Assembly (NCBI GenBank): GCA_000471925.1
Contig: CP006668.1
Span: 1-64,000, forward strand
DNA length: 64,000 nt
Direction of reading: 5' to 3'
From: Ralstonia pickettii DTP0602
GTDB lineage: Bacteria > Pseudomonadota > Gammaproteobacteria > Burkholderiales > Burkholderiaceae
In this document: positions 1-64,000 of the stretch, piece after piece
Layout: every line of letters begins with the position of its first letter
Numbering within the stretch: the first letter of the stretch is position 1
Notes under the pieces: model-generated
Seen by the model: only the letters and a program-made list of their open reading frames with translations
Database searches by the model: none
Told to the model about the DNA's origin: nothing
Translations under genes and position numbers: made by a program

Positions 1-32
1 GCAAAAAACAGGGCAAGCAATGCCAGCACCTT

Positions 33-49
33 GCGTACCTGTTTCTGCG
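33..49 (+). repeat. dispersed 17-bp motif, copy 1
   Basis: Reads GCGTACCTGTTTCTGCG, lying 53 bases upstream of the repA start. It is one of six near-identical intergenic copies in the window (others near 16.2, 34.9, 38.6, 56.4 and 60.2 kb). Function unknown. Confidence 0.7.
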
Positions 50-102
50 TGACAAGCCTTGCTGCTTCGAGTACAAAGGCGGGTAATCCGAAGCACGCCA
101 AT

Positions 103-1197
103 ATGCCCATCAAACGCTCCCCGGCCGCCACGGGGGACCGAAGTGTCCTCGACCTGGACGCCGAGTCCTCCCGCATCATTGTTCCCGGCAACGAGAACAG
201 CCTGATTCCGTCCGAGAAATTCCAGCGTCTGTTCGACGAGGCCCAGGCCATGGAGCGTGAAGACGCCTGGCAAAGCGGCGAGGTGGGCTTCCTGAGCCGC
301 GCCAGCGTCCAGGTCACGCTGCCATACCGCGCGCCCAAGGGCGCGCCGCCAGTGTGGACACGCACCAGCGGCAATATCTCGCTGATGATCCAGCCGGGCT
401 ATTTCACGCAACAGCGCTCGGAGCGCGCCGCCAACGGCCGCCAGAAGCTGGTGTCGGAAACCGTTTCGCTCGGCTATCCCTACGGCTCCTATCCCCGGCT
501 GATGCTCGCCTGGATCGGCAAGGAGATCATGGCGAAGAAAAAGCGCGGCGAATTCACCGGCACGGTGGAGGACCGGCGCATTTCGCTGGGCAATTCGCTG
601 TCCGAGTTCATGTACAACCTCGGCATCCCGATGGCCACCGGCGGCAAGCGCGGCACCATGACGCTGGTGCGCCAGCAGATGATCCGGCTGTTCTCGGCGA
701 CCATTGCCATCGTGCAGAACAAGTCGACGCCGACCCAGAACCAGAATCCCAACCATGAGCCGTTGTCGATCGACCGCGTCGGCTACCTGCTCGCCGACCA
801 GCTGTCGACCTGGTGGGATCCGATGCAGCCCGGCCAGGGCTCGATGTTCGAAAGCTTCGTGGTGCTGTCCGAGCCGTTCTTCAACGAGCTGGTCAACCGG
901 CCGGTGCCGGTCGACATGCGCGCGCTGAAGGCGCTCAAGCAGTCGCCGTTCGCGCTGGACGTGTACTCGTGGCTGACGTATCGCTTCTTCACCATCCAGC
1001 GCCGCACCGAAATCCCGTGGGAAGCGCTCCAGATGCAGTTCGGCACCGAAACCGAAAGCGAGCGCAAGTTCCGCGCGCTGTTCCGCAAGGCACTGAAAGA
1101 CGTGCTGGTGGTGTACCCGGGCGCGAAGGTGGATGCGGACTCGTCCAAGGCGCTGATCCTGCAGCCGTCGCGTACCAGCGTACGCAAGCTGGGCTGA
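103..1197 (+). CDS. repA: replication initiator RepA (plasmid/chromid type)
   Basis: Initiator protein expected to bind the origin of this replicon and start its replication. The 364-residue product carries the block typical of plasmid RepA (RPA) initiators: YPYGSYPRLMLAWI, then LGNSLSEFMYNLGIPMATGG, then an arginine-rich RQQMIRLF segment, followed by a C-terminal winged-helix-like half. The ATG at 103 is preferred over an in-frame TTG at 31, because the TTG extension is low-complexity and overlaps the dispersed repeat. The gene sits 0.8 kb upstream of parA-parB, the usual arrangement in Burkholderiales second chromosomes. The origin itself (iterons, DnaA boxes) is not obvious here and may lie before base 1. 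Confidence 0.92.
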   Translation: MPIKRSPAATGDRSVLDLDAESSRIIVPGNENSLIPSEKFQRLFDEAQAMEREDAWQSGEVGFLSRASVQVTLPYRAPKGAPPVWTRTSGNISLMIQPGYFTQQRSERAANGRQKLVSETVSLGYPYGSYPRLMLAWIGKEIMAKKKRGEFTGTVEDRRISLGNSLSEFMYNLGIPMATGGKRGTMTLVRQQMIRLFSATIAIVQNKSTPTQNQNPNHEPLSIDRVGYLLADQLSTWWDPMQPGQGSMFESFVVLSEPFFNELVNRPVPVDMRALKALKQSPFALDVYSWLTYRFFTIQRRTEIPWEALQMQFGTETESERKFRALFRKALKDVLVVYPGAKVDADSSKALILQPSRTSVRKLG

Positions 1198-1330
1198 GAG
1201 TTCGGGCGACCGCTTGCGCGGTTGCTGCAGGGCGGAAAGGGTCGGCCGATATCGGCCGGGCCAGCGGGGCGATCCAGACCGAGCCGGCCTTCACGCCGTG
1301 GCCGGCCAACGTGAACAGCGGCCGCAGATA

Positions 1331-1367
1331 GCAAAAAAGGCAAGCGATGAACGCTTGCCTTTTTTGC
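1331..1367. terminator. bidirectional terminator between repA and the cold-shock gene
   Basis: A perfect 16-bp inverted repeat (GCAAAAAAGGCAAGCG and its complement) around the loop ATGAA. A-tract and T-tract flanks give a working intrinsic terminator on both strands, separating the convergent repA and csp genes. Confidence 0.9.
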
Positions 1368-1418
1368 TTGCCCACCGCGGACAAGTCCGCAACGGGCGGG
1401 GGGTCAGCCGAGGCTGGA

Positions 1419-1622
1419 TCAGGCCGGCTTGATTGCCGAAGCCTGCAGGCCCTTAGGACCTTGCTTGACTTCAAACGTCACGCGCTGCCCATCCTTCAGG
1501 GTCTTGAAGCCCGAGCCCTGGATTTCCGAGAAGTGCGCGAACAGGTCTGCACCACCGTCGTCCGGGGTAATGAAGCCAAAGCCCTTGGTCTCGTTGAACC
1601 ACTTGACCGTACCGGTTGCCAT
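1419..1622 (-). CDS. cold-shock domain protein (CspA family)
   Basis: A 67-residue single cold-shock domain that binds single-stranded nucleic acid and acts as an RNA chaperone. RNP1 (KGFGFI, residues 13-18) and RNP2 (DLFAHF, about 26-31) are intact. The start MATGTVKWF follows an AAAGGAAA ribosome site; a longer in-frame ATG 11 codons upstream is less likely. A fairly long leader is possible upstream, as is common for cold-shock mRNAs, but no cold box can be assigned. It lies antiparallel between repA and parA, so it interrupts the replication-partition module. Confidence 0.95.
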
Positions 1623-2002
1623 AGGAATTTCCTTTCGAAGCAAGTTCTTGTACACAACGCAAACAACCGTTCAAGCACGTTGAGTTCTCGTAGATACCGA
1701 ACGGAAGCCGACGAGGTTGACACGACTTGACTCGACTGTAGCGCGCATCATAACCACTTTGCATTGCGGTGTCATGTGCGGCGTAATGCGCACTACAGAT
1801 ACTTTAGGCACATTCCCGCCGGCATTTCAAGCAATTTTACGGTGCTTCGCGTGACGCGATACATTGCGGCGCAGATTCGCCGATTTTCGATATAGCAACA
1901 TTTATTTTGTTAATTTGGAAAACGGTTGAAGCGTCACTTGGTTTTGGCTAAAGTTGCGCCTTAGGTCAAAACCGCGCTTTCAGCGCTGAAAGAGAGGTCG
2001 CA
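1623..2002. other. A/T-rich intergenic region between csp and parA
   Basis: About 380 bases, clearly richer in A/T than the flanks, especially 1890-1960. It must hold the divergent csp and parA promoters and ends in a 16-bp palindrome. No iteron array is visible, so a role in the origin is only possible, not shown. Confidence 0.6.
1977..1992. promoter_or_regulatory. parS-like palindrome 1 (or parAB operator)
   Basis: CTTTCAGCGCTGAAAG, a perfect 16-bp palindrome ending 10 bases before the parA start codon. An identical copy lies inside parB. The position fits both a centromere site for ParB and an autoregulatory operator. Confidence 0.75.
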
Positions 2003-2662
2003 GTGGCAGCCAAAATCATCACGGTCTTCAACCAGAAAGGCGGTTGCGGCAAGACCACGGTCAGCATGCACCTGGCCGGCACCCTTGGGCTGCGCGGCGC
2101 ACGCTCGATGCTGGTGGACATGGACGAACAAGGTACGGCCACGCGCTGGGCTGCCCAGGCCAGCGATGAACGGCCATTCCCTGCGTCGGTGATCGGACTG
2201 GCCCCCTCGGGCGGCGCCATGCACCGCGAGGTTCGCAAATTCGTCCAGGATTACGACTACATCGTGGTGGATTGCCCGCCGGCGGTGCATTCCGCCGCGC
2301 CGTCCAGTGCGCTGTTGATCTCGGATCTGGCAATCATTCCCGTGGTGCCTTCGCCGCCGGATCTGTGGGCAGCCGTGGCAGCCAAGACGCTGGCGCAGCA
2401 TGCGCAGGTACAAAATGAATCGCTGCTTATTCGCGTGATGGCCAATATGGTCCAGCGACGCGTTTCGATCGCGCGGCAGGCCCTTGAGATTCTTGGCGAC
2501 GACGGCGAAGTGCCCTTGATGAACTCGATGATCGGATCGCGCTCGGCATTCCGCGAATGCCAGGCGATCGGCTGCACCGTGCACGGCGTCGTCGGCGCGC
2601 GCGAGTCGGTGCAGGAGGTCGACATGATGGTCGACGAAGTGTTGTCTTTGATAGAGCAATAG
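2003..2662 (+). CDS. parA: partition ATPase ParA
   Basis: Walker-type partition ATPase that segregates the replicon together with ParB. The deviant Walker A motif KGGCGKTT is at residues 12-19, followed by the A' region LVDMDEQGTA and Walker B-like YIVVDCPPA. At 219 residues it lacks the N-terminal DNA-binding domain of long ParA proteins, so autoregulation probably depends on ParB. It starts at GTG with a GAGAGG ribosome site. The parB start follows its stop after two bases, indicating a coupled operon. Confidence 0.95.
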   Translation: MAAKIITVFNQKGGCGKTTVSMHLAGTLGLRGARSMLVDMDEQGTATRWAAQASDERPFPASVIGLAPSGGAMHREVRKFVQDYDYIVVDCPPAVHSAAPSSALLISDLAIIPVVPSPPDLWAAVAAKTLAQHAQVQNESLLIRVMANMVQRRVSIARQALEILGDDGEVPLMNSMIGSRSAFRECQAIGCTVHGVVGARESVQEVDMMVDEVLSLIEQ

Positions 2663-2664
2663 GC

Positions 2665-3681
2665 ATGGCTACAAAACTGAAAAGCCTCAAGGCCGGCATG
2701 CTCGCCGGCATGGCGGCCGAGAAGAGCCGCAGTGATACGCTTGACCGCTTCGCGCGCGCTGAAGCAGCTATTTCCCAGCACCCGAACGGTTTGCTGCAGG
2801 GTAGGGCGGCCGACGGCTCGCCCGCTTTCAGCGCTGAAAGTTTCAGCGATGTCGCAGCCTCCGGCCGCCAGCTCGTCCGGATTCCGCTGGCCCAGCTGCA
2901 TGACAACCCGCTCAATGCGCGGCGCATCTACGACCCCGCCGTGGTACAGGAGCGCGCGGCGTCGATCGCCACGCACGGCCAGAAGACCCCGGGCCTGGCC
3001 GCACCCGACCCGGCGCGTCCCGGCCACTACATCCTGATCGACGGCCATTACCGCAAGCGAGCCCTGGCATCCGCCGGCAAGCTCGAGATGGAATGTTTTG
3101 TCGAAGATGATCTGAGCGACCTGGATTTTTACCGGCTGTCGTTCATGCTCAACGAGCAGCGCTCGGACCAGTCGGCGCTCGACAATGCGATCGCGTGGCG
3201 CCAGTTGCTGGACGAAGGCAAGGTCCAGAAGGAAGAGGAGATCTGCGAGCTGACCGGCATGTCGGCCGGCACGGTCAACAAGACACTGGCCCTGTTGCGC
3301 CTGCCGGACTCCGTACTGGGCGTGATGCGCGAACGCCCGAGCGCCATCGGCATCGCGGCCGGCTATGAGCTGACGCTGTACTGCAAGCTGGTCGGCGAGG
3401 AACGTACGCGGGACTTGGCGGCGCGGATCATCAATGACGGCCTATCGAGCCGGGAAGTCGAAGCGATCCGCAAGCACGCGCAGGAAGGCAAGGCGCGCAA
3501 AGTCAAGGAAATCAGCCGGCAATACAAGATCCGGACTGACAGCGGGCAGTTGCTCGGGACTATCAAGGAATGGGACTCGGGCCGCGTGATGCTCGACGTC
3601 CAGCTGTCTGACCGCAGCGCGCGCGAGGCGCTGGTGGAAGCATTGAAAGCCCGCTTCGGGCTGGACAAGACCTTGCTTTGA
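2665..3681 (+). CDS. parB: partition protein ParB
   Basis: Centromere-binding partner of ParA. The 338-residue protein has the ParB/Spo0J N-terminal domain (IPLAQLHDNPLNARRIY, then LIDGHYRKRAL in place of the usual GERRYRA box), a central helix-turn-helix around EEEICELTGMSAGTVNKTLA, and a C-terminal dimerisation-like tail. The start ATGGCTACAAAA two bases after parA was chosen over longer frames reaching back into parA. A perfect parS-like palindrome lies inside its own coding region at codons 54-59. A strong terminator follows at 3728-3773. Confidence 0.94.
   Translation: MATKLKSLKAGMLAGMAAEKSRSDTLDRFARAEAAISQHPNGLLQGRAADGSPAFSAESFSDVAASGRQLVRIPLAQLHDNPLNARRIYDPAVVQERAASIATHGQKTPGLAAPDPARPGHYILIDGHYRKRALASAGKLEMECFVEDDLSDLDFYRLSFMLNEQRSDQSALDNAIAWRQLLDEGKVQKEEEICELTGMSAGTVNKTLALLRLPDSVLGVMRERPSAIGIAAGYELTLYCKLVGEERTRDLAARIINDGLSSREVEAIRKHAQEGKARKVKEISRQYKIRTDSGQLLGTIKEWDSGRVMLDVQLSDRSAREALVEALKARFGLDKTLL
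2825..2840. promoter_or_regulatory. parS-like palindrome 2, inside parB
   Basis: Second exact copy of CTTTCAGCGCTGAAAG, followed directly by a partial copy (TTTCAGCGA). An exact 16-bp match within 850 bases, one copy within coding sequence, is strong support for a ParB binding site. Confidence 0.78.
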
Positions 3682-3727
3682 ATCGTAGGGGATGACCCGC
3701 GCGGGTGGCTGGCAACGGCCCACCGCT

Positions 3728-3773
3728 CCCGAATGAAAAACGCCGGCATGGAGGCCGGCGTTTTTCATTCGGG
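3728..3773. terminator. bidirectional terminator after parB
   Basis: A 20-bp perfect inverted repeat (3728-3747 with 3754-3773) around loop ATGGAG. A GC core is flanked by AAAAA/TTTTT, so it can terminate both parB and the convergent recombinase-like gene. Confidence 0.92.
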
Positions 3774-3947
3774 GCGCGGCCAAGCACTACCGCGAGCCCG
3801 ACAGCAGCTTACCGGCCGGGCGGAGCGCCAACTCTGAGCGCCGCGCCTCACCTACAGCTCCCAACGGCGGAATCAACCACGGTCTTCACCGGTATCCCCC
3901 AACGGTAGCCCGCCATTGGCAACTCCGCCTGCAGCCAGATCACCGTA

Positions 3948-5666
3948 TCACCCAATCAGATCCCGCGGCGAACGCACGGGAAAGGCCCCGTCCTGTTGCT
4001 CGCGGTAATGCGCAATCGCGGCCGCCAGCAGGGCGTGCAGGCCTCGCACCGAATACGGCGGATGCTTGTCCGCCTCGCGCTTGCGCTGGGCGCGTCGGGT
4101 AGGCGGCGAGCGGGGTGGGCCCAGCAGGGGCACATCCCCCAGCCCGGAGTCCGGGGCAAGCGCCGCATCCAGATCCAGATGCCGGTCCTGCCAGTGCCGG
4201 CGCAGCGTAGCGAGGGCGCCATCGCTGACGCGCATGGTGGCGTTGTGCGGCTGGGCGCCAAGCGGGCCGCAATCGTGCAGCAATTGCACCGCACGCAGGC
4301 TGGCCAGTTCCGCCAGCCTCGGCTGCAGTTCACGCATCAGCGCCAGCGCCGCCGCAGCCGTCCGGTAGCGCATGCCGTCCGGATGCAGAGATTGCACGTC
4401 GAGCCATGCGACAAAGCGGCCAAGCGCGGCATCGTCAGCGCGTCGGCAGCCCGGGACGGTGATGGGTTCGAGCAGACCGACGGGCTCGGTCGGAGCAGCG
4501 GGATCCAGCGCCGCAGCGGCATCGACCAGTCCGGCCGAACCAACCGACTCAGCAGCACCGAGGCGCGGTGGGGCGCCTTCTCCCGGTTCACCTGTACCGG
4601 CGCTCCCTGGCATGGCGCCCACATCCTCGACCACAAGCGCGCGCGCCGCCGGTGGCTGCCACCGCGCTGCGACCTCATAACCGCTGCGCTCCATCCAACT
4701 CCACAACGCGGCCAGGACCCGCAGGCTGTGCCGGATACTGGCCTCGCCCAGCGGACCCGTAAAAGGCCGCCAGGCCGCGAGCTGACGCGACGCACGCGGG
4801 CCGCACCAGCGCGACGCCGGCTCAGGCGAGGCCAGAAACGCCTGGTACGCCAGGCGATCGTCCCCGTCCAATACGGCCAGGCCCTTGCGGCGCTCGATCG
4901 CGGCCCATAGCAGCAGGCGTTCCCCTTCCCTGCGATACGCGGCATAGGTGGCGCTGCCGGCGTCGCCGCTGGCCTGCAGCCAGTGCCGTACCATCCCGAC
5001 GCCCGACGCAAACGGGCAGTCCGGCGGCGCGTCGCTTGCAGCCGCCATCAGTTCGAGCGGCAGCAGCCGGGCCATGGCCGGGGAGAGCGGGCCGTGCGCC
5101 AGCGGCTCGCGGTTGCCGACATGCTGCGCCAGCAACGGCTGCCCTTTGTCGTCCCGGATAGCCTGCCGATGCTCGGCCAGCCAGCGGTTGATGGCGTGGC
5201 CGGCCAGGGCCCCGATCCGCGGCACGCTGCGCCACCAGGCGGTGCCGCGCCGGTTCACTAGCTCAATAAGTGACTTAAGACTAACAATAAGGCCGCTGCG
5301 AAGGCGGCGCGCCAGCGCCGGGCCGAACCACAGTTCGACGCCATGCGCCGGGCGCGGCGCCGCGGTGCCAAGCCGTTCGAGTTCGGCCAGCGCGTCCACG
5401 CGCCGGTCCATGCCGCGGTTGGAACGGCCGGGGCCGGCCACAAGCAGTTCGGCCAGATCCTGGCGCCCATGCAGATGGGCCAGCTGCACCATGCGGTCGC
5501 GCAGGCCGAGCAGAACCCGCAGCGCGGATTCGCCGCCATCGTCGTCGTCGCTGTCGTCGGACAGGTAGCGGCCCACCACCATCGGCGCGGGCATGCCCTG
5601 GACGTAGGCGCGCACTGCCGCAAACTCGGAACGGGTCAGGCTGATCGGCTCGATGCGAGGCAACAT
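3948..5666 (-). CDS. tyrosine-recombinase-like protein, catalytic end not recognisable
   Basis: A 572-residue protein. Its middle (about residues 225-350, RHWLQASGDAGSATYAAYRREGERLL onward) resembles the SAM-like core-binding domain of phage integrases and XerC/D. A degenerate box I (PRLAELASLR, about residue 445) may hold the first catalytic Arg. The expected HxLRH box and nucleophilic Tyr near the C-terminus are not visible; the protein ends in SPRDLIG. It converges with parB across a terminator. It could be a decayed dimer-resolution recombinase or a DNA-binding derivative. The family call is moderate and activity is doubtful. Confidence 0.65.
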   Translation of the reverse strand: MLPRIEPISLTRSEFAAVRAYVQGMPAPMVVGRYLSDDSDDDDGGESALRVLLGLRDRMVQLAHLHGRQDLAELLVAGPGRSNRGMDRRVDALAELERLGTAAPRPAHGVELWFGPALARRLRSGLIVSLKSLIELVNRRGTAWWRSVPRIGALAGHAINRWLAEHRQAIRDDKGQPLLAQHVGNREPLAHGPLSPAMARLLPLELMAAASDAPPDCPFASGVGMVRHWLQASGDAGSATYAAYRREGERLLLWAAIERRKGLAVLDGDDRLAYQAFLASPEPASRWCGPRASRQLAAWRPFTGPLGEASIRHSLRVLAALWSWMERSGYEVAARWQPPAARALVVEDVGAMPGSAGTGEPGEGAPPRLGAAESVGSAGLVDAAAALDPAAPTEPVGLLEPITVPGCRRADDAALGRFVAWLDVQSLHPDGMRYRTAAAALALMRELQPRLAELASLRAVQLLHDCGPLGAQPHNATMRVSDGALATLRRHWQDRHLDLDAALAPDSGLGDVPLLGPPRSPPTRRAQRKREADKHPPYSVRGLHALLAAAIAHYREQQDGAFPVRSPRDLIG

Positions 5667-6300
5667 GGGCGTCGGAATGAATTGGTCAGGGCAACGAACG
5701 GGGCAAATCTGGCTGACTTCGGGCTGGCAGGTGCTGGGCGCGGTACCTGCGGTAACTTATTGATTTATAAGGCACCTGAAATTGCCGCAAATCCATCCGA
5801 CCCGAAATGCACAGCAAAACGCAATGCCGATAATTCTATGCGACTTTACGTGCAGTCGGGGCACCCGCAGCGGCACCAAACGTCTCTTTGCGTGCGTATG
5901 CTCAGCCCAATGGGCCGGCTCAGGGTCGGCCGGCCCTGGGTCGGGGAAAACCCGCCGCGATGCAACAGAGCCTTGCTTTTGCAGAGCCTGTTTCATAAGC
6001 TGAACACCAGAATTAGATTTGTTTAAATCTGACTTGAATAGTTTCTAAAGCGTCAGTCAACGATAAGCGTCAGGGTGAATCGTCGCCCAGGCGGGGACGT
6101 CCGAACGGGCGCAAACGGGGCGATCCGGCACCTCCATGGGAAGGGGCGGCAGCGGCAACCGACGGGAAGCTGCGACCGGCCAGGAGCCAGGCGGGATCGT
6201 ATGGAAAGGCCAATCGCAGGATAGCGGCAGCCGTTCCAACAGCAAACGCAGGTCTTCGCAGAGCCTGTGCTTGCCGAAATCAATAAGAAGGAGAGCGGCC
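5667..6300. other. intergenic region upstream of the first LuxR-type gene
   Basis: A 634-base gap with no convincing gene. A/T content rises around 5750-6050. AGATTT-GTTT-AAATCT at 6015-6030 is a short hairpin or operator candidate, and the string GCAGAGCCTGT occurs twice (near 5980 and 6256). The promoter of the gene at 6301 should lie here. Confidence 0.5.
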
Positions 6301-7110
6301 ATGGCCAGCATCCTCTTGGTCGAACACCATCCACTACTGCGCCTGGGGCTTCGTCATCTCCTGGCACAAGCACACCTCCCTGGCGACCTTATCGATTTCG
6401 ATCCGCTCGCGCCGATCGACCCCGACCTCTGGCTGATCGACGCGGATCTGCTTGTCTACGGACTTCCGGCCGACTCTGCCGCCGGCTGGGCCCAGCTCGA
6501 TGCGCTGTGCCAGCAGTTGCGGCCGCGGCGCGTGCTGCTGCTGACCGACCAGCCCAACGCGGTGCTGTCCGGCCCGGCGCTGCCCGTGCCGGTACGCGGC
6601 TGCGTGCACAAGACCGCCAGTGCCGAGGCGCTCGATGCCGCGGTACGGCTGGTGCTGGCCGGCGGCGAGTGCTTTCCGTCCCAGCTGCAGTGCGAGACAG
6701 CCCCCGGCGGCGCTGGCGCGCATCCGACGCTGGTGGTCGATGCCACGGCCCAGGCGCCGGTGGTGATCCCACTGCATGCGGTCCGCGGCGATGGCAGGCC
6801 AGCGGTACCCGCCGCGCCGGCTCAGCAGGCGAGCGAGACGCCTTCGGCAGGCGCGCACCTGCTCAATATCACCGAGCGCCAGTACGAAGTGCTGGCACTG
6901 CTGGCACGCGGCTATCCGATCAAGACCGTCAGCCGGCTGCTCAATATCTCGATTGCCACGGCCAAGACGCATGCCTGCACGCTCTACCAGCGGCTGCATG
7001 TGCGCAACAAGGGCGAAGCCGTCTACGTAGCGCTGCAGCGCGGTGCCACGCTCGACTGGGCCGGCCCGCCGGCCGCCGCCAGGCCCGCCGGGACCTGCCA
7101 GGCTGCCTGA
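6301..7110 (+). CDS. LuxR-family regulator with atypical (pseudo) receiver
   Basis: A 269-residue regulator with an N-terminal receiver-like domain and a C-terminal LuxR/NarL helix-turn-helix (TERQYEVLALLARGYPIKTV, then NISIATAKTHACTLYQRLHV). The receiver is unusual. The acidic pocket reads VEHHP, and the position of the phosphorylated Asp in the DLLVYGLP strand is Gly54, so classic phosphorylation is unlikely; the Lys of HKTAS is kept. The ATG at 6301 follows AAGGAGAG, better than in-frame starts upstream. It is a close paralogue of the gene at 36008-36988, which flanks the polysaccharide locus at the other side. Confidence 0.9.
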   Translation: MASILLVEHHPLLRLGLRHLLAQAHLPGDLIDFDPLAPIDPDLWLIDADLLVYGLPADSAAGWAQLDALCQQLRPRRVLLLTDQPNAVLSGPALPVPVRGCVHKTASAEALDAAVRLVLAGGECFPSQLQCETAPGGAGAHPTLVVDATAQAPVVIPLHAVRGDGRPAVPAAPAQQASETPSAGAHLLNITERQYEVLALLARGYPIKTVSRLLNISIATAKTHACTLYQRLHVRNKGEAVYVALQRGATLDWAGPPAAARPAGTCQAA

Positions 7111-7519
7111 AGGATCGGATGCGGCGAGGGAGCGGCGGGGCGGCGGCACGGGAAGCAACGGCGCGCCCCATCGTCGGCCTTCGGGCCGGTCGTCAGCCTC
7201 ATCCCCCCGCCGCCGCAGCGCTGCGGGCGGATGGAAGGGCACCACCAGAGGTCAAGCCGCCGCAGTGTCATCCGTTTGATGAGCAAGCCTCATCCAAAAG
7301 CATGAGGCGCTGCCCGTCCGCGCTTGCTACGTTGACAGGGAGACACTCGTTGCGCCTGGCTATGCCCGGTGCCGCGGATGTCGCCGGGCCGCCGTCGGGG
7401 CCCGGATCGACCTGGCCGCCGTCTGAATCTCCGTACTTCCGACCATCCGACCTCTCGACCATCCGGCGCTCACGCCCGCACCTGCGCGCGCAACGGCAGC
7501 CGGATGCCACGCCGAATCG
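7111..7519. other. intergenic region, nothing recognised
   Basis: About 410 bases between the two receiver-type genes. No coding, repeat or clear terminator signal was found. Confidence 0.4.
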
Positions 7520-7999
7520 ATGCCGACCTACCTCATCGCCAGCAATGAAATGATGTGCCGCACCCTGGTGCGGCGCCTGGAAGCGCTCGGCCTGCCGCGC
7601 CCAATCCGGTGGCGCGCGCCGCAATGGCTGCACGAGCCCGGTCCGTTGACAGCCGCAGCCCATCCGACCCCGCTGCACGGGGGCGAAGACACCGACCCCG
7701 CCGACGTCGCGCTGATCGATTGCAGCGGGATGGAGGGCGATCCACGCAAGCTGCTTGATCAGCTGCAGGTACGCCTGGCGCCGCGCCGCTGGCTGGTGCT
7801 GTCAGACCACCTCGATGCCTCGCTGATCGTGCATGCCGCGCTGCTGGGCGCGAGCGGCTGCCTGGCCGTGCCCGCCCCTGCGGAACTGGTCTGCGCCGCG
7901 ACCGCGCTGGTATGGGCCGGCGGACAGTGCTTCCCGCGCATGGCGCTGTCGCTGCTGCCGGCCTCGCCATCGGACAGCATTGCCGCGACCAGCGCCTAG
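7520..7999 (+). CDS. stand-alone receiver-like protein
   Basis: A 159-residue protein resembling only the receiver half of its neighbour: PTYLIASNEMMCRTLVRRLE at the start, DVALIDCSGM (Asp67 in the phosphoacceptor position), LAPRRWLVLSD, then GASGCLAVPAPAEL and VWAGGQCFP, shared with the gene at 6301. The acidic pair and the conserved Lys are absent and there is no DNA-binding domain. It may be a truncated duplicate or an antagonist or partner of the full-length regulators. No good ribosome site precedes the ATG, so the start is uncertain. Confidence 0.6.
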   Translation: MPTYLIASNEMMCRTLVRRLEALGLPRPIRWRAPQWLHEPGPLTAAAHPTPLHGGEDTDPADVALIDCSGMEGDPRKLLDQLQVRLAPRRWLVLSDHLDASLIVHAALLGASGCLAVPAPAELVCAATALVWAGGQCFPRMALSLLPASPSDSIAATSA

Positions 8000-8266
8000 C
8001 GTCCTGTTGCGCAACGGCCATGACATGGCGGGGATGCCTGCCATGCGTCCCAGTTCGTCGCTGCCATCGCTTCGACGCTGACGCCGCCACGCGCGTGCCC
8101 TGGGTTCGACAACCCCTGCAGAGCAGGCCACTGGTTGTCTGCACCAACAGGATTACGGCCAGCGGATGAGGGCGCCCACGCCGCGCGCGAGCTATGCTGG
8201 AAAGCGCCAGGCACGTAAGCGGCCCCACCGTAAGAGGCCCACTGTGCCGGGATGCAAGGGGGTCGT

Positions 8267-8545
8267 ATGAAAGGCGGTATGGAATGCCTGGTCGTGCATG
8301 GCTTCGCCGTGCGCGAGGGCCGTGGCAAGTGGGCCTGCTGCTTCGAGATCCGGCTGGCGGGCGTGGGCGACCAGCCGCTGCTGTATCGGGGCGAGCTGCA
8401 TGGACGGCGATTCGATTGCGAGCACGCCGCCACCGAAGCCGCGCGCGAGGCCGGCGAACGTGAAGCCGAGCTGCGCGTGGAAAGCCTGAGGGCACTGATC
8501 ATCGCCCAGCATCGTCTGCGCCTGCCGGGCGCATCTCTTCCCTGA
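8267..8545 (+). CDS. small hypothetical protein
   Basis: A 92-residue protein of unknown function (VVHGFAVREGRGKWACCFEI, then charged helical AATEAAREAGEREAELRVE). The ATG at 8267 is preceded by AGGGGG; alternatives exist at 8252 and 8279. The pattern of a short beta-rich half followed by a helix suggests a real small domain, but I recognise no family. Confidence 0.5.
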   Translation: MKGGMECLVVHGFAVREGRGKWACCFEIRLAGVGDQPLLYRGELHGRRFDCEHAATEAAREAGEREAELRVESLRALIIAQHRLRLPGASLP

Positions 8546-9296
8546 ATGCCCTGAGCACCCCGAACGGCGAACGCTGCGTACGCAGCACGCATGCTCCCTG
8601 AACGCCTATGCAACGCGACACGCGCAAGGCGTGCCGCGGGGCTTGCGCTTGCACTGGTCGTGACTTGCGTGAGCCCACTGCGCGTGCGTACCTGAACGCT
8701 GCGCGCCCTGGCCCGCTGCGCGGCGAAGATCGGCAACGACAGCGGCAGCGGCAACGCCCGCACGACGCTTGCGGACACCTCGCCCCGTCAATGCCGAAAC
8801 CCAAAAAAGAAGCCCGCCGACCGGGGGACCATGCGGGCTTTGAAGACGTGCGGGCGATACTGCCGGCCCACACGTCCCCTTGACGATATCCAATCGGCAC
8901 GCGCGCCTCCATCAACCAGAAGCACCATGCGCCCCACGCATGCGGCTGAGTGCATCTGAACCGGCTGAACCATCTGAACTTCGCGCGGCGATGCCTTGTA
9001 TCCCGCTGCACGTCTGCATAGCCACTGCATGCGCCGCGGCTGCCCCGCGGCGCTGCGATGCCTGCCTCGCGGGGTTTTCATGAGTTTGTGCGCCGTCTAA
9101 CAGACTGCGCTGAATGGTGCGCGCCAAGATCGCCAACACGACCGATGGCGCAAGTATCTGGCTCGGTGTTTGGCGGAGAGGCGAGCATGACAGGAGTCAG
9201 TGCACGGGCTGCCGTATTGCAAGCGCAAGGGCACCAGCCCGGCGCCTGCCGTGCGCACCCGCAAATGGAACGGCAGGGCAGGCGCGGAGGTCATTA
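8546..9296. other. 750-base gap with one minus-strand terminator, no clear gene
   Basis: No convincing reading frame on either strand. The only structure is the hairpin at 8803-8840, orientated to end a minus-strand transcript although no protein gene lies to its right on that strand. Confidence 0.4.
8803..8840 (-). terminator. intrinsic terminator reading right to left
   Basis: AAGCCCGC (8810-8817) pairs with GCGGGCTT (8833-8840). On the minus strand the stem is followed by six T residues. With no minus-strand gene just upstream, it may end an untranslated RNA. Confidence 0.6.
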
Positions 9297-10280
9297 GTGT
9301 ACGGCGACACCAAGATGCGTGGACGTGGCGGACCCGGGTTGCGCGGCGGCAACCCAGTGTGGGCGCACGTCAACTGCCATGTCGACTTGTGGATCGAGTT
9401 GCTGCACGGACTCGACATGCCACCGGTCGCCGCACTGCCTTGCGCGGTGCGTCAGGATTTCGAGGCCGACCACTTCACGCAGTGCCGCTTTCCGGCGGCC
9501 GACCTGGAGCGACTGTATGGCCTGACCATGCATGAACTCACGCTATACGATTCGCTCGAGTCGCACGTGGCGGCGCAGACCGCGCGCGGCCATATCGTCG
9601 TGCTGGAGCTCGACAGCAGCCAACTGCCGCCGCCGCCCGGCGCGGGCTACCAGCGCCATCGCACGCCGACCTGCATCGCCATCGATGTGCTGATCCCCGA
9701 GGCCGGCGCGGTCGGCTACTACCATACCGACGGCTACCACACCGCCAGCGGCGAAGATTACGCCGCGATCTTTCGCCTTGCTCCCGGGGCGCGCGGCGCC
9801 GAGACGCTGCCCTTCACGCATGCCGACAGGGTCCGCCGCGGCGTGCGCGCGCGCCCCGACGAGGCCCTGCTCGATGCATCGCTGGCGCTGCTGCGCCTGC
9901 ACCTGGGCAACCGTCCGCTGGACAACCCCCTGACCTTGTTCCGCGCCGCCTTTCCCGAACAGCTCGAGCGGCTGATGGCGCGCGGCGAACCGGGCTTCCA
10001 CCATTACGCGTCCGGCGTGCTGCGCCAGCTCGGCGCCAACTTCGAGCTGCTGGCGCGCTACCTGCGCTGGCTGATGATGCAGGGGCAGGAGGTGCCCGAC
10101 AAGGCGGCCGAAGCCTGCTACACCATGGCCTCGGAAGCGATGGTGATGCAGTTTCGGCTGATGCGCGCGGTGATCAGCCGCAAGCCCGACCGCTGCGAAG
10201 ACTGCCTGGACCAGCTCGAAGCCTCATACCAGGCCAGCGTGCCGGTGCTGGCCGCGCATTTCGGTGAGCACGCACGGTGA
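9297..10280 (+). CDS. DUF1839 family protein
   Basis: A 327-residue protein matching the DUF1839 family: NCHVDLWIELLHGLD near residue 26, PCAVRQDFEADHFTQCRFP, then LYGLTMHELTLYDSLESHV, a YRRE-like region replaced by YQRHRTPTCIAID, and GYYHTDGYHTASGEDYAAIFRL. The biochemical role is unknown. From memory, such genes occur in clusters with carrier proteins, aminoacyl-carrier-protein ligases and a mannosidase-like protein. The GTG at 9297 has a GGAGG six bases upstream; an ATG at 9315 is possible. Its stop overlaps the next start (GTGA), indicating translational coupling. Confidence 0.82.
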   Translation: MYGDTKMRGRGGPGLRGGNPVWAHVNCHVDLWIELLHGLDMPPVAALPCAVRQDFEADHFTQCRFPAADLERLYGLTMHELTLYDSLESHVAAQTARGHIVVLELDSSQLPPPPGAGYQRHRTPTCIAIDVLIPEAGAVGYYHTDGYHTASGEDYAAIFRLAPGARGAETLPFTHADRVRRGVRARPDEALLDASLALLRLHLGNRPLDNPLTLFRAAFPEQLERLMARGEPGFHHYASGVLRQLGANFELLARYLRWLMMQGQEVPDKAAEACYTMASEAMVMQFRLMRAVISRKPDRCEDCLDQLEASYQASVPVLAAHFGEHAR

Positions 10281-12556
10281 ACGAGCCGGGCGCGGCCGCT
10301 CCCCTTCCGGTGCCGCGCGCCGCGCCCGCGTTGCCTCAGCCAGCGGGCGATCCGGCGCCGCTGTGTGGCCGGTGGCGCTGGCTGCAGACGCTGCCTGGCG
10401 CCGCCGACTCCCCCGCGGTGCTGGACGACACGGCCGGCTGGCTGCCGGCGCCGGTGCCCGGCAGCGTGGCCGCGGCGATGCGCGCCGCGGGCCGCTGGGA
10501 CGAGGGCGCGCCCAGTCCGCTGCACCAGCACGACTACTGGTACCGCCTGCGCTTTGCCGGCCACGGCCGGCGCCTGCTGCGCCTGCGCGGACTGGATCGC
10601 GCCGCCGAGGCCTGGTTCAACGGCCGCCTGGTGATCGGTGCGGGCCACGCCCCGGACATCTGCGACGCGGAGATCGAACTGTGCGGCGCCAATACGCTCG
10701 ACCTGTGCTTTCGCGCGCCACGTCCGCGGATGCATGCCGGGTGCGCCGCGCTGGTCTGGCGCGGCGGCAGGCCGGCGCCATCGATGCCATCGACACAGGT
10801 CATCGGCTACGTTGCGCACGCGTTGCCGCTCCATGCGGTGGGACCGTGCCAGCCGCTCGAGCTGCTGGCATTCGCGCCGCCCGGCGATACCCGGTGCGCC
10901 GACACGGCCATCGCCGCCGTTGCGCCATCGAACACGATAGCGATCACCACATCGATTGCCACCGCGCTGGACGGCGATACCGGCTCGCTCACGCTGACCG
11001 TGTGCGTGTCCGCAGGCGCTGTCGCGCAGGGCCGCTTCGAAATCATTGGTGGCGCGCGCCCCGTGTCTGGGCAGCTCACGCCGGCGGGCCCCGGCACGCT
11101 GGCCGGCACCGTGCGCGTGAATGACCCGCGGCGATGGTGGCCGCATACGCATGGCGAACCGTTCCTGTACCGGGTACGCGCCCATGTGGCAGGACAAAGC
11201 GTCGAGTGCGGGCTTGCCGGCTTTCGCGCGGTGACCTTTCCCAAGGTCGCGGCGCGGCACCCGGGTTGGTGCGAACACGTCGCTCCGTCACGTGCCGGGG
11301 CGGCGCAGGGCGTGCGCGTCAACGGCGTGCCGGTGTTCTGCCGCGGCGTGCTGCTCGATGCGCAGGACCTGCCGCAGGTGGCGGACATGCAGGCCGCCGG
11401 GCGCTGGCTCGCGCACGCACGCGATGCGGGCCTGAACCTGGTGGTGGTCGATGACGATCCGGCCTGCCGTCCTGGCGAGGGCTTCTACCGCGCCTGCGAC
11501 GCGCTCGGCATGCTGGTCTGGCGCGCGCCCGCGGCGCTGGCCGATGCTGCTTCGAGCGTCGCGTCGGCCGTCCCGACGGCTGGCTCGTCAACCATCGCGT
11601 CGACCCTCGCACCGATCGCCGCGGTGCCATGCCCGCGCACGCTTGCCGAGGCAGGTCCGGCGACCTCGCCGCACGACGCACGCTGGAAGGCCGGCATCCC
11701 GCGCCAGGCAGGCCATGCGTGGGATGCGGAAGACCTGCGCGACCTCTGCCTGCGCGCGCGCTACGGCGTCGATCCACCGCAGCTGCGCCGCGAGGCGCCG
11801 CAACGCTACCTGATGCTGTCGCGCGCACTCGCCGCCGACGTGCTCGCCGATGCCGCCGCGGCCGCCGTCCAGTCCGCCACCCGACTGCTGCTGCTGCCGC
11901 GCCTGCGCGATCCGCAGCCGGGCTGCGGCACGGGGCTGGTGGATGCCTGCGGGCGCCCCAAGTCTGGCTGGCATGCGGTGCGCCAGCATTGCGGACCGGT
12001 GCAGGCCGTGTTCTTGCCCGATGCAGCCGGCACGCCCGCGCTGACATTGCGCAATGAAACCGGTTCGGCCCTCGCCGTGGTGCTTGACCTGTGCTGCGTG
12101 GGCAATGGCCAGGCCGTGACGGCACGCCGCGCGCTGCGCCTGTCGCTGCCGGCGCGCGGCATGCGACGCGTGGCGATGGCGACGCTGGCACTGCCTGCTG
12201 CGGCCGGCACGATCCTGCTCGCCACGCTTGCCGATGCCGAGAGCGGCGAGCGCCTGGCCGAGGCCACGTGGTTGCCGCCCGGCAGCGTGCCCACGTTGCC
12301 CACGGCAGGCCTGCACGCGGTATTGCGCGGCGGTCCGCAGGCCTGGTCGCTGGAAGTCTCCGCCACCTGCTTCGCGCACCGCGTGCATATCGATGATCGC
12401 GCCTGGCGCGCGGCACAGGACTGGTTTGACCTCGCGCCGGGCGCCACACGCCATATCCGCCTTATGCATGATGGCCCGGCCCGCGCCGGCGCCGGGATCA
12501 TGCCGACAGGGGAGGTTCAGGCCATGAATCAACCCTCGCCCGTGCGCTACGGCTGA
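10277..12556 (+). CDS. glycoside hydrolase family 2-like (beta-mannosidase-like) protein
   Basis: A 759-residue protein with a family 2 N-terminal sugar-binding domain (WYRLRF, LRGLDRAAEAWFNGRLV, about residues 90-125), a beta-sandwich (RRWWPHTHGEPFLYRV, about 280-300) and the start of a barrel (AGLNLVVVDDDP, GFYRACDALGMLVW, about 375-420). The catalytic Asn-Glu motif of active family 2 enzymes is not seen; an Ala/Ser/Pro-rich stretch follows instead. It is probably a non-hydrolytic relative working with the coupled DUF1839 protein. There is no signal peptide, so it is likely cytoplasmic. Confidence 0.75.
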   Translation: MNEPGAAAPLPVPRAAPALPQPAGDPAPLCGRWRWLQTLPGAADSPAVLDDTAGWLPAPVPGSVAAAMRAAGRWDEGAPSPLHQHDYWYRLRFAGHGRRLLRLRGLDRAAEAWFNGRLVIGAGHAPDICDAEIELCGANTLDLCFRAPRPRMHAGCAALVWRGGRPAPSMPSTQVIGYVAHALPLHAVGPCQPLELLAFAPPGDTRCADTAIAAVAPSNTIAITTSIATALDGDTGSLTLTVCVSAGAVAQGRFEIIGGARPVSGQLTPAGPGTLAGTVRVNDPRRWWPHTHGEPFLYRVRAHVAGQSVECGLAGFRAVTFPKVAARHPGWCEHVAPSRAGAAQGVRVNGVPVFCRGVLLDAQDLPQVADMQAAGRWLAHARDAGLNLVVVDDDPACRPGEGFYRACDALGMLVWRAPAALADAASSVASAVPTAGSSTIASTLAPIAAVPCPRTLAEAGPATSPHDARWKAGIPRQAGHAWDAEDLRDLCLRARYGVDPPQLRREAPQRYLMLSRALAADVLADAAAAAVQSATRLLLLPRLRDPQPGCGTGLVDACGRPKSGWHAVRQHCGPVQAVFLPDAAGTPALTLRNETGSALAVVLDLCCVGNGQAVTARRALRLSLPARGMRRVAMATLALPAAAGTILLATLADAESGERLAEATWLPPGSVPTLPTAGLHAVLRGGPQAWSLEVSATCFAHRVHIDDRAWRAAQDWFDLAPGATRHIRLMHDGPARAGAGIMPTGEVQAMNQPSPVRYG

Positions 12557-12913
12557 GTCTCGCCCCCCTCCTTGCCCGCTGCAGCCATGCTCGAGCTGCT
12601 GCCGGCCCATGGCCGCAGGCGTGCACGCGCGCGGTGATCGCCTTTCCGGCCAACCTCCCGATGGATGAGCGCTTCCCAACCGTTCGCCTACTGTCGAAGT
12701 GCATTGCCATGGCGCTAAATAGAGTCACTGGCTTGCACTCAGCGCCGCAGCCAGGGTCGGCGGCGCCGCGGGCGGTAGTAGTCGGACAGGAGACATGCCG
12801 GCCCATGCCGGCGCTGTGCGGCAAGGCGGAAAGGCCCGGTTCCATCCGTGGCGGCGCGTCGTGCCGGCAGTAGGTGGTTCCCGAACACGGGGCTTGGACA
12901 GGGGGGTACGAAA
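12557..12913. other. intergenic region, nothing recognised
   Basis: About 357 bases between the hydrolase-like gene and the Crp/Fnr gene. Only short unsupported reading frames were seen. Confidence 0.4.
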
Positions 12914-13636
12914 ATGATTACGCATCGATCGGATCTGCATGTCAATTACCTGCTCAGCGCATTGCCGCGCGGCGAGTGGGAAACGCTGGCACAACACTTC
13001 GAGCTGGTCCGGCTGCGCGCCGGCGAGTTGCTCACCGACTCCGGTCAACGCATCGTCCACGTCTACTTCCCGACCACGGCGGTGGTGTCGCTGCTGTCGC
13101 TGCTGGAAGACGGCGCGACGGTGGAGATCGCCGCGGTCGGCAACGAGGGCCTGGTCGGCATCCCGGTGGTCACCGGCGGCGACACCATGCCCAGCCGCGT
13201 GGAAGTGCGCAGCCCGGGCCTGGCTTACCGCATCCCGGCGCGCATGCTGCGCAACGAACTGCCGCGCATGCACACGCTGCAGCGTGTGACGCTGCTGTAC
13301 GTGCAAGCCATGCTCACGCAGATCGCGCAGACCGCGGCCTGCAACCGCCATCATTCGCTCAACAAGCAGCTGTGCCGCTGGCTGCTGCTGGCCATCGACC
13401 GACTCGCCTCCAACGAGCTGGTGATCACCCAGCAGGTCATTGCCAACATGCTGGGCGTACGCCGCGAAGGCGTGACCGAAGCCGCCGGCAAACTTGAGGA
13501 CCTGGGCCTGATCCACCACAGCCGCGGCCATATCACCGTGCTGGATCGTTGCGGGCTGGAGAAGCACTCATGCGAGTGCTACAAGCTGGTCAAGCGCGAA
13601 TATGACCGCCTGCTGCCGGCACTGGCCACCGCCTGA
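12914..13636 (+). CDS. Crp/Fnr-family transcriptional regulator
   Basis: A 240-residue regulator with an N-terminal cyclic-nucleotide-binding-like barrel (YFPTTAVVSLLSLLEDGATVEIA, GNEGLVGIP) and a C-terminal winged helix (ITQQVIANMLGVRREGVTEAAGKLEDLG). The FNR iron-sulfur cysteines are absent. Such short Crp-like proteins often control surface polysaccharide and stress genes. The start ATGATTACGCATCG was chosen because the longer frame adds a non-conserved N-terminus. It lies directly upstream of the Wzc-type gene on the same strand, making it a candidate regulator of that locus. Confidence 0.9.
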   Translation: MITHRSDLHVNYLLSALPRGEWETLAQHFELVRLRAGELLTDSGQRIVHVYFPTTAVVSLLSLLEDGATVEIAAVGNEGLVGIPVVTGGDTMPSRVEVRSPGLAYRIPARMLRNELPRMHTLQRVTLLYVQAMLTQIAQTAACNRHHSLNKQLCRWLLLAIDRLASNELVITQQVIANMLGVRREGVTEAAGKLEDLGLIHHSRGHITVLDRCGLEKHSCECYKLVKREYDRLLPALATA

Positions 13637-13743
13637 GCGGCACCTGCCGGACCAGCCTGCCCGACCGGCAAGGCCGGCAAGGCACGGCTGACGACGCGCG
13701 GCGCGATAAGCGCCGCGCTGATCCCATTTCAGGAGCAGTACCC

Positions 13744-16179
13744 GTGAGCAGACTGTCATATGCCGGTGCACCGGCCGAAGGTGTCGCCCCCCGCCGCGAA
13801 GCCCAGCCGGCCGGGACGCGCCAGGCGCGCGTACTGATGGACCACATGGGCTGGATTGTTGCCGTGGGCGTAGCCGGCGCGACCGTGGGCACGCTGGTGG
13901 CGCTGTCGGCGCCGCCGCAGTACCGCGCGCAGGCGCTGGTGCAGGTGGAGAGCCGTGACGGCGGCGCGCGCAGCGTCGCGCAGACACAGGGCGCCGCCGG
14001 CTTCGATGCGGGCCTGCTCAAGAGCCGCGCCGTGGTCGGGCCGGTGGTGGAGCGGCTGCGGCTTGACATCACCGCGCAGCCGTTGCGCCCGCCGCTGGTG
14101 GGCGCGCTGCTCGACCGCTTCTCCACGCCCGGGCACCTGGGCGGCACCTGGCCCGCGAGCCTGGGCTACTCCTGGGGCGGCGAGCGTCTTGTCATCGACA
14201 GCATGACCGTGCCCGAGCAGCTGGTGGACCAGCCGCTCACGTTCGAAGTGCGCCGCGAGGGCCGCTACCGCGTCTTCCAGCAGGACGCGCTGCTGCTCGA
14301 AGGCAGCGTAGGGGAGACCGCCAGCGGCAATGGCATCATGCTGCGCGTGGACAAGATCGAGGCCGGCCCCGGCACGCGCTTCACGCTCACGCGGCATGAC
14401 CTGGCGCAAACCGCCGAAGCCGTGCGCCGCGGGCTCACGGTGGAGAGCGAAAGTGCGGAGATCCCGGCCAGCCTTGGCGGCGCTGCCGCGGCAACCGCAC
14501 TGCCCAGCGGCACCGTGCGCGTGAGCTGGCAGTATCCCGACCGGCAGCTCGCTGCCCACCTCGTCAACGGTGTCACGCGCGCCTATATCGACGGCCAGAC
14601 CACCAAGCGGCGCGAGGACGCGGCCGGCACGCTCGCGTTCCTGTCGAGCGAACTGCCGCGGGTTCAGACCGAACTCACCCGCGCCGAGGAAGCGCTCGCG
14701 CGCTACCGCGCCCGCACCGGCTCGCTGCAGCCCAGCCGCGACGCGCAGTCCTTCCTGAACAACAGCATGGAGTACCAGCGCCAGATCGCCGCGCTGCGCA
14801 TCGAGCGCACGCGCTTGCTGCAGCGCTTCACGCCCGAGGCCAACGAGGTGCGCACCGTCGACAGCCAGATCCAGCAGATGATCCGCGAACGCGCCGAGAT
14901 CGACGCGCGCATGCAGAGCCTGTCGGCTTCCGAGCGCGAATCGGTGGCGCTCACGCGCGACGTCAAGGTGGCCGAGGACATGTACATGACCCTGCGCAAC
15001 AAGGTCGAGCAGCTCTCGCTGATGCTTTCCGACAGCTCCAGCCAGCTGCGCGTGGTCGATGCCGCGATTGCGCCGGTCGCGCCGAGCGGGATTGGCACCT
15101 GGCCGTTCGCGTTTGCGGGCGCGTTGCTCGGGCTGTGCGTGGGCGTGGCCGGCATCAACCTGCGGCAGCGCCTGCGCCCCTCGGTGGCCAGCGCCGCCGA
15201 CGCGGAGGAGCGCCTGGGCATGGCCATGCTGGGCGATATCGCCTTCAGCAACGAGCAGACCGATCTGGAGCGCCAGATCGAGGGCAAGCGCCGCCTGGGT
15301 ATCGCCGCGGGCTTCGCCTTGCCGCCGAACGCGCGACTGGGCTGGCCCGAGCCCACCACCAGCGTGATCGACGCGACCACCGCCGCGGAGCCGGAAAGCG
15401 AGCACGCGCGCGCCGAACGGCTGCTGCGCCACGGCCTGCACGACCATTACCTGCTGGCGCGCCGCGCGCCGCATTCGCTGGCGGTGGAGGGTCTGCGCAC
15501 GTTGCGCGCGGCACTGCATTTCACGCTGCGCGATGCGCCCAACTGCGTGGTGGCGGTCACCAGTCCTGCTGCCGGAGCCGGCAAGACCTTTGCGGCGGTC
15601 AACCTGGCGGTGCTGTTCGCCGAAGCCGGCCAGCGCGTGCTGCTGGTCGACGCCGACCTGCGGCGCGGGCGCGTGGCCGACTGGTTCGACCAGCCTGTCG
15701 AACCGGGACTGGCCGAAGTGCTGGCAGGCCGCACCGCGATCGCTGACGCGGTCAAGCCCAGCGTGGTCAACGGGCTGTTCCTGCTGACCCGTGGCGTGGC
15801 CCCGGCCAATCCGTCGGAGCTGCTGATGCTGCCGGCGCTGGCTGAGACGCTGCGGTTGTGTGCGGGGCGGTTTGACCTGGTGCTGGTCGATACACCGCCG
15901 GTGATGGCGGTGGCCGATGCCACGCTTGTTGCCAACCTGGCAGGATCTACGCTGGTAGTGGTGCGCGCGGATGTCACGGCTACGGCGCAGGTTGATGAGA
16001 CGCTCAAGCGGCTGGCGCATGCCAATGCGCGGCTGGCTGGCGGCATCCTCAATGGGGTTATGCCACGGCGTAGCAACCGGACGGATTTCAATACGATCAA
16101 TCCTTATCTGGGGATGCCGTTGCCGGCTAGTGTGGTGCGGGTGCCGGCCCTCGAACAAGGGGAGAAAAAACAGGGGTGA
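13744..16179 (+). CDS. Wzc-type polysaccharide co-polymerase / tyrosine autokinase (copy 1)
   Basis: An 811-residue inner-membrane protein controlling polysaccharide chain length and export. N-terminal Wzz domain with a first membrane helix (WIVAVGVAGATVGTLVALSA, about 38-57), periplasmic coiled coil, second helix (WPFAFAGALLGLCVGVAG, about 457-474), then a CpsD/BY-kinase domain: Walker A AGAGKT with K614, A' LLVDADLRRGR, B LVLVDTPPVM. The C-terminus has only one Tyr (NPYLG) instead of a Tyr cluster, so autophosphorylation may be reduced. It starts at GTG. It is transcribed away from the second, minus-strand copy and from wza, and is followed by a terminator. Confidence 0.9.
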   Translation: MSRLSYAGAPAEGVAPRREAQPAGTRQARVLMDHMGWIVAVGVAGATVGTLVALSAPPQYRAQALVQVESRDGGARSVAQTQGAAGFDAGLLKSRAVVGPVVERLRLDITAQPLRPPLVGALLDRFSTPGHLGGTWPASLGYSWGGERLVIDSMTVPEQLVDQPLTFEVRREGRYRVFQQDALLLEGSVGETASGNGIMLRVDKIEAGPGTRFTLTRHDLAQTAEAVRRGLTVESESAEIPASLGGAAAATALPSGTVRVSWQYPDRQLAAHLVNGVTRAYIDGQTTKRREDAAGTLAFLSSELPRVQTELTRAEEALARYRARTGSLQPSRDAQSFLNNSMEYQRQIAALRIERTRLLQRFTPEANEVRTVDSQIQQMIRERAEIDARMQSLSASERESVALTRDVKVAEDMYMTLRNKVEQLSLMLSDSSSQLRVVDAAIAPVAPSGIGTWPFAFAGALLGLCVGVAGINLRQRLRPSVASAADAEERLGMAMLGDIAFSNEQTDLERQIEGKRRLGIAAGFALPPNARLGWPEPTTSVIDATTAAEPESEHARAERLLRHGLHDHYLLARRAPHSLAVEGLRTLRAALHFTLRDAPNCVVAVTSPAAGAGKTFAAVNLAVLFAEAGQRVLLVDADLRRGRVADWFDQPVEPGLAEVLAGRTAIADAVKPSVVNGLFLLTRGVAPANPSELLMLPALAETLRLCAGRFDLVLVDTPPVMAVADATLVANLAGSTLVVVRADVTATAQVDETLKRLAHANARLAGGILNGVMPRRSNRTDFNTINPYLGMPLPASVVRVPALEQGEKKQG

Positions 16180-16185
16180 GAGGGG

Positions 16186-16204
16186 AAGCGTACCCGTTTC
16201 TGCG
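16186..16204 (+). repeat. dispersed 17-bp motif, copy 2
   Basis: AAGCGTACCCGTTTCTGCG just after the first Wzc-type gene and before its terminator. Confidence 0.75.
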
Positions 16205-16226
16205 GAGGGGGTACTGCTATTGGAAT

Positions 16227-16270
16227 CGCCGTTGCCGGGGCATTTTTGCGCTGGCAGCGGCGTTTTTGTT
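16227..16270 (+). terminator. terminator of the Wzc-type gene
   Basis: Stem CGCCGTTGCC (16227-16236) pairs with GGCAGCGGCG (16253-16262) with one G-U pair, followed by TTTTTGTTTT. Confidence 0.8.
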
Positions 16271-16292
16271 TTGGTGGGTGTTGGGGCTGTAA

Positions 16293-16392
16293 CTGTGTGC
16301 TTGTGCCTGCGGCCTGGCATCTGGCCAATGCTCGACGGCATGCGCTGCTGGTGACATGTTGTCGCTGTTGAACCGCTCGGTACCCTCCGCGT
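16293..16392 (+). repeat. ~100-bp repeat, copy A
   Basis: First unit of a tandem pair. Starts CTGTGTGCTTGTGCCTG and contains GCTGCTGGTGACATGTTGTC and GTTGAACCGCT. The next unit begins exactly 100 bases later. Confidence 0.8.
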
Positions 16393-16502
16393 CTGTGTGC
16401 TTGTGCCTGAGGCAGGCATCTGGTCGATGCTCGACGGGCTTCGCTGCTGGTGACATGTTTTCGCTGTTGAACCGCTTGGTTCCGCCCTCCTGGGCGGGTC
16501 AC
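16393..16502 (+). repeat. ~100-bp repeat, copy B
   Basis: Second tandem unit, ending in TTCCGCCCTCCTGGGCGGGTCACTT-type sequence that is cut by the transposase remnant. A third, inverted copy lies at about 17307-17420. Confidence 0.8.
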
Positions 16503-16506
16503 TTAT

Positions 16507-17102
16507 ATGAACGCGCCCTACCTGGCCTTGGGCGTGCTGCCAGACGGCACCCGCGACATCCTGGGCCTGTGGATCGAGACCACCGAAGGCGCCAAGTTCT
16601 GGATGAAGGTGTTCAACGACCTGAAGACCCGTGGCACCCAGGACATCCTGATCGCGGTGACCGATGGCCTTTGGAATATGCCAGTTGGAAGGAGCGCCGG
16701 GCCGTGGCGGCGGCGCTCAAGCCCGTGTACACCGCACCCACCGTGGAGGCTGCGCTGGCCGAGCTGGCGACCTTCTAGCAAGGGGAATGGGGCAAGCGGT
16801 ACACCCCGATCGCCGCATCCTGGCGTCGCGCGTGGGACCAGGTGATCCCGTTCTTTACGTTCCCGCCGGCGATCCGCAAGATCATCTACACGACCAACGC
16901 GATCGAGAGCATCAACGCCCAACTGCGCAAGATCATCAAGACACGGGGTCACTTCCCCAGCGATGAGGCGGCGACCAAGCTGCTGTGGCTGGCCCCGCGC
17001 AACATCACCGGGAAGTGGGGCAGTTCAACGCATGACTGGAAGGCCGCCATGAACCAGTTTGCGATCCTCTATGAGGAACGCTTCACCCATCCACATCGTT
17101 GA
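16507..17102 (+). pseudogene. IS256-family transposase remnant
   Basis: Fragment of a mutator-type (IS256) transposase. Recognisable parts are LGLWIETTEGAKFWMKVFNDL and ILIAVTDGL in one frame. A second frame then carries YASWKERRAVAAALKPVYTA, AWDQVIPFFTFPPAIRKIIY and TTNAIESINAQLRKIIKTRG through to the C-terminus. The N-terminal third is missing, a segment plus frameshift is lost near 16680, and an in-frame TAG interrupts it at 16776-16778. No flanking inverted repeats of an intact element were found. It is dead, and sits among 100-bp repeats between two Wzc-type genes. Confidence 0.9.
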
Positions 17103-17281
17103 GATAATGCTGGCTCACCGGTCGAAATGATGGTGAGCCTTTAACTGCCCTGCACACAAAAAAACTGACAGGCCCGGCCTTCGCAAGGCACTGCCACTCA
17201 CTCACCTGGCGTAGCGGGGTTGAACGGCTGACCACATAGAACGGAAATCACCGCAAGGCCACCCGCAGGCGACGCGCTTTT

Positions 17282-17312
17282 GGTTACTTTTGTCGCTCGG
17301 ACAAAAGTGACC
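17282..17312. repeat. REP-like hairpin
   Basis: GGTTACTTTTGTC and GACAAAAGTGACC around GCTCG pair with a single G-U. It abuts the inverted 100-bp repeat; part of it (CGGACAAAAGTGA) recurs at about 41114-41126. Confidence 0.65.
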
Positions 17313-17420
17313 AGCCCAGGAGGGCGGAACCAAGCGGTTGACCGACGACAACATGACACCAGCTTCGCGTGCTGTCGACCAACGACCAGATGTTCTCCGC
17401 CAGGCACGGCCCCGCACCCA
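17307..17420 (-). repeat. ~100-bp repeat, copy C (inverted)
   Basis: Read on the minus strand it matches copies A and B, including CATCTGGTCG, GGTGTCATGTTGTC and CAACCGCTTGGTTCCGCCC. Copies B and C bracket the transposase remnant in opposite orientation. Confidence 0.75.
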
Positions 17421-17422
17421 TC

Positions 17423-17459
17423 CAAAAATGCAATTCGCCGCCCCAACGGGGCGGCGAAT
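17423..17459 (-). terminator. terminator of the wzc gene
   Basis: Perfect 12-bp stem (ATTCGCCGCCCC, 17433-17444, with 17448-17459), loop AAC. On the minus strand it is followed by GCATTTTTGG. Confidence 0.85.
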
Positions 17460-17483
17460 CCATCAAGAAAGCAACCAGAGGCA

Positions 17484-19718
17484 TCAGGCCCGCTTAGCCT
17501 GCGCTCCATACTTGCTCAGATACCGATACTTCCCGAAGTAATAGTGAGACCGATACCACCGCCCCTCCACCTTCAACCCATTAAACAACACCCCCTTCAC
17601 ATCGATCCCCGCCTTCTGGATCTCGCGCCGCGAGGCAAGCAACTCGTCCACCGTGGTGCTGTCCGCCCGCGCGACCAGGAACACCGCCCCCGCCTTGCTG
17701 GCCAGGATGCCCGCATCCGAGGCCGCCAGCACCGGCGGCGTATCCAGCAACACCAGGTCATACCGCGAGCGCAATTCGTTGAGCAGCGCATCCATCCCCG
17801 GGCTCGACAGCATGTCGGCCGCGTGCGGCGGCTCCGTGCCCGTCGGGATGAAATCCAGCCCCGGAGCGACCTGCCGGCGCAGCACGCGGTCCAGCGGCGC
17901 GCCCATCAGCAGTTCAGTCAGGCCCGGGCTGCGCTTGTCATTGAAGCGTTGATGCAACTCGCCACGGCGCAGGTCGGCATCCACCAGCACCACGCGGCGC
18001 CCGCTGGCGGCGATCGCTGCGAAGTTGGAGCAGACGAAGGACTTGCCCACCCCCGGCGCCGGCCCGGTAAACACCACCACCCGGTTGCCGCTGCCGGCGA
18101 GCGCGAACTGCATCGCGGTGCGGAAGCTGCGCAGGCTCTCGGTAGCCGGGTCGTCCGGATGTTCGCGCGCCAGCAGTCCCTGCGGGCTCTTGCCCTCCGG
18201 CTCGAGCCGCGCCTGCTGCATGCTGAACGGGATCGTCGAGTAGACCGTCATGCCGGTCTTCTCCTCGATCTCGTCGGCATCGGCCACGCCGCCGTCGAAC
18301 GAGTGGCGCAGGATCACCAGCAGCACGCCGGCCATCAGCCCCAGCAGCACGGCGATCGCACCGATCATCTCGCGGTTCGGCCTCACCGGGCGCACCGGCA
18401 CTTCCGCCAGATCGACCAGGCGCGCGTTGCCGACCTTGCTCGCCTTCATCAGCTTCAGCTGCTGCACGTCGTTGAGCAGGCCTTGCAGCATCTCCGTGCT
18501 GACCTTCACGTCGCGCATCAGCCGCAGCACGTTCTGCTCCACATCCGGCAGCTTCTGGATGCGGCCGGAGACGCCGTTGAGCTGGCCCGTCAGGCTGCCG
18601 ATCTGGTTGTCGATCAGCGTGATCGCCGGGTGGTTGGGCGTGAAGCGCGAGGCCAGTTCCTGGCGGCGTTGCTTCAGTTCCTGCAAGCGGGTCTGGATCT
18701 GAACCGACTGCGCCAGGATCAGCCGCGACTCCTCGCTCAGGTCGATGGTGCCACGCTGGTTCCGCATGGCGTTATAGCGCGATTCAGCGGTCTCCACCTG
18801 CTGGCGCAGCTGCGGCAGCTGCTGCTCGAGGAAGGCCAGCGACTTCTCGGCCTCGGCGGCCTTGCGACGCACGTTCTGGTCGACGTAGGCGTTGCCGATC
18901 TCGTTGAGGATCGCGGCGGTCATCTGCGGCGAATCGCCTTCCAGCGCCACCCCGATCACGCCGCTCTGCTTGCCGCGTTCGCTGATCACCAGCCGGTCCT
19001 GCAGCTTGGCGATGGCGGCGCTGCGCGGCAGCTGGCGCACCACGAAGCGCGCGCCGGCCTTGCCGTCGATCCGGTCGACCAGCATCGTGACCTCGCCCGA
19101 GGCGGTGGCCACGGCCAGCGGCGTGCCGACCTTGCCGGTGGCGCTGGCATTGTCGCTGGCGAACTGCAGCCGGTAGTTGCCATTGCCCAGGGAGGTCACG
19201 AACAGCTGGCGGCCCTCCATCGTGGCCGGCACATGCAGCCGCGACACCGAGATCGACTCATGCCCCCACGCAAAGCCGCCCCAGCCGAACAGGCCCGGGC
19301 TGGACAGCTCCGGGTTGAAGCTCGCCAGCGCGGCGCCCACTACCGGGAAATAGCGCGGCGTCGCCTCGATATCGAGCCGCAGGCTGTCCACCGCCTTGCC
19401 CACCACCATGCGCGAGCGCAGCAGCTCCACTTCGGCGCTGGCCGCGGGCTTGAGGTCGAATACCGGCGAGATACCGGCCGTCAGCTTGCTGGTGTTGCCC
19501 GTGCTGTTGGATTCCTCCACCTGCACCATCACGTCGCTGCGGTAGACAGGCCTGGCCAGGAACGCATAGGCCAGCCCGACGCCCACCACCAGCGCCACCG
19601 TGGCGAGGAAGCTCCATCGGTAGCGCATCAGCACGTCCAGGTATGCCGTCAGATCGATCGACTTGCCGCGCTCTTCCGGGCCAAGAGCGATGTCTTCCCG
19701 GTTTCCAACCGTTCTCAT
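17484..19718 (-). CDS. wzc: Wzc-type polysaccharide co-polymerase / tyrosine autokinase (copy 2)
   Basis: A 744-residue inner-membrane tyrosine autokinase. Wzz domain with first helix (SFLATVALVVGVGLAYAFLA, about 35-55), long periplasmic coiled coil, second helix near residue 450, and a cytoplasmic kinase domain with Walker A GVGKS (K about 559), A' VLVDADLRRGEL and B LVLLDTPPVL. Unlike copy 1, the C-terminus carries a Tyr cluster (RWYRSHYYFGKYRYLSKYG), the usual autophosphorylation site. Its start ATGAGAACG overlaps the phosphatase stop (ATGA), so translation is coupled. It closes the operon wza-wzb-wzc; Wzb is its expected phosphatase. Confidence 0.95.
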   Translation of the reverse strand: MRTVGNREDIALGPEERGKSIDLTAYLDVLMRYRWSFLATVALVVGVGLAYAFLARPVYRSDVMVQVEESNSTGNTSKLTAGISPVFDLKPAASAEVELLRSRMVVGKAVDSLRLDIEATPRYFPVVGAALASFNPELSSPGLFGWGGFAWGHESISVSRLHVPATMEGRQLFVTSLGNGNYRLQFASDNASATGKVGTPLAVATASGEVTMLVDRIDGKAGARFVVRQLPRSAAIAKLQDRLVISERGKQSGVIGVALEGDSPQMTAAILNEIGNAYVDQNVRRKAAEAEKSLAFLEQQLPQLRQQVETAESRYNAMRNQRGTIDLSEESRLILAQSVQIQTRLQELKQRRQELASRFTPNHPAITLIDNQIGSLTGQLNGVSGRIQKLPDVEQNVLRLMRDVKVSTEMLQGLLNDVQQLKLMKASKVGNARLVDLAEVPVRPVRPNREMIGAIAVLLGLMAGVLLVILRHSFDGGVADADEIEEKTGMTVYSTIPFSMQQARLEPEGKSPQGLLAREHPDDPATESLRSFRTAMQFALAGSGNRVVVFTGPAPGVGKSFVCSNFAAIAASGRRVVLVDADLRRGELHQRFNDKRSPGLTELLMGAPLDRVLRRQVAPGLDFIPTGTEPPHAADMLSSPGMDALLNELRSRYDLVLLDTPPVLAASDAGILASKAGAVFLVARADSTTVDELLASRREIQKAGIDVKGVLFNGLKVEGRWYRSHYYFGKYRYLSKYGAQAKRA

Positions 19719-20179
19719 GATGCCTCTCCGTGGGTGTTGACCGGCGATGTGGCCTCGAGCTGTGCCGACCATGACGCAATGCCCTGCCTGATAAGCTCCA
19801 GCACGATCGTGAACATGCTCATCGAGCAGCCGTACGGATCGGGCACGTCTGACTTGAGGAACTCGCACAGGCGGAAAGTCTTGCCGCGCGCCTGCGGGAA
19901 CAGGAACTCGAGTTCGTCGCGCTGTTCGTTGTCCATCACCAGCACCAGGTCGGCCGCGTTGACCATGATGGCGGTGATGGCGCGTGCGCGGTGCTCGCGC
20001 AGGCTGATGCCGGCACCCGCCAGCAGGCGTGCCGCGCGCGGGTCGGCGGGCGCGCCCACCGGCGGCGCGAGCCCGGCGGAAGTGACCGTGCACCACGGCA
20101 CCGCCTGTTGCAGCAGGTGGGCCGCCATCGGGCTGCGGCAGATATTGCCCACGCAGACGACCAGGATTGTCTTGACCAT
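19715..20179 (-). CDS. wzb: low-molecular-weight protein tyrosine phosphatase Wzb
   Basis: A 154-residue phosphatase that removes phosphate from the Wzc tyrosine tail and so controls polysaccharide assembly. The P-loop CVGNICRS occupies residues 9-16 (Cys9 nucleophile, Arg15), with the catalytic Asp in DPYG near residue 118. It overlaps wzc by four bases and follows wza by 37 bases. Confidence 0.95.
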   Translation of the reverse strand: MVKTILVVCVGNICRSPMAAHLLQQAVPWCTVTSAGLAPPVGAPADPRAARLLAGAGISLREHRARAITAIMVNAADLVLVMDNEQRDELEFLFPQARGKTFRLCEFLKSDVPDPYGCSMSMFTIVLELIRQGIASWSAQLEATSPVNTHGEAS

Positions 20180-20216
20180 GTTTGGCTCGGTGACTCGCTC
20201 GATTTTTCCGCTCGAT

Positions 20217-21401
20217 TTACCTGAAGCCCGTGCCGGCGCTGATCGCGGGCTGCGTGATCGGCAACAGCAGGCTCATGACCCGGCTCCAGCGCACCAGGTT
20301 GCGCGCATCGACATAGACCACGTCCTTGGGCTCGAGCTCGAAGCCTTCGGCGATCGCCAGCGCCACCGGCGAATTGCCGTCCAGGTGGAACACCTTGGGC
20401 TCGCCGTCGGGCTGCTTGCGGATCACGAAGATCTGCTCGGCGTTGGCCGAGTTCGGGTTCACGCCGCCGGCATCGCCCAGCGCCTCGTTCAGCGTCATGC
20501 GGCCGTTGCGCATCAGCAGCGACGTCGGCCTGACCACTTCGCCGGTGACGAAGATCTTGTTGTCCTCGCGCTGCTCGACGCGCACGATGTCGCCCGAGCG
20601 CAGCAGGATGCGTGACGGATCGACCCCCTTGGCCAGCAGCGCGGGCATGTTCACGTGCCAGGAGCGCTCGCCGCGGGTGACGCGCACGCGGCTGTTGTCG
20701 CCGGTGGTGTTGAGCACGCCGCCGGCGCGGTTCAGCGCCTCGACCAGCGTCATCGGCGCATCGTCGATGGCCTGCATGCCGGGCGTCTTCACTTCGCCGT
20801 CGACGTAGACGCGCTGGCTGCGGAAGCCCAGCACGCGCACCGTCATCTGCGGATCGCGCACCACGCGCGACAGCACCTTGGCCATGCGGTCGCGCACTTC
20901 ATTGGCGGTGCTCCCCGCTACCTTCATCACGCCCGCATACGGGAACTGGATGTCGCCCGAGGCGCTCACCACGTAGCCCGGCACGTTGGAACCGCCGGTG
21001 GACTGCGGGATCTCGTAGGTGGCGCCCACGCTGTAGGTCTGCGTGGGGAACACCAGCTCAGGGTGGTCCCAGACCACCACCGAAATGATGTCGCCCGGAC
21101 CGATGCGATAGGGCTGGGGCTTGGCGTACAGTTCGTCCACGCCCAGGTTATCCACCTTTGGCTTGGCCTTCAGCTTGCGCACCAGGTCGAGCGTGATCGG
21201 CGTGGTGGTGGCGATCGCGTCGTCGCCCACCGCGCTGACCTTGCCGCTGGGTTCGAAATACATGCCGGGGGATGCGGCGCAGGCGGCAAGCAGCAGGGTG
21301 GCGGCGGCCACCCCGAGCGATCGTGCCGCGCGGGCGCCGTGCTTGTCTTGCGGTGCTGCTGCCTCCGGACCGCTTGCGGCCCTTGTCCGGTCTGATCTCA
21401 T
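20217..21401 (-). CDS. wza: polysaccharide export outer-membrane lipoprotein Wza
   Basis: A 394-residue outer-membrane exporter. It has a lipoprotein signal (LGVAAATLLLAACAAS, lipobox LAAC), a polysaccharide biosynthesis/export domain (YRIGPGDIISVVVWDHPEL, then GDIQFPYAGVMKVAG) and two SLBB-type repeats (RVYVDGEVKTPGM, KIFVTGEVVRPTSL). The start at 21401 has a GAGGAGA ribosome site; an upstream in-frame start adds ten non-conserved residues. First gene of wza-wzb-wzc. No promoter was assigned; the upstream gap is 517 bases, so a separate promoter in addition to read-through is likely. Confidence 0.95.
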   Translation of the reverse strand: MRSDRTRAASGPEAAAPQDKHGARAARSLGVAAATLLLAACAASPGMYFEPSGKVSAVGDDAIATTTPITLDLVRKLKAKPKVDNLGVDELYAKPQPYRIGPGDIISVVVWDHPELVFPTQTYSVGATYEIPQSTGGSNVPGYVVSASGDIQFPYAGVMKVAGSTANEVRDRMAKVLSRVVRDPQMTVRVLGFRSQRVYVDGEVKTPGMQAIDDAPMTLVEALNRAGGVLNTTGDNSRVRVTRGERSWHVNMPALLAKGVDPSRILLRSGDIVRVEQREDNKIFVTGEVVRPTSLLMRNGRMTLNEALGDAGGVNPNSANAEQIFVIRKQPDGEPKVFHLDGNSPVALAIAEGFELEPKDVVYVDARNLVRWSRVMSLLLPITQPAISAGTGFR

Positions 21402-21918
21402 GGCTGTCTCCTCGGTCGACAACGCCGACATGGCGCCTCGTGCCCATGCCTTCCGAGCTCATCGTATGAACCCGGAGGTCTAGCTTCGGTGCGCTCTCGC
21501 ACATTGCGTCGGGCCCAATCGGATGGGTTTAAACCCCGCTTGTGCCAAGCTCTCGCAGGGCCGCAGCGGTGCGCAAAGCCTGCTCTCACGCCGATGGATG
21601 AGGGCCTTCTGGCCGAGTGCTGCGAGGCCCTATGGCACGGCCCCATGACGCGGCCACACGACCCTGCCCGCGCTGCCGACGCTACGCCGCAAACATGCGG
21701 GGCTGTGCACGCACGCCAACAGGGACGCGAGTTGCAGGGCGCCGTGATGGGGCTGCCGGTGGTCGCCACCGACATCAATGGCTGCAATGAGGTCATCGAA
21801 CCGGAGCCAGCACTCTGGTTTGCATGGTGGCTCGAGTGAACTGCGATCGCGTTCGGTTCATGGGAGGGGCTGCGCGCCCCGCCGCATGCACACGCTTGCC
21901 ACGCACGCCGCGCCGGCA
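21402..21918. other. intergenic region with a decayed gene
   Basis: About 517 bases between the acyltransferase gene and wza. It contains a short glycosyltransferase relic near 21720-21840 on the plus strand; nothing else was recognised. Confidence 0.6.
21720..21839 (+). pseudogene. glycosyltransferase family 4 C-terminal relic
   Basis: The frame encodes GAVMGLPVVATDINGCNEVIE, nearly identical to the signature EAMA.GLPVVATDI.G..E.V.. of GT-B (family 4) glycosyltransferases. Flanking sequence on both sides shows no further similarity, so only a fragment survives. It is orientated against the surrounding operon. Confidence 0.6.
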
Positions 21919-22587
21919 CTAGGCGGGCAGGCGCAGCGGATTGACCTGGTAGGTGCCGCGCGAGGAAATCATCTGCCGCTCCGGTGCGTTGGCGCGCACG
22001 CCGCAATGCGAATCGACCACGCACTCGCGGCCAATGTGGATGCGCGGATAGATGGTGGCGCGCGTGCCGAGGAAGCACCCCTCGCCGACCGAAGCATCGC
22101 CGTTGAGCGCCGCGAACGGAGAAAGAATCGAGTACGCCCCCACGCGTGCGCCATGGCCGACGCTGCAGTGCACGCCGGCAAGCGTGCCGTCTTCCATCAT
22201 CGCGTTGCGGTTGATGATGCCGAGCGGGCACACCAGCACGCCCGTGCCCAGCCGCGCGTGGCGCGACACGATGGCCGCGCCGTGCACATACGCGGGCAGC
22301 GCCACGCCGTTGCCCGCCAGCCGCATGCTCACCGCTCGCCGCGCGCGCACCATGCCGATCGCCACCACCACCACCTGCCCGGGCGCCGCGCGAAAGTCCG
22401 CCACGCTCGACAGGTGCGGCAGCGGCACGCCGTCGGGCACCTTGCCGGGGGCGTCGTCGATAAAGCCGGCCACCGCGGGGCCGCCGGCCAGGGACTCCTC
22501 GTACAGGTAGTCGAAGATCTCCAGCGCAAAGCCGCCGGCGCCGGCGATGACGACGGAAGAAACGGGTTCGGGATGCAGCAACGGCAT
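21919..22587 (-). CDS. PglD/NeuD-type sugar acyltransferase
   Basis: A 222-residue left-handed beta-helix acyltransferase. It has an N-terminal nucleotide-sugar-binding Rossmann half (VVIAGAGGFALEIFDYL, residues 12-28) and C-terminal hexapeptide repeats (LGTGVLVCPLGIINRNAMMEDG, CSVGHGARVGAYSILSPFAAL, with the catalytic-type His of HC/GH). PglD acetylates the 4-amino group in UDP-bacillosamine synthesis; NeuD acetylates sialic acid. In this operon the acyl donor may instead come from the adjacent ACP module (inference). The ATG at 22587 is chosen; 22653 would overlap the luxC-like gene. Confidence 0.85.
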   Translation of the reverse strand: MPLLHPEPVSSVVIAGAGGFALEIFDYLYEESLAGGPAVAGFIDDAPGKVPDGVPLPHLSSVADFRAAPGQVVVVAIGMVRARRAVSMRLAGNGVALPAYVHGAAIVSRHARLGTGVLVCPLGIINRNAMMEDGTLAGVHCSVGHGARVGAYSILSPFAALNGDASVGEGCFLGTRATIYPRIHIGRECVVDSHCGVRANAPERQMISSRGTYQVNPLRLPA

Positions 22588-22621
22588 GATGGGTTGGCGC
22601 CTGAGGCGCTTGGAGACGACT

Positions 22622-23860
22622 TCAGTACACGCTGACCTCGCGCAGGAATGCACGGGTCAGATCCAGGCCGTCCCACACCGGCGCAAACGCCAGTGCCTTG
22701 CCGAACGGCACGATGCGGTCGATGCCGCCAGGCAGGCTGGCCGCGATAAAGCGGCGCAGCTCGGCGGCATCGAAGCCGGCGTAGGCGACGGTCTGCACGC
22801 TGCGGTCCAGCAGCGCGGGCAGGTCCGTCAGCGCCGGCATCGACGATTCGAAGAAGAGCCCCGCGCCGCAATGGCGCGCGGCATGCAGCGCCGGTTCGTC
22901 CAGCCATACGCGCACCAGGTCATTGCTGCCTTCGTTGCGCGCTTCGGCACGGGTCTCGATCGCGAGCGCGTCGGCCGCCACCAGCTTGTTGACGTAATCG
23001 GCTTCGCCCAGCGCCGGCGCCCTGGCCGCGACGATGTCGCCGAGCCGCTGCCAGAAGTCGCGGCTGGCTTCGCGCGCCTCGCCGCGCTCGCCGATCCACA
23101 GCACCAGCCGCGGCGAAGAGCACGCCATCTGGCCGAACCAGTAGGCGTCATTGTGGAAGGCGTGCGCCAATTCGTCCTGGCGCGCCGGCGTCGCGGCCAG
23201 CCAGCCCGCGGCCGACACCAGCGCCAGCGAATACTTGTTCGGGAAGCAGATCTCCGTGGCCGTGGGCGGCAGCGCAATGCGGCGCAACGCCGCCACGGTA
23301 TCGTCGCCGCCCCAGATCACGCGCACGTCGCACACCGCCGACAGCCGCGCGGTCACGGCCTCATCGGCGGCATAGCGCACCAGCAGCGTGCGCTGGGCGA
23401 TGGCGTGGTGGGCGGGCTCGGCCAGCAGGCATCGCACCGCGTCGACCAAGAGCGCCGCCTGCGGCGATTCGCGCGTGGACACGCGCACGATATTGCGGTT
23501 GCCGCTGAGCAGCGCCAGCATCCATGAATAGACGAAGATGGTGTCGACATTGGCGGGCGCGATATGCAGCACGGTGCCGCGCGGCACCATCACCGGCGCA
23601 TCGGTGCGCGCCTGCCACTGCTGGCGCACGTCGTCGCGCAGCCGCGTAAGGTTGGCCCGGCGCAGCCAGAAGGCCAGCGCGGTCAGCTCAGGATACGCGC
23701 GCGCCTGCGGCGCATGCAGCAGCGCCTCGGACAGGGCCGCGGCGAACGCCAGCGCCGCGTCGCTGTACGGCGGCAGCACCGGCACGCCGGCCAGCGCCTC
23801 GGGCGCGACCGCCGCGGGGATGCCGGGGACGTCAGGATTGAGGAAGACCAGGGTGCTCAT
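22622..23860 (-). CDS. LuxC-type acyl reductase
   Basis: A 412-residue member of the LuxC fatty-acyl reductase family, related to aldehyde dehydrogenases, which reduces an activated acyl group to the aldehyde via an enzyme thioester. The family hallmark GQMACSSPR carries the probable nucleophile Cys247. VLHIAPANVDTIFVYSW and LLSGNRNIVRVS match the LuxC NADPH-binding region. Its start overlaps the luxE-like stop (ATGA). No luxAB or other light genes are present, so the aldehyde or acyl product is more likely a sugar substituent. Confidence 0.88.
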   Translation of the reverse strand: MSTLVFLNPDVPGIPAAVAPEALAGVPVLPPYSDAALAFAAALSEALLHAPQARAYPELTALAFWLRRANLTRLRDDVRQQWQARTDAPVMVPRGTVLHIAPANVDTIFVYSWMLALLSGNRNIVRVSTRESPQAALLVDAVRCLLAEPAHHAIAQRTLLVRYAADEAVTARLSAVCDVRVIWGGDDTVAALRRIALPPTATEICFPNKYSLALVSAAGWLAATPARQDELAHAFHNDAYWFGQMACSSPRLVLWIGERGEAREASRDFWQRLGDIVAARAPALGEADYVNKLVAADALAIETRAEARNEGSNDLVRVWLDEPALHAARHCGAGLFFESSMPALTDLPALLDRSVQTVAYAGFDAAELRRFIAASLPGGIDRIVPFGKALAFAPVWDGLDLTRAFLREVSVY

Positions 23861-24990
23861 GCGCGGGCTCCCCCGGTGACGGCGCCATGGCTGGCGCCCA
23901 TGGACGGCAATCCGGCCGCATAGGTGTCGCTGCAGCCGCGCAGCTCGGCGCGCGGGATGCGGCCGTGCACGCGGAAGGTGCGCCCCAGCCGCCCGCACGG
24001 GCAGTCGTCGATGCCGAGGCAGGTGCCGGTATCCTCGGTCAGCAGGCTGTTGCCGGGATAGCTGCCCGGCAGTGCCGACAGCACCTGGATCACACCGGGC
24101 CGGCCCGGCGGCTGCACCGACCAGTCACGCGCATTGCGGATCAGCACGTCGGCAAAGGCGGGCGTATGCAGCCGGCCATGCTCGCACTCCATGAAGATCG
24201 AGCCGACCTGCTCGACCATGCCGTAGAAGTCGTGCACCGCGCCGATATTGCAGCGCTCGCGCAGGCGCCGGCGGAAGGTGGCGCCGTCCACCGCCTCGTC
24301 CTGCAGCTTCTTCCAGCCGCCGCCGTGGATCAGCACCGCCTCGCCGAAGTCCAGGTCGGCGCCTTGCCGGTCCAGCTCGGCCAGGAAGTGCCGCCAGATC
24401 ATGAAGGTGAAGCCAAACAGGAAGATGCGCTCGCCGCGGTGGCGTGCGAGGAAGTCCGCGATCACGCCGAGATCCGGCGCCATGTCGGCCTCGCGCAGCG
24501 CATAGGTGTGGTCGCGGCCAAAGCTGGAAAAGCCCAGGATGCCGGCGCCGCGCGCCGAGAACGAGGCGCGGCTGCGGATCACCGCGGGGTGGTCGAGCAC
24601 CAGCATCGGCAGGCGCGCCTTGCCCAGGAACTGCTGCACGATCAGCACCAGCGCGCGCGTCTGCGCGGTGGCGGTGGCGCGGTCCAGCACGATACGCGAC
24701 ACGCGCTGCGAGGTGGTGCCCGACGAAGTCAGCACCTTGAACACATCGGCTTCGCCGACCGAGCGCAGTTCATATTCCTTGAACAGCCGCACCGGCAGGA
24801 ACGGCAGTTCCTCCAGCGCGAAGCGCTCGCCGCCGTGGTAGCCGCGCCCCTCCAGCACGCGCCGGTAGGGCGGGCAATGCTCGGCATGGTGCCAGGTCAG
24901 CGCGCTCAGCAGCATGCCCAGATGCGCTGACTTCTCGGCGTGCGGCACGCCGTAGACCGGCCAGTCGAAGTACGGGCGCTCGGTTGCCAT
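23857..24990 (-). CDS. LuxE-type acyl-protein synthetase
   Basis: A 377-residue member of the LuxE acyl-activating family, which adenylates a carboxylic acid and passes it to a protein thiol. Visible motifs are the phosphate-binding TSSGTTSQRVSRIVLD (about 88-103), FLFGFTFMIWRHFL, HGGGWKKL, FYGMVEQVGSIFMEC and the C-terminal CPCGRLGRTFRVHGR. It lies between the AMP ligase and the LuxC-like reductase and overlaps the latter, as expected of a LuxC-LuxE complex. Substrate unknown. Confidence 0.88.
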   Translation of the reverse strand: MATERPYFDWPVYGVPHAEKSAHLGMLLSALTWHHAEHCPPYRRVLEGRGYHGGERFALEELPFLPVRLFKEYELRSVGEADVFKVLTSSGTTSQRVSRIVLDRATATAQTRALVLIVQQFLGKARLPMLVLDHPAVIRSRASFSARGAGILGFSSFGRDHTYALREADMAPDLGVIADFLARHRGERIFLFGFTFMIWRHFLAELDRQGADLDFGEAVLIHGGGWKKLQDEAVDGATFRRRLRERCNIGAVHDFYGMVEQVGSIFMECEHGRLHTPAFADVLIRNARDWSVQPPGRPGVIQVLSALPGSYPGNSLLTEDTGTCLGIDDCPCGRLGRTFRVHGRIPRAELRGCSDTYAAGLPSMGASHGAVTGGARA

Positions 24991-25036
24991 GCTGTGGATC
25001 TCCTGTGGGCGCAGCGTCGGGCTCGTTGGATTGGGG

Positions 25037-26428
25037 TCAGCCTGCGGCTGGTGCGTGGACCACGTCGCTCAGTAGGTCGGCATAGCGCACCTTGCCCGCG
25101 CCGGACATCGGGAAGGCCTGCACGCCCACCACCCGGATGGCCGAGCGGTGCAGCCGGTAGCGCTTGCTGATGGTGTTGGCCAGTTCGTCCAGCGCGGCCG
25201 CGTTGGCACCGCGCACCGCCACCACCAGCAGGTCGTCGCGCCCGGTGACGGCCACGTCATGGCGCTCGTTGCGCAGCTGCGCCTCCACCTCGTCCATGCC
25301 GATGCGGTTGCCGAATACCTTGATAAAGCGCTTGAGCCGCCCGGTCACGTGGAAGTAGCCATCGCTGTCGCGCCGCGCCAGGTCGCCGGTGCGCAGGTAG
25401 CCCTGCTGCAGGTCCGGCGCGCACAGGTCGGCGGCTTCGGTAGCGTAGCCCAGCATCACGTTGGGGCCGGTGTAGCACAGCTCGCCGCTCTCGCCGGGCG
25501 TGCTGGCGAGGCTGCCGTCCTCGCGGCGCAGCTCCAGCCGGCCGCCGGGGATGGCGATGCCGATCGCGCCGATCTTCTCCAGCAGCCGGTGGGGCGGCAC
25601 GTAGGCGATGCGCGCGGTGGCCTCGGTCTGTCCGTACATCACGAAGAAGCGCTGGCCGCGCGCAGCCGCCAGTTCGCCGAACCAGCGCTGCAGCGCGTCG
25701 GGCAGGCGCCCGCCGGCTTGCGTCATCGTGCGCAGCGACGGCAGCGCCATGCGCTCGAAGCGCAGCTGGCGCAGGATCGCGTATTGCGCCGGCACCCCGG
25801 CCAGGCTGGTGGCCGACTGCTCGCGCAGGCGGTCCCAGAATGCGCGCGCGGTCAGGGGCGCGCCGGTCATTACCAGCGTCGCGCCCACCAGCAGGTGGCT
25901 GTTGATCACCGACAGGCCGTAGGAATAGTGCATCGGCAACGAGGTGATGGCGCGCTCGCTGTCGTCCAGCGCCAGGAAGCCGGCAATCGCGCTGGCGTTG
26001 GCCTGCAGGTTGTGCGCGCTCAGCCGCACCAGCTTGGGCGCGCCGGTGCTGCCCGAGGTCGACAGCAGCAGCGCCAGGTCCGGATGCACCGGCGGCGACG
26101 AGGGCGCGCGCGCCTGCCAGCCGTCGTCGGTGTGGACATGCGCCACGCCGTAGTGCGCGTAGAGCGCTTCACGCAGGTCGACGTCGAGTCCGGCATCCAC
26201 CAGCAGCGCCGGGATGTCCGCACGCAGTGCGCCCAGGTAGGCGGCCAGCGACGGCAGGCTGTTGGCGCATTCGATCGCAACCAGCGTGCGGCGCCGCGCC
26301 GGCGCGCCGGCGACGGTGTAGGTGACATCGGCCTCGCGCGCCAGTGCCGCATAGCTGACCCGGGTGCCGTCTTGCAGCACCAGCGCGGTCTGGCTGCCGA
26401 ATGCCTGCAGGCGATGAGCGAAGGTCAA
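25037..26428 (-). CDS. AMP-dependent acyl ligase
   Basis: A 463-residue member of the acyl/aryl-CoA and NRPS adenylation superfamily. Core motifs: [10 protein letters not shown] (123-132), YGQTEATAR (A5), [14 protein letters not shown] and [14 protein letters not shown] (A7/A8), and the C-terminal catalytic Lys in [11 protein letters not shown]. No start ATG fits; a TTG overlapping the SDR stop (TTGA) gives [11 protein letters not shown], the most economical start, but this is inferred. It probably loads the acyl group on the neighbouring carrier protein or CoA. Confidence 0.88.
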
Positions 26429-27171
26429 ACCAGCATCCCCCCATCCACGCCGATGGTCTGGCCGGTGACGTAGGCCGACAGGTCCGAGGCGAGAAACGCC
26501 GCGACCCGCGCCACGTCCAGCGGCTGCCCCACGCGGCCCATCTTGACCGAGGCCACGGCCCGCGCAAAGCACTCGGGCCCGACCGAACGCGCCATGTCGG
26601 TGTCTATCACTCCGGGCGCGATCGCGTTGACGCGGATATTCTGCGGCGCCAGCTCCTTGGCCAGCGACTTGGTGATGCCGATCACCGCGGCCTTGCTGGC
26701 GGCGTAGACCGCCTCGCCGGCATTGCCGTTGGTGCCCATGATCGAGGCCAGGTTGACGATGCTGCCACCCTGGCCACGCGCCATCAGGCGGCTGGCGTAC
26801 TGCGCGCAATGCAGCACGCCAAAGGTATTGGTGTCGAAGACATGGCGCATCTGGCGCTCGGTCACCATGCCGATCAGCGCGTCCTCCAGCACGCCGGCGT
26901 TGGCCACAAGCACATCCAGGCGCTTGACCTGCCGGAACACGGACTGGAACGCGTTGCGCACGCTCTCGGGCTGGCTGACGTCCAGCACCAGCGGCGTCAC
27001 CTTCGCGCCCGGCATGGCGTCGAGCAGCTCCGCGCGGCGCTGCGCCACGCGCTCCTCGGAGCGGCCCGACAGGAATACGTGCGCGCCTTCGGCGGCGAAC
27101 AGCCTCGCGGTGGCCAGGCCGATGCCGCGGGTGGCGCCGGTGACCAGTGCGATCTTGTCTTCGAGCAGCAC
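26425..27171 (-). CDS. short-chain dehydrogenase/reductase (FabG-like)
   Basis: A 248-residue classical SDR with cofactor motif TGATRGIG (11-18), NAG, the catalytic Ser in [14 protein letters not shown], and C-terminal [11 protein letters not shown]. FabG-type enzymes reduce 3-oxoacyl groups on acyl carrier protein, and the ACP gene lies immediately upstream. The start is a GTG eight bases after the ACP stop with a GAGGTG ribosome site; the longer frame runs antiregister through the ACP gene and was rejected. The stop overlaps the ligase start. Confidence 0.9.
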
Positions 27172-27179
27172 GGTGCACC

Positions 27180-27419
27180 TCACAGGACGACGCGGTATTT
27201 CGCGAGAATTTCCTTGGCCTTGGCCACCGAGCTCATGTCGACGATGTCGTCGGTGTCCATCATGATCTCGAACAAGTTCTCGATCTCGGCCACCAGCGCC
27301 ATGTGCGCCACCGAATCCCATTCGGGGATGGTGTTGTAGGTCAGGTCGTCGGTCACGCGGTCTTCCTGGATGCACAGTACGTCGGCAAAAACCCGGTGCA
27401 GTTTGGCAGTGTTGGTCAT
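27180..27419 (-). CDS. acyl carrier protein
   Basis: A 79-residue acyl carrier protein. The phosphopantetheine attachment site is Ser36 in [12 protein letters not shown], with the acidic helix [16 protein letters not shown] following. It is distinct from the housekeeping AcpP (signature DSLDT/DSLD.VEL). It starts the acyl module ACP-SDR-ligase-LuxE-LuxC-PglD, all on the minus strand with overlaps or very short gaps. Confidence 0.92.
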
Positions 27420-27607
27420 GGTGTCGGCTTCAGGTAGAGAACGCACGGGACGGTTGCCGGGCGCCACGCAAAGGCGGGACTGACTCGCGCCGCCCCGCCT
27501 CTGGTGTGCACCGCGTCATCGTAGGCCGGTGCGGCGTTGTGCTCTGTACGGTTTCGCACGCCTGTTTGAAGTGCACGGCGCGCGCCCGTGCGGCAGGCCG
27601 TAGGTCC

Positions 27608-29698
27608 TCATGGCGAATTGCCGGGCGCCGCAGCGCTGGCCGGCTCCAGCTGGGTGTCGGTTTCGGGCGGGAACAGCGGCGCGCCAGCAATCTTGCGGAT
27701 GGCGGCCTGCAGCGGCTGGCGCGCGCCTTCGGGCGGCACGCTCTCGGGCTGCGCAGCGGGCTGCTGGCTTGCCGGTTGCGCCCGTGCGGGCGCGGCGGGG
27801 CGGTTGTCCAGCGACGTGTAGGGCGCGTACTCCGGCACGACCGCCTGCACCAGCGTCTGGATGCTGACCTCGTCGCGCGTCTCGCACGCGGCAAACAGGC
27901 GCGCCAGGCGCTGTTCCAGCTCGGTCTGCTCCAGGAAGGGCTCGTGCGAACACATGATGCGTTCATGCTCGCTGGGGGTGACGTCGCCCCCGATCAGCAG
28001 CTCCTCGTACAGCTTCTCGCCGGGGCGCAGCCCCACCACCTTGATCTCGATATCGCCCGCGGGATTCTTGCGGGTGCGCTCCACCAGCCCCGACATCTCG
28101 ATCATGGAGCGCGCCAGGTCGACGATGCGTACCGGCTTGCCCATGTCGAGCACGAACACCTCGCCGCCGCGCGCCATCGCGCCGGCCTGGATCACCAGCT
28201 GCGCCGCCTCGGGGATCAGCATGAAGAAGCGGATCACGTCCGGATGCGTGATGGTGATCGGGCCGCCCGCGCGGATCTGCCGGCGGAACAACGGCACCAC
28301 CGATCCCGACGAGCCCAGCACGTTGCCGAAGCGCACCATGGCAAAGGTGGTGCGCGTGCCGGACCGCGCCGCGGCGGCCTGGAACACCAGCTCGGCGATG
28401 CGCTTGCTGGCGCCCATCACGTTGGTGGGCCGCACCGCCTTGTCGGTGGAGATCAGCACGCAGGTGCGCACGCCGAAGTGGTCCGCCATGTTGGCGATAT
28501 TGACCGTGCCCAGCACGTTGTTGCGGATGCCCTCGGACATATTGCCTTCCACCAGCGGCACATGCTTGTAGGCGGCCGCGTGATAGATGGTGTCGACCTG
28601 CTGCCCGCGCATGGCTGCGGCCACGGCCTCCGCATCGCACACCGAGCCGATGCGCGCCTGCAGGTCCAGCCCGGGGAAACCGCGGCGCAGTTCCTGTTCC
28701 ACGACGTAGAGCGCAAACTCGGAGTGATCGAACAGGATCAGGCGGGCCGGGTCGCACGTTGCGATCTGACGGCACAGCTCGCTGCCGATCGAGCCGCCGG
28801 CGCCGGTCACCAGCACCACCTTGCGGTGCGTGCATTTGGCGAACAGCTCCTCGCGCGGCGGCACGATATCGCGCCCGAGCAGGTCTTCGATCTTGATGTC
28901 GCGGATCGACTGCATGGTGATCTTGCGGTCCACCAGTTCCAGCAGCGTCGGCAGCGTGCGCACGCTGACCGCGTAGCGGTGCAGCTTGTCGACGATGATG
29001 CGCCGGCGCTCGACCGACAACGTGGGCATCGCCAGCACCACCTCGTTGATGCCATGCTGGTAGATCTGCTCGCGCATCTGGTCGCTGTGGTAGACCGGCA
29101 GGTCGGCAAAGATCTTCTTGTCGAGCGTGATGTCGTCATCGAAGAAGCACACCGCCTTGTGATTCAGGCTGGCCCGCATGGCGATGGCCAGCTGGAAGCC
29201 CGCATCGCCCGCGCCGAAGATCGCCACGCGCAGCGCCGGGCGGCTGTCCGCGGGCAGCCGCCGCTGTTGCGTGCGGTTGAGCAGCGCGCGCGCCACGAAG
29301 CGCGACACCACCACGTAGGCGAAGGCGATAAACCAGTAGATCAGCACGCCCGTGCGCGGCAACCGGTCCAGGTTGACCAGGAACGACAGCCCGTAGGTCA
29401 GCCCGATCAGGCAGGCCAGGCTGGTGCCTGTGATCCACAGTACCTTCAGGTCGAAGTAGCGCACCACGGTGCGGTACAGCCCGCTGAAGGAGAACACCGG
29501 GATCGTGCAGATCGCGATCACCGCCGCGGGCGTCACGCCGTAGTGCGTGACCAGGTCGAAGTTGCCGGAGCGCAGAAACAGCGCCAGCGTGAAGCACAGC
29601 GGCAGCGCCACCAGGTCGGCCAGCACCATCAGCGCCACCTTGCGCCGGCGCGGCAGCGACACCAGCCATTGCGACAGCGGGAACAGCGGGGTGCTCAT
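27608..29698 (-). CDS. membrane-bound UDP-sugar 4,6-dehydratase (PglF/WbpM/CapD type)
   Basis: A 696-residue enzyme with four N-terminal membrane helices (about 20-130), a CoA-binding-like domain (AIFGAGDAGFQLAIAM, about 160-176) and a C-terminal SDR-type dehydratase (VTGAGGSIGSELCRQI from about 297; STDKAVRPTNVMGASKRIAE; GEKLYEELL). This family converts UDP-GlcNAc to the 4-keto-6-deoxy sugar, the first step to UDP-bacillosamine or related sugars. A Pro/Ala-rich tail of about 60 residues is extra. It heads the minus-strand operon; the ACP gene follows after 188 bases. Confidence 0.93.
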   Translation of the reverse strand: MSTPLFPLSQWLVSLPRRRKVALMVLADLVALPLCFTLALFLRSGNFDLVTHYGVTPAAVIAICTIPVFSFSGLYRTVVRYFDLKVLWITGTSLACLIGLTYGLSFLVNLDRLPRTGVLIYWFIAFAYVVVSRFVARALLNRTQQRRLPADSRPALRVAIFGAGDAGFQLAIAMRASLNHKAVCFFDDDITLDKKIFADLPVYHSDQMREQIYQHGINEVVLAMPTLSVERRRIIVDKLHRYAVSVRTLPTLLELVDRKITMQSIRDIKIEDLLGRDIVPPREELFAKCTHRKVVLVTGAGGSIGSELCRQIATCDPARLILFDHSEFALYVVEQELRRGFPGLDLQARIGSVCDAEAVAAAMRGQQVDTIYHAAAYKHVPLVEGNMSEGIRNNVLGTVNIANMADHFGVRTCVLISTDKAVRPTNVMGASKRIAELVFQAAAARSGTRTTFAMVRFGNVLGSSGSVVPLFRRQIRAGGPITITHPDVIRFFMLIPEAAQLVIQAGAMARGGEVFVLDMGKPVRIVDLARSMIEMSGLVERTRKNPAGDIEIKVVGLRPGEKLYEELLIGGDVTPSEHERIMCSHEPFLEQTELEQRLARLFAACETRDEVSIQTLVQAVVPEYAPYTSLDNRPAAPARAQPASQQPAAQPESVPPEGARQPLQAAIRKIAGAPLFPPETDTQLEPASAAAPGNSP

Positions 29699-30142
29699 GG
29701 CCGTGGCCCTCCTGCGTGCCTGCGCGACGGCGGTGCGACGGACGCCGCCAGCGACCCCGTTCCAGCGTACAGCGTTGCCCGAACCATGCCTGCCAGCGGC
29801 GCGCGCGGATGGCCGCGGCGCATGCCTTGCCGCGCCAGGTGCAGGCGCCGTGGGAGGCCTGCGCCACGGTGACGGCGCGATGTTCCGAGATAGTGTTCCA
29901 TGCCAGCCATTATTGTTTTCTGCCTGGCGCGCGCAATTGGCCAGCGTGCGCTGCCGTACGCAAACGGAAGCCCTCGCCCGGCAACTGCGCGCACCTTCCT
30001 GCTGGTGGTCTAGGCCACATGGCTGCCTTCACTTGCCTGATGAACTTTGATTAGATGAAGGCGTTTCCAGCCAGGCGCAGCGCGCCATGCCGGCCCGTTC
30101 GCGGCCCCCGGCAAGTCCCTGCCGCCACATAACCATCACATC
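29699..30142. other. divergent promoter region of the sugar pathway
   Basis: About 444 bases between the minus-strand dehydratase operon and the plus-strand phosphoglycosyltransferase operon. Both promoters must lie here; no clear operator or hairpin stands out. Base composition drops in GC around 29900-30060. Confidence 0.5.
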
Positions 30143-30736
30143 ATGAAGCGCATCCTCGATATTGTCCTCGCGTCGCTGGCGCTGCTGTTGCTCGCCGTGC
30201 CGCTGCTGGTCCTCGCCGTGATGGTCCGCATCAAGCTGGGCGGTCCCGTCATCTTTCGCCAGACACGCCCAGGCCTGCACGGCAAGCCGTTCGAGCTGCT
30301 CAAGTTCCGCACCATGACCGACGCGCGCGGCCCGGATGGCGAGCTGCTCTCCGACCATGAACGCATCACCCCCTTCGGCTGGCTCCTGCGCCGCACCAGC
30401 CTCGATGAACTGCCCGAGCTGTGGTGCGTGCTCAAGGGCGACATGAGCCTGGTGGGACCGCGTCCGCTGATGATGGAATACCTGCCGCTGTATTCGCCCG
30501 AGCAGGCGCGCCGCCATGACGTGCCCAGCGGCATCACCGGCTGGGCCCAGGTCAACGGCCGCAACTCGCTCAGCTGGGAAGACAAGTTCGCGCTCGACGT
30601 CTGGTATGTCGACCATCAGTCGGTATGGCTCGACCTGCGCATCCTGTGGCTGACCGTACGCACGGTGCTGCAGCGCGATGGCATCAGCGCCGCCGGCGAA
30701 GTGTCAGCCACCGTTTTCACCGGCAGCCGCAACTGA
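30143..30736 (+). CDS. undecaprenyl-phosphate sugar-1-phosphate transferase (PglC type)
   Basis: A 197-residue monotopic phosphoglycosyltransferase that starts glycan assembly by moving a sugar-1-phosphate to undecaprenyl phosphate. One N-terminal membrane hairpin (LDIVLASLALLLLAVPLLVL, 5-25), then PFELLKFRTM (49-58), the catalytic Asp88-Glu89 pair in SLDELPEL, and VGPRPL. It is the short PglC form without the WbaP/WcaJ N-terminal helices. With PglF-, PglE- and PglD-type enzymes nearby, a bacillosamine-type substrate is likely (inference). Confidence 0.94.
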   Translation: MKRILDIVLASLALLLLAVPLLVLAVMVRIKLGGPVIFRQTRPGLHGKPFELLKFRTMTDARGPDGELLSDHERITPFGWLLRRTSLDELPELWCVLKGDMSLVGPRPLMMEYLPLYSPEQARRHDVPSGITGWAQVNGRNSLSWEDKFALDVWYVDHQSVWLDLRILWLTVRTVLQRDGISAAGEVSATVFTGSRN

Positions 30737-30785
30737 GCCTGCCCCGCCCTCGCGTTGCATTCATCCCAAGGTAACGATCACGCCC

Positions 30786-32009
30786 ATGCTAGACACCCCG
30801 TTCTCGCCCTGGCCGAGCTTCACCGCCGAAGAGGCCGATGCCGTGCACCGGCTGCTGCTGTCCAACCGCGTGAACTACTGGACCGGTTCGCAATGCCGCG
30901 AATTCGAGCAGGAGTTCGCCGCCTGGTGCGGCGTGCCGCATGCGGTGGCGCTGGCCAACGGCACGCTCGCGCTGGACGTCGCGCTCAAGGCGCTGGGCAT
31001 CGGACCCGGCGATGAGGTGGTGGTCACGCCACGCACCTTTGTCGCCAGCATTTCGTGCGTGGCCAATGCCGGCGCGGTGCCGGTGTTCGCCGATGTCGAC
31101 CCGGACAGCGGCAACCTGAGCGCCGCCACCATCGAGCGCGTGCTGAGCCCGCGCACGCGCGCGGTGATCTGCGTGCACCTGGGCGGCCTGCCGTGCGAGA
31201 TGGACCCGATCATGGCGCTGGCGCGGCGTCACGGGTTCAAGGTGATCGAGGACTGCGCGCAGGCGCACGGCGCGCGCTACCGCGGCCGCACGGTGGGCTC
31301 GATCGGCGATATCGGGTGCTGGTCGTTCTGCCAGGACAAGATCATGACCACCGGCGGCGAGGGCGGCATGGTCACCACCGCCGACCGCGAGCTGTGGCTG
31401 CGCATGTGGTCATACAAGGACCACGGCAAGAGCTGGGAGGCGGTCTATGAGCGCGAGCATCCGCCCGGCTTTCGCTGGCTGCACGACAGCTTCGGCACCA
31501 ACTGGCGCATGCTGGAGATGCAGGCCGTGATCGGCCGCATCCAGCTGGCGCGCCTGCCGGCATGGAGCCGGCAGCGGGCACAGCATGCCGCCGCGCTGGC
31601 CGAGGCGCTGTCCGCATGCGAGGCGCTGCGCGTGCCGCTGGCGCCGGCGCATGCCGAGCATGCCTGGTACAAGTTCTACGCCTTCGTGCGCCCCGAGCGG
31701 CTGGCCGAAGGCTGGAGCCGCGACCGCATCATGGCCGAGATCAACGCCGCCGGCGTGCCCTGCTATGCGGGCGGCTGCGCCGAGTGCTACCTCGAGAAGG
31801 CGTTCGACGGCACCGGCTGGCGCCCGACGGTGCGCCTCCCGGCCGCGCGGCAGCTGGGCGAGACCAGCCTGATGTTTCTGGTACACCCTACGCTGACTGA
31901 AGCGGAGATCGGCAAGACGGCGCAGGTCGTGTGCGACGTGATGCGCCGCGCGACCCTGCAGCACGCGACCGAAGTCGAGCTGGATGAAGCGGCCGCACTG
32001 CAACGATGA
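30786..32009 (+). CDS. DegT/DnrJ/EryC1-family sugar aminotransferase (PglE type)
   Basis: A 407-residue PLP-dependent aminotransferase acting on nucleotide-linked 4-keto sugars. GTLALDVALKALGIGPGDEV (about 60-79), VIEDCAQAHGA (Asp holding the PLP nitrogen) and SFCQDKIMTTGGEGG with Schiff-base Lys185 are typical. It is expected to aminate the product of the PglF-type dehydratase encoded divergently. The ATG at 30786 gives the family's usual N-terminus; an upstream frame overlaps the previous gene. Its stop overlaps the next start by four bases. Confidence 0.93.
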   Translation: MLDTPFSPWPSFTAEEADAVHRLLLSNRVNYWTGSQCREFEQEFAAWCGVPHAVALANGTLALDVALKALGIGPGDEVVVTPRTFVASISCVANAGAVPVFADVDPDSGNLSAATIERVLSPRTRAVICVHLGGLPCEMDPIMALARRHGFKVIEDCAQAHGARYRGRTVGSIGDIGCWSFCQDKIMTTGGEGGMVTTADRELWLRMWSYKDHGKSWEAVYEREHPPGFRWLHDSFGTNWRMLEMQAVIGRIQLARLPAWSRQRAQHAAALAEALSACEALRVPLAPAHAEHAWYKFYAFVRPERLAEGWSRDRIMAEINAAGVPCYAGGCAECYLEKAFDGTGWRPTVRLPAARQLGETSLMFLVHPTLTEAEIGKTAQVVCDVMRRATLQHATEVELDEAAALQR

Positions 32010-32698
32010 CGCAGTGGCCGCCATTCATCCTGCTCGGAGAGAGCACGTGGCTGGTGCCGGTAGGGTTGGCGATCGCGCTGGCGCTGGCGGCGGCTGGCGC
32101 ATGGCGGCGCGCGCTGGTGTGGCTGGCGTCGTTCGGCTGCGGCGCGGCGCTGGTGGGTAGCGCCAAGCTGGCCTTTGACTTTGGCGGCTGGTACCTGCCG
32201 GCGCTGGACCTGTACGACGTCAGCGGCCACGCCATGCTGACCACGGCGGTGTACCCGGTGCTGCTGATGCTGCTGGGTTCGGCGCTGAGCCCGCGCGTGG
32301 CACGCATCGGCTGGTTCGCGGGACTGGCGCTGGCGCTGGCGATGGCGCTGAAACTGGTGTCCGGCCACTACCACACGCTGTCCGAGACCTTGCTGGGCGG
32401 CGCGGTGGGGTTGGCGGTGGCGTGGCTGAACGCTGGTATCCGTATCCGCGGGCCGGCGCCGCAGGTCGTGCTGGTGGCGGTGCTTGGCATCGGCGCCTTC
32501 GTCTTTGTCAATGCGCACGGGCTGCTGTACCCGGTCAAGGCCGCGATGTGGGAGCACGCGGCACGCTGGCAGGATGGCACGGTGCGGCATTACCGGCAGA
32601 TCGATGCCGATCCGGTGACGGGCCAGACCCGCGTCACCGTGCGCAAGCGGTCGTGCCTGTCGACGCGGGGGCGGCAGGCGTCGCGGCACGCCACCTGA
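32006..32698 (+). CDS. PAP2-like membrane phosphatase
   Basis: A 230-residue integral membrane protein with about five helices and a degenerate PAP2 signature: DVSGHAMLTT (SGH motif) and VSGHYHTLSETLLGG (the SxxYHxxxDxxxG motif with Glu in place of Asp). It may dephosphorylate undecaprenyl diphosphate or a lipid-linked intermediate; the substitution leaves activity uncertain. It is coupled (ATGA overlap) to the aminotransferase gene. Confidence 0.75.
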   Translation: MTQWPPFILLGESTWLVPVGLAIALALAAAGAWRRALVWLASFGCGAALVGSAKLAFDFGGWYLPALDLYDVSGHAMLTTAVYPVLLMLLGSALSPRVARIGWFAGLALALAMALKLVSGHYHTLSETLLGGAVGLAVAWLNAGIRIRGPAPQVVLVAVLGIGAFVFVNAHGLLYPVKAAMWEHAARWQDGTVRHYRQIDADPVTGQTRVTVRKRSCLSTRGRQASRHAT

Positions 32699-32747
32699 AC
32701 AAGCCGCGGCGGCTTCCCGGCGGGGAGGACGAGAGAGGTAGACAGAT

Positions 32748-33782
32748 ATGGACTGTGCCCCGGAATTCGGCTCATTTTTCGCGCTGGACTCGGCCGTACC
32801 CACGGGCGGGCCGCCCTGGGTGCCGCCCGACGCCGCGCTCTACGGCTGCGGCCGCGACGCGCTGCGCGCGGTCGTGGCGCACGGCAAGGCCCGCGGCTGG
32901 CGGCGCCTGTACCTGCCGACGTACTACTGCCATGACGTGACCGACGTCAGCGCGCAGGATATCGACGTGCGCATGTACCCGCATGCGCCGTTCGAGCCCG
33001 GTACCGCGCTGCGGCTGGGCGAGGACGAGGCCGCGGTGGTGGTCGAGTACTTCGGCATGCCGTGCACGGTGCAGGTCAGCGGCGGCGCGGTGGTGCTGGA
33101 CCGCACCCATGACTGGCTGGCGCCATGGACCTACGCGCGCACGCCCGACTATGTGTTTGCCTCGCTGCGCAAGACGCTGCCGCTGCCCGACGGCGGTATT
33201 GCGTGCGCGGCCGGTGGGCAGCGCCTGCCGCAACCCGGCCCGACCGACACCCACGTGGCGCTGGCCGCGCGTCTGGCCGCGGCCATGGCGATGAAAGAAG
33301 CGTGGCTGCGCGGCGCGCCGCTGGAGAAGGCGCGCTACCTGGCGCTGGCGCGCGACGTGGAGGCCGCGCTCGGCCGCGCGGGCGAGGTCTCCGGGCCGTG
33401 CGCACTCACGCGGGCGCTGGCGCCGGCGATCGACCTGCACCATCTGCGGCGCCGCCGGCTGGAGAACGGCGCCATCTTCAGCGCACGCCTCGCCGCACTG
33501 TGCGGACCCGACCGCCCCGTGACGCTGTTGCGCACACCGGCCTACCCCATGCTGCGCTTCGCCACGCGCGCCGCGCGCGAGGCCTGCCGCGCCGCGCTGA
33601 TCGCCGCGCGCATCTATCCGGCGGTGCTGTGGCCGGTGGAGCGCGACGGCGTGCCGGCCGCGCACCGCGCGTTGTCCGGCGAGCTGCTGGCGCTCCATGT
33701 CGACTACCGCTATGGCGTGCAGGCCATCGCGTGCGTGGCGCAGACGGTCGCCGGCCTGTGCATGCAGGACGCCCCGGCATGA
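32748..33782 (+). CDS. PLP-fold (DegT-like) protein of unknown substrate
   Basis: A 344-residue protein with the layout of a small fold-type I PLP protein: GCGRDALRAVVAHGKARGWRRLYLPTYYCHDV near the N-terminus, VVVEYFGMP, VLDRTHDWLAP where the PLP-binding Asp is expected, and FASLRKTLPLPDGG with a candidate Schiff-base Lys142. It is shorter than typical DegT aminotransferases. It overlaps the FemAB-like gene by four bases, suggesting that an amino-sugar or amino-acid donor is made and transferred by the pair (inference). Confidence 0.65.
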   Translation: MDCAPEFGSFFALDSAVPTGGPPWVPPDAALYGCGRDALRAVVAHGKARGWRRLYLPTYYCHDVTDVSAQDIDVRMYPHAPFEPGTALRLGEDEAAVVVEYFGMPCTVQVSGGAVVLDRTHDWLAPWTYARTPDYVFASLRKTLPLPDGGIACAAGGQRLPQPGPTDTHVALAARLAAAMAMKEAWLRGAPLEKARYLALARDVEAALGRAGEVSGPCALTRALAPAIDLHHLRRRRLENGAIFSARLAALCGPDRPVTLLRTPAYPMLRFATRAAREACRAALIAARIYPAVLWPVERDGVPAAHRALSGELLALHVDYRYGVQAIACVAQTVAGLCMQDAPA

Positions 33783-34804
33783 AGGTCCGGCTGCTGGCGA
33801 CATCCGATCCGGCCTGGCCAGCAGTGCTGCGCCGCTGCGCGCACGACTGCTACCACACGCCCGGCTGGCTGCGCGCGGCCGAGTATGGCGACCGCGGCAC
33901 GGCCTGGGGCCTGTACGCGTCCGAGGGCGATGCGGAGTTGCTGGTGCCGCTGGTGCGGCGCGAACTCGACGGCGGCAGCTGGGACGCGGTCTCGCCCTAC
34001 GGCTACGGCGGCCCGATCCTCAGCGCAAGTGCGACCCAGGACTTTGCCGATGCGGCGCTGCGCCAGGCGGTGGGAATGCTGCGTAGTGCCGGCTGCGTGT
34101 CGTGGTTTATCCGGCTGCACCCGCTGCTGAATGCCGGCTGGCGCAGCGCCGTGGGCGAGGTAGTGGAGCAGGGGCTGACGGTATCGGTCGACCTGACCCG
34201 TAGCGAGGCCGAGCACTGGCGTGACACCGCGCACGGCCACCGCAGCGACATCAACAAGGCACAGCGCGCGGGGGTCACGGTGCGCATTGACGAGTCGTTC
34301 GTCGCGCTGGGCCGCTTTGTCGCGCTGTACACCCAGTCGATGCACCGGCTCGAGGCGCCGGCGTACTACCACTTCGACGAGCGCTATTACCAGACCCTGT
34401 GCCGTGAAATGGGTCCGTGCCTGCGGCTGTTCGTGGCCGAGGAGGCGGGCGCGGTGATCGGCGCGGCGCTGCTGACGGTGGCGCCGTCGGTCGGCATCCT
34501 GCAAGGGCACCTGTACGGCGCGGACGAACGCTGCCTGCACCGGCAGCCGCTGAAGCTGCTGATCGATGCGCAGCGCGCCTGGGGGCGGGAGCAGGGCTAC
34601 CGGGTGCTGAACCTTGGTGGCGGGCGCGGCGGACAGGTGCAGGACTCGCTGTTCCGCTTCAAGCGGGGGTTCTCCCCGGATACCCACGTGTTCCGCACGC
34701 AGCGGTTGATCGTGGATCCGCGACGATATGCGGCGTTGTGCAGGGGTGGGAAGGGGCGGGAGCTGGAGGATCTGAGAGGGTATTTCCCGGCGTACCGGCG
34801 GTAG
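33779..34804 (+). CDS. FemAB/GNAT-type acyl or aminoacyl transferase
   Basis: A 341-residue protein of the FemAB-like GNAT group (CelD/Acetyltransf_6 type). Marks are HTPGWLRAAEYGDRG near residue 23, GYGGPIL, HGHRSDINKAQRAGVTVR, then LRLFVAEEAGAVIGAALLTV, HLYGADERCL and VLNLGGGRGGQVQDSLFRFKRGF. Members attach amino acids or acyl groups to cell-wall or polysaccharide precursors. The ATGA overlap with the PLP-fold gene sets the start; longer frames reaching back to 33125 are shadows. Confidence 0.82.
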   Translation: MKVRLLATSDPAWPAVLRRCAHDCYHTPGWLRAAEYGDRGTAWGLYASEGDAELLVPLVRRELDGGSWDAVSPYGYGGPILSASATQDFADAALRQAVGMLRSAGCVSWFIRLHPLLNAGWRSAVGEVVEQGLTVSVDLTRSEAEHWRDTAHGHRSDINKAQRAGVTVRIDESFVALGRFVALYTQSMHRLEAPAYYHFDERYYQTLCREMGPCLRLFVAEEAGAVIGAALLTVAPSVGILQGHLYGADERCLHRQPLKLLIDAQRAWGREQGYRVLNLGGGRGGQVQDSLFRFKRGFSPDTHVFRTQRLIVDPRRYAALCRGGKGRELEDLRGYFPAYRR

Positions 34805-34897
34805 GGGGTAGCTGTCAGGCGTGGCTGCCATGGGCCTGCGGCAGCGCGCCCTCCTCAGCCGACGCCCGTCAAAGCACGCCCTGCCACCGGCGAGCCA

Positions 34898-34915
34898 CGC
34901 AGAAACGGGTACGCT
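34898..34915 (-). repeat. dispersed 17-bp motif, copy 3
   Basis: Minus-strand reading AGCGTACCCGTTTCTGCG, between the FemAB-like gene and the convergent glycosyltransferase gene. Identical in its core to copies 2 and 4. Confidence 0.75.
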
Positions 34916-34942
34916 CCCGGGCCGCGGCACGGCTGCGGCAGC

Positions 34943-35890
34943 TCAGGCCATCGACCCGGGCAAGCGGCTGCCGTGTTCGCCTCCACCCTCATACCGCCCA
35001 TCCCGTGCGCGCAGCATCTCCCACAGCTGGCGCGCGGTCGCCCAGGCCGGCACCGTCCCGTGCCAGCCCGCGCCGCGCACATTGCGCGCCAGCACATGCG
35101 GCAACGCCACCATCAGGTACAGCGCCGCCTTGACATGCCGGCGCTGGCTGCGCCCGTAGCGTCGATAGGTGACATAGAGCCGCGAGGCCTCGCACGCCGG
35201 CGCGGCCTCTTCCACCGCGGGCACCGCCGCATGCTGGTTGACCGCACTCGGCATCAGCTCGATCCGGTGCCCGAACTCGAACACCGCGCGGCTGGCCAGT
35301 TCGCAGATCTCATAGCCGGCCGCCAGCTGCTCGTCGAACGTGACCTGGTCGAACAACGCGCGCGGGAACACGGTGCTGTGCAGTACCACCGAGCACAGCC
35401 GCTCGCCGTAGCGGTAGTCCTGCGACGGATAGCCCAGGAACGCCGCCTTGCGCGGCTTGCCGCGCTGGCCCTGGCAGACGTCAGTGCCGGTCAGGATCAG
35501 CGGCGCGGCGCAGCCCGAGGTGGCGCGGTGCACGTAGTCGTCGGCAATGCGGTCGGTCATCTGCTGCAGGAAGGTCGCCCCCAGCAGTGTGCGGTCGTCC
35601 AGGAACAGCACGTGCGAGCCGGTGGCCCCGCGCAGGGCGCGGTTGCGGCTGGCCGCGCCGCCGCGGCGCGGGCCTTCCAGGTAGAGCACGTCAGGGATGT
35701 CGGGGATATCGGGAAAGCCGTGGCGCACCATCTCGCGCGTCTGATAGTTGCTGCTGTCGTCGACCACGATGAGCTGGTGCGGCGGCATGGTCGATGCGGC
35801 GACCGAGCGCAGCGTGCGGTGTAACCCTTGCGGATGGTCGCGCGTGCAGATGCACACCGAGAACGTGGGCAGGAACGTACTGGCCGGCAT
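34943..35890 (-). CDS. glycosyltransferase family 2
   Basis: A 315-residue GT-A glycosyltransferase. FSVCICTRDHPQGLHRTLRSV at the N-terminus, QLIVVDDSSN, GGAASRNRALRGATGSHVLFLDD with the metal-binding Asp pair (DDRT), and a C-terminal half without membrane helices. It probably adds one sugar in the polysaccharide or glycan made by this locus; donor and acceptor cannot be told. It is convergent with the FemAB-like gene and codirectional with the LuxR-type regulator 117 bases upstream. Confidence 0.9.
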   Translation of the reverse strand: MPASTFLPTFSVCICTRDHPQGLHRTLRSVAASTMPPHQLIVVDDSSNYQTREMVRHGFPDIPDIPDVLYLEGPRRGGAASRNRALRGATGSHVLFLDDRTLLGATFLQQMTDRIADDYVHRATSGCAAPLILTGTDVCQGQRGKPRKAAFLGYPSQDYRYGERLCSVVLHSTVFPRALFDQVTFDEQLAAGYEICELASRAVFEFGHRIELMPSAVNQHAAVPAVEEAAPACEASRLYVTYRRYGRSQRRHVKAALYLMVALPHVLARNVRGAGWHGTVPAWATARQLWEMLRARDGRYEGGGEHGSRLPGSMA

Positions 35891-36007
35891 GGTTGACCCC
35901 CTTCCGGATTGGTTTCACCGGTCGTGCCGAGCCGGCCGCGTCTGTTGCGCGGTACGGCACGGCACGGTGATGCAATGGCAGGTGCCGGTCGTGGCCGGCC
36001 CTGTCCG

Positions 36008-36988
36008 TTACAGGCCCTGGCTCGCGGCCTGGAAGGCGGTCTCGCCGGTGCGCGGCGCCACCACCGGGCGCGCACTGCTGTCGCGCGTGGAGCGTTCGTC
36101 GCCGCTCACCCACTCCAGCGTCGCGCCGCGCTGCAGGGCGGCGTAGACGGCCTCGCCCTTGTTGCGCACCTTCAGGCGCTGGTACAGCGTGCAGGCGTGG
36201 CTCTTGACCGTGGCCACCGAGATATTGAGCATGCGGCTGACCGTCTTGATCGGGTAGCCGCGCGCCAGCAGCACCAGCACCTCATACTGGCGCGGCGTGA
36301 TCTTCAGCATCTCGGCTTCGTCGTAGCTGGGCTCTTCCTCGACCAGCGGCGCGGCGTTGGCAGCGGATGCTGGCGCTGCGGCCGGCGCCGACAGCGGCTG
36401 GCCCGGGCGCAGGCCGGTCAGGTCGCGCACGGCCACCGCGGCGCGGGCCGCGCCGCGCGGCGTGCCGGCGCAGGCCACCAGCGAGAGCGGTTCGGACTGC
36501 AGGGCAGTGGGGAGCGATGCGCTGAGCGGCAGCGGCGCGGCCGACGCCAGCGACTGCACCGCCGGCATGGCCGAGCGCGAGGCCGAGGGCATGGCGCCGG
36601 TCTCGGCCGAGAACAGCAGTCCCTGCACGCCCGACACCGCCAGCCGGATGGCGGCCTCGATCACCGCCAGCGAGGCGGACTTGGGCAGGCAGCCGCAGAC
36701 ACCGCGCGCGCTGTCAGGGTTGGGCACGTGCAAGGGCAGCACGTCAGCCAGGATCAGGATGCGCTGCGGTGACAGCGCTGCACGGGCGCGTTCCAGCTGC
36801 TCCCAGCCGGGCGCCGTGTCGGCGGGCATGCCGAACACAAGCAGGTCTGCATTGTGGTGCCGGGCCTCCAGCCTGGCGATGTCCGCGGGCGCAATGGCCG
36901 CAACCTGGGCGGATTCCTGGATGTTCTCGAGCATCTGCAACAGCCCAAGCCGGAGCAATGGATGCTCCTCGATCAGCAACGCGTTCAT
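36008..36988 (-). CDS. LuxR-family regulator with atypical (pseudo) receiver
   Basis: A 326-residue paralogue of the regulator at 6301-7110. The receiver-like domain begins NALLIEEHPLLRLGLLQML; the phosphoacceptor position in DLLVFGMPADT is Gly53, so phosphorylation there is impossible, while the Lys of PKSAS is kept. A variable Ala/Ser-rich linker precedes the LuxR helix-turn-helix (TPRQYEVLVLLARGYPIKTV, NISVATVKSHACTLYQRLKV). A GGGGAG ribosome site precedes the ATG. A perfect 19-bp palindrome lies 374 bases upstream. Likely regulator of the adjoining glycosyltransferase and polysaccharide genes. Confidence 0.9.
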   Translation of the reverse strand: MNALLIEEHPLLRLGLLQMLENIQESAQVAAIAPADIARLEARHHNADLLVFGMPADTAPGWEQLERARAALSPQRILILADVLPLHVPNPDSARGVCGCLPKSASLAVIEAAIRLAVSGVQGLLFSAETGAMPSASRSAMPAVQSLASAAPLPLSASLPTALQSEPLSLVACAGTPRGAARAAVAVRDLTGLRPGQPLSAPAAAPASAANAAPLVEEEPSYDEAEMLKITPRQYEVLVLLARGYPIKTVSRMLNISVATVKSHACTLYQRLKVRNKGEAVYAALQRGATLEWVSGDERSTRDSSARPVVAPRTGETAFQAASQGL

Positions 36989-37735
36989 GACTTCACTCCC
37001 CGTTTACTCGGGGGCGGACGCGGGGTGCTTTTTGCGTATGGGAGTGCACTACCGAACAGCAGCCACCGGTGGTGGCTGTCTGCGTGTGATGACCCCCATG
37101 CTTCCATGCTCCGGCAGTCCCGTTCTTCTGGATGGAACTTGTCGGCGGCTGGAAGGTTGACCCGAACCCGAACCCGAAAGATTCTCGCTCCCAAATCGGC
37201 TTAAATTCATCTTATGGGCTGGTGGAATGGAATGCAAGCGAGCGGATTTTGGACGAGACAGGGTTGAAATGACAGGATGGTCATAATCCTTTAAGAAATC
37301 ACCCGAATGCGCCATGCAAAGTTCCGCAAACGACGCTCTGAGGCGGGGTTGCGGTGGTTTCATCGATGTGACACATCGATTTTGAATGGTTGCAGCATTG
37401 AAACAGATCGCATTATCAGAGCCCCCGGTTAGCGAGGTTTCTAACCCCATCGTGGGGTGTACGTAATATATCTGGCATGCGGGTGGCGCAATTATGAAAC
37501 TCGGGCCTGATACAAGGTCTCGAAATGAATCTGCCTGATTTTGCGGCAGTTCGGGCGCATGGCCTAGTGCTTCTGGATGAGAGGCGTCTCCAACCACGGG
37601 ATGAGCCTTGCGGCGCCGGCCGCACTGGCCGGCGCGGGGCTTGCCACCAACTGTCGGCGGGGCAGGGGCGGCAAGCCCTGACCTGCCCCTGTTGCGCTTC
37701 CTGCGCGCTTGCCGCGCAAGCCTCGCTGGGCCGCT
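36989..37735. other. long regulatory-looking intergenic region
   Basis: About 747 bases, A/T-rich from 37190 to 37520, without a supported gene. It holds a perfect 19-bp palindrome (37362-37380) and two mutually exclusive hairpins: GGTTAG...CTAACC (37427-37446) overlapping ACCCCA-TCG-TGGGGT (37444-37458). Confidence 0.6.
37362..37380. promoter_or_regulatory. perfect 19-bp palindrome, operator candidate
   Basis: ATCGATGTG-A-CACATCGAT. The core TGTGACACA resembles the TGTGACA repeats upstream of the amyloid-like locus at 47.7-47.95 kb. A dimeric regulator (Crp/Fnr or LuxR type) is a plausible ligand. Confidence 0.6.
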
Positions 37736-38053
37736 TCAGCGGGCCCAGTAGCCCGGGCGCATGACCCAGCCGCGCTGGCCGCGCACCCAGCGCTCGGGCA
37801 CATAGCGGTAGCCGGGGCGCTGCGCCTGCCAGTAGCCGCGGCGCCAGTCATAGCGACCGTCGCTGGCGACCCAGTGGCCGGGCACCCAGACCTGGCCGCG
37901 GCGCGCGGCCGGGTGCGGCTCGTAGCGCGGCGGCGGGGGTGGCGGGCCGTAGCCGTGCGCGACCATCACGGGTTGCGCGTCGGCGGGGGCGATCAGTCCG
38001 AAGGCGCCGCCCGTGGCGAGGACGGCTGCGGCAAGCAGAAGCTGGCGTTTCAT
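37736..38053 (-). CDS. YXWGXW-repeat exported protein
   Basis: A 105-residue secreted or periplasmic protein. Signal peptide MKRQLLLAAAVLATGGAFG ending in ADA, a proline run, then repeated Trp/Tyr/Arg modules typical of YXWGXW-repeat proteins (GQVWVPGHWVASDGRYDW, RRGYWQAQRPGYRYVPERW, GWVMRPGYW). Function unknown; such proteins are found in the periplasm or envelope. A small lipoprotein gene lies just upstream on the same strand. Confidence 0.85.
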   Translation of the reverse strand: MKRQLLLAAAVLATGGAFGLIAPADAQPVMVAHGYGPPPPPPRYEPHPAARRGQVWVPGHWVASDGRYDWRRGYWQAQRPGYRYVPERWVRGQRGWVMRPGYWAR

Positions 38054-38114
38054 TTGGGTTCTCCTTGGGGGGCGTGGTTCGGGTCTGCGCTCGGCAGGTT
38101 CAAGCCGTGGTGAA

Positions 38115-38237
38115 TCAGTAGCGGTCGTAGTGGTGGTAGCGGGGCGGCGGGCCGCCGCGCGGCGGCACCACGATGCAGGCGGAAAGCAGCGCGGCCGTGG
38201 TGGACAGCAGCACGATCAGGGAGAGGGTGCGTTTCAT
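38115..38237 (-). CDS. 40-residue lipoprotein
   Basis: Short gene encoding a 40-residue lipoprotein: signal MKRTLSLIVLLSTTAALLSAC with lipobox LSAC, then a tiny mature part rich in Pro, Arg, Tyr and His (PPRGGPPPRYHHYDRY). GGAG lies eight bases before the ATG. It precedes the YXWGXW gene by 61 bases on the same strand, and the shared aromatic/basic composition suggests a pair. Function unknown. Confidence 0.7.
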   Translation of the reverse strand: MKRTLSLIVLLSTTAALLSACIVVPPRGGPPPRYHHYDRY

Positions 38238-38746
38238 TCGGGCTCCTGCGGGTTCGCGTTGGACACGGCTTCAATGTAGCGAGCGGACCCGGCACCGGGT
38301 GCTTGCACTTGTAAGGCTGTCTCACATGGACCCAGGGCGCCCGCGAGCGCGGGGCGGCCCGGGGCATCGGCCGGGAACCCTTGTGCCACAAGGCATTGCG
38401 GGTAAGGTGGCGGCGCCGGGGCGCGGCTGCGACGCGGCGGGCGGAAGGTAATGTGACGTTACATCGGAAATAGTTCTCGCAAGGCAGCGCCGCTTCCGCG
38501 GGCCGGCCCGCGCCGCGTTGCACCTGTAGCGGGCGCCTGCAAATAGCACGCAGAAACGGGTACGCTATAACGGTGCGGCTTGCATCGGCATGGCTCGCGC
38601 TGCGCTGGAAACGGTGCGGGTGCGGTGCGGGTGCGGTGCGTGTTCGGTGCGAGTGCGAGCGCTGGAACGCCCGCGTCAATGGCATGAAGCTTGCGCTGCC
38701 GGCTGTGCCAATCGGGAAGTTGCCACGTGTGCTTGAAGGAGGCGCC
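38238..38746. other. intergenic region upstream of cynS
   Basis: About 509 bases with no firm gene. It contains dispersed motif copy 4 and a run of short GTGCGG/GTGCGA repeats at about 38617-38655. Confidence 0.45.
38549..38566 (-). repeat. dispersed 17-bp motif, copy 4
   Basis: Minus-strand reading AGCGTACCCGTTTCTGCG, identical to copy 3. Confidence 0.75.
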
Positions 38747-38884
38747 ATGCCGGTCATGCTCATCGTGCTTGCCTTGCAGTTTTTGCAGGGCCTGTCGCCG
38801 CCCGCCGCGGCGTTGTTCGCGCTGCCGCAGGAGATGCCGCCCGCGGATGCCGCGGCCGTCGTCGAGACAGCGCTGACACGCTGA
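38747..38884 (+). CDS. possible 45-residue small protein upstream of cynS
   Basis: Open frame MPVMLIVLALQFLQGLSPPA..., one hydrophobic helix followed by an acidic tail. A strong AAGGAGG site lies just before the ATG. It ends 78 bases before cynS. Without homology it may be a leader or a small membrane protein. Confidence 0.35.
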   Translation: MPVMLIVLALQFLQGLSPPAAALFALPQEMPPADAAAVVETALTR

Positions 38885-38962
38885 TGTCGGGAGGTTCGCG
38901 CGGCCCGCCGCCGCGGCAATCCGAGTGGCTCAACCCAACCACCCCATTGTCACGGAGGCAGC

Positions 38963-39406
38963 ATGAACCGCAGCGACGTCACCGACCTTATCATCGAAGC
39001 CAAGGTCACACGCGGCATTACCTGGGCCCAGGTGGCCGAACGCGTCGGCCGCAGCAAGGAATGGACGACGGCCGCGTGCCTGGGCCAGATGGCATTCGAT
39101 GAAGCGGGGGCGCGCGCGGTGATGGAGGTGTTCGGGCTGCCGCCCGAGGCCGAGCCGTGGCTGCGCGAGGTCCCCTACAAGGGCTCGTTGCCGACGCAGG
39201 TGCCCGCGGACCCGCTGATCTACCGTTTCTATGAACTCATCAGTGTCTACGGCACCACCTTCAAGGCGCTGATCCACGAGGAGTTCGGCGACGGCATCAT
39301 GAGCGCGATCGACTTCCGCATGGACCTGCAGCGCGAAGCCGATCCCAACGGCGACCGGGTGCGCATCGAGATGTCGGGCAAGTTCCTGCCCTACAAGACC
39401 TACTGA
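38963..39406 (+). CDS. cynS: cyanate hydratase (cyanase)
   Basis: A 147-residue cyanase that converts cyanate and bicarbonate to ammonia and CO2 in the cytoplasm. The N-terminal helix-turn-helix-like dimer domain is followed by the conserved catalytic domain, with Arg88, Glu91 and Ser114 at the positions of the E. coli catalytic triad (offset -8). Start ATGAACCGC with GGAGGCAGC upstream. It converges with the CynX-like transporter gene; no cynR or cynT is adjacent. Confidence 0.97.
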   Translation: MNRSDVTDLIIEAKVTRGITWAQVAERVGRSKEWTTAACLGQMAFDEAGARAVMEVFGLPPEAEPWLREVPYKGSLPTQVPADPLIYRFYELISVYGTTFKALIHEEFGDGIMSAIDFRMDLQREADPNGDRVRIEMSGKFLPYKTY

Positions 39407-39424
39407 AGCCGGGGCGGGCGCGGC

Positions 39425-40657
39425 TTATCCCGCGGCCCGCGGCATCGCATAGGCGCTGCCGTAGCGCGCCGGATCCAGGCGCAGCGTCAGCACGCCCACC
39501 AGCGCGGCGCAGCCCAGGTGGTACCACCAGCCGGCGGCAAAGCCGCCGGTGCGCGCCTGCAGCATGGCGGTGATCCAAGGTGCCAGCGAAGCGAGCAGGA
39601 AGCCGCCGCCCTGCATCAGCGCGCTCAGCGCGCCGGCGCTGTCCGGATCCGGCAAATGGTCCAGCGCCACCACAAGGTACAGCGCAAAGCAGCCGCCCAG
39701 GCCCGCGCCGCCGATCACTGCCCAGGCGTGCGGGGCGGCATCGGGCCACAGCGCCAGCCCGCCGAAGCCGGCCACCTGCATGGCCAGCGCCAGGGCCATC
39801 CACGCCCGGCGGTCGGCGCGGCGCGCCGCCAGTGCCGGCAGCAGCAACGCCGCGGCGGCCTGCGCCAGCGCCATTAGCGCCACCAGTGCGCCGCTGGCCG
39901 GGGCGCTCCAGCCGTGGCCCTGGTAGAAGGGCGCCAGCCACGCCACCAGCGAGGCATAGCCACCGTTCATCACGCCGAAGCACAGCATCAGCAGCCAGGT
40001 GCGCGGGCGCCGCAGCAGGGCGCGCGCAGCACTTGGCGGGCGCAGCGGCGATGCGCCCCGGGCTGGCAGGGCCCGCGGCAGTGCCACCCACGCCAGCGCC
40101 AGCGCAGCGAGCACCGGCACGGCCCACAAGGCCAGCGCCTCGCGCCAGCTTCCGGCCTGCGTGCTGACCCAGGGCGAGAGCTGCGCGCCCAGCGCGCCGC
40201 CGCCCATCAGCGCGGCCGAGTACAGCCCCATCACCGGCGCCACGCGCTCCGGGAATTCCTGCTTGACCAGCCCCGGGCACGCCGCCTGCACCACCGCCAC
40301 GCCCAGCCCGCACAGCGCCGCCGAGGCGATCAGCAGCGTGCCGTCGGCCACCCCCAGGCGCAGCGCACAGCCCGCGCCCAGCAGCGCCAGCGCGCCGAGC
40401 ACCGCGGCACGCGCACCCAGCCGGGCACGGATGGCGGGCCCGAAGAACGCGCCCACCCCCATCAGCAGCATCGGCAGCAGCGTCAGCCAGGCCATGCCCT
40501 GGTAACTGAGACCGGTGCCGGCGCGGATCGCGGGCGCCAGCGGGCCCACGGCGGTCAGGAACGGCCGCAGGTTCAGGCCGATGCCGGCCACCGCGGCCAG
40601 CACCAGCCAGCGCGGCGTGGCCCGGACCGCCGGGGCGTTTGCGATGGCATCAGCCAC
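39425..40657 (-). CDS. CynX/NimT-family MFS transporter
   Basis: A 410-residue membrane transporter with 12 predicted helices. Signature GIGLNLRPFLTAVGPLAPAI near residue 25 and GLGVAVVQAACPGLVKQEFP match the CynX/YeaN branch. It starts at GTG and overlaps the deaminase gene by eight bases, so it is co-transcribed with that gene rather than with cynS, towards which it converges. Cyanate transport is possible by proximity; export of a nucleobase or drug is equally possible. Confidence 0.88.
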   Translation of the reverse strand: MADAIANAPAVRATPRWLVLAAVAGIGLNLRPFLTAVGPLAPAIRAGTGLSYQGMAWLTLLPMLLMGVGAFFGPAIRARLGARAAVLGALALLGAGCALRLGVADGTLLIASAALCGLGVAVVQAACPGLVKQEFPERVAPVMGLYSAALMGGGALGAQLSPWVSTQAGSWREALALWAVPVLAALALAWVALPRALPARGASPLRPPSAARALLRRPRTWLLMLCFGVMNGGYASLVAWLAPFYQGHGWSAPASGALVALMALAQAAAALLLPALAARRADRRAWMALALAMQVAGFGGLALWPDAAPHAWAVIGGAGLGGCFALYLVVALDHLPDPDSAGALSALMQGGGFLLASLAPWITAMLQARTGGFAAGWWYHLGCAALVGVLTLRLDPARYGSAYAMPRAAG

Positions 40658-41108
40658 GGGGGGCGCGCGTGGCGTAGAGCTGCGCGGCGGAAAGATCGAC
40701 CGGCACGCGCGTGAGCGGCAGCGGGGGCGGGTCGAGCGGCAGGCGCAGCGCCTGGTAGGTGGCCTCGCTGGACATGCCGTAGGGCGCGGCGTCGTCGTTG
40801 TCGAAGGCGTAGTAGACCGCTTGCACGCCGGCCATGGTCATCGCCGTCAGGCACATCGGGCACGGATGGCCGCTGGCGTAGACCACGCTGCCGCGCAGGT
40901 CCGGGCGGCCGAGCTTGCGCGCGGCGGCGCGCACGGCCTCCATCTCGGCATGGGTGGTCGGGTCGTGGCTGTGGACGATGTCGTTGACACCGGTGGCGAC
41001 GGCCTTGCCGTCGAGCGCCAGCACGGCGCCGAAGGGGCGGCCGCCACGGTCACGGTTGGCTTCGGCAAGGCGGACTGCCTCGCGCATGAATTCCTGGTGA
41101 GTGGTCAT
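40650..41108 (-). CDS. cytidine/guanine deaminase-family protein
   Basis: A 152-residue zinc-dependent deaminase of the CDA superfamily. Zinc ligands and the catalytic Glu are visible: HAE with His53 and Glu55, PCPMC with Cys83 and Cys86. Length and the GRPFGAVL and YYAFDNDDAAPYG segments resemble guanine deaminase (GuaD/YfhC-like) more than tRNA adenosine deaminase. Divergent from the LysR gene, which probably controls it and the transporter. Confidence 0.88.
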   Translation of the reverse strand: MTTHQEFMREAVRLAEANRDRGGRPFGAVLALDGKAVATGVNDIVHSHDPTTHAEMEAVRAAARKLGRPDLRGSVVYASGHPCPMCLTAMTMAGVQAVYYAFDNDDAAPYGMSSEATYQALRLPLDPPPLPLTRVPVDLSAAQLYATRAPRG

Positions 41109-41282
41109 GATCCGGACAAAAGTGAGTGCATGCTCGCAGCGCGGGCGCGCGGCATGGCTTTGGCAGGTAGGTCCCGCAGGCGGTCGAACGTCGCGCGAGG
41201 GCAGCCCACTGTACGCCGGGGCTTGGTAATTGGGAAATTAAATGATGAAATCGCCGGCAGTGGAAAACCCAATGGACCGCCG

Positions 41283-42215
41283 ATGCAGGACCCTCACCTC
41301 GATCCCGTGCTGCTGCAGAGCTTTGTCGCCGTGGCGGAAAGCGGCAGCTTTACCCGCGCCGCGCAGCGCGTGCACCTGACGCAGTCGACCGTCAGCCAGC
41401 AGGTGCGCCGGCTGGAAGAGCAGCTCGGCTGCGTACTGCTGGACCGCGGCGGGCGCTATGTCACCACCACGCCGGAGGGCGAGCGCCTGCTCGGCTACGC
41501 GCGCCGCCTGCAGCAACTGATGGCCGAAGCGGTCGGGCAACTGCGCCAGAGCGCGGGCCAGGGCGAGATCCGCATCGGCGTGCCGGAGGACTTTGCCGCG
41601 CGGCCGCTGACACCGGTGCTGGCCGGGTTTGCCGACGACTGGCCGGGGGTGCGGCTGGAGGTGACCAGCGGCATGAGCCACGAGCTGTGGCAGCGCTTCC
41701 AGGACCGCGAGCTGGACCTGGTGCTGGTCAAGCAGCGCGTCGGGCATGCCACCGGCCTGGCCAGCTGGCCGGAGCCGCTGTGCTGGATCGATAGCCGCCA
41801 GCGCCCGGCGGTGGCGCGCGACCCGGTACCGTTGGTGGCGTTTCCGGTGGGCGGGCTCTACCGCGGCGAGATGACGCACGCGCTCGACGCCGGCGGGCGG
41901 CGCTGGCGCGTGGCCTTCGTCAGTGCGAGCCTGGCCAGCATCCTGGCGGCGGTGGCCGACGGGCTCGGCATCACGCTGCTGCCACGGCGCCTGGCCAGCG
42001 CCCATCACCGGGTGCTGGAGGACGACGGCTGGCCGGCCGCGGTGCCGGAGATCGAGCTGAGCCTGCACGCGCAACCGGACCTGCCGGCCCCGGCGCGCGA
42101 CATGGCGGCGCGGCTGGCCGCGCTGTGCGAGCGCGTGATGGCGCCCGCGGGCGAATCAGCGCATGAGATCCCGCACCAGGTCCGGCGCGAGGCTCAGCCG
42201 AAGAACTCGTTGTAG
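41283..42215 (+). CDS. LysR-family transcriptional regulator
   Basis: A 310-residue LysR regulator with N-terminal helix-turn-helix (LLQSFVAVAESGSFTRAAQRVHLTQSTVSQQVRRLEEQLG) and a C-terminal effector domain. The ATG at 41283 is the only one giving a normal LysR N-terminus. It is divergent from the deaminase-transporter operon across 174 bases containing an A/T-rich stretch (GAAATTAAATGATGAAAT), the expected operator region. Confidence 0.93.
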   Translation: MQDPHLDPVLLQSFVAVAESGSFTRAAQRVHLTQSTVSQQVRRLEEQLGCVLLDRGGRYVTTTPEGERLLGYARRLQQLMAEAVGQLRQSAGQGEIRIGVPEDFAARPLTPVLAGFADDWPGVRLEVTSGMSHELWQRFQDRELDLVLVKQRVGHATGLASWPEPLCWIDSRQRPAVARDPVPLVAFPVGGLYRGEMTHALDAGGRRWRVAFVSASLASILAAVADGLGITLLPRRLASAHHRVLEDDGWPAAVPEIELSLHAQPDLPAPARDMAARLAALCERVMAPAGESAHEIPHQVRREAQPKNSL

Positions 42216-42388
42216 TAGCGGGTGCAGGTGCCGGCCGGGCGGAAGGTGTACGGCAGCTCGGCCATCGCGGCGGCTTCGAGCGAGCCGAACGGGATGTCGG
42301 GCATGGTCAGGGCGCCGGGGTTGCCTTCCGTGGCGGTGTTGTGATCGGGGTGCGCCAGGTGCGCGCGTGCGTTGGCTTGCGAAGTCAT
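42194..42388 (-). CDS. small hypothetical protein
   Basis: A 64-residue frame ending FRPAGTCTRYYNEFFG. The last 22 bases overlap the LysR gene end. The aromatic C-terminus looks constrained, but no family is recognised and the ribosome site is weak. Confidence 0.45.
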   Translation of the reverse strand: MTSQANARAHLAHPDHNTATEGNPGALTMPDIPFGSLEAAAMAELPYTFRPAGTCTRYYNEFFG

Positions 42389-42714
42389 GTCGGGCTCATT
42401 CAGGGGCCGGGCATCATGCCCGGCGAACAGCGGATGGGCGGCGTTCCCGGGGGAATCGCATGGGGCAATCTTAATGCTGCAGCGCAGGAAGATCAGCCGG
42501 CCCCGGCAAAACACACTGTTGCGAAATCGCGTTCAATCTAAGTGACTTGCGCGCTATTGCACGCGGATGCGGCATACCGTCAGGTTGCGCCTACGCCTTC
42601 TCCGGCAAGGTCTATATTGGCAAAGGGCCGCCTGCGCCGCGCCGCCGCCGTGGCGGTGCGGGCCTCGACAGCCACTTAGCCGGCGTCACGGCGCCGGACT
42701 TCCGGGAGCGCGCC

Positions 42715-43413
42715 ATGTTGACATTGCCACCGTGCTTTGCCGATCGCCGCGAGGCTGGCCGCTATCTGGGCCGCCGGCTGGCCGAACTTGGCTTCGGCGC
42801 CGCGCAGCTCGGGCAGCCCGCGCTGGTGCTGGCACTGCCGCGCGGTGGCGTGCCAGTGGCCTTTGAAGTCGCGCGTGCGATCGATGCCCAGCTGGACGTG
42901 CTGCTGGTGCGCAAGATCGGCGCGGCGGGCTACCCGGAACTGGCACTCGGCGCGGTGGTGGAGGGCGATGCCGCGGGCGGCGGCCCGCATACCGTGGTCA
43001 ACGACGATCCCTGGGCGCGGCGCGCGGTGGAAAGCGGCAGTTTCGATGCCGAACGCGGGCGCCAGCTCGATGAGATCGCACGGCGCCAGCAGCGCTACCG
43101 CGGGGGGGCACCGGTGCCGGCGCGCGGCGGGCGTACCGTGATCGTGGTCGATGACGGCGTGGCCACCGGCGCCACCATGCGCGCCGCGCTCGAGGGCGTG
43201 CGCATGGCCGGGGCCGCGCGCGTGGTGGCGGCCACGCCGGTGGGTTCGCAGGACGGGCTCGCCAGCCTGCAGCCGGCCGCCGACGAGATCATCTGCCTGA
43301 ACACGCCGCCGAACTTCGGCGCGGTCGGCGCCTTCTACCTGGATTTCTCCCAGACCAGCGACGACGAGGCGCTCAGCCTGTTGCGCCAGGCCGCCATGCC
43401 GCGCACCGGCTGA
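42715..43413 (+). CDS. phosphoribosyltransferase-domain protein
   Basis: A 232-residue protein with a type I phosphoribosyltransferase fold: LALPRGGVPVAFEVARAI near residue 40, VRKIGAAGYPELALGAV, and the PRPP-binding loop VIVVDDGVATGATM about residue 142. Similar proteins act as putative phosphoribosyltransferases of unknown base. GGGAG precedes the ATG. The only neighbours are a small unknown gene and the convergent aconitase-type operon. Confidence 0.88.
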   Translation: MLTLPPCFADRREAGRYLGRRLAELGFGAAQLGQPALVLALPRGGVPVAFEVARAIDAQLDVLLVRKIGAAGYPELALGAVVEGDAAGGGPHTVVNDDPWARRAVESGSFDAERGRQLDEIARRQQRYRGGAPVPARGGRTVIVVDDGVATGATMRAALEGVRMAGAARVVAATPVGSQDGLASLQPAADEIICLNTPPNFGAVGAFYLDFSQTSDDEALSLLRQAAMPRTG

Positions 43414-43449
43414 GGCGCGCGCCTGCGGGCGAGGTGCTCAGGCATGTGC

Positions 43450-43968
43450 TCAGGCCTTGCCCAGACGCCGCTTGAGGTGCGGCACCAGCCCGCCCGCGGC
43501 CAGGATCTCGCGCAGGAAGGCGGGAATGGGCTCGCACGCGACCTCGCTGCCGTCGTCCAGGCGCAGCCGGGCCGCGTCCAGGTCCAGCACGACGTGCGCG
43601 CCGTCGGCCAGCCTGCCGGTGTCGGCGCACACCAGCACCGGCAGGCCAAGGTTGATGGCATTGCGATAGAACAGCCCGCCGAAGGACTGCGCCACCACCG
43701 CGCCCACCCCCAGTTCGCGCAGCGCCTGCGGCGCCTGCTCGCGCGACGAGCCGATGCCGAAGTTGGTGCCCGCTACCAGCACATCCCCGGCGCGCACGTC
43801 CGCGGGGAATTCCGGACGCAGCGAGGCCAGGCAATGCCGGGCCAGCACGGCCAGGGGCGATTTCATCAGCACGCCGGGGGCCATGGCATCGGTGTCGACA
43901 TTGTTGCCGAAACGCCAGATGCGGCCGGCGGCGATGGGAGCGGGAGCGGGGGCGATGGGGGAAGTCAT
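43450..43968 (-). CDS. aconitase-type small subunit (LeuD/3-isopropylmalate dehydratase-like)
   Basis: A 172-residue swivel-domain subunit: WRFGNNVDTDAMAPG near the N-terminus and GTNFGIGSSREQAPQAL (the Ser-Arg loop for substrate binding). It pairs with the large subunit just upstream. The ATG at 43968 is chosen; a GTG 33 bases upstream adds unlike sequence. The Bug receptor and GntR regulator in the same block, and the absence of other leucine genes, argue for a catabolic hydroxy-acid isomerase rather than leucine synthesis (inference). Confidence 0.87.
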   Translation of the reverse strand: MTSPIAPAPAPIAAGRIWRFGNNVDTDAMAPGVLMKSPLAVLARHCLASLRPEFPADVRAGDVLVAGTNFGIGSSREQAPQALRELGVGAVVAQSFGGLFYRNAINLGLPVLVCADTGRLADGAHVVLDLDAARLRLDDGSEVACEPIPAFLREILAAGGLVPHLKRRLGKA

Positions 43969-44019
43969 GCAAGAAAGGTCTGGCCCGCGCACGGCGGGCA
44001 CGAATTCAGGCCCGCGGCG

Positions 44020-45333
44020 TTACTCCAGCAGGATGCGCGGGTCGGTGATGCGGCCGGTGACGGCGCTGGCGGCCACCGTCATCGGCGAGCCCAGCCAGAC
44101 GGCGCTGCCGGCGTCGCCCATGCGGCCGGAGAAGTTGCGCGCCGTTGAGGCGATGGCGCGGCTGCCCGCGGGAAAACGCGATGCGCCATAGCCGGCGCAG
44201 GCGCCGCAGGCGTTGGGCAGCAGCGTGGCGCCGGCTTGGGTGAGGATGCCGAGCGTGCCTTCGCGCTCGGCCTGCAGCTGGTCGCGGCGCGACGCCGGTG
44301 CCACCTGCAGCGTCACGCCAGGCGCCACGCGGCGCCCGCGCAGCACGCGCGCGGCCATGCGCAGGTCTTCCAGCTTGGCTCCGGTGCAGGCGCCCAGGTA
44401 GGCGATCTGCACCGGCTCGCCGGCGGCCTCATCCACCGGCGCGCTGTTGGCGGGTGAGTGCGGCGCGGCGACCTGCGGCGCCAGCGCGCCGGCGTCGAAA
44501 CGGTGGGTGGCGAGCACCGGCGCATCCGCGTCGCTGCGCCAGTGCGCGAGATCGATGTCCGCCAGCGTCTGCGCTGGCACGCCGGCCTGCGCCAGCCAGT
44601 CGAGTGTCACGGCGTCGGGCGCTACCAGCCCGGTCTGCGCGCCCAGTTCGGCGCTCATGTTGGTCAGGGTCATGCGCTCCTGCATCGGCAGTGCGGCCAC
44701 GGCACTGCCGGTGAATTCGAGTGCTTCGTAGCGCCCGCCGCCGAGGCCCAGACTGGCGCACAGGAACAGCATGATGTCCTTGGCGCAGACGCCGGGCGCG
44801 AGCTGGCCGTCCCACTGCAGCCGGATGGTATCCGGCACGCGCAGCCAGATCTCGCCGGTGGCCAGTACGCCGGCCATCTCGGTCGCGCCCACGCCGAACA
44901 TGTAGGCGCCGAAGGCGCCGCCGGTGGGGCTGTGGCTGTCGCCGCCGACGATCAGGCGGCCAGGCAGCACATGCCCGCGCTCGGGCAGCACTACGTGGCA
45001 GATGCCCTCGGCGTCGATAAAGTGCGCGCCCGACTGCCGCGTCCAGTCGCGCGTGAAGCGCAGGATCGATTCGGCCTGGGCATCGCCGCCGGGGACGAAG
45101 TGGTCAGTCACCACCACGTAGCGCGACGGGTCCCAGACGCCGACATCCAGCTCCTCCAGCAGCGGCGCCACGCGGCGCGGGCCGCTGGAGTCGTGCGACA
45201 TCGCCAGGTCGACGCGGCAGATCACCACGGTGCCGACCTGCGCGTAGGGCAACCCGGCGGCGCGCGCCACCAGTTTCTGTGCCAGCGTGGCCGGGAGTAT
45301 GGCCTCGGGTGAGGCCGCAGGGGTAACGCTCAT
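44020..45333 (-). CDS. aconitase-type large subunit (LeuC/3-isopropylmalate dehydratase-like)
   Basis: A 437-residue iron-sulfur dehydratase/isomerase subunit. Cluster cysteines are visible in LGACTGAKLEDL and PNACGACAGYG; substrate motifs include MSHDSSGP and GGDSHSPTGGAFGAYMFGVG. Its start overlaps the stop of the Bug gene (ATGA), and the small subunit follows after about 50 bases. Together they should hydrate and isomerise a 2-hydroxy di- or tricarboxylic acid imported with the help of the Bug receptor; the exact substrate is unknown. Confidence 0.88.
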   Translation of the reverse strand: MSVTPAASPEAILPATLAQKLVARAAGLPYAQVGTVVICRVDLAMSHDSSGPRRVAPLLEELDVGVWDPSRYVVVTDHFVPGGDAQAESILRFTRDWTRQSGAHFIDAEGICHVVLPERGHVLPGRLIVGGDSHSPTGGAFGAYMFGVGATEMAGVLATGEIWLRVPDTIRLQWDGQLAPGVCAKDIMLFLCASLGLGGGRYEALEFTGSAVAALPMQERMTLTNMSAELGAQTGLVAPDAVTLDWLAQAGVPAQTLADIDLAHWRSDADAPVLATHRFDAGALAPQVAAPHSPANSAPVDEAAGEPVQIAYLGACTGAKLEDLRMAARVLRGRRVAPGVTLQVAPASRRDQLQAEREGTLGILTQAGATLLPNACGACAGYGASRFPAGSRAIASTARNFSGRMGDAGSAVWLGSPMTVAASAVTGRITDPRILLE

Positions 45334-46382
45334 TCCGGCGATGCCCCCGAGTACTTGACGACGGTGGCCCAGCGCTTGACGTCCTGCTTCACGAACGCGG
45401 CGAAGGCCTCGGGCGGCATGCCGATCGGCTGCGCGCCGTCGTTCTCCAGGCGCTTGCGCACCGCGGGCGCTTCCAGCCCCTTGCGCGCGGCCTGGTACAG
45501 CGCCTGCGTGACCTCGGCCGGCATGCCGGCGGGCCCGAACAGGCCGAACCACGCGCTCGACTCGAAGCCCTTGACGGTGGCGCCGATCGGCGCCGCGCCC
45601 GGGAACTGCGGCAGCGGCGCGGGGCTGGTCACGCCCAGCACCTTGAGCTTGCCGGCCCGCACATGCGGCAGCACGTTGATGGTGCTGGCGAACATCAGGT
45701 CGCACTGGCCGGCCAGCACGTCGGTGAGCGCGGGCGACGTGCCCTTGTACGGGATGTTGACGATGTAGGTGCCAGTCATCATCTTGAACATGTCACCGGC
45801 CATATGCAGCGACGAGCCGACCGAGCCGATGGCGAAGTTCAGCTTGCCCGGCTGCGAGCGCGCCAGGCGGATCAGCTCGGGCACGTTGTTGGCGGCCAGC
45901 CGCGGTGTGGCCACCAGCACGCTGGGTACGGTCGCTACCAGCGTGACCGGGGTGAAGTCCTGCACCGGGTCGAACGGCAGCTTCTTGTACAGCGTGGCGT
46001 TGATGGTATGGCTGGTGAAGCTCATCAGCAGCGTGCTGCCATCCGGCGCGCTCTTGGCGACCAGGTCGGCGGCGATATTGCCGCCGGCGCCGGGGCGGTT
46101 CTCCACCACCACCGGTTGCCCGAGTTCCTGGGTCATTTCCTGGGCGATGGTGCGCGCCAGTGTGTCGGTGGTGCCGCCGGCCGGCGCGCCCACCAGGATC
46201 CGGATCGGCTTGCCGCCGGCGATCTGCGTGCCCTGTGCCGCGGCCGGCAGCGGCAGCGCCAGCGCGCACACGGCAGCGCCGGCCATGCCGGCAAGGCGGC
46301 GCACCGCGGCGCGGCGGTGGCTCGATGACAACCCGGTCGGGTCGGAGGTCGGATTGGACAGGACCAGGCGGAACACTGGCAT
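45330..46382 (-). CDS. Bug/TctC-family periplasmic substrate-binding protein
   Basis: A 350-residue extracytoplasmic receptor of the tripartite tricarboxylate transporter family: signal region RRLAGMAGAAVCALALPLPAAAQ, then IRILVGAPAGGTTDTLAR, VVVENRPGAGGNIAADLVAKSAPDGSTLL, LPFDPVQDFTPVT and VPYKG-like IPYKGTSPALTDVLAG. No TctA/TctB membrane genes are nearby, as is usual for Bug orphans in Burkholderiales. Coupled to the aconitase-type genes; ligand probably a carboxylate. Confidence 0.92.
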   Translation of the reverse strand: MPVFRLVLSNPTSDPTGLSSSHRRAAVRRLAGMAGAAVCALALPLPAAAQGTQIAGGKPIRILVGAPAGGTTDTLARTIAQEMTQELGQPVVVENRPGAGGNIAADLVAKSAPDGSTLLMSFTSHTINATLYKKLPFDPVQDFTPVTLVATVPSVLVATPRLAANNVPELIRLARSQPGKLNFAIGSVGSSLHMAGDMFKMMTGTYIVNIPYKGTSPALTDVLAGQCDLMFASTINVLPHVRAGKLKVLGVTSPAPLPQFPGAAPIGATVKGFESSAWFGLFGPAGMPAEVTQALYQAARKGLEAPAVRKRLENDGAQPIGMPPEAFAAFVKQDVKRWATVVKYSGASPE

Positions 46383-46482
46383 GACGGCGGCTCCTCGCTT
46401 GATGTGATCAGGAATGCGCAGTATCGCCCGGATCAGCGAGGTCTGGCGCATCCGGCGCCGGCACTGCCCGGGGGCGGGCATG

Positions 46483-47265
46483 TCAGTCGCGCAGGCCGGG
46501 GCGGGTTTCGCTCTCCACCCAGACGTTGGCGCTGTCCACGCCGGCCGGCGACAGTTCCATGCGGTACTCGTAGCGGTCGGGGCGATACTGGCCCAGCAGC
46601 AACTGCACCGGGCGGCCGGCCTGGTCCTTGACCACGCGGCGCACCGCCAGCAGCGCGCCGCCGACCGGCACGTCCAGCAGCGGCGCCACCACCACGTCGG
46701 CCAGGCGCGCCGACAGCACCTGGCTGGCGCGGCCCAGCTTGACGCCGCCGGCTTCCAGCAGGCGCAGCACCGGCGTCTCTTCCAGGGCCTTGCGCGTGAT
46801 CGGGCGGCCCAGTTCCGCCGGCAGGTAGACCGTGATATGCGACAGCGGCCGGTTGCGGTAGTGGCGCACGCGCACGATCTTGACCACCGGGTCGCCTGCC
46901 TCGATCTGCAGCGACTCGGCGACGTCCGGCGTGGCATGGACTTCGTCGATCGAGATCACCTTCACCGACGTCTTCTGGCCCATGTCGATGATGTTGTCGA
47001 GCAGGCTGGTGCTGCGGTCCTCGCTCGCTCCCGCGGGCCGCACCGGGTGCGGGTTGACGAAGGTGCCAAGCCCGCGGTGGCGGCGCACCAGGCCCTCCTG
47101 CACCAGGCGGTCGAACACGCGCCGCATGGTCACGCGCGAGGCGTGGAACTGCTTGGCCAGGTCGATCTCGCCCGGCAAGGGACCCTGGCCGAAGCGGCCC
47201 TCTACGATCTGCTGGCGCAGTACCACGTAAATCTGGTGATACAGGGGAACGACGGCTTCACTCAT
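46483..47265 (-). CDS. GntR-family (HutC/UTRA) regulator
   Basis: A 260-residue regulator with N-terminal winged helix (PLYHQIYVVLRQQIVEGRFGQG, LAKQFHASRVTMRRVFDRLVQEG) and C-terminal UTRA ligand domain (LPLSHITVYLPAELG-like RPLSHITVYLPAELG). First gene of the minus-strand block, 100 bases before the Bug gene, so it likely senses the carboxylate or its product. Start at 47265 with AAGGGAAA upstream. Confidence 0.93.
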   Translation of the reverse strand: MSEAVVPLYHQIYVVLRQQIVEGRFGQGPLPGEIDLAKQFHASRVTMRRVFDRLVQEGLVRRHRGLGTFVNPHPVRPAGASEDRSTSLLDNIIDMGQKTSVKVISIDEVHATPDVAESLQIEAGDPVVKIVRVRHYRNRPLSHITVYLPAELGRPITRKALEETPVLRLLEAGGVKLGRASQVLSARLADVVVAPLLDVPVGGALLAVRRVVKDQAGRPVQLLLGQYRPDRYEYRMELSPAGVDSANVWVESETRPGLRD

Positions 47266-47705
47266 GGTTTCCCTTGTGGAGAGATGACAAGTCTGCAATG
47301 CCTCTAATGTACTTTAAATCAGACATAGAGCCTAGCAAGGATAGACGCTGAGGCCCTTCCGACACAACGCGTGCGTCGCGGTGTTGCAGCGGTGCATCCC
47401 TGCGTTCGTGGGTTAAACGACAGACAGGCCAGGTACGGGCGAGGTAACGCTTGTGCCACTGCGTCGGCCCGGGGTGTGAATTTGCCGGGGCGCCGCAAGG
47501 GCTGGGCGCCGGGCGGCGCAAAACGGACATGCGGGCAATGTGGGGCGCCTCACATGGGCGGCGGCGACGGCACCCGGGAGCGATGTTTCAGCGTCGATAC
47601 GCGGCCGCAGGGCTCGGGCAAATCCTGAGTATTGCTGTAAGGCACTGAAATCTAAGGCCTTTTTCAGGTGATCCGGGCGTACCCCCGATGTGGCGGGGGT
47701 GGCCG

Positions 47706-47723
47706 TGTCACAGCGGTGTGACA
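47706..47723. promoter_or_regulatory. inverted repeat TGTCACA-N4-TGTGACA
   Basis: Perfect 7-4-7 palindrome 250 bases upstream of the glycine-rich protein gene. It shares its half-site with the direct repeat at 47940-47954. Confidence 0.55.
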
Positions 47724-47939
47724 TGTCGTCTGCCGTGCACAGCAGCGAGGGCCCAATAGATCGTGCCAGGCGCCCGAAAGTTCCCCGCGTGTCGCCGGCC
47801 AGTCCTTGTATTACAAGGGATTGCCGCCGCAGGTGGCGAAGCTGGCACCGATTATGCGCAAGGGCAGGCTGGTTTGGCAGGTGCCGGACCTGAACCTCCA
47901 GCCGTCGTTCCGCGGAGCGCCGGCCGGAGGCTGAGCCGC

Positions 47940-47954
47940 TGTGACACTGTGACA
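47940..47954 (+). promoter_or_regulatory. direct repeat TGTGACA-C-TGTGACA
   Basis: Two half-sites on the same face, ending 18 bases before the start codon. The position overlaps the expected leader or promoter, so a bound protein could repress. Confidence 0.5.
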
Positions 47955-47972
47955 TTCTCCTGGGAGTTAGGA

Positions 47973-49511
47973 ATGAAAAAGACCTTACTGGCGTCGGCAA
48001 TCGCCATGGCATTTGCGGGAACGGCATGGGCAAATCCGACCAATAACAACAAGGAAGTGAGAGGCGGTGGGGACAACAACCAAACCGCTACGGCGACCTC
48101 GTCGCAGGGTGGCAGCGGCGCGGCAGCGAACGAGTATTCGACCGCTGTCCAGAAGAATGACAGCAGCACGACCACCAAGACGAGCACAAAGACCACCACG
48201 GTCGGGATTGCTGTCGACAAGTCGCAGACCAGCTCGAACAACAAGACCAAGACCAATTCCGACAACCGCCTGAAGGCTTCGGCTGACGGTATCGGGACCG
48301 CCGCTGCGGTGGGCGGTTCCGCATCGTCCAGCATCGCCAGCTCCTTCAACAAGACCACGGCAATTGCCCTCAGCAAGCTGAGTGGCACGGTGGCCAACAA
48401 CTACGTCCACAACATCGGCAACTATGCCTCGAACCACGGTAACGCCAACGGTGGGACCGGCTTCGGCGGGAAGGGTGGCGAGGGTGGCAACGGCGGCACT
48501 GGCAACGGCGGCGAGGGCGGAAACGGCGCTACCGGCGCAGTCGGTGGAAGCGCCACGGCAACCAACGGCAGCGCCAGCGCTGGTGATGCCAAGAGCGGCT
48601 GGGCCAAGGCCGGCGATGGCGGCAACGGTGGCAAGGCCTCTAACTGGGGCGCCAATGGCGGCGACGCCTATGGCAAGGGCGGCAGCGCGCTTAGCGCGGC
48701 GGGCAGCAAGGGCGGCAGCGGCGGTGACGCCTCTGGCAAGGGCGGCGGCGCTCTGAGCGCTTCGCTTGGCGCGGGCGGCAAGGGTGGCGGTGCCGGTGCG
48801 ATCGGCGGTGGCGGCCTGGGCGCCAGCGGTGCCTTGGGCGGTCTTGCCGGTACGGCCGGTGGTGGGGGCGGTAGCAGCGGCAGTGCCGACGGTCGCGGTG
48901 CCGACAGCACTGGCAATGGCGGCGCGGGTGGCAGCGCAGGGTCCTCGAGCGCAGCCGGCACGGCGGGCGCAGGCACTGGCACGGGCGGCGCAGCGGGCGC
49001 CAGCGGCGGTGCGGGCGGTGCCGGAACCTCCAGCGCGAGCGCAACCGGCGGTGCCGGCAGCGGCACTGGCGGTGCCGGTGGCGGCAGCACGGCAGGCTCG
49101 TCGGCAACGGCCGGCTCAGGCACGGCGACTGGCGGTGCCGGCGGAACGCAGACCGCATCGGGCGGCGCCGGTGGCGCTGGCGGTTCGGCCACCGCAGGTT
49201 CGGCCACCACGGCAGCCTCGAACGGCAGCGCCACCACGGGCAGCGGCGGCGCCGGCGGTGCCGGCGGAGCCGGCGGTGCGGCGACCGGCGGTACTGGTGG
49301 TGCTGGCGGCGTCGGCAACGGCGGCGCGGGCGGTACTGGTGGCGCTGGCGGCTACAACTACGTGACCGCAGGCACCTTCGACATGTCCAACACCATGACC
49401 AGCGTCGGTCAGACGGCGGCGGGCATCATGATGGCGGTCCAGAACAGCGGAGCCTCGTCGCTGGTGCAGCAAGGCGTCAACGTGCAGGCCAACGTCAACG
49501 CGGGCAGGTAA
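47973..49511 (+). CDS. large Gly/Ala/Ser-rich secreted protein, candidate fibre subunit
   Basis: A 512-residue secreted protein. Signal peptide MKKTLLASAIAMAFAGTAWA; then an Asn/Thr/Ser/Lys-rich region (about 21-160) beginning NPTNNNKEVRGGGDN; a long low-complexity block of GG(A/T/S)GG, GNGG and SATAG repeats (about 165-470); and a distinct C-terminus with MAVQNSGASSLVQQGVNVQANV. The C-terminal QN-x-G-x-(S/N) pattern recurs in the next secreted proteins. GGGAG precedes the ATG. Composition suits an extracellular amyloid or matrix protein; adhesin is an alternative. Confidence 0.8.
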   Translation: MKKTLLASAIAMAFAGTAWANPTNNNKEVRGGGDNNQTATATSSQGGSGAAANEYSTAVQKNDSSTTTKTSTKTTTVGIAVDKSQTSSNNKTKTNSDNRLKASADGIGTAAAVGGSASSSIASSFNKTTAIALSKLSGTVANNYVHNIGNYASNHGNANGGTGFGGKGGEGGNGGTGNGGEGGNGATGAVGGSATATNGSASAGDAKSGWAKAGDGGNGGKASNWGANGGDAYGKGGSALSAAGSKGGSGGDASGKGGGALSASLGAGGKGGGAGAIGGGGLGASGALGGLAGTAGGGGGSSGSADGRGADSTGNGGAGGSAGSSSAAGTAGAGTGTGGAAGASGGAGGAGTSSASATGGAGSGTGGAGGGSTAGSSATAGSGTATGGAGGTQTASGGAGGAGGSATAGSATTAASNGSATTGSGGAGGAGGAGGAATGGTGGAGGVGNGGAGGTGGAGGYNYVTAGTFDMSNTMTSVGQTAAGIMMAVQNSGASSLVQQGVNVQANVNAGR

Positions 49512-49524
49512 GACGCGCAGCCCT

Positions 49525-49558
49525 GGCCCGTCCTGAGCCTTCGGGCAAGGGACGGGCC
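49525..49558 (+). terminator. stem-loop after the glycine-rich gene
   Basis: GGCCCGTCC (49525-49533) pairs with GGACGGGCC (49550-49558), with an inner GCC-TTCG-GGC. No T-run follows, so it may act as a partial terminator or mRNA stabiliser between the first and second genes of the locus. Confidence 0.55.
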
Positions 49559-49587
49559 TGAAGCTTCAACGTCAAGCCGGCAGGACC

Positions 49588-49614
49588 GGCGCCCGCATCC
49601 TGTGTGCGGGCGCC
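49588..49614 (+). terminator. second stem-loop in the same gap
   Basis: GGCGCCCGCA pairs with TGCGGGCGCC around TCCTGTG. Lacks a T-run; could limit read-through into the accessory genes. Confidence 0.45.
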
Positions 49615-49697
49615 CGGGCCCTGTCATGCCTATGCAAGCCTAATTGCCTTGCAGCCGCCCGGATGGGAGCGGCTCGCGGGCAAAGGGAGACGACACC

Positions 49698-50132
49698 ATG
49701 CAATCGGTCCGCTTCGCCGTCGGGACATTCGCGACGGTCTTACTCGCCTGGCCAGTGCTGCAGGCTCACGCTGAGCCGCCAGGGCTGGAAGCCGCCATGG
49801 CAGCCGCGCGCACCGCCTCGGGCAGTGCCCAGGTAACGGCAGCCACGGACGCGCAGACACCAGCGGCCGAGACCACCTTGTTCGGAAGGGTGGCGAAAGC
49901 TGTACCTGCGTCTAAACTGGATGACATCCGTGGTGGCGCCGAGGTCACGGTGAACGACATGCGCCTGCACGGTACCGTGGCCGACAACGCCGCGGTCAAT
50001 ATTTTGTCCGGCGCGAACAACATCACGGACGGGGCTTTCGCGAACGCGGCGGGGATTCCAACCGCGATCCAGAACTCGGGCTCGAACGTGCTGATCCAGA
50101 ACGCCACCATCGTCAACGTCCAGTTCAAATGA
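49698..50132 (+). CDS. secreted RGG-motif protein 1 (candidate C39 substrate)
   Basis: A 144-residue exported protein: signal peptide ending QAHA (residue 25), a variable pro-region, then KLDDIRGG (73-80) and a 64-residue tail AEVTVNDMRLHGTVADN... containing PTAIQNSGSNVLIQNATIVN. The motif matches the double-glycine leader end (ELxxIxGG) cut by C39 peptidases, and a C39 gene overlaps its stop by four bases. The tail shares the IQN.G.N pattern with the other secreted proteins of the locus. No family recognised. Confidence 0.75.
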   Translation: MQSVRFAVGTFATVLLAWPVLQAHAEPPGLEAAMAAARTASGSAQVTAATDAQTPAAETTLFGRVAKAVPASKLDDIRGGAEVTVNDMRLHGTVADNAAVNILSGANNITDGAFANAAGIPTAIQNSGSNVLIQNATIVNVQFK

Positions 50133-50830
50133 TGATGCCGCTGCGAAGGTTGTTGACGTCTGTATCGTTTCTGCTGGCCGCGGGGGCTATCCCTTGCGCG
50201 CAGGCGGCCGACACCGTGCTCTACGGCCCGGTCGGCGAACCCTACAGCGTCAGGGTCACCAGTGTTCGCGAGGCGCGCTTCAAGTCCACGATCCGCCAGC
50301 AATACGATTTCAGTTGCGGCTCGGCCGCGGTGGCCACGCTGTTGACTTACCAGTACGGCCATCCGATGAACGAGGCCACCGTGTTCCAGAACATGTACCT
50401 CAACGGCGACCAGCAGAAGATTCGCGCCGAGGGGTTCTCGCTGCTGGACATGAAGCGCTTCCTGGCCGCGCTCGGCTACGAGGCCGACGGCTATGAACTG
50501 CCGCTGTCCAAGCTGGAAGAAACGCAGGTGCCCGCCATCGTGCTGATCGTGGAAAACGGCTATCACCATTTCGTGGTGGTCAAGGGCGTGAAAGGCAATC
50601 GCGTGCTGGTCGGCGATCCCGCGCGCGGCACACGCGCCATGTCACGCGAGCATTTCGAGACGATCTGGGACAGCCAGCTGCTGTTCGTGATCCATAACCG
50701 CACGGAGAAGGCGCGGTTCAACCTGGCTGCCGACTGGCGCGTCGCGCCAAGCGGCCCTTACTGGATGGGAGTCAACCGGGATAGCCTGTTCTTCACCGTC
50801 ATGCCCAAGCATGGCGTTAGCGATTTCTGA
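50129..50830 (+). CDS. stand-alone C39-type cysteine peptidase (FapD-like)
   Basis: A 233-residue papain-fold peptidase with a signal peptide (LLTSVSFLLAAGAIPCAQA), hence periplasmic. Catalytic residues are visible: Cys63 in QYDFSCGSAA with Gln before it, His146/147 in YHHFVVVKG and Asp163 in VGDPARG. Unlike bacteriocin exporters, it has no ABC transporter domains. FapD of the Pseudomonas amyloid operon has this layout. It sits between two RGG-motif proteins, overlapping the first. Confidence 0.9.
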   Translation: MMMPLRRLLTSVSFLLAAGAIPCAQAADTVLYGPVGEPYSVRVTSVREARFKSTIRQQYDFSCGSAAVATLLTYQYGHPMNEATVFQNMYLNGDQQKIRAEGFSLLDMKRFLAALGYEADGYELPLSKLEETQVPAIVLIVENGYHHFVVVKGVKGNRVLVGDPARGTRAMSREHFETIWDSQLLFVIHNRTEKARFNLAADWRVAPSGPYWMGVNRDSLFFTVMPKHGVSDF

Positions 50831-50840
50831 GGAACGCATC

Positions 50841-51758
50841 ATGTTGCAGACTTCCTTCCCGGCCCCAGCAGCCCCTCGCAGCGCCGTTTCAGCGGCCGTT
50901 GCCATGCTGCTGGGCGCCGGTATGGTCTGTGCCGGCGCGGCGCAGGCCAGCGATCTGCCACAGCCCGACGCCCTCGACGCGTCGGCGCTGCCGTCGCAGG
51001 CGGCCAGTTCCGCCCGTGACCCGGACCAAAACCCTCTGGCTGCCGCGCGCGGCAGCATGGCCGGCTGGAAACCGGTTGCAAAGGAGAAGCTCGACGAGAT
51101 GCGGGGCGGCTTCGAGGTGCCGGGCCTGCAGGTTTCGTTCGGTATCGAACGCGCGGTGTACCTGAACGGGGCCCTGGTCGTCGCAACCACCATTAACATC
51201 CCCGATGTCGGCCGCATTACCGCCGACCAGGCCGCGCAGCTTGCCACGGCGCTCGGGCCCGCTATCGTTGCCAGCACCAATGCCGCGGTCAATAGCGCGA
51301 TGGCGGCCAATCCGGTGACGGCTGGGGTTCAGTTGGGCGCGGATGGCGCGAGCGCGGGCAGTGCAGGCGCCGCGGCGTCGGCAAGCGGCGCAGCGGGCGC
51401 CAGTGGCGCCGCGTCGGTGGCGGCCAATGGCGGTGCCGCGGCCAGCGCCGGCGCGGCCGGGGCCAGTTCGAGCGCCAGCGGTGCGGCCGGCTTGCCGGGC
51501 ACGACCGTAACCACGGCCACGGGCCAGGTGCTTACCAACGGGCTCCTGAACGTGATCCAGAACGGCCCGGGCAATGCGGCAGCGGTCGGATCGCTGGCGG
51601 GTACGCCCACGACGGTGATCCAGAACACATTGAACAACCAGAGCATCCGGAGCCTGATGACAATCGACGCAAGCGTGAATACGCTGCAGGCATTCCGGTC
51701 GCAATTGGCCAACACCGCGCTGAACAGTGCGCTGATGCGGGCCGCAAGCATGAGGTAG
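50841..51758 (+). CDS. secreted RGG-motif protein 2 (candidate C39 substrate)
   Basis: A 305-residue exported protein: signal peptide ending AQAS (about 36), pro-region, KLDEMRGG at 83-90, then FEVPGLQVSFGIERAVYLNG..., a Gly/Ala/Ser-rich central block (about 165-220) and a C-terminus with LLNVIQNGPGN and TVIQNTLNNQSIRSLM. The double-glycine position and the following EV match the first protein, implying a shared processing site. GAGG precedes the ATG, ten bases after the peptidase stop. Confidence 0.75.
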   Translation: MLQTSFPAPAAPRSAVSAAVAMLLGAGMVCAGAAQASDLPQPDALDASALPSQAASSARDPDQNPLAAARGSMAGWKPVAKEKLDEMRGGFEVPGLQVSFGIERAVYLNGALVVATTINIPDVGRITADQAAQLATALGPAIVASTNAAVNSAMAANPVTAGVQLGADGASAGSAGAAASASGAAGASGAASVAANGGAAASAGAAGASSSASGAAGLPGTTVTTATGQVLTNGLLNVIQNGPGNAAAVGSLAGTPTTVIQNTLNNQSIRSLMTIDASVNTLQAFRSQLANTALNSALMRAASMR

Positions 51759-51833
51759 TCGTAGCGAGGCATGAGGCAGTACAGGTCGCAGACTCCTGCA
51801 CAACAGTTTGCCGTCCCGGGGGAGGAAGACGTC

Positions 51834-53273
51834 ATGAAGAAGCGGTCGATGCAGGGCATTCGCAATGCGGGATGCTCGACGTTACTGTTGCTCGGCGGTC
51901 TGGCGCAGGCCCAGACGCCGCCGGATGCGGGACCAGCCGCAGCCGGACTGGAAGCGCTGCAGAAGGAACTCGCCGACCAGGCCACCCAGCTCGACGCCAT
52001 GAAGCGGGCGCTGGCCGAACAGGAGGCGGTGATCCGCGAGCTGCGCAACGTGATCGGCACCGAGGTGCTGGCCAACAAGCGCGGCGGCCAGCGCGCGGGG
52101 CCCGGCGTGTCGCCGTCCGACAATGCCACCAACGCCGCCACCGCGGCGGCCGCTGCCAGCGCCACGCAGTCAGCGCCCAACGCGGTCAACAACCCGCAGC
52201 AGATCATTCTCCAGCCACCGCAGGACATGGCCCAGGGTCCGCAGGCGGGCGAGTCCGCCGACGGGCAGACCGTGGCCCTGGAAGAACCCGTGGGCCGCCC
52301 GCCGGAGGAAGACCGCCGTCCGCCCGAGATCGCACCGATCATCGACCAGCCTGGCGTGCTGACCGCCCAGGGCAAGCTGGTGATCGAGCCCGGCTTCCAG
52401 TACGGCTATTCCTCCAATAACCGCGTCGCGCTGGTCGGCTACACGGTCATCCCGGCCATCCTGATCGGCCTGATCGATGTGCGCGAGGTCAAGACCTCGA
52501 CCTACATCCCGTCGGTCGCGTTTCGCTACGGCTTGACCAAGCGGCTGGAAATCGAAGCCAAGGTGCCTTACGTGCATTCATCGGGCCAGACCGTCAGCCG
52601 CGAGGTATTCACCGGCACGGCCGTCGACCGCGTGTTCAATGCGAGCGGCAGCGGCATCGGCGACGTCGAAGCGACGGTGCGCTACCAGCTCAACTACGGC
52701 AATGAGAAGATTCCATACTTCGTCGGCTGGCTGCGCTACAAGTCCGCGACCGGCAAGGACCCGTTCGAGGTCGTGACCGATTGCGTGACGCGCTGCGTGG
52801 GCAATGCCACTGGCACCGGCCTGCCGCTGGGGCTGCCTACCGGCACCGGCTTCCAGGCGATCCAGCCCGGCATCACCTGGCTGCTGCCGACCGACCCGGC
52901 GGTGTTCTTCGGCACCTTCAGCTACCTGCACAACTTTGCGCGCGACAACGTGAGCCGCACCGTGCTCAACGGCGAGAAGGAACCGCTGGGCAAGATCGCG
53001 CCGGGGGATATCTTCGAGTTCAGCTTCGGCATGGGCCTGTCGCTCAACGAGAAGGCCTCGTTCAGTATCGGCTATGACCAGGCCATCATCTGGCCGACCA
53101 AGCAGAACGGCCAGACCGTGCCGGGTTCGGTGCGCGTAACCCAGGGCACCTTGCTGGTGGGGTATTCGTACCGCTTCAACAACCGCTATACGCTGAACCT
53201 GTCGGTGGGTGCTGGCCTGACCCGCGACACGCCAGACCTGCAAGTCAACCTCCGCCTGCCGATCACTTTCTGA
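51834..53273 (+). CDS. outer-membrane beta-barrel protein with coiled-coil N-terminus (FapF-like)
   Basis: A 479-residue protein: signal peptide ending AQAQ, a heptad-rich helix (LEALQKELADQATQLDAMKRALAEQEAVIRELRN split over residues 38-70), an Ala/Asn/Gln/Pro linker, then from about residue 190 a barrel with alternating aromatic strands (LVIEPGFQYGYSSNN, SVAFRYGLTKRLEIEAKVPY, TLLVGYSYRFNNRYTLNLSVG) ending in Phe. Coiled coil plus barrel is the layout of FapF, the amyloid export pore. It is also similar to generic MetA-type barrel transporters. Last gene of the block. Confidence 0.8.
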   Translation: MKKRSMQGIRNAGCSTLLLLGGLAQAQTPPDAGPAAAGLEALQKELADQATQLDAMKRALAEQEAVIRELRNVIGTEVLANKRGGQRAGPGVSPSDNATNAATAAAAASATQSAPNAVNNPQQIILQPPQDMAQGPQAGESADGQTVALEEPVGRPPEEDRRPPEIAPIIDQPGVLTAQGKLVIEPGFQYGYSSNNRVALVGYTVIPAILIGLIDVREVKTSTYIPSVAFRYGLTKRLEIEAKVPYVHSSGQTVSREVFTGTAVDRVFNASGSGIGDVEATVRYQLNYGNEKIPYFVGWLRYKSATGKDPFEVVTDCVTRCVGNATGTGLPLGLPTGTGFQAIQPGITWLLPTDPAVFFGTFSYLHNFARDNVSRTVLNGEKEPLGKIAPGDIFEFSFGMGLSLNEKASFSIGYDQAIIWPTKQNGQTVPGSVRVTQGTLLVGYSYRFNNRYTLNLSVGAGLTRDTPDLQVNLRLPITF

Positions 53274-53315
53274 GGCGCAGGCGCCGCAATTCCCTTCCTT
53301 GGCTAGACGACGTGA

Positions 53316-53343
53316 CGTGTGCCCCGCCTGCGCGGGGCACACG
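53316..53343. terminator. strong stem-loop after the barrel gene
   Basis: CGTGTGCCCCGC and its complement around CTGC, a perfect 12-bp stem. No T-run; its placement after the last gene of the block suggests termination or mRNA-end protection. Confidence 0.6.
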
Positions 53344-53501
53344 TGCGCGTCACATCCGCGCGCAGCGTGTGTGCACGCGGAGAGTCGCCTTGCGCTTGCC
53401 CCATGAACGGCGTACAAAGAAATAACCCCGCGCCGCCAGCGGTACATTCCGGACCCAGGTTCACCCACACCAGCGGCCGCGGCCTGAAAAAGGAGAGAGA
53501 C

Positions 53502-54014
53502 ATGCGCAAACGCATCTTCTGGTTGTTGCCCGACCTGGCGAGTGCCCGCCGCACCATGGACGACCTGCTGCTCGCCCGCATCGAGAACCGCCACATACAC
53601 TTCGTGGCGCGGGACGGTGCGGATATGACGGGCCTGCACGAAGCCAACCTGTTCCAGACCTCTGACATCGTGCATGCCGCCGAGATGGGCCTGGTGGTGG
53701 GTGGCGGCGTCGGCGTCGTGGCAGGTGCCGTGGTGGCAATGTTCCCGATTGTCAGCGACACCCCGCAGTGGGGCCTGGTCGGCGTGCTGGCGGTGCTCGG
53801 CGCGGTGTTCGGCGCATGGGCCGCGAGCATGATCGGCAGCTCGGCGCCCAACAGCCGGCTGCGCGCGTTCGAGAAGGACATCGAGGCAGGCAAGATCCTG
53901 CTGATGTTGGATGTGCCGCGCAGCCGTGTCGAGGAGGTCGAAACGCTGCTGCAGAATGCCCATCCGGAAGCACGCTTTGCCGGGCTGGATCCGGCGGTGC
54001 CGGCTTTCCCCTGA
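53502..54014 (+). CDS. membrane protein of unknown function (DUF1269-like)
   Basis: A 170-residue protein with a soluble N-terminal alpha/beta part (KRIFWLLPDLASARRTMDDLLLARIENRHIHFVAR), two glycine-rich membrane helices (about 63-85 and 92-112) and a C-terminal part with a DVPRSRVEEVETLL helix. The pattern of a flanking half-domain around two helices resembles DUF1269 proteins. AGGAGAG precedes the ATG. No evidence ties it to the amyloid-like locus other than position. Confidence 0.75.
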   Translation: MRKRIFWLLPDLASARRTMDDLLLARIENRHIHFVARDGADMTGLHEANLFQTSDIVHAAEMGLVVGGGVGVVAGAVVAMFPIVSDTPQWGLVGVLAVLGAVFGAWAASMIGSSAPNSRLRAFEKDIEAGKILLMLDVPRSRVEEVETLLQNAHPEARFAGLDPAVPAFP

Positions 54015-54277
54015 TCGGCGCTGGTTTGCTTTGTTCTTGCTGTCCTGCATGTCTTTCCGCGCGCCCGTGCGGCGCGTTCTGACGCGCATCCTATAGCGCG
54101 CCCCTGCTCACGCCGGAACCGTCAGGCGGTTCCGGTGTGATGCTGCTGCAACAGCCCCCCTTCTCAGGTTTGCCCCGACGTAGCGCATGCGGTAATTTGC
54201 ATGACGGCGCACCGCTGTGCTTCGCGCGCCGCGACACAACTATGAGATCAGCCCACAAGGGCGGAGGGGTCAAGACA

Positions 54278-55414
54278 ATGAAGGCGAAATGGATCGCGTG
54301 CGGCATGCTGGCCGCCACGCTGGGATGGGCTGCGCAGGCGGCGCTGGCGGAACCGGGCGTGACACGCTCCACTATCCGCATCGGACAGTCCGCGGGCGTT
54401 ACCGGTCCGGTGGCCGGTTCGGTCAAGGAGCAAATCGCCGGCGCGCAGGTTTACCTGCGCACCGTCAACGCCAGCGGCGGCGTGGCGGGCCGGCGCATTG
54501 AACTGGTGACCTACGACGACGGCTTCGATGCCAAGCGCACCCCCGACAACGTGCGCAAGCTGATCGACGAGGACAAGGTGTTCGCCCTCTTCATGGTGCG
54601 CGGCACGCCGCAGAACGAAAGCATCCTGCCCATCATCGCCGAGCACAAGGTGCCGCTGGTGGCGCCGCTCACCGGCGCCATCACGCTGCACCGGCCGGTG
54701 AACCGCTACGTCTTCAACGTGCGCGCCAAATACCAGGACGAGGTCGCGCGCGCGATCAACCACCTGGCCACGTCGGGCATGAGCCGCATTGGCATCTTCT
54801 ACGCCGGCGACGGCTTCGGCAAGGACGTGCTCGAAGGCTTCAACAGCGCGCTGCAGGCGCGTGGCGTGCAGCCGGCGGCCACCGCAACCTTCGCGCGGCC
54901 GATGGGCGACATCAGCCAGGGCGTGGCCGCCATCCACAAGGCCAACCCGCAGGCGGTGCTGGTGATCGGCTCGGGCTCCGAGGCGGCGCGCATCATCCGC
55001 GAGCTGCGCGGTGCCGGCAGCGAGGCGCAGTTCGTCACGCTGTCCAACAATGCCGCCGATTCGTTTATCCGCGAACTGGGCGCGGATGCGCGCGGGCTGA
55101 TCATCACGCAGGTGGTGCCGGGCACCAACTCCAGCCAGATGACGCTGGCCAGCGAATACCGCAGCCTGGCCAAGCAGCAGGGCGTGGAGCCATCCAACGC
55201 CGGCATGGAGGGCTTCATGTCGGCCAAGGTGCTGGTCGAAGGGCTGCGCCGCGCCGGTCCCGACCTGACGCGCGAGCGGCTGGTCAATGCGCTCGAAGGC
55301 ATGCGCGACTACGATCTCGGCGGCATCCTGATCAGCTACAGCCCGACGCGGCACACCGGCTCGTCGTTTGTCGAGATGTCGATCGTCTCGTCCACCGGCA
55401 AGCTGATCCGCTGA
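54278..55414 (+). CDS. branched-chain amino-acid-type ABC substrate-binding protein
   Basis: A 378-residue periplasmic receptor of the LivJ family: signal peptide ending ALA, then TIRIGQSAGVTGPVAGSVKE, GGVAGRRIELVTYDDGFDAKRTPDNVRKLI, VPLVAPLTGA, and GIFYAGDGFGKDVLEG. No permease or ATPase genes are near, so it must share a transporter encoded elsewhere. The ATG at 54278 is the first with a normal signal peptide. The preceding hairpin (54113-54135) lacks a T-run. Confidence 0.93.
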   Translation: MKAKWIACGMLAATLGWAAQAALAEPGVTRSTIRIGQSAGVTGPVAGSVKEQIAGAQVYLRTVNASGGVAGRRIELVTYDDGFDAKRTPDNVRKLIDEDKVFALFMVRGTPQNESILPIIAEHKVPLVAPLTGAITLHRPVNRYVFNVRAKYQDEVARAINHLATSGMSRIGIFYAGDGFGKDVLEGFNSALQARGVQPAATATFARPMGDISQGVAAIHKANPQAVLVIGSGSEAARIIRELRGAGSEAQFVTLSNNAADSFIRELGADARGLIITQVVPGTNSSQMTLASEYRSLAKQQGVEPSNAGMEGFMSAKVLVEGLRRAGPDLTRERLVNALEGMRDYDLGGILISYSPTRHTGSSFVEMSIVSSTGKLIR

Positions 55415-55484
55415 AACGGCGGGGCGATTGCAGGCAGTCCGGGCGGCGCTGCGCTGCCCGGACTGCTGCGGTATATTCGCCCGC

Positions 55485-56297
55485 ATGGCTACCTCTACTC
55501 CATCCCCCGATGCCGGCGTGCCCGACCGCGCCGCGCGTACCCAATTCTCGCTGCATGGCCGCGTCGCGCTGGTGACCGGCGGCGCGCAGGGCCTGGGCCT
55601 GGCGATCGCCGCCGGGCTGGCCGATGCCGGCGCGCATGTGCTGGTCGTGGCGCGCAATGCGCAGCGCGTGCAGGATGCCGTCGCCAAGCTGGCCGCGCGC
55701 GGCACCAGCGCCGAGGCGCTGGTGCTCGACATCACCGACGAGGTCGCGGTCGCGGCCGCGTTCGAGCGCATCGACACCACCCACGGCCGGCTCGACATCC
55801 TGGTCAACAACGCCGGCGCGCGCAATCGCAGCACCATGGCCGACCTGGATGCCGGCGACCTGCGCGCCATGCTCGAGACCAACCTGGTCGCACCCTATAC
55901 GCTGTGCCGCCTTGCCGCGCAGCGCATGCGCCGCGGGCAGTACGGCCGCATCGTCAACGTCAGCTCGATCGCGGGCCAGGTCGCGCGCGCCGGCGATGTG
56001 CTCTATCCCGCCACCAAGGGCGGCCTGGACGCACTGACACGCGCGATGGCCGCCGACCTCGGCCGCTACGGCGTCACCGTCAACGCGATCGCGCCGGGCT
56101 ACTTCGCCACCGAGCCCAACCAGCCGATGGTCGAGGACGAGAGCGTGGCCGAATGGCTGCGCCAGCGCACCTCGCTGGGCCGCTGGGGCCAGCCCGATGA
56201 AGTGGCGGGTGCAGCGGTGTTCCTGGCTTCGCCGGCGGCGTCCTATATCACTGGGCATGTGCTGGCCGTTGATGGCGGCTACCTCGGGCACTTCTGA
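55485..56297 (+). CDS. short-chain dehydrogenase/reductase
   Basis: A 270-residue classical SDR: TGGAQGLG near residue 32, NNAG, the catalytic Ser in VSSIAG, YPATK (the Tyr-xxx-Lys pair), and C-terminal ITGHVLAVDGGYLGHF. Closest in pattern to gluconate 5-dehydrogenase/IdnO-like or FabG-like enzymes; the substrate cannot be told. It stands 70 bases after the ABC receptor gene on the same strand. Confidence 0.9.
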   Translation: MATSTPSPDAGVPDRAARTQFSLHGRVALVTGGAQGLGLAIAAGLADAGAHVLVVARNAQRVQDAVAKLAARGTSAEALVLDITDEVAVAAAFERIDTTHGRLDILVNNAGARNRSTMADLDAGDLRAMLETNLVAPYTLCRLAAQRMRRGQYGRIVNVSSIAGQVARAGDVLYPATKGGLDALTRAMAADLGRYGVTVNAIAPGYFATEPNQPMVEDESVAEWLRQRTSLGRWGQPDEVAGAAVFLASPAASYITGHVLAVDGGYLGHF

Positions 56298-56385
56298 AGC
56301 GCAGCCGGTTTTTCCCCCCTTCTACCGCGTGCGGGAGGGGCCGGGGGAGAGGGCGGGCGCCTGCGATGACGAGGCGAAAAAACAA

Positions 56386-56404
56386 AAGCGTACCCAATTC
56401 TGCG
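56386..56404 (+). repeat. dispersed 17-bp motif, copy 5
   Basis: AAGCGTACCCAATTCTGCG between the convergent SDR and LysR genes. Confidence 0.7.
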
Positions 56405-56422
56405 TACCCGATCCGAGGGCTG

Positions 56423-57328
56423 TCAGCGCCGCGCCGATGGCTTGCCGCCGCTATAGAACGCTTGCAGGCACTCGATCATCGCAGCCGCGGCGGCAGAGTC
56501 GCCGCGGTCCTTCATCCGTACCAGGCAGATATCGCGCACCAGTGACGGCAGCTGCAGCGGCCGGATCGCCAGCCCTTCGCGCCGGAACTGGAACAGCGCC
56601 AGCGAGGGCACGGCACTGACGCCCAGGCCGGCCTGCACCAGCGCCGCCACGGTCGCCAGGTGCTCTACCTCCATCACGCTGTTCAGGCGCAACGGGTGCA
56701 GCGCCGCATCCAGGTGCTGGCGCACGCTGGTCGTGCGCGACAGCTGGATAAACGGCACGCCCGCCAGCGCCTGGGGCTCGATGCGTCGCTTGCGCGCCAG
56801 CGGATGGTCCGCCGGGCATACCAAGTGGAAGGTGTCTCGCACCAGCGGTTCCACGCGCAGGTCGTCGTCCTGTGCCGGCGCCGGGGTCAGCGCAAAGTCG
56901 GCGCGGCCCTGTCGGACCAGCTCGATGCAGCCGTCGGCAAGCTGGTCAAACAGCTCCAGCACGATGCCCGGATACTGCGCGTGGAACTGCGCCAGCAGCG
57001 GCGGCAGGTCGCCGCCCGCCAGCGACGGCAATGCCGCGATCGACACGCGGCCCTTGCGCCGCTCGGCGTGCGCACGCAAGTCTTCGAACGCGGTCTCGAA
57101 GTCGGCCAGCAACCGGCGCGCGGTTTGCTCGAAGCGCACCCCGTCGCTGCTCAGCTCCACGTGCCGCGTGGTGCGCTCGAACAGCCGGCTGCCGGCCTGC
57201 TCCTCCAGCGTCTGCACCAGCGCGCTGAACGCCGACTGCGACAGATGGCAGGCGCGCGCCGCGCGGGTGAAGTTGCGGTAGGTAGCCAGCGCCACAAAGG
57301 CGCGCAGGTGCTTGACCGACAGGTTCAT
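56423..57328 (-). CDS. LysR-family transcriptional regulator
   Basis: A 301-residue LysR regulator of the CynR/CysB-like size class: N-terminal helix-turn-helix (LRAFVALATYRNFTRAARACHLSQSAFSALVQTLEEQAG) and effector domain. The ATG at 57328 is taken; a TTG 24 bases upstream is also in frame. It is divergent from the AtuA-type gene across 78 bases, so the operator for both must lie in that gap, which is A/T-rich (GATTAATCCAAATAATCC). Confidence 0.92.
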   Translation of the reverse strand: MNLSVKHLRAFVALATYRNFTRAARACHLSQSAFSALVQTLEEQAGSRLFERTTRHVELSSDGVRFEQTARRLLADFETAFEDLRAHAERRKGRVSIAALPSLAGGDLPPLLAQFHAQYPGIVLELFDQLADGCIELVRQGRADFALTPAPAQDDDLRVEPLVRDTFHLVCPADHPLARKRRIEPQALAGVPFIQLSRTTSVRQHLDAALHPLRLNSVMEVEHLATVAALVQAGLGVSAVPSLALFQFRREGLAIRPLQLPSLVRDICLVRMKDRGDSAAAAAMIECLQAFYSGGKPSARR

Positions 57329-57406
57329 GGGCAAAATGCACTTATCCAGCAAGTCGATAGATTAATCCAAATAATCCATTTTTTGGCTGGACGTCGCCGC
57401 CCTAGA

Positions 57407-58804
57407 ATGGCTTCTACCCCTGCTACCAACCTGCCCCCGACCATGACTGCTCCCTTGCTGATCGGATCCGGCGCCGGCTTCTCCGGTGACCGCACCGACG
57501 CCGCGCTGCCGGTGGTGCGCACGCTGATCGCCGCCGGCCAGCCCGCTGCGCTGATTTTCGAGACGCTGGCCGAACGCACGCTGGCGCTGGCGCAGCTGGC
57601 GCGGCGCAACGATCCCGCGCAGGGCTACGAGCCCCTGCTCGACGCGCTGCTGACGCCGGTGCTGGCTTTGTGCCTGCAACACGGCATTCCCATCGTCGGC
57701 AATTTCGGCGCGGCCAATCCGCGCGCGGCGGCGCGGCGCGTGCTGCAGCTGGCCGGCGAACTGGGCCTGCCGGCGCCGCGCGTGGCGGTGGTGGAGGGCG
57801 ATGATCTCTCGCACGAGGCCGGGCGCACGCTGCTGCAAGGCATCCTTGGCGCGGCCTTCGACACCGACCGCTTCGTCTGCGCCAACGCCTACATTGGCGC
57901 ACAAGGCATCGCCGCGGCGCTGGCGGATGGCGCGCAGGTGGTGGTGTGCGGCCGCGTGGCCGACCCGGCGCTGGCCGTGGGGCCGGCGATGGCGCACTTC
58001 GGCTGGTCCTGGGACGACTGGGACCGGCTGGCCGCCGCGACCATGACCGGGCACCTGCTCGAATGCGGGGCGCAGGTCACCGGCGGGTACTTTGCCGATC
58101 CCGGCATGAAGGACGTACCCGATGTGCATGCGGTGGGCTTCCCGATCGCCCAGCTCGACGACGACGGCGGCATCGAGATCTTCAAGGCCGCCGGCACCGG
58201 CGGCTGCGTCGACCTGCGCACGGTCAAGGAGCAGCTGCTGTACGAGGTCCACGATCCGGCCGCGTACCTGACGCCCGACGTGGTCGCAGATATTGGTACG
58301 GTCACGGTCGCTCAACTGGCCCCCGACCGCGTGGCGGTGCGCAATGTGCGCGGCCACCCGCGCCCGGCGCAGCTCAAGGCTAATGTGTTCAGCCACGGCG
58401 GCTGGCTCGCCGAGGGCGAGATCTCCTACGCCGGCCCGAACGCCGCCGCCCGCGCGCGCCTGGCCGCCGACATCCTGCGCCAGCGCATGCGCCTGCTGGG
58501 CCATGACGTGCCGATCCGCTTCGACCTGATCGGCGTGCTCAGCGTGCTGGCCGACGACGCCGGCACGATGGTGGCGCAGCCCCAGCCGCATGAGGCCGAA
58601 GCGCAGGACGTGCGCCTGCGCGCGGCGCTGGCGCATGACGAGCTTGCGGTGGCGCAGGCGCTGCTGCGCGAGGTCAATGCGCTCTACACCTGCGGCCCGG
58701 CCGGCGGCGGCGGCGTGCGCACCGTGCAGCGCGCCCGCCTGAACGCCGTGTCTTGCCTGGTACCGCGCGAGGCCGTGACCGCCGCGCACAGCTTCATCGC
58801 ATAA
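57407..58804 (+). CDS. AtuA-type acyclic terpene/acyl-CoA utilisation protein (DUF1446)
   Basis: A 465-residue protein of the AtuA (DUF1446) family: LLIGSGAGFSGDR near residue 17, IVGNFGAANPRAAARRV, VAVVEGDD, ANAYIGAQGIAAALADGAQVVVCGRVADPAL, and GHLLECGAQVTGGYFADPG. AtuA is needed for citronellol/geraniol breakdown in Pseudomonas, but relatives occur in other acid catabolic operons. The C-terminal small domain found fused in some relatives is here a separate gene. Confidence 0.88.
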   Translation: MASTPATNLPPTMTAPLLIGSGAGFSGDRTDAALPVVRTLIAAGQPAALIFETLAERTLALAQLARRNDPAQGYEPLLDALLTPVLALCLQHGIPIVGNFGAANPRAAARRVLQLAGELGLPAPRVAVVEGDDLSHEAGRTLLQGILGAAFDTDRFVCANAYIGAQGIAAALADGAQVVVCGRVADPALAVGPAMAHFGWSWDDWDRLAAATMTGHLLECGAQVTGGYFADPGMKDVPDVHAVGFPIAQLDDDGGIEIFKAAGTGGCVDLRTVKEQLLYEVHDPAAYLTPDVVADIGTVTVAQLAPDRVAVRNVRGHPRPAQLKANVFSHGGWLAEGEISYAGPNAAARARLAADILRQRMRLLGHDVPIRFDLIGVLSVLADDAGTMVAQPQPHEAEAQDVRLRAALAHDELAVAQALLREVNALYTCGPAGGGGVRTVQRARLNAVSCLVPREAVTAAHSFIA

Positions 58805-58817
58805 GGAGGACGACGAG

Positions 58818-59159
58818 ATGACCGCTACCGCCGCGCTCTACCAGTTTGCCCACGGCCGCACCGGCGACAAGGGCGACCGTTCCAACATCAGCGTGATCGC
58901 CTACGACGCGCGCGACTTCGACCACCTGGTCGCCCATGTCACCGAAGACGCCGTGCGCGCGCTGTTCCGCGAACGCCAGCCCACTGCCGTCACGCGCTAC
59001 CTGGTGCCGTCGCTGCAGGCGATGAACTTCGTCCTCGACGGCGTGCTCGATGGCGGCGTCAACGACGCGCTCAACCTCGACACGCACGGCAAGGCGCTGT
59101 CGTTCCGCCTGCTGCAACTGCAGATACCGCTGCCGCCGCGGCTCGCCGGCGGCGCCTGA
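58818..59159 (+). CDS. AtuA-associated small protein
   Basis: A 113-residue protein matching the C-terminal domain of longer AtuA relatives: ALYQFAHGRTGDKGDRSNISVIAYD, TRYLVPSLQAMNFVLDGVLDGGVNDALNLDTHGKALS. It follows the AtuA-type gene after 13 bases with GGAGGACGACGAG upstream, so the pair probably forms one enzyme complex. Confidence 0.88.
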   Translation: MTATAALYQFAHGRTGDKGDRSNISVIAYDARDFDHLVAHVTEDAVRALFRERQPTAVTRYLVPSLQAMNFVLDGVLDGGVNDALNLDTHGKALSFRLLQLQIPLPPRLAGGA

Positions 59160-59202
59160 CATACCGTTCGAACACCGACAACGATTTCAACAGGAGACAA
59201 CG

Positions 59203-60171
59203 ATGTACCGATTCCTCAAGCCACTGGCCGCCGCCGCGCTGTGCGCGCTGATCCTGCCCGCGGGGCAGGCCTGGGCCGAGTACCCGGACAAGCCCATCCG
59301 CTTCGTGGTGCCATTCGCCGCGGGCAGCGCAACCGACCAGCTCGCGCGCGCCATCGGCCAGGCCATCACCGTGGATAGCAAGACCACCGTGGTGGTCGAC
59401 AACAAGCCTGGCGCCAATGGCTTTATCGCCGCGTCCGACGTGGCCAAGGCCGCGCCCGACGGCTACACCGTGCTGATCAGCACCAACACCACGCACGCCG
59501 CCAACGAGCACCTGTTCAAGAAGCTGCCGTACGACCCGATCAAGGACTTCGTGCCGGTCACCGCGCTCGGCCGCGGCGGCCAGATCATGGTGGTCAACCC
59601 CCAGGTGCCGGCCAAGACCGTGGGCGAGTTCATCGCGCTGGCCAGGAAGCAGCCGGGCAAGCTCAGCTTCGGCAGCGGCAGCTCGTCGTCGCGCATCGCC
59701 GGCGAGCTGTTCCAGCAGATGGCGCACGTGGAACTGCTGCACGTGCCGTACAAGAGCAACCCGCTGGCGATCACCGACCTGCTCGGCAACCAGATCCAGA
59801 TGATGATCACCGACACCGCCACCGGCCTGCCGCAGGTCAAGAGCGGCAAGCTGCGCGCGCTGGGCGTGTCGGGCAAGTCGCGCTCGCCGCTGGCACCGGA
59901 CGTGCCGACCATCGACGAAGCCGGGGTCAAGGGCTACGAGATGAGCTACTGGTTCGCGGCCTACGCGCCGGCCGGCACGCCGCAGCCGGTCGTGGCCAAG
60001 CTCAACGCGATGATGGTCAAGGCCGCGCGCAGCGATACCGCGGCCAACTTCTACCAGTCGACGGGTACCGAGGTGTTTACCAGCACGCCTGCCGAGCTGG
60101 CGAAATTCCAGCAGCAGGAGTCGGGCAAGTGGGGCCGCATCATCAAGGCGGCGAATATCCAGCCGGAGTGA
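59203..60171 (+). CDS. Bug/TctC-family periplasmic substrate-binding protein
   Basis: A 322-residue receptor: signal peptide MYRFLKPLAAAALCALILPAGQAWA, IRFVVPFAAGSATDQLAR, VVVDNKPGANGFIAASDVAKAAPDGYTVL, LPYDPIKDFVPVTALG and VPYKSNPLAITDLLG. AGGAGA precedes the ATG. Third gene of the LysR-controlled AtuA block and followed by a strong terminator; it probably delivers the substrate of the AtuA pair. Confidence 0.95.
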   Translation: MYRFLKPLAAAALCALILPAGQAWAEYPDKPIRFVVPFAAGSATDQLARAIGQAITVDSKTTVVVDNKPGANGFIAASDVAKAAPDGYTVLISTNTTHAANEHLFKKLPYDPIKDFVPVTALGRGGQIMVVNPQVPAKTVGEFIALARKQPGKLSFGSGSSSSRIAGELFQQMAHVELLHVPYKSNPLAITDLLGNQIQMMITDTATGLPQVKSGKLRALGVSGKSRSPLAPDVPTIDEAGVKGYEMSYWFAAYAPAGTPQPVVAKLNAMMVKAARSDTAANFYQSTGTEVFTSTPAELAKFQQQESGKWGRIIKAANIQPE

Positions 60172-60201
60172 ACGCAGGCCAGCGCAAGCTCGCATGCATG
60201 G

Positions 60202-60229
60202 AAAACGGGGCCATGTGGCCCCGTTTTTT
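60202..60229 (+). terminator. terminator after the Bug gene
   Basis: AAAACGGGGCC (60202-60212), loop ATGT, GGCCCCGTTTT (60217-60227), continuing as T6. Confidence 0.92.
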
Positions 60230-60230
60230 A

Positions 60231-60249
60231 CGCAGAAGTAGGTACGCTT
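60231..60249 (-). repeat. dispersed 17-bp motif, copy 6
   Basis: Minus-strand reading AAGCGTACCTACTTCTGCG, directly after the terminator. Confidence 0.7.
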
Positions 60250-60378
60250 TGGCTCTCCAACCCTGTTCGCGCGGCCCGGATAAGATACGTCCTGGCCGTG
60301 CGCTCGCGGCATCGCTGCGTCGCGCGCCTTGTGGCATCGGCCGTCTCCTCGACAACACCAACCAGAACAGGAACAGGA

Positions 60379-61425
60379 ATGAAGCTGCAGTCTAACGTGC
60401 GCCACGCAACCTCCTGCCCGGCGAAGCGCCGCCTGCCGGCGGTGGCCGTGCTGGGCGCCGCAATCGCTGTTGCCGTGGGTGCCACCGTGCTGCCTGCCGG
60501 CGAGGCGAGGGCCCAGGCGACGCCCCCCGCGCAGCAGAAGACCCAGGTGCCCGGCTACTACCGCATGATGGTCGGCCAGCTCGAAGTCACCGCGCTCTAC
60601 GACGGCTACATCGACCTGGACCCGAAGATCCTCAAGTACACCAGCGCGCGCGAGGTACAGAGCCTGCTGGCGCGGATGTTCGTCGAATCGACGCCGGGCA
60701 TGCAGACCGCGGTCAATGCGTACCTGATCAACACCGGCCGCAACCTGGTGCTGGTCGACACCGGCGCGGCCGGCTGCTTCGGGCCGACGCTGGGCCGCAT
60801 CGGCGAGAACCTGCGCGCCGCGGGATATGCGCCCGAGCAGGTCGACACCGTGCTGCTGACTCACCTGCACGGCGACCACGCCTGCGGCCTGGCCGCCAAC
60901 GGCCAGCCGGCGTTCCCCAATGCCACGGTCTATGTCGACAAGGCCGATGCCGATTACTGGCTGAACGAGGCCACCGCGGCGGCCGCGCCGAAGGACGCGC
61001 AGGGCCTGTTTGCGATGGCGCGTGCGGCGGTCGCCCCATACCAGGCGGCGAACCGCTTCCGCTCCTTCAACGGCGGCGCGGGCGCCGAGCCGATCCCGGG
61101 CGTGCGTGCGGTGCCGGCCTACGGCCATACGCCCGGCCACAGCGGCTACGTGTTCACCTCGGGCAAGGACAGCCTGCTGCTGTGGGGCGACATCATCCAC
61201 AGCCATGCGGTGCAGTTCCGGCGCCCGCAGGTGGCCATCGAGTTCGACACGGACAGCCACGCGGCGGTGATCACGCGCAAGCGCATCCTGGCCGATGCGG
61301 CCAAGGGCCGGTTGTGGGTGGGCGGCGCGCACCTGCCGTTCCCGGGGCTGGGCCATGTGCGTCGCGACGCGGCCGGGTACACCTGGGTGCCGGCCGAGTA
61401 CGGACCGATCCGTACGGACCGATAA
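60379..61425 (+). CDS. exported metallo-beta-lactamase-fold hydrolase
   Basis: A 348-residue periplasmic MBL-fold protein: long signal region ending GEARAQA, then LEVTALYDGYIDL, the metal motif HLHGDH (His162, His164, Asp166, His167), GHTPGHSGYVF and LWGDIIHSHAVQF. Resembles quorum-quenching/penicillin-amidase-type MBL hydrolases often found in the periplasm of Burkholderiales. Substrate not predictable. The start ATGAAGCTGCAG follows ACAGGA. Confidence 0.92.
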   Translation: MKLQSNVRHATSCPAKRRLPAVAVLGAAIAVAVGATVLPAGEARAQATPPAQQKTQVPGYYRMMVGQLEVTALYDGYIDLDPKILKYTSAREVQSLLARMFVESTPGMQTAVNAYLINTGRNLVLVDTGAAGCFGPTLGRIGENLRAAGYAPEQVDTVLLTHLHGDHACGLAANGQPAFPNATVYVDKADADYWLNEATAAAAPKDAQGLFAMARAAVAPYQAANRFRSFNGGAGAEPIPGVRAVPAYGHTPGHSGYVFTSGKDSLLLWGDIIHSHAVQFRRPQVAIEFDTDSHAAVITRKRILADAAKGRLWVGGAHLPFPGLGHVRRDAAGYTWVPAEYGPIRTDR

Positions 61426-61617
61426 CGGCCGGTCGACCAAGGCAACGGCCGCATGCGCAGCCGTTGCCGTTTGCGGGTACGCGTGCTGGCCGCCTTGTTG
61501 TTGCCTAGTCGTTGCCTTCTCCCTCGCCTTGCCGCCTTTTTCGCCTAGAGTCATCCAGTGGCCCCCGCGCGGCGCGTACGGCGTGCGGATCACCTGTCCA
61601 CTGCCGGAGGATTTGCC

Positions 61618-62379
61618 ATGCACACCAGCGCATCTGGGCTCAATTCCGCTCGCCGCCGGCTGCTCGGCGCCGCCGCGGCCGCCTTTGTACTCGTCCTGCC
61701 GCGGGCTGCCTGCGCGCAGGGCAGCCCGGCCGCGGGCCGCGACGGCGCCGCCGCGCAGCGCATCGGCGTGATCGGCTCGGGCCGGATCGGCGGCACCATT
61801 GGCGGGCTGTGGGTCAAGGCCGGGCACCCGGTCCTGTTCTCTTCGCGGCACCCTGAGGCACTCAAGCCACTGGTGGAAGAACTGGGTCCGCTTGCGCGCG
61901 CGGGCACGGTGGCCGAGGCCATCGCGTTTTCCGACGTGCTGTTCCTGGCCACGCCCTACGGCGCGCTGCCGCAGCTCAGCCGCGACCATGCCGATGCCTG
62001 GAAAGGCAAGATCGTGCTCGATGCCACCAACGCCTATGAGCACCGCGATGGCCCGATCACCGAGGAGGCGAAGCGCGACGGCATCGGCCTCACCACCGCG
62101 CGCTACCTGCGCGGCGCGCGCGTGGTGCGGGCCTTCAACTTCATGGGGGCGGCGCAGTTTGCCAGCGAGCACCACCGCAGGGGCGGGCTGGTGGCGGTGC
62201 CCATCGCGGGCGACGACAAGGCCGCGCTCGACGTGGCCGCGCAACTGGTGCGCGCTGCGGGTTTCGAACCGGTGGTGGTGGGGCCGCTGGCGAGCGCGGA
62301 CCGCTTTGCGCCGGGTGGGCCGCTGTTCCGGCAGGTCGGGACGGCCGAGGAATTCCGGCGCAAGATGGGCGGACGCTGA
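61618..62379 (+). CDS. exported Rossmann-fold NADP(H)/F420-reductase-like protein
   Basis: A 253-residue protein with an N-terminal signal that looks Tat-like (Arg12-14 then LLGAAAAAFVLVLPRAACAQ), followed by a NAD(P)-binding domain: IGVIGSGRIGGTIGGLWVKAGHPVLFSSRHPEAL and VLFLATPYGALPQL, IVLDATNAYEH. The fold is that of NADPH-dependent F420 reductase and related oxidoreductases, normally cytoplasmic. Export of a cofactor-loaded Rossmann protein would fit Tat. The RBS GGAGGATTTGCC precedes the ATG. Confidence 0.85.
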   Translation: MHTSASGLNSARRRLLGAAAAAFVLVLPRAACAQGSPAAGRDGAAAQRIGVIGSGRIGGTIGGLWVKAGHPVLFSSRHPEALKPLVEELGPLARAGTVAEAIAFSDVLFLATPYGALPQLSRDHADAWKGKIVLDATNAYEHRDGPITEEAKRDGIGLTTARYLRGARVVRAFNFMGAAQFASEHHRRGGLVAVPIAGDDKAALDVAAQLVRAAGFEPVVVGPLASADRFAPGGPLFRQVGTAEEFRRKMGGR

Positions 62380-62421
62380 CGGTCCGCCGGAGGGCCGCTC
62401 AGGGGCGATTTCAGGGGCGAT

Positions 62422-62811
62422 TCAGGGCCGGCGCCGCTCCATCGCGACCATCGACGGCGTGAAGCCGAGCTGGCCGAAAAACGCGGCTTCGGAGGAGCGC
62501 GCGGCGCGCAGCATCCAGGTGATGTCGGGGTCGTTGCCCATGATGTGCCGCACGAGGGCGCGGCCGATGCCGCGCCGGCGATGGCTGGGTGCCACCGCAA
62601 CCATCGACAGGAAGCCGTCAGAGACGTCGTCGCACAGTGCGCGGGCGAAGCCGACGATCTCGCCGTTCTCCACCGCAACGGCTACGCGCTGGGAATTGGC
62701 GACCAGCCGCGCGAATTTGTCCGGGCCGCCCACCCGTTGAGCCCAGCCGTTGGCGATCAGTAGTTGTCTGGCTGCCTCGATGTCCTCGGGCAACAGGTTA
62801 CGGATTTCCAT
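62422..62811 (-). CDS. GNAT-family N-acetyltransferase
   Basis: A 129-residue GNAT acetyltransferase: MEIRNLLPEDIEAARQLL, VAVENGEIVGFARAL, and the acetyl-CoA loop VAVAPSHRRRGIGRALVRHI. The ATG at 62811 has GGGAGAG upstream; a longer frame to 62889 adds unlike sequence. Substrate unknown. Convergent with the Rossmann-fold gene and divergent from amn. Confidence 0.9.
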   Translation of the reverse strand: MEIRNLLPEDIEAARQLLIANGWAQRVGGPDKFARLVANSQRVAVAVENGEIVGFARALCDDVSDGFLSMVAVAPSHRRRGIGRALVRHIMGNDPDITWMLRAARSSEAAFFGQLGFTPSMVAMERRRP

Positions 62812-63006
62812 TGGCGGCTCTCCCAGTAAAGCATGTACGGCCCCTCGCCGCCCCTTGCCACCAGGGGCGCCGCGAGTCGAGAACGGCACGGGAACCCGTG
62901 CCGCACAATTGGCGGAGTGTAGCGAGCGGGCGCGGGCGCGTCAATTTGGCCTGTGGTGGGGTGGGACGCGCCTCCCGCCCGCGCGCCGGCGCGGTATCAT
63001 GGCTCC

Positions 63007-64000
63007 ATGAACGCCCCCGTCTTTTCCTCCGCCCATCCGGCCGACCAGTTGGCCGAGTTCGCCGACGCCGACGCCGCGCTGGCGCGCATCCGCGAGATCT
63101 ACGAGGCCTCGGTCGGGGCCGTGCGCGCGCGCTTTGACGCGTTCGCCAGCGGCAAGCCGCTGCCCTCGGCCGCGCACGCGTGCTATCCGTACCTGGGCAT
63201 CTCGGTCAATATCGAAACCATGGTCACCGACAGCCGCCCGTCATGGGGCACGGTGGCCTACCCTGGGGTGTACGGCACCACGGTCACGCGCCCCGACCTG
63301 CTGGCGGACTACTACCGCGACCAGATCGAGCGGCTGATGCGCTACCACCGCGTGCCGGTGGTGGTGGGGCTGAGCCGGCGGCCGATCCCGCTGCCATTCG
63401 TGATCGAGGCCTCGACCACCGACATCAGCTACACCCAGGCGCGCGAGCTCGAAGCCTCGTTCGTGCTGCCCGAACTGAGCCGGATCGACGACGGCATCGC
63501 CAACGGCACCTATGAGCCGATCCCGGGCGAGGCCTGGCCGCTGTCGCTGTTCCCCGCCGAGCGCGTGGACCTGGCGCTGCAGCGGCTGTACCACTACACC
63601 GGCACGGCGCCGCAGCATTTCCAGCGCTTCGTGCTGTTCACCAACTACCAGCGTTATGTCGACGAGTTCGTCGCGCTCGGACGCGGGCTGATGGCCAGCA
63701 GCGATGGCGGCGGCTACACCCACTTTGTCGAGCCCGGCGACGTGGTGCAGGAGCTGGGGGGCGTGGAGCCTGAGGACGCCACGCGCCCGCGCGCGCTGCC
63801 GCAGATGCCGGCCTACCACCTGGTGCGCGAAGACAAGCTGGGCGTGACGCTGGTCAATATCGGCGTGGGTCCGTCCAACGCCAAGACCATGACCGACCAC
63901 CTCGCTGTGCTGCGCCCGCATTGCTGGCTGATGGTGGGCCACTGCGGCGGCCTGCGCCGCTCGCAGCAGCTGGGCGACTACGTGCTGGCGCACGCCTATG
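63007..64000 (+). CDS. amn: AMP nucleosidase, truncated by window end
   Basis: The first 331 residues of AMP nucleosidase, which splits AMP to adenine and ribose 5-phosphate. The N-terminal regulatory domain is present (YPYLGISVNIETMVTDSRPSWGTV, GVYGTTVTRPDLLADYY, FVIEASTTDISY), followed by the beginning of the phosphorylase-like catalytic domain (VTLVNIGVGPSNAKTMTDHL, LMVGHCGGLRRSQQLGDYVLAHAY). No stop is reached. Start ATGAACGCCCCC, about 195 bases after the divergent GNAT gene. Confidence 0.95.
   Translation, partial: MNAPVFSSAHPADQLAEFADADAALARIREIYEASVGAVRARFDAFASGKPLPSAAHACYPYLGISVNIETMVTDSRPSWGTVAYPGVYGTTVTRPDLLADYYRDQIERLMRYHRVPVVVGLSRRPIPLPFVIEASTTDISYTQARELEASFVLPELSRIDDGIANGTYEPIPGEAWPLSLFPAERVDLALQRLYHYTGTAPQHFQRFVLFTNYQRYVDEFVALGRGLMASSDGGGYTHFVEPGDVVQELGGVEPEDATRPRALPQMPAYHLVREDKLGVTLVNIGVGPSNAKTMTDHLAVLRPHCWLMVGHCGGLRRSQQLGDYVLAHAY

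Follow-up and report, generated by a model that had tools for sequence, protein, structure and literature searches.

A conserved cassette of a C39 peptidase and two proteins with predicted double-glycine leaders at a Fap-related locus of Ralstonia pickettii DTP0602

Gene content and conservation of the locus

To which kind of secretion system does a free C39 peptidase belong when it is encoded among small secreted proteins and an outer-membrane barrel, and which proteins would it cut? The question is raised by positions 47973 to 53273 of the window, that is, the whole 64,000-nucleotide stretch of R. pickettii DTP0602 DNA that was analyzed. A first-pass annotation described five consecutive plus-strand genes there, and all five open reading frames (ORFs), G1 to G5, were confirmed, with the Sec signal peptides of their products read by eye:

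47706..47723, no strand: candidate regulator site, perfect palindrome TGTCACA-N4-TGTGACA, about 250 bp 5' of G1
47973..49511, plus strand: G1, secreted Gly/Ala/Ser-rich protein, 512 amino acids (aa)
49698..50132, plus strand: G2, small secreted protein, 144 aa
50129..50830, plus strand: G3, periplasmic C39 cysteine peptidase, FapD/FilB relative, 233 aa
50841..51758, plus strand: G4, secreted protein, probable FapE counterpart over the leader block, 305 aa
51834..53273, plus strand: G5, FapF-like outer-membrane protein, 479 aa

The co-occurrence of the five genes, which the first-pass annotation proposed to check, was followed in two sets of loci. Among the 80 named loci kept as best C39 matches, in which some relatives are fragmentary at contig ends, phmmer found G1 in 74, G2 in 79, G4 in 80, and G5 in 76. 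The second set of 15 loci was found via the G4 profile instead of the C39 peptidase, and it omits 2 of the 17 positive genomes (the window's own genome and G002). In this set, C39 adjoins G4 in 14 loci, G2 is present in 13, a G5 relative is present in 14, and a G1 relative, recognized with a C-terminal profile, is present in just 3. All 13 second-set loci that hold G2, C39, and G4 keep them in this order. G2 to G5 thus occur together widely in both sets, and Burkholderiales and Lysobacteraceae share G2-G3-G4 as a conserved cassette, of which looser forms occur elsewhere. In a sample of 200 genomes of the window's family, 50 have the cassette type of C39, and several genomes of the family carry it together with a second C39 (34 to 40% identity) that lies within a Fap-type operon in the loci examined. 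Of 30 printed upstream regions from the Cupriavidus group, 28 have the palindrome beginning 259 to 269 bases 5' of the G1 start, and at least one of its heptamers occurs in 35 of 67 upstream regions examined versus 9 of 200 mononucleotide-shuffled ones.

The peptidase and the barrel

G3 matches Pfam Peptidase_C39 (PF03412) with 86.7 bits, well over the cut-off of 22, and its catalytic triad (Cys63, His147, and Asp163, codons checked) is intact, as it is in all 15 cassette loci printed.

50315..50317, plus strand: codon of the catalytic Cys63, in the motif QQYDFSCGSAA, which is common to the same 15 loci

The first-pass annotation had likened the peptidase and the barrel to FapD and FapF of the Pseudomonas functional amyloid system (Fap), and this likeness proved to be real homology. 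G3 scores 144.5 bits with the NCBIfam FapD model, below the cut-off of 330, and 138.8 bits with FilB, below 475; the FapD of locus L139, whose neighbor passes the FapC cut-off, also misses 330 (273.7). In the C39 tree, from which L206 was left out because of its split filB, the cassette peptidases form a third lineage that lies next to Fil (99/97) and does not group with Fap. G5 likewise matches the NCBIfam FapF model (146) below its cut-off of 700, and FilC with 36.2 bits, below 630. Among solved structures, FapF is its sole phmmer match at an E value under 0.3 (4.7e-29), and in a Foldseek search FapF chains occupy ranks 1 to 18 (best E value, 1.5e-20; 24 to 27% identity), followed by a COG4313 channel (14% identity). 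No match to a Pfam phenol family was found at E values up to 1. G5 therefore does not fall with unrelated phenol-degradation-type transporters, since FapF alone matches it well by sequence and comes first by fold. The AlphaFold2 model (mean pLDDT, 69.8) has the coiled coil and the barrel that the first-pass annotation anticipated, with helices at residues 36 to 74 and 77 to 83 modeled as a coiled coil, a low-confidence linker to residue 159, and barrel strands from 182 to 474. The barrel motif PTG, described in the available part of PMC6173800, is invariant (P335 to G337) in 30 G5 relatives.

Predicted double-glycine leaders on G2 and G4

G2 consists of a Sec signal, a variable pro-region, a double-glycine leader, and a mature part of 64 aa that is strongly conserved across genera. 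None of the 120 homologs listed out of 484 in the protein database has a functional name, and 37 members gave no Pfam match at E values up to 0.01. Its structure model is poor (pLDDT, 60), with residues 71 to 77 in the leader region modeled at this low confidence as a short helix and no structure predicted in the mature part. A site of the same kind is predicted in G4:

49917..49937, plus strand: predicted C39 site in G2, LDDIRGG, residues 74 to 80, cut after RGG, with L at -7 and V at -12
51090..51110, plus strand: predicted C39 site in G4, LDEMRGG, residues 84 to 90, cut before F, with L at -7 and V at -12

A hydrophobic residue at -12, L at -7, G at -2, and G, A, or S at -1 were all found in both proteins, and as read from sequence, G2 and G4 have a textbook double-glycine leader of the C39 type, h(-12)-x4-L(-7)-x3-R-G-G, following the Sec signal; this leader is newly recognized here. 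The counts took in all 79 G2 and 80 G4 named rows. L...RG[GA] was anchored in 77 of the 79 G2 loci (76 RGG and 1 RGA), with the two remaining rows still showing RGG in the printed sequence, and L...RGG was anchored in 80 of 80 G4 loci. L(-7), R(-3), and G(-2) are invariant in the anchored leaders, and V, I, L, or M occupies -12 in 75 of 77 G2 and 74 of 80 G4 leaders. As a control, L...RGG occurred in the first 130 residues of 26 of 731 other predicted genes in the loci and in 1 of 69 signal-peptide-like ones. In the second set, [LM]...RGG is present in G4 of 14 of 15 loci, the remaining one being at a contig end. The whole G4 profile (A2) served to find these loci, so their G2 leaders give the cleaner test; the ORFs of both proteins were found by profiles cut off downstream of the site, and the invariant columns of profiles A2 and A3 are not independent evidence because both were built from motif-bearing loci. 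The recognition sequence of ComA is given as Leu(-12)-(X)3-Glu(-8)-Leu(-7) before the double Gly in the available part of PMC6363468, and the predicted leaders of G2 and G4 have the same spacing. The first-pass annotation had cast the peptidase as a processing factor; it now has G2 and G4 as candidate substrates with a predicted cut site, the cleavage itself being predicted.

G5 contains a possible third site, which is less certain:

52068..52088, plus strand: LANKRGG, residues 79 to 85, where the G5 coiled coil ends

Among 30 aligned G5 proteins, 18 have L-x3-RG, 7 have L-x3-RA, and 5 have neither, and the strict pattern occurs in none of 33 canonical FapF proteins, so a universal cut site in G5 was rejected. 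Cupriavidus metallidurans CH34 has all five genes of the locus, and L...RGG occurs in its G2, G4, and G5.

G1 is composed of 30% Gly, 19% Ala, and 12% Ser, and its conserved parts are the signal peptide and a C-terminal block. It gave no Pfam or NCBIfam match at E values up to 1. The C-terminal block resembles the G2 C terminus (hhalign E values of 1.7e-4 and 1.9e-5, versus 0.26 and 0.25 for the reversed controls), with the caveat that the block matches its own reverse at 0.0011. Among the named rows printed, RGG directly follows the G1 signal peptide in the window and L032, and KGG does so in L071 and L097. No conserved double-glycine leader was found, L...[RK]GG being present in 1 of 101 best-hit G1 ORFs, and G1 was rejected as a leader substrate on this count. 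No cut of G1 by G3 is predicted, and G1 is the likely bulk cargo of the exporter.

The Fap-repeat profile reached at least 8 bits in 0 of 74 G1, 0 of 80 G4, and 18 of 79 G2 proteins (none of the last at 12 bits), compared with 0 of 731 flanking genes at 8 bits. V-x-Q-x2-G is visible by eye in both G2 and the Fap repeat. No amyloid repeat is claimed for G2, because its profile-profile E value with the Fap repeat (0.003) is no better than that with its own reverse (0.0018).

A related leader in FapE

The secreted proteins had been described as unlike FapB and FapC, which is borne out insofar as no FapA, FapB, or FapC model matches at the locus. The broader view that they are not Fap-like was corrected for one of them: over the leader block, G4 appears to be a relative of FapE (hhalign E value, 3e-7; also 5.8e-8 and 5.9e-9, with reversed controls of 0.3 and 0.47). 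This match covers just 36 to 43 columns, mostly leader, and 43 G4-family members had no NCBIfam match at E values up to 0.01; the likeness could be explained by convergence on one kind of peptidase.

FapE bears the same leader, which ends there in RG[KR] or TGK. By the strict pattern, the leader is present in 29 of 33 canonical operons, comprising 12 of 12 operons of an OprF-bearing family taken as Pseudomonadaceae, 8 of 8 from other Gammaproteobacteria, and 9 of 13 from the window's family. The same pattern was found in 0 of 52 FapB/C-type ORFs, 0 of 32 FapD, and 0 of 33 FapF. The Pseudomonadaceae FapE rows were outside the building of the FapE profile, which used most of the other FapE rows. 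FapE could not be resolved in L166, where its longest ORF extends far upstream. FapE protein searches gave no Pseudomonas protein among the matches listed, and the Pseudomonas-like operons were reached via OprF and FapF family searches. The -1 residue is K or R in all 29 strict leaders; at classical C39 sites, this position is occupied by G, A, or S. Either the FapD pocket differs or the cut lies one residue earlier.

According to the available part of PMC5557850, from 2017, canonical C39 sequences are absent from the Fap proteins, the C38A mutation of FapD abolishes secretion, and FapE is the sole Fap protein with complete N-terminal processing by proteomics; in the available part of PMC6173800, the FapD substrate was called undetermined in 2018. 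FapE had been suspected from proteomics. The literature search returned no work joining FapE, FapD, and a double-glycine leader, nor a Cupriavidus C39 family peptidase with biofilm. Since FapE bears the leader, the predicted FapD cut site in FapE is L-x3-[RT]-G-[KR], at residues 40 to 43 in Pseudomonadaceae ORFs without upstream extension. The leader fits the published processing and predicts its site. The published FapE data, in the part available, show no peptides from the first ~70 residues, and a cut at 40 alone does not explain this gap.

Proposed mechanism and alternative explanations

Given the observed homologies, the cassette, and its conserved leaders, the locus is probably a third lineage of the FapD/FapF-type export machine beside Fap and Fil, in which G3 would cut the leaders of G2 and G4 and thereby license the export of G1. 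All five proteins would cross the inner membrane by Sec, and G5 would form a plugged, coiled-coil-tethered outer-membrane pore. In the periplasm, G3 would remove a true double-glycine leader from G2 and G4; C39 domains of ABC transporters cut the same kind of leader in the cytosol. Once freed, mature G2 (64 aa) and G4, which may play the part of FapE, would exit through G5 or dock on it, and their release would license the export of the leaderless, Gly-rich bulk product G1. The product may be a fiber or matrix, as the first-pass annotation supposed.

The same machine might instead use the leader as a docking signal, with G3 binding G2 and G4 and handing them to G5, in the manner of the C39-like domains without catalytic activity that some type I secretion systems have. 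Some C39-like domains do bind without cutting (PMC5557850 and PMC6173800, in the parts available), and the -1 residue of FapE is non-classical. However, the triad is kept in every cassette locus printed, the true RGG of the cassette lineage is a good C39 site, and the available part of PMC5557850 describes the FapD Cys mutant as secretion-inactive and FapE as N-terminally processed, which makes docking rather unlikely. It is a little less probable again that the locus encodes a divergent canonical Fap amyloid with G1 as a FapC drifted beyond recognition. G3, G4, and G5 are related to FapD, FapE, and FapF in the same order, and G1 lies upstream of the peptidase like FapC. Against this, the five proteins have no NCBIfam FapA, FapB, FapC, or FapE match at E values up to 1, no G1 protein reaches the Fap-repeat threshold, the tree places the cassette peptidases with Fil, and several genomes of the family hold the cassette C39 in addition to a second C39, which in the loci examined is borne on a Fap-type operon.

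Export of small double-glycine peptides, with mature G2 as a signal or bacteriocin-like toxin, is improbable. Such leaders are typical of these peptides, and mature G2 is short and strongly conserved, but most bacteriocins are not conserved across genera as mature G2 is. In addition, a Sec signal and a FapF-type pore take the place of an ABC exporter, no immunity-like partner stood out among the cassette genes, and the kin system Fil makes a cell-surface fiber protein, FilA, according to the available part of PMC11784438. Least probable is that G5 takes up small molecules as a channel of the COG4313 or phenol-degradation type and has unrelated neighbors. The COG4313 channel is indeed the next fold after FapF, but this reading is already largely refuted by the gene co-occurrence and the FapF matches, by fold rank and identity as well as by sequence, and the phenol families of Pfam are not matched.

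Beyond this locus, the balance tips slightly toward a wider reading, in which the periplasmic C39 peptidases of Fap, Fil, and the cassette all cut a double-glycine-type leader with the core L(-7)-x3-[RTS]-G(-2)-x(-1), carried by a FapE-, FilA-, or G2/G4-like protein, and its removal licenses the coupling of Sec-delivered surface proteins to a FapF-type pore. If so, the target of FapD would be FapE, at LRG[RK] before Y or F, and a second target would be the unnamed "LWDE" protein, a small product of some Fap operons. The plain Gly-Gly of the sister system makes the predicted FapD site readable and gives a residue number in Pseudomonas FapE, which suggests where the long-sought FapD target may lie. 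The sister system suggests further that a widespread relative with different cargo escapes surveys built on FapB/FapC repeats, such as the one in PMC12822426.

Comparison with known systems

The COG4313 outer-membrane channels share the barrel fold with G5 but are farther from it than FapF by sequence and fold, and no peptidase partner is reported for them in the available part of PMC6173800. The C39 domains of the bacteriocin or PCAT ABC exporters ComA, PCAT1, and LahT share the peptidase fold and a leader with a hydrophobic -12, L at -7, and G at -2, whereas G3 is a free peptidase, judged periplasmic from its signal peptide, with substrates that would enter by Sec. Fil of Acinetobacter (FilA to FilF) has the C39 lineage nearest to the cassette and a FilC distantly like G5. 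By eye, the FilA-like proteins of L206, L234, and L235 have [LM]-x3-[TS]-G-Q near the N terminus, which was not seen in L236 to L238; this leader differs in ending with TGQ or SGQ, filE and filF are also annotated in L206, and no G2, G4, or G1 is labeled in the Fil loci printed. Compared with Fap of Pseudomonas (FapA to FapF), the cassette locus lacks recognizable FapA, FapB, and FapC (NCBIfam, E values up to 1), its G3 and G5 fall below the NCBI FapD and FapF cut-offs, its leader ends in a true RGG where that of Fap ends in RG[KR] or TGK, an additional protein with a leader, G2, lies upstream of the peptidase, and the Gly-rich G1 is the likely cargo. What the two share is a C39 peptidase, a leader-bearing protein directly downstream (FapE or the apparently FapE-like G4), and a FapF-like pore, in the order D-E-F.

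A five-gene locus and its distribution

Five consecutive genes span positions 47973 to 53273 of the window and were annotated as follows:

G1, plus strand, Gly/Ala/Ser-rich secreted protein, 512 aa
G2, plus strand, small secreted protein, 144 aa
G3, plus strand, C39 peptidase, 233 aa
G4, plus strand, secreted protein related to FapE over the leader block, 305 aa
G5, plus strand, FapF-like barrel, 479 aa

The 3' end of G2 overlaps the 5' end of G3, 10 bases separate G3 from G4 and 75 bases separate G4 from G5, and a putative Sec signal peptide was read by eye at the N terminus of all five products. An 18-bp palindrome (TGTCACA-N4-TGTGACA, 47706 to 47723) lies about 260 bp upstream of G1, as it does in 28 of the 30 Cupriavidus-group loci displayed (L032 to L064).

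The closest relatives found belong to Cupriavidus, and the complete set of five is present in C. metallidurans CH34. Among 80 named loci, the best C39 matches kept from 536, relatives of G1, G2, G4, and G5 occur in 74, 79, 80, and 76, respectively, with G5 switching strand or side in some genera. A second set of 15 loci came from a G4 profile search of 200 genomes of the order, taken as Burkholderiales (17 positive, two left out). C39 is present in 14 of these loci, G2 in 13, and G5 in 14, but the C-terminal profile of G1 finds a relative in only 3; all 13 loci that hold G2, C39, and G4 have them in that order. By our own count, C39 peptidases of the G3 type (at least 57% identity) are present in 50 of 200 genomes of the family, taken as Burkholderiaceae, and in 20 of 22 listed genomes from the same genus. 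The five-gene finding is real. Two tandem G1-like genes were seen in Paraburkholderia loci L071, L074, L081, L087, L097, L104, and L110. In a looser cassette (L150, 3076 to 5041), three consecutive genes resemble G2, though they score weakly (24, 18, and 44 bits); DNS motifs abound in the first two, which are also longer.

A double-glycine leader in G2 and G4

Both secreted proteins of the cassette carry an L-x3-R-G-G block:

G2, residues 74 to 80
G4, residues 84 to 90

Anchored on conserved residues downstream of the block, the motif was found in G4 of all 80 named loci (L-x3-R-G-G) and in G2 of 77 of 79 (L...RG[GA]); the anchor pattern missed the G2 proteins of L043 and L044, yet both display RGG. 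Counted back from the predicted cut, the anchored leaders always have Leu at -7, Arg at -3, and Gly at -2. The residue at -12 is one of V, M, I, and L in 75/77 G2 leaders, 74/80 G4 leaders have V, I, or L there, and position -4 is mostly hydrophobic (H in 14/77 G2). Conservation is poor between signal peptide and leader and good after it. In the second set, where G2 was found by a profile truncated to the region downstream of the site, 10 of 13 G2 proteins have L-x3-RG and the remaining 3 have L-x3-TG. As controls, L...RGG occurs within the first 130 residues of 26/731 other predicted genes of the same loci and in 1/69 of those with a signal-like start; in the window it occurs in 11 of 416 six-frame ORFs, including G2, G4, and G5. 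The leader matches the recognition sequence of the ComA C39 domain as given in PMC6363468, Leu(-12)-(X)3-Glu(-8)-Leu(-7) ahead of a double Gly, except that K, R, or Q usually takes the place of Glu at -8.

The peptidase and the pore

G3 belongs to the C39 peptidases and has Cys63, His147, and Asp163 in place; it scores 144.5 bits on the NCBI FapD model and 138.8 bits on FilB, both under the cutoff. Apart from G3, the genome has a single match at E values up to 10, a stretch of a long ORF that resembles C39; a pattern search did not find the catalytic Cys there. A tree of 49 C39 domains, whose midpoint root is drawn by one very long branch, places the 16 cassette sequences in a single group (support 100/98) that joins looser gammaproteobacterial cassettes (98/97) and then the Acinetobacter Fil system (99/97), with Fap outside. 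In an A. baumannii VB1190 plasmid entry (L206), filB is seemingly split into two ORFs (5703 to 6134 and 6144 to 6536).

Residues 160 to 479 of G5 match FapF crystal structures by sequence (E = 4.7e-29; next different protein, 0.34). An AlphaFold2 model built from 30 relatives (mean pLDDT, 69.8) has helices at 36 to 74 and 77 to 83, a low-confidence linker to 159, and then the barrel. With this model as the Foldseek query, FapF chains occupy ranks 1 to 18 (best E = 1.5e-20; 24 to 27% identity), ahead of a COG4313 channel (14% identity). The FapD/FapF layout proposed in the first-pass annotation is borne out as kinship, and the matches do not point to a phenol-degradation-type transporter, the outcome that it had given as refuting its reading. 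L-x3-RG lies at the end of the G5 coiled coil in 18/30 relatives (LANKRGG in the window). A Vibrio plasmid (L207, 6902 to 7849 and 9032 to 10036) carries a gene for a short FapF-like barrel and, nearby, one for a secreted-looking protein in which FNDNSD is repeated.

The leader in Fap systems and a similar motif in Fil

In profile comparisons, the G4 and FapE families are related across the leader block: E was 3e-7 in one comparison and 5.8e-8 and 5.9e-9 in another, whose reversed controls gave 0.3 and 0.47. G2 is related to G4 as well (E = 2.8e-11; reversed, 0.31 and 0.083). The FapE leader, ending in RG[KR] or TGK followed by Y, F, or H, is present in 12/12 operons of a family taken as Pseudomonadaceae (that of G361, a genome picked for its strong OprF match), in 8/8 from other Gammaproteobacteria, including Aeromonas caviae, and in 9/13 from the window's family, where three misses differ solely at -12 and one was not resolved. 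Glu at -8, as in ComA, occurs in 19/29 strict FapE leaders. The leader was found in none of 52 FapB/C-type, 33 FapF, and 32 FapD ORFs. By eye, FilA-like proteins of Fil-type loci L206, L234, and L235 have [LM]-x3-[TS]-G-Q at the matching place; none was seen in L236 to L238. In Pseudomonadaceae, the predicted site falls at residues 40 to 43 of those FapE ORFs that lack an upstream extension, so a cut there would not alone account for the published lack of FapE peptides in the first ~70 residues (PMC5557850).

A small extra secreted protein lies at the 5' end of ten canonical-type Fap operons:

L139, 11267 to 11581; L140, 11749 to 12027; L145, 3084 to 3368
L148, 11479 to 11835; L159, 8993 to 9547; L161, 9745 to 10224
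L166, 2796 to 3341; L168, 3414 to 3785; L170, 2736 to 3158; L172, 9650 to 9994

Nine of the ten have a leader-like L-x3-[RSN]-G-x (L148 has RA), VxLWDE occurs in all seven with the C-terminal part displayed, and the three scanned (L139, L140, and L170) matched no NCBIfam model. This protein may be a further FapD substrate. Paraburkholderia and Pandoraea FapE homologs (e.g., P0135, P0137, and P0139) carry the public name "peptidase C39," apparently a wrong name that was transferred.

Proposed mechanism and comparison with known systems

Sec would carry all five proteins out, and a G5 trimer would form a plugged pore. G3 would cleave G2 and G4 after RGG and perhaps also G5 at LANKRGG; mature G2 and G4 would then open or cap the export route, and G1 would exit as bulk matrix.

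The FapD substrate is described as yet to be determined in Rouse 2018 (PMC6173800), which also mentions colocalized fapD and fapF homologs in five further phyla, and Dueholm 2013 (PMC3792158) states that larger families likely include FapD and FapF. According to a 2025 review (PMC12822426), which finds Fap through FapB/C repeats, FapD is thought to process the FapE N terminus and the FapF periplasmic region. Our literature search of open-licence papers found no publication naming the leader. The value of the locus is that its leader is readable, which makes the open FapD question directly testable. The locus is kin to FapD/FapF systems, and filing it as Fap would be wrong. The kin system Fil has a cell surface fiber subunit, FilA (PMC11784438), which favors a surface fiber as the putative product, but G1 is absent from some of the cassettes.
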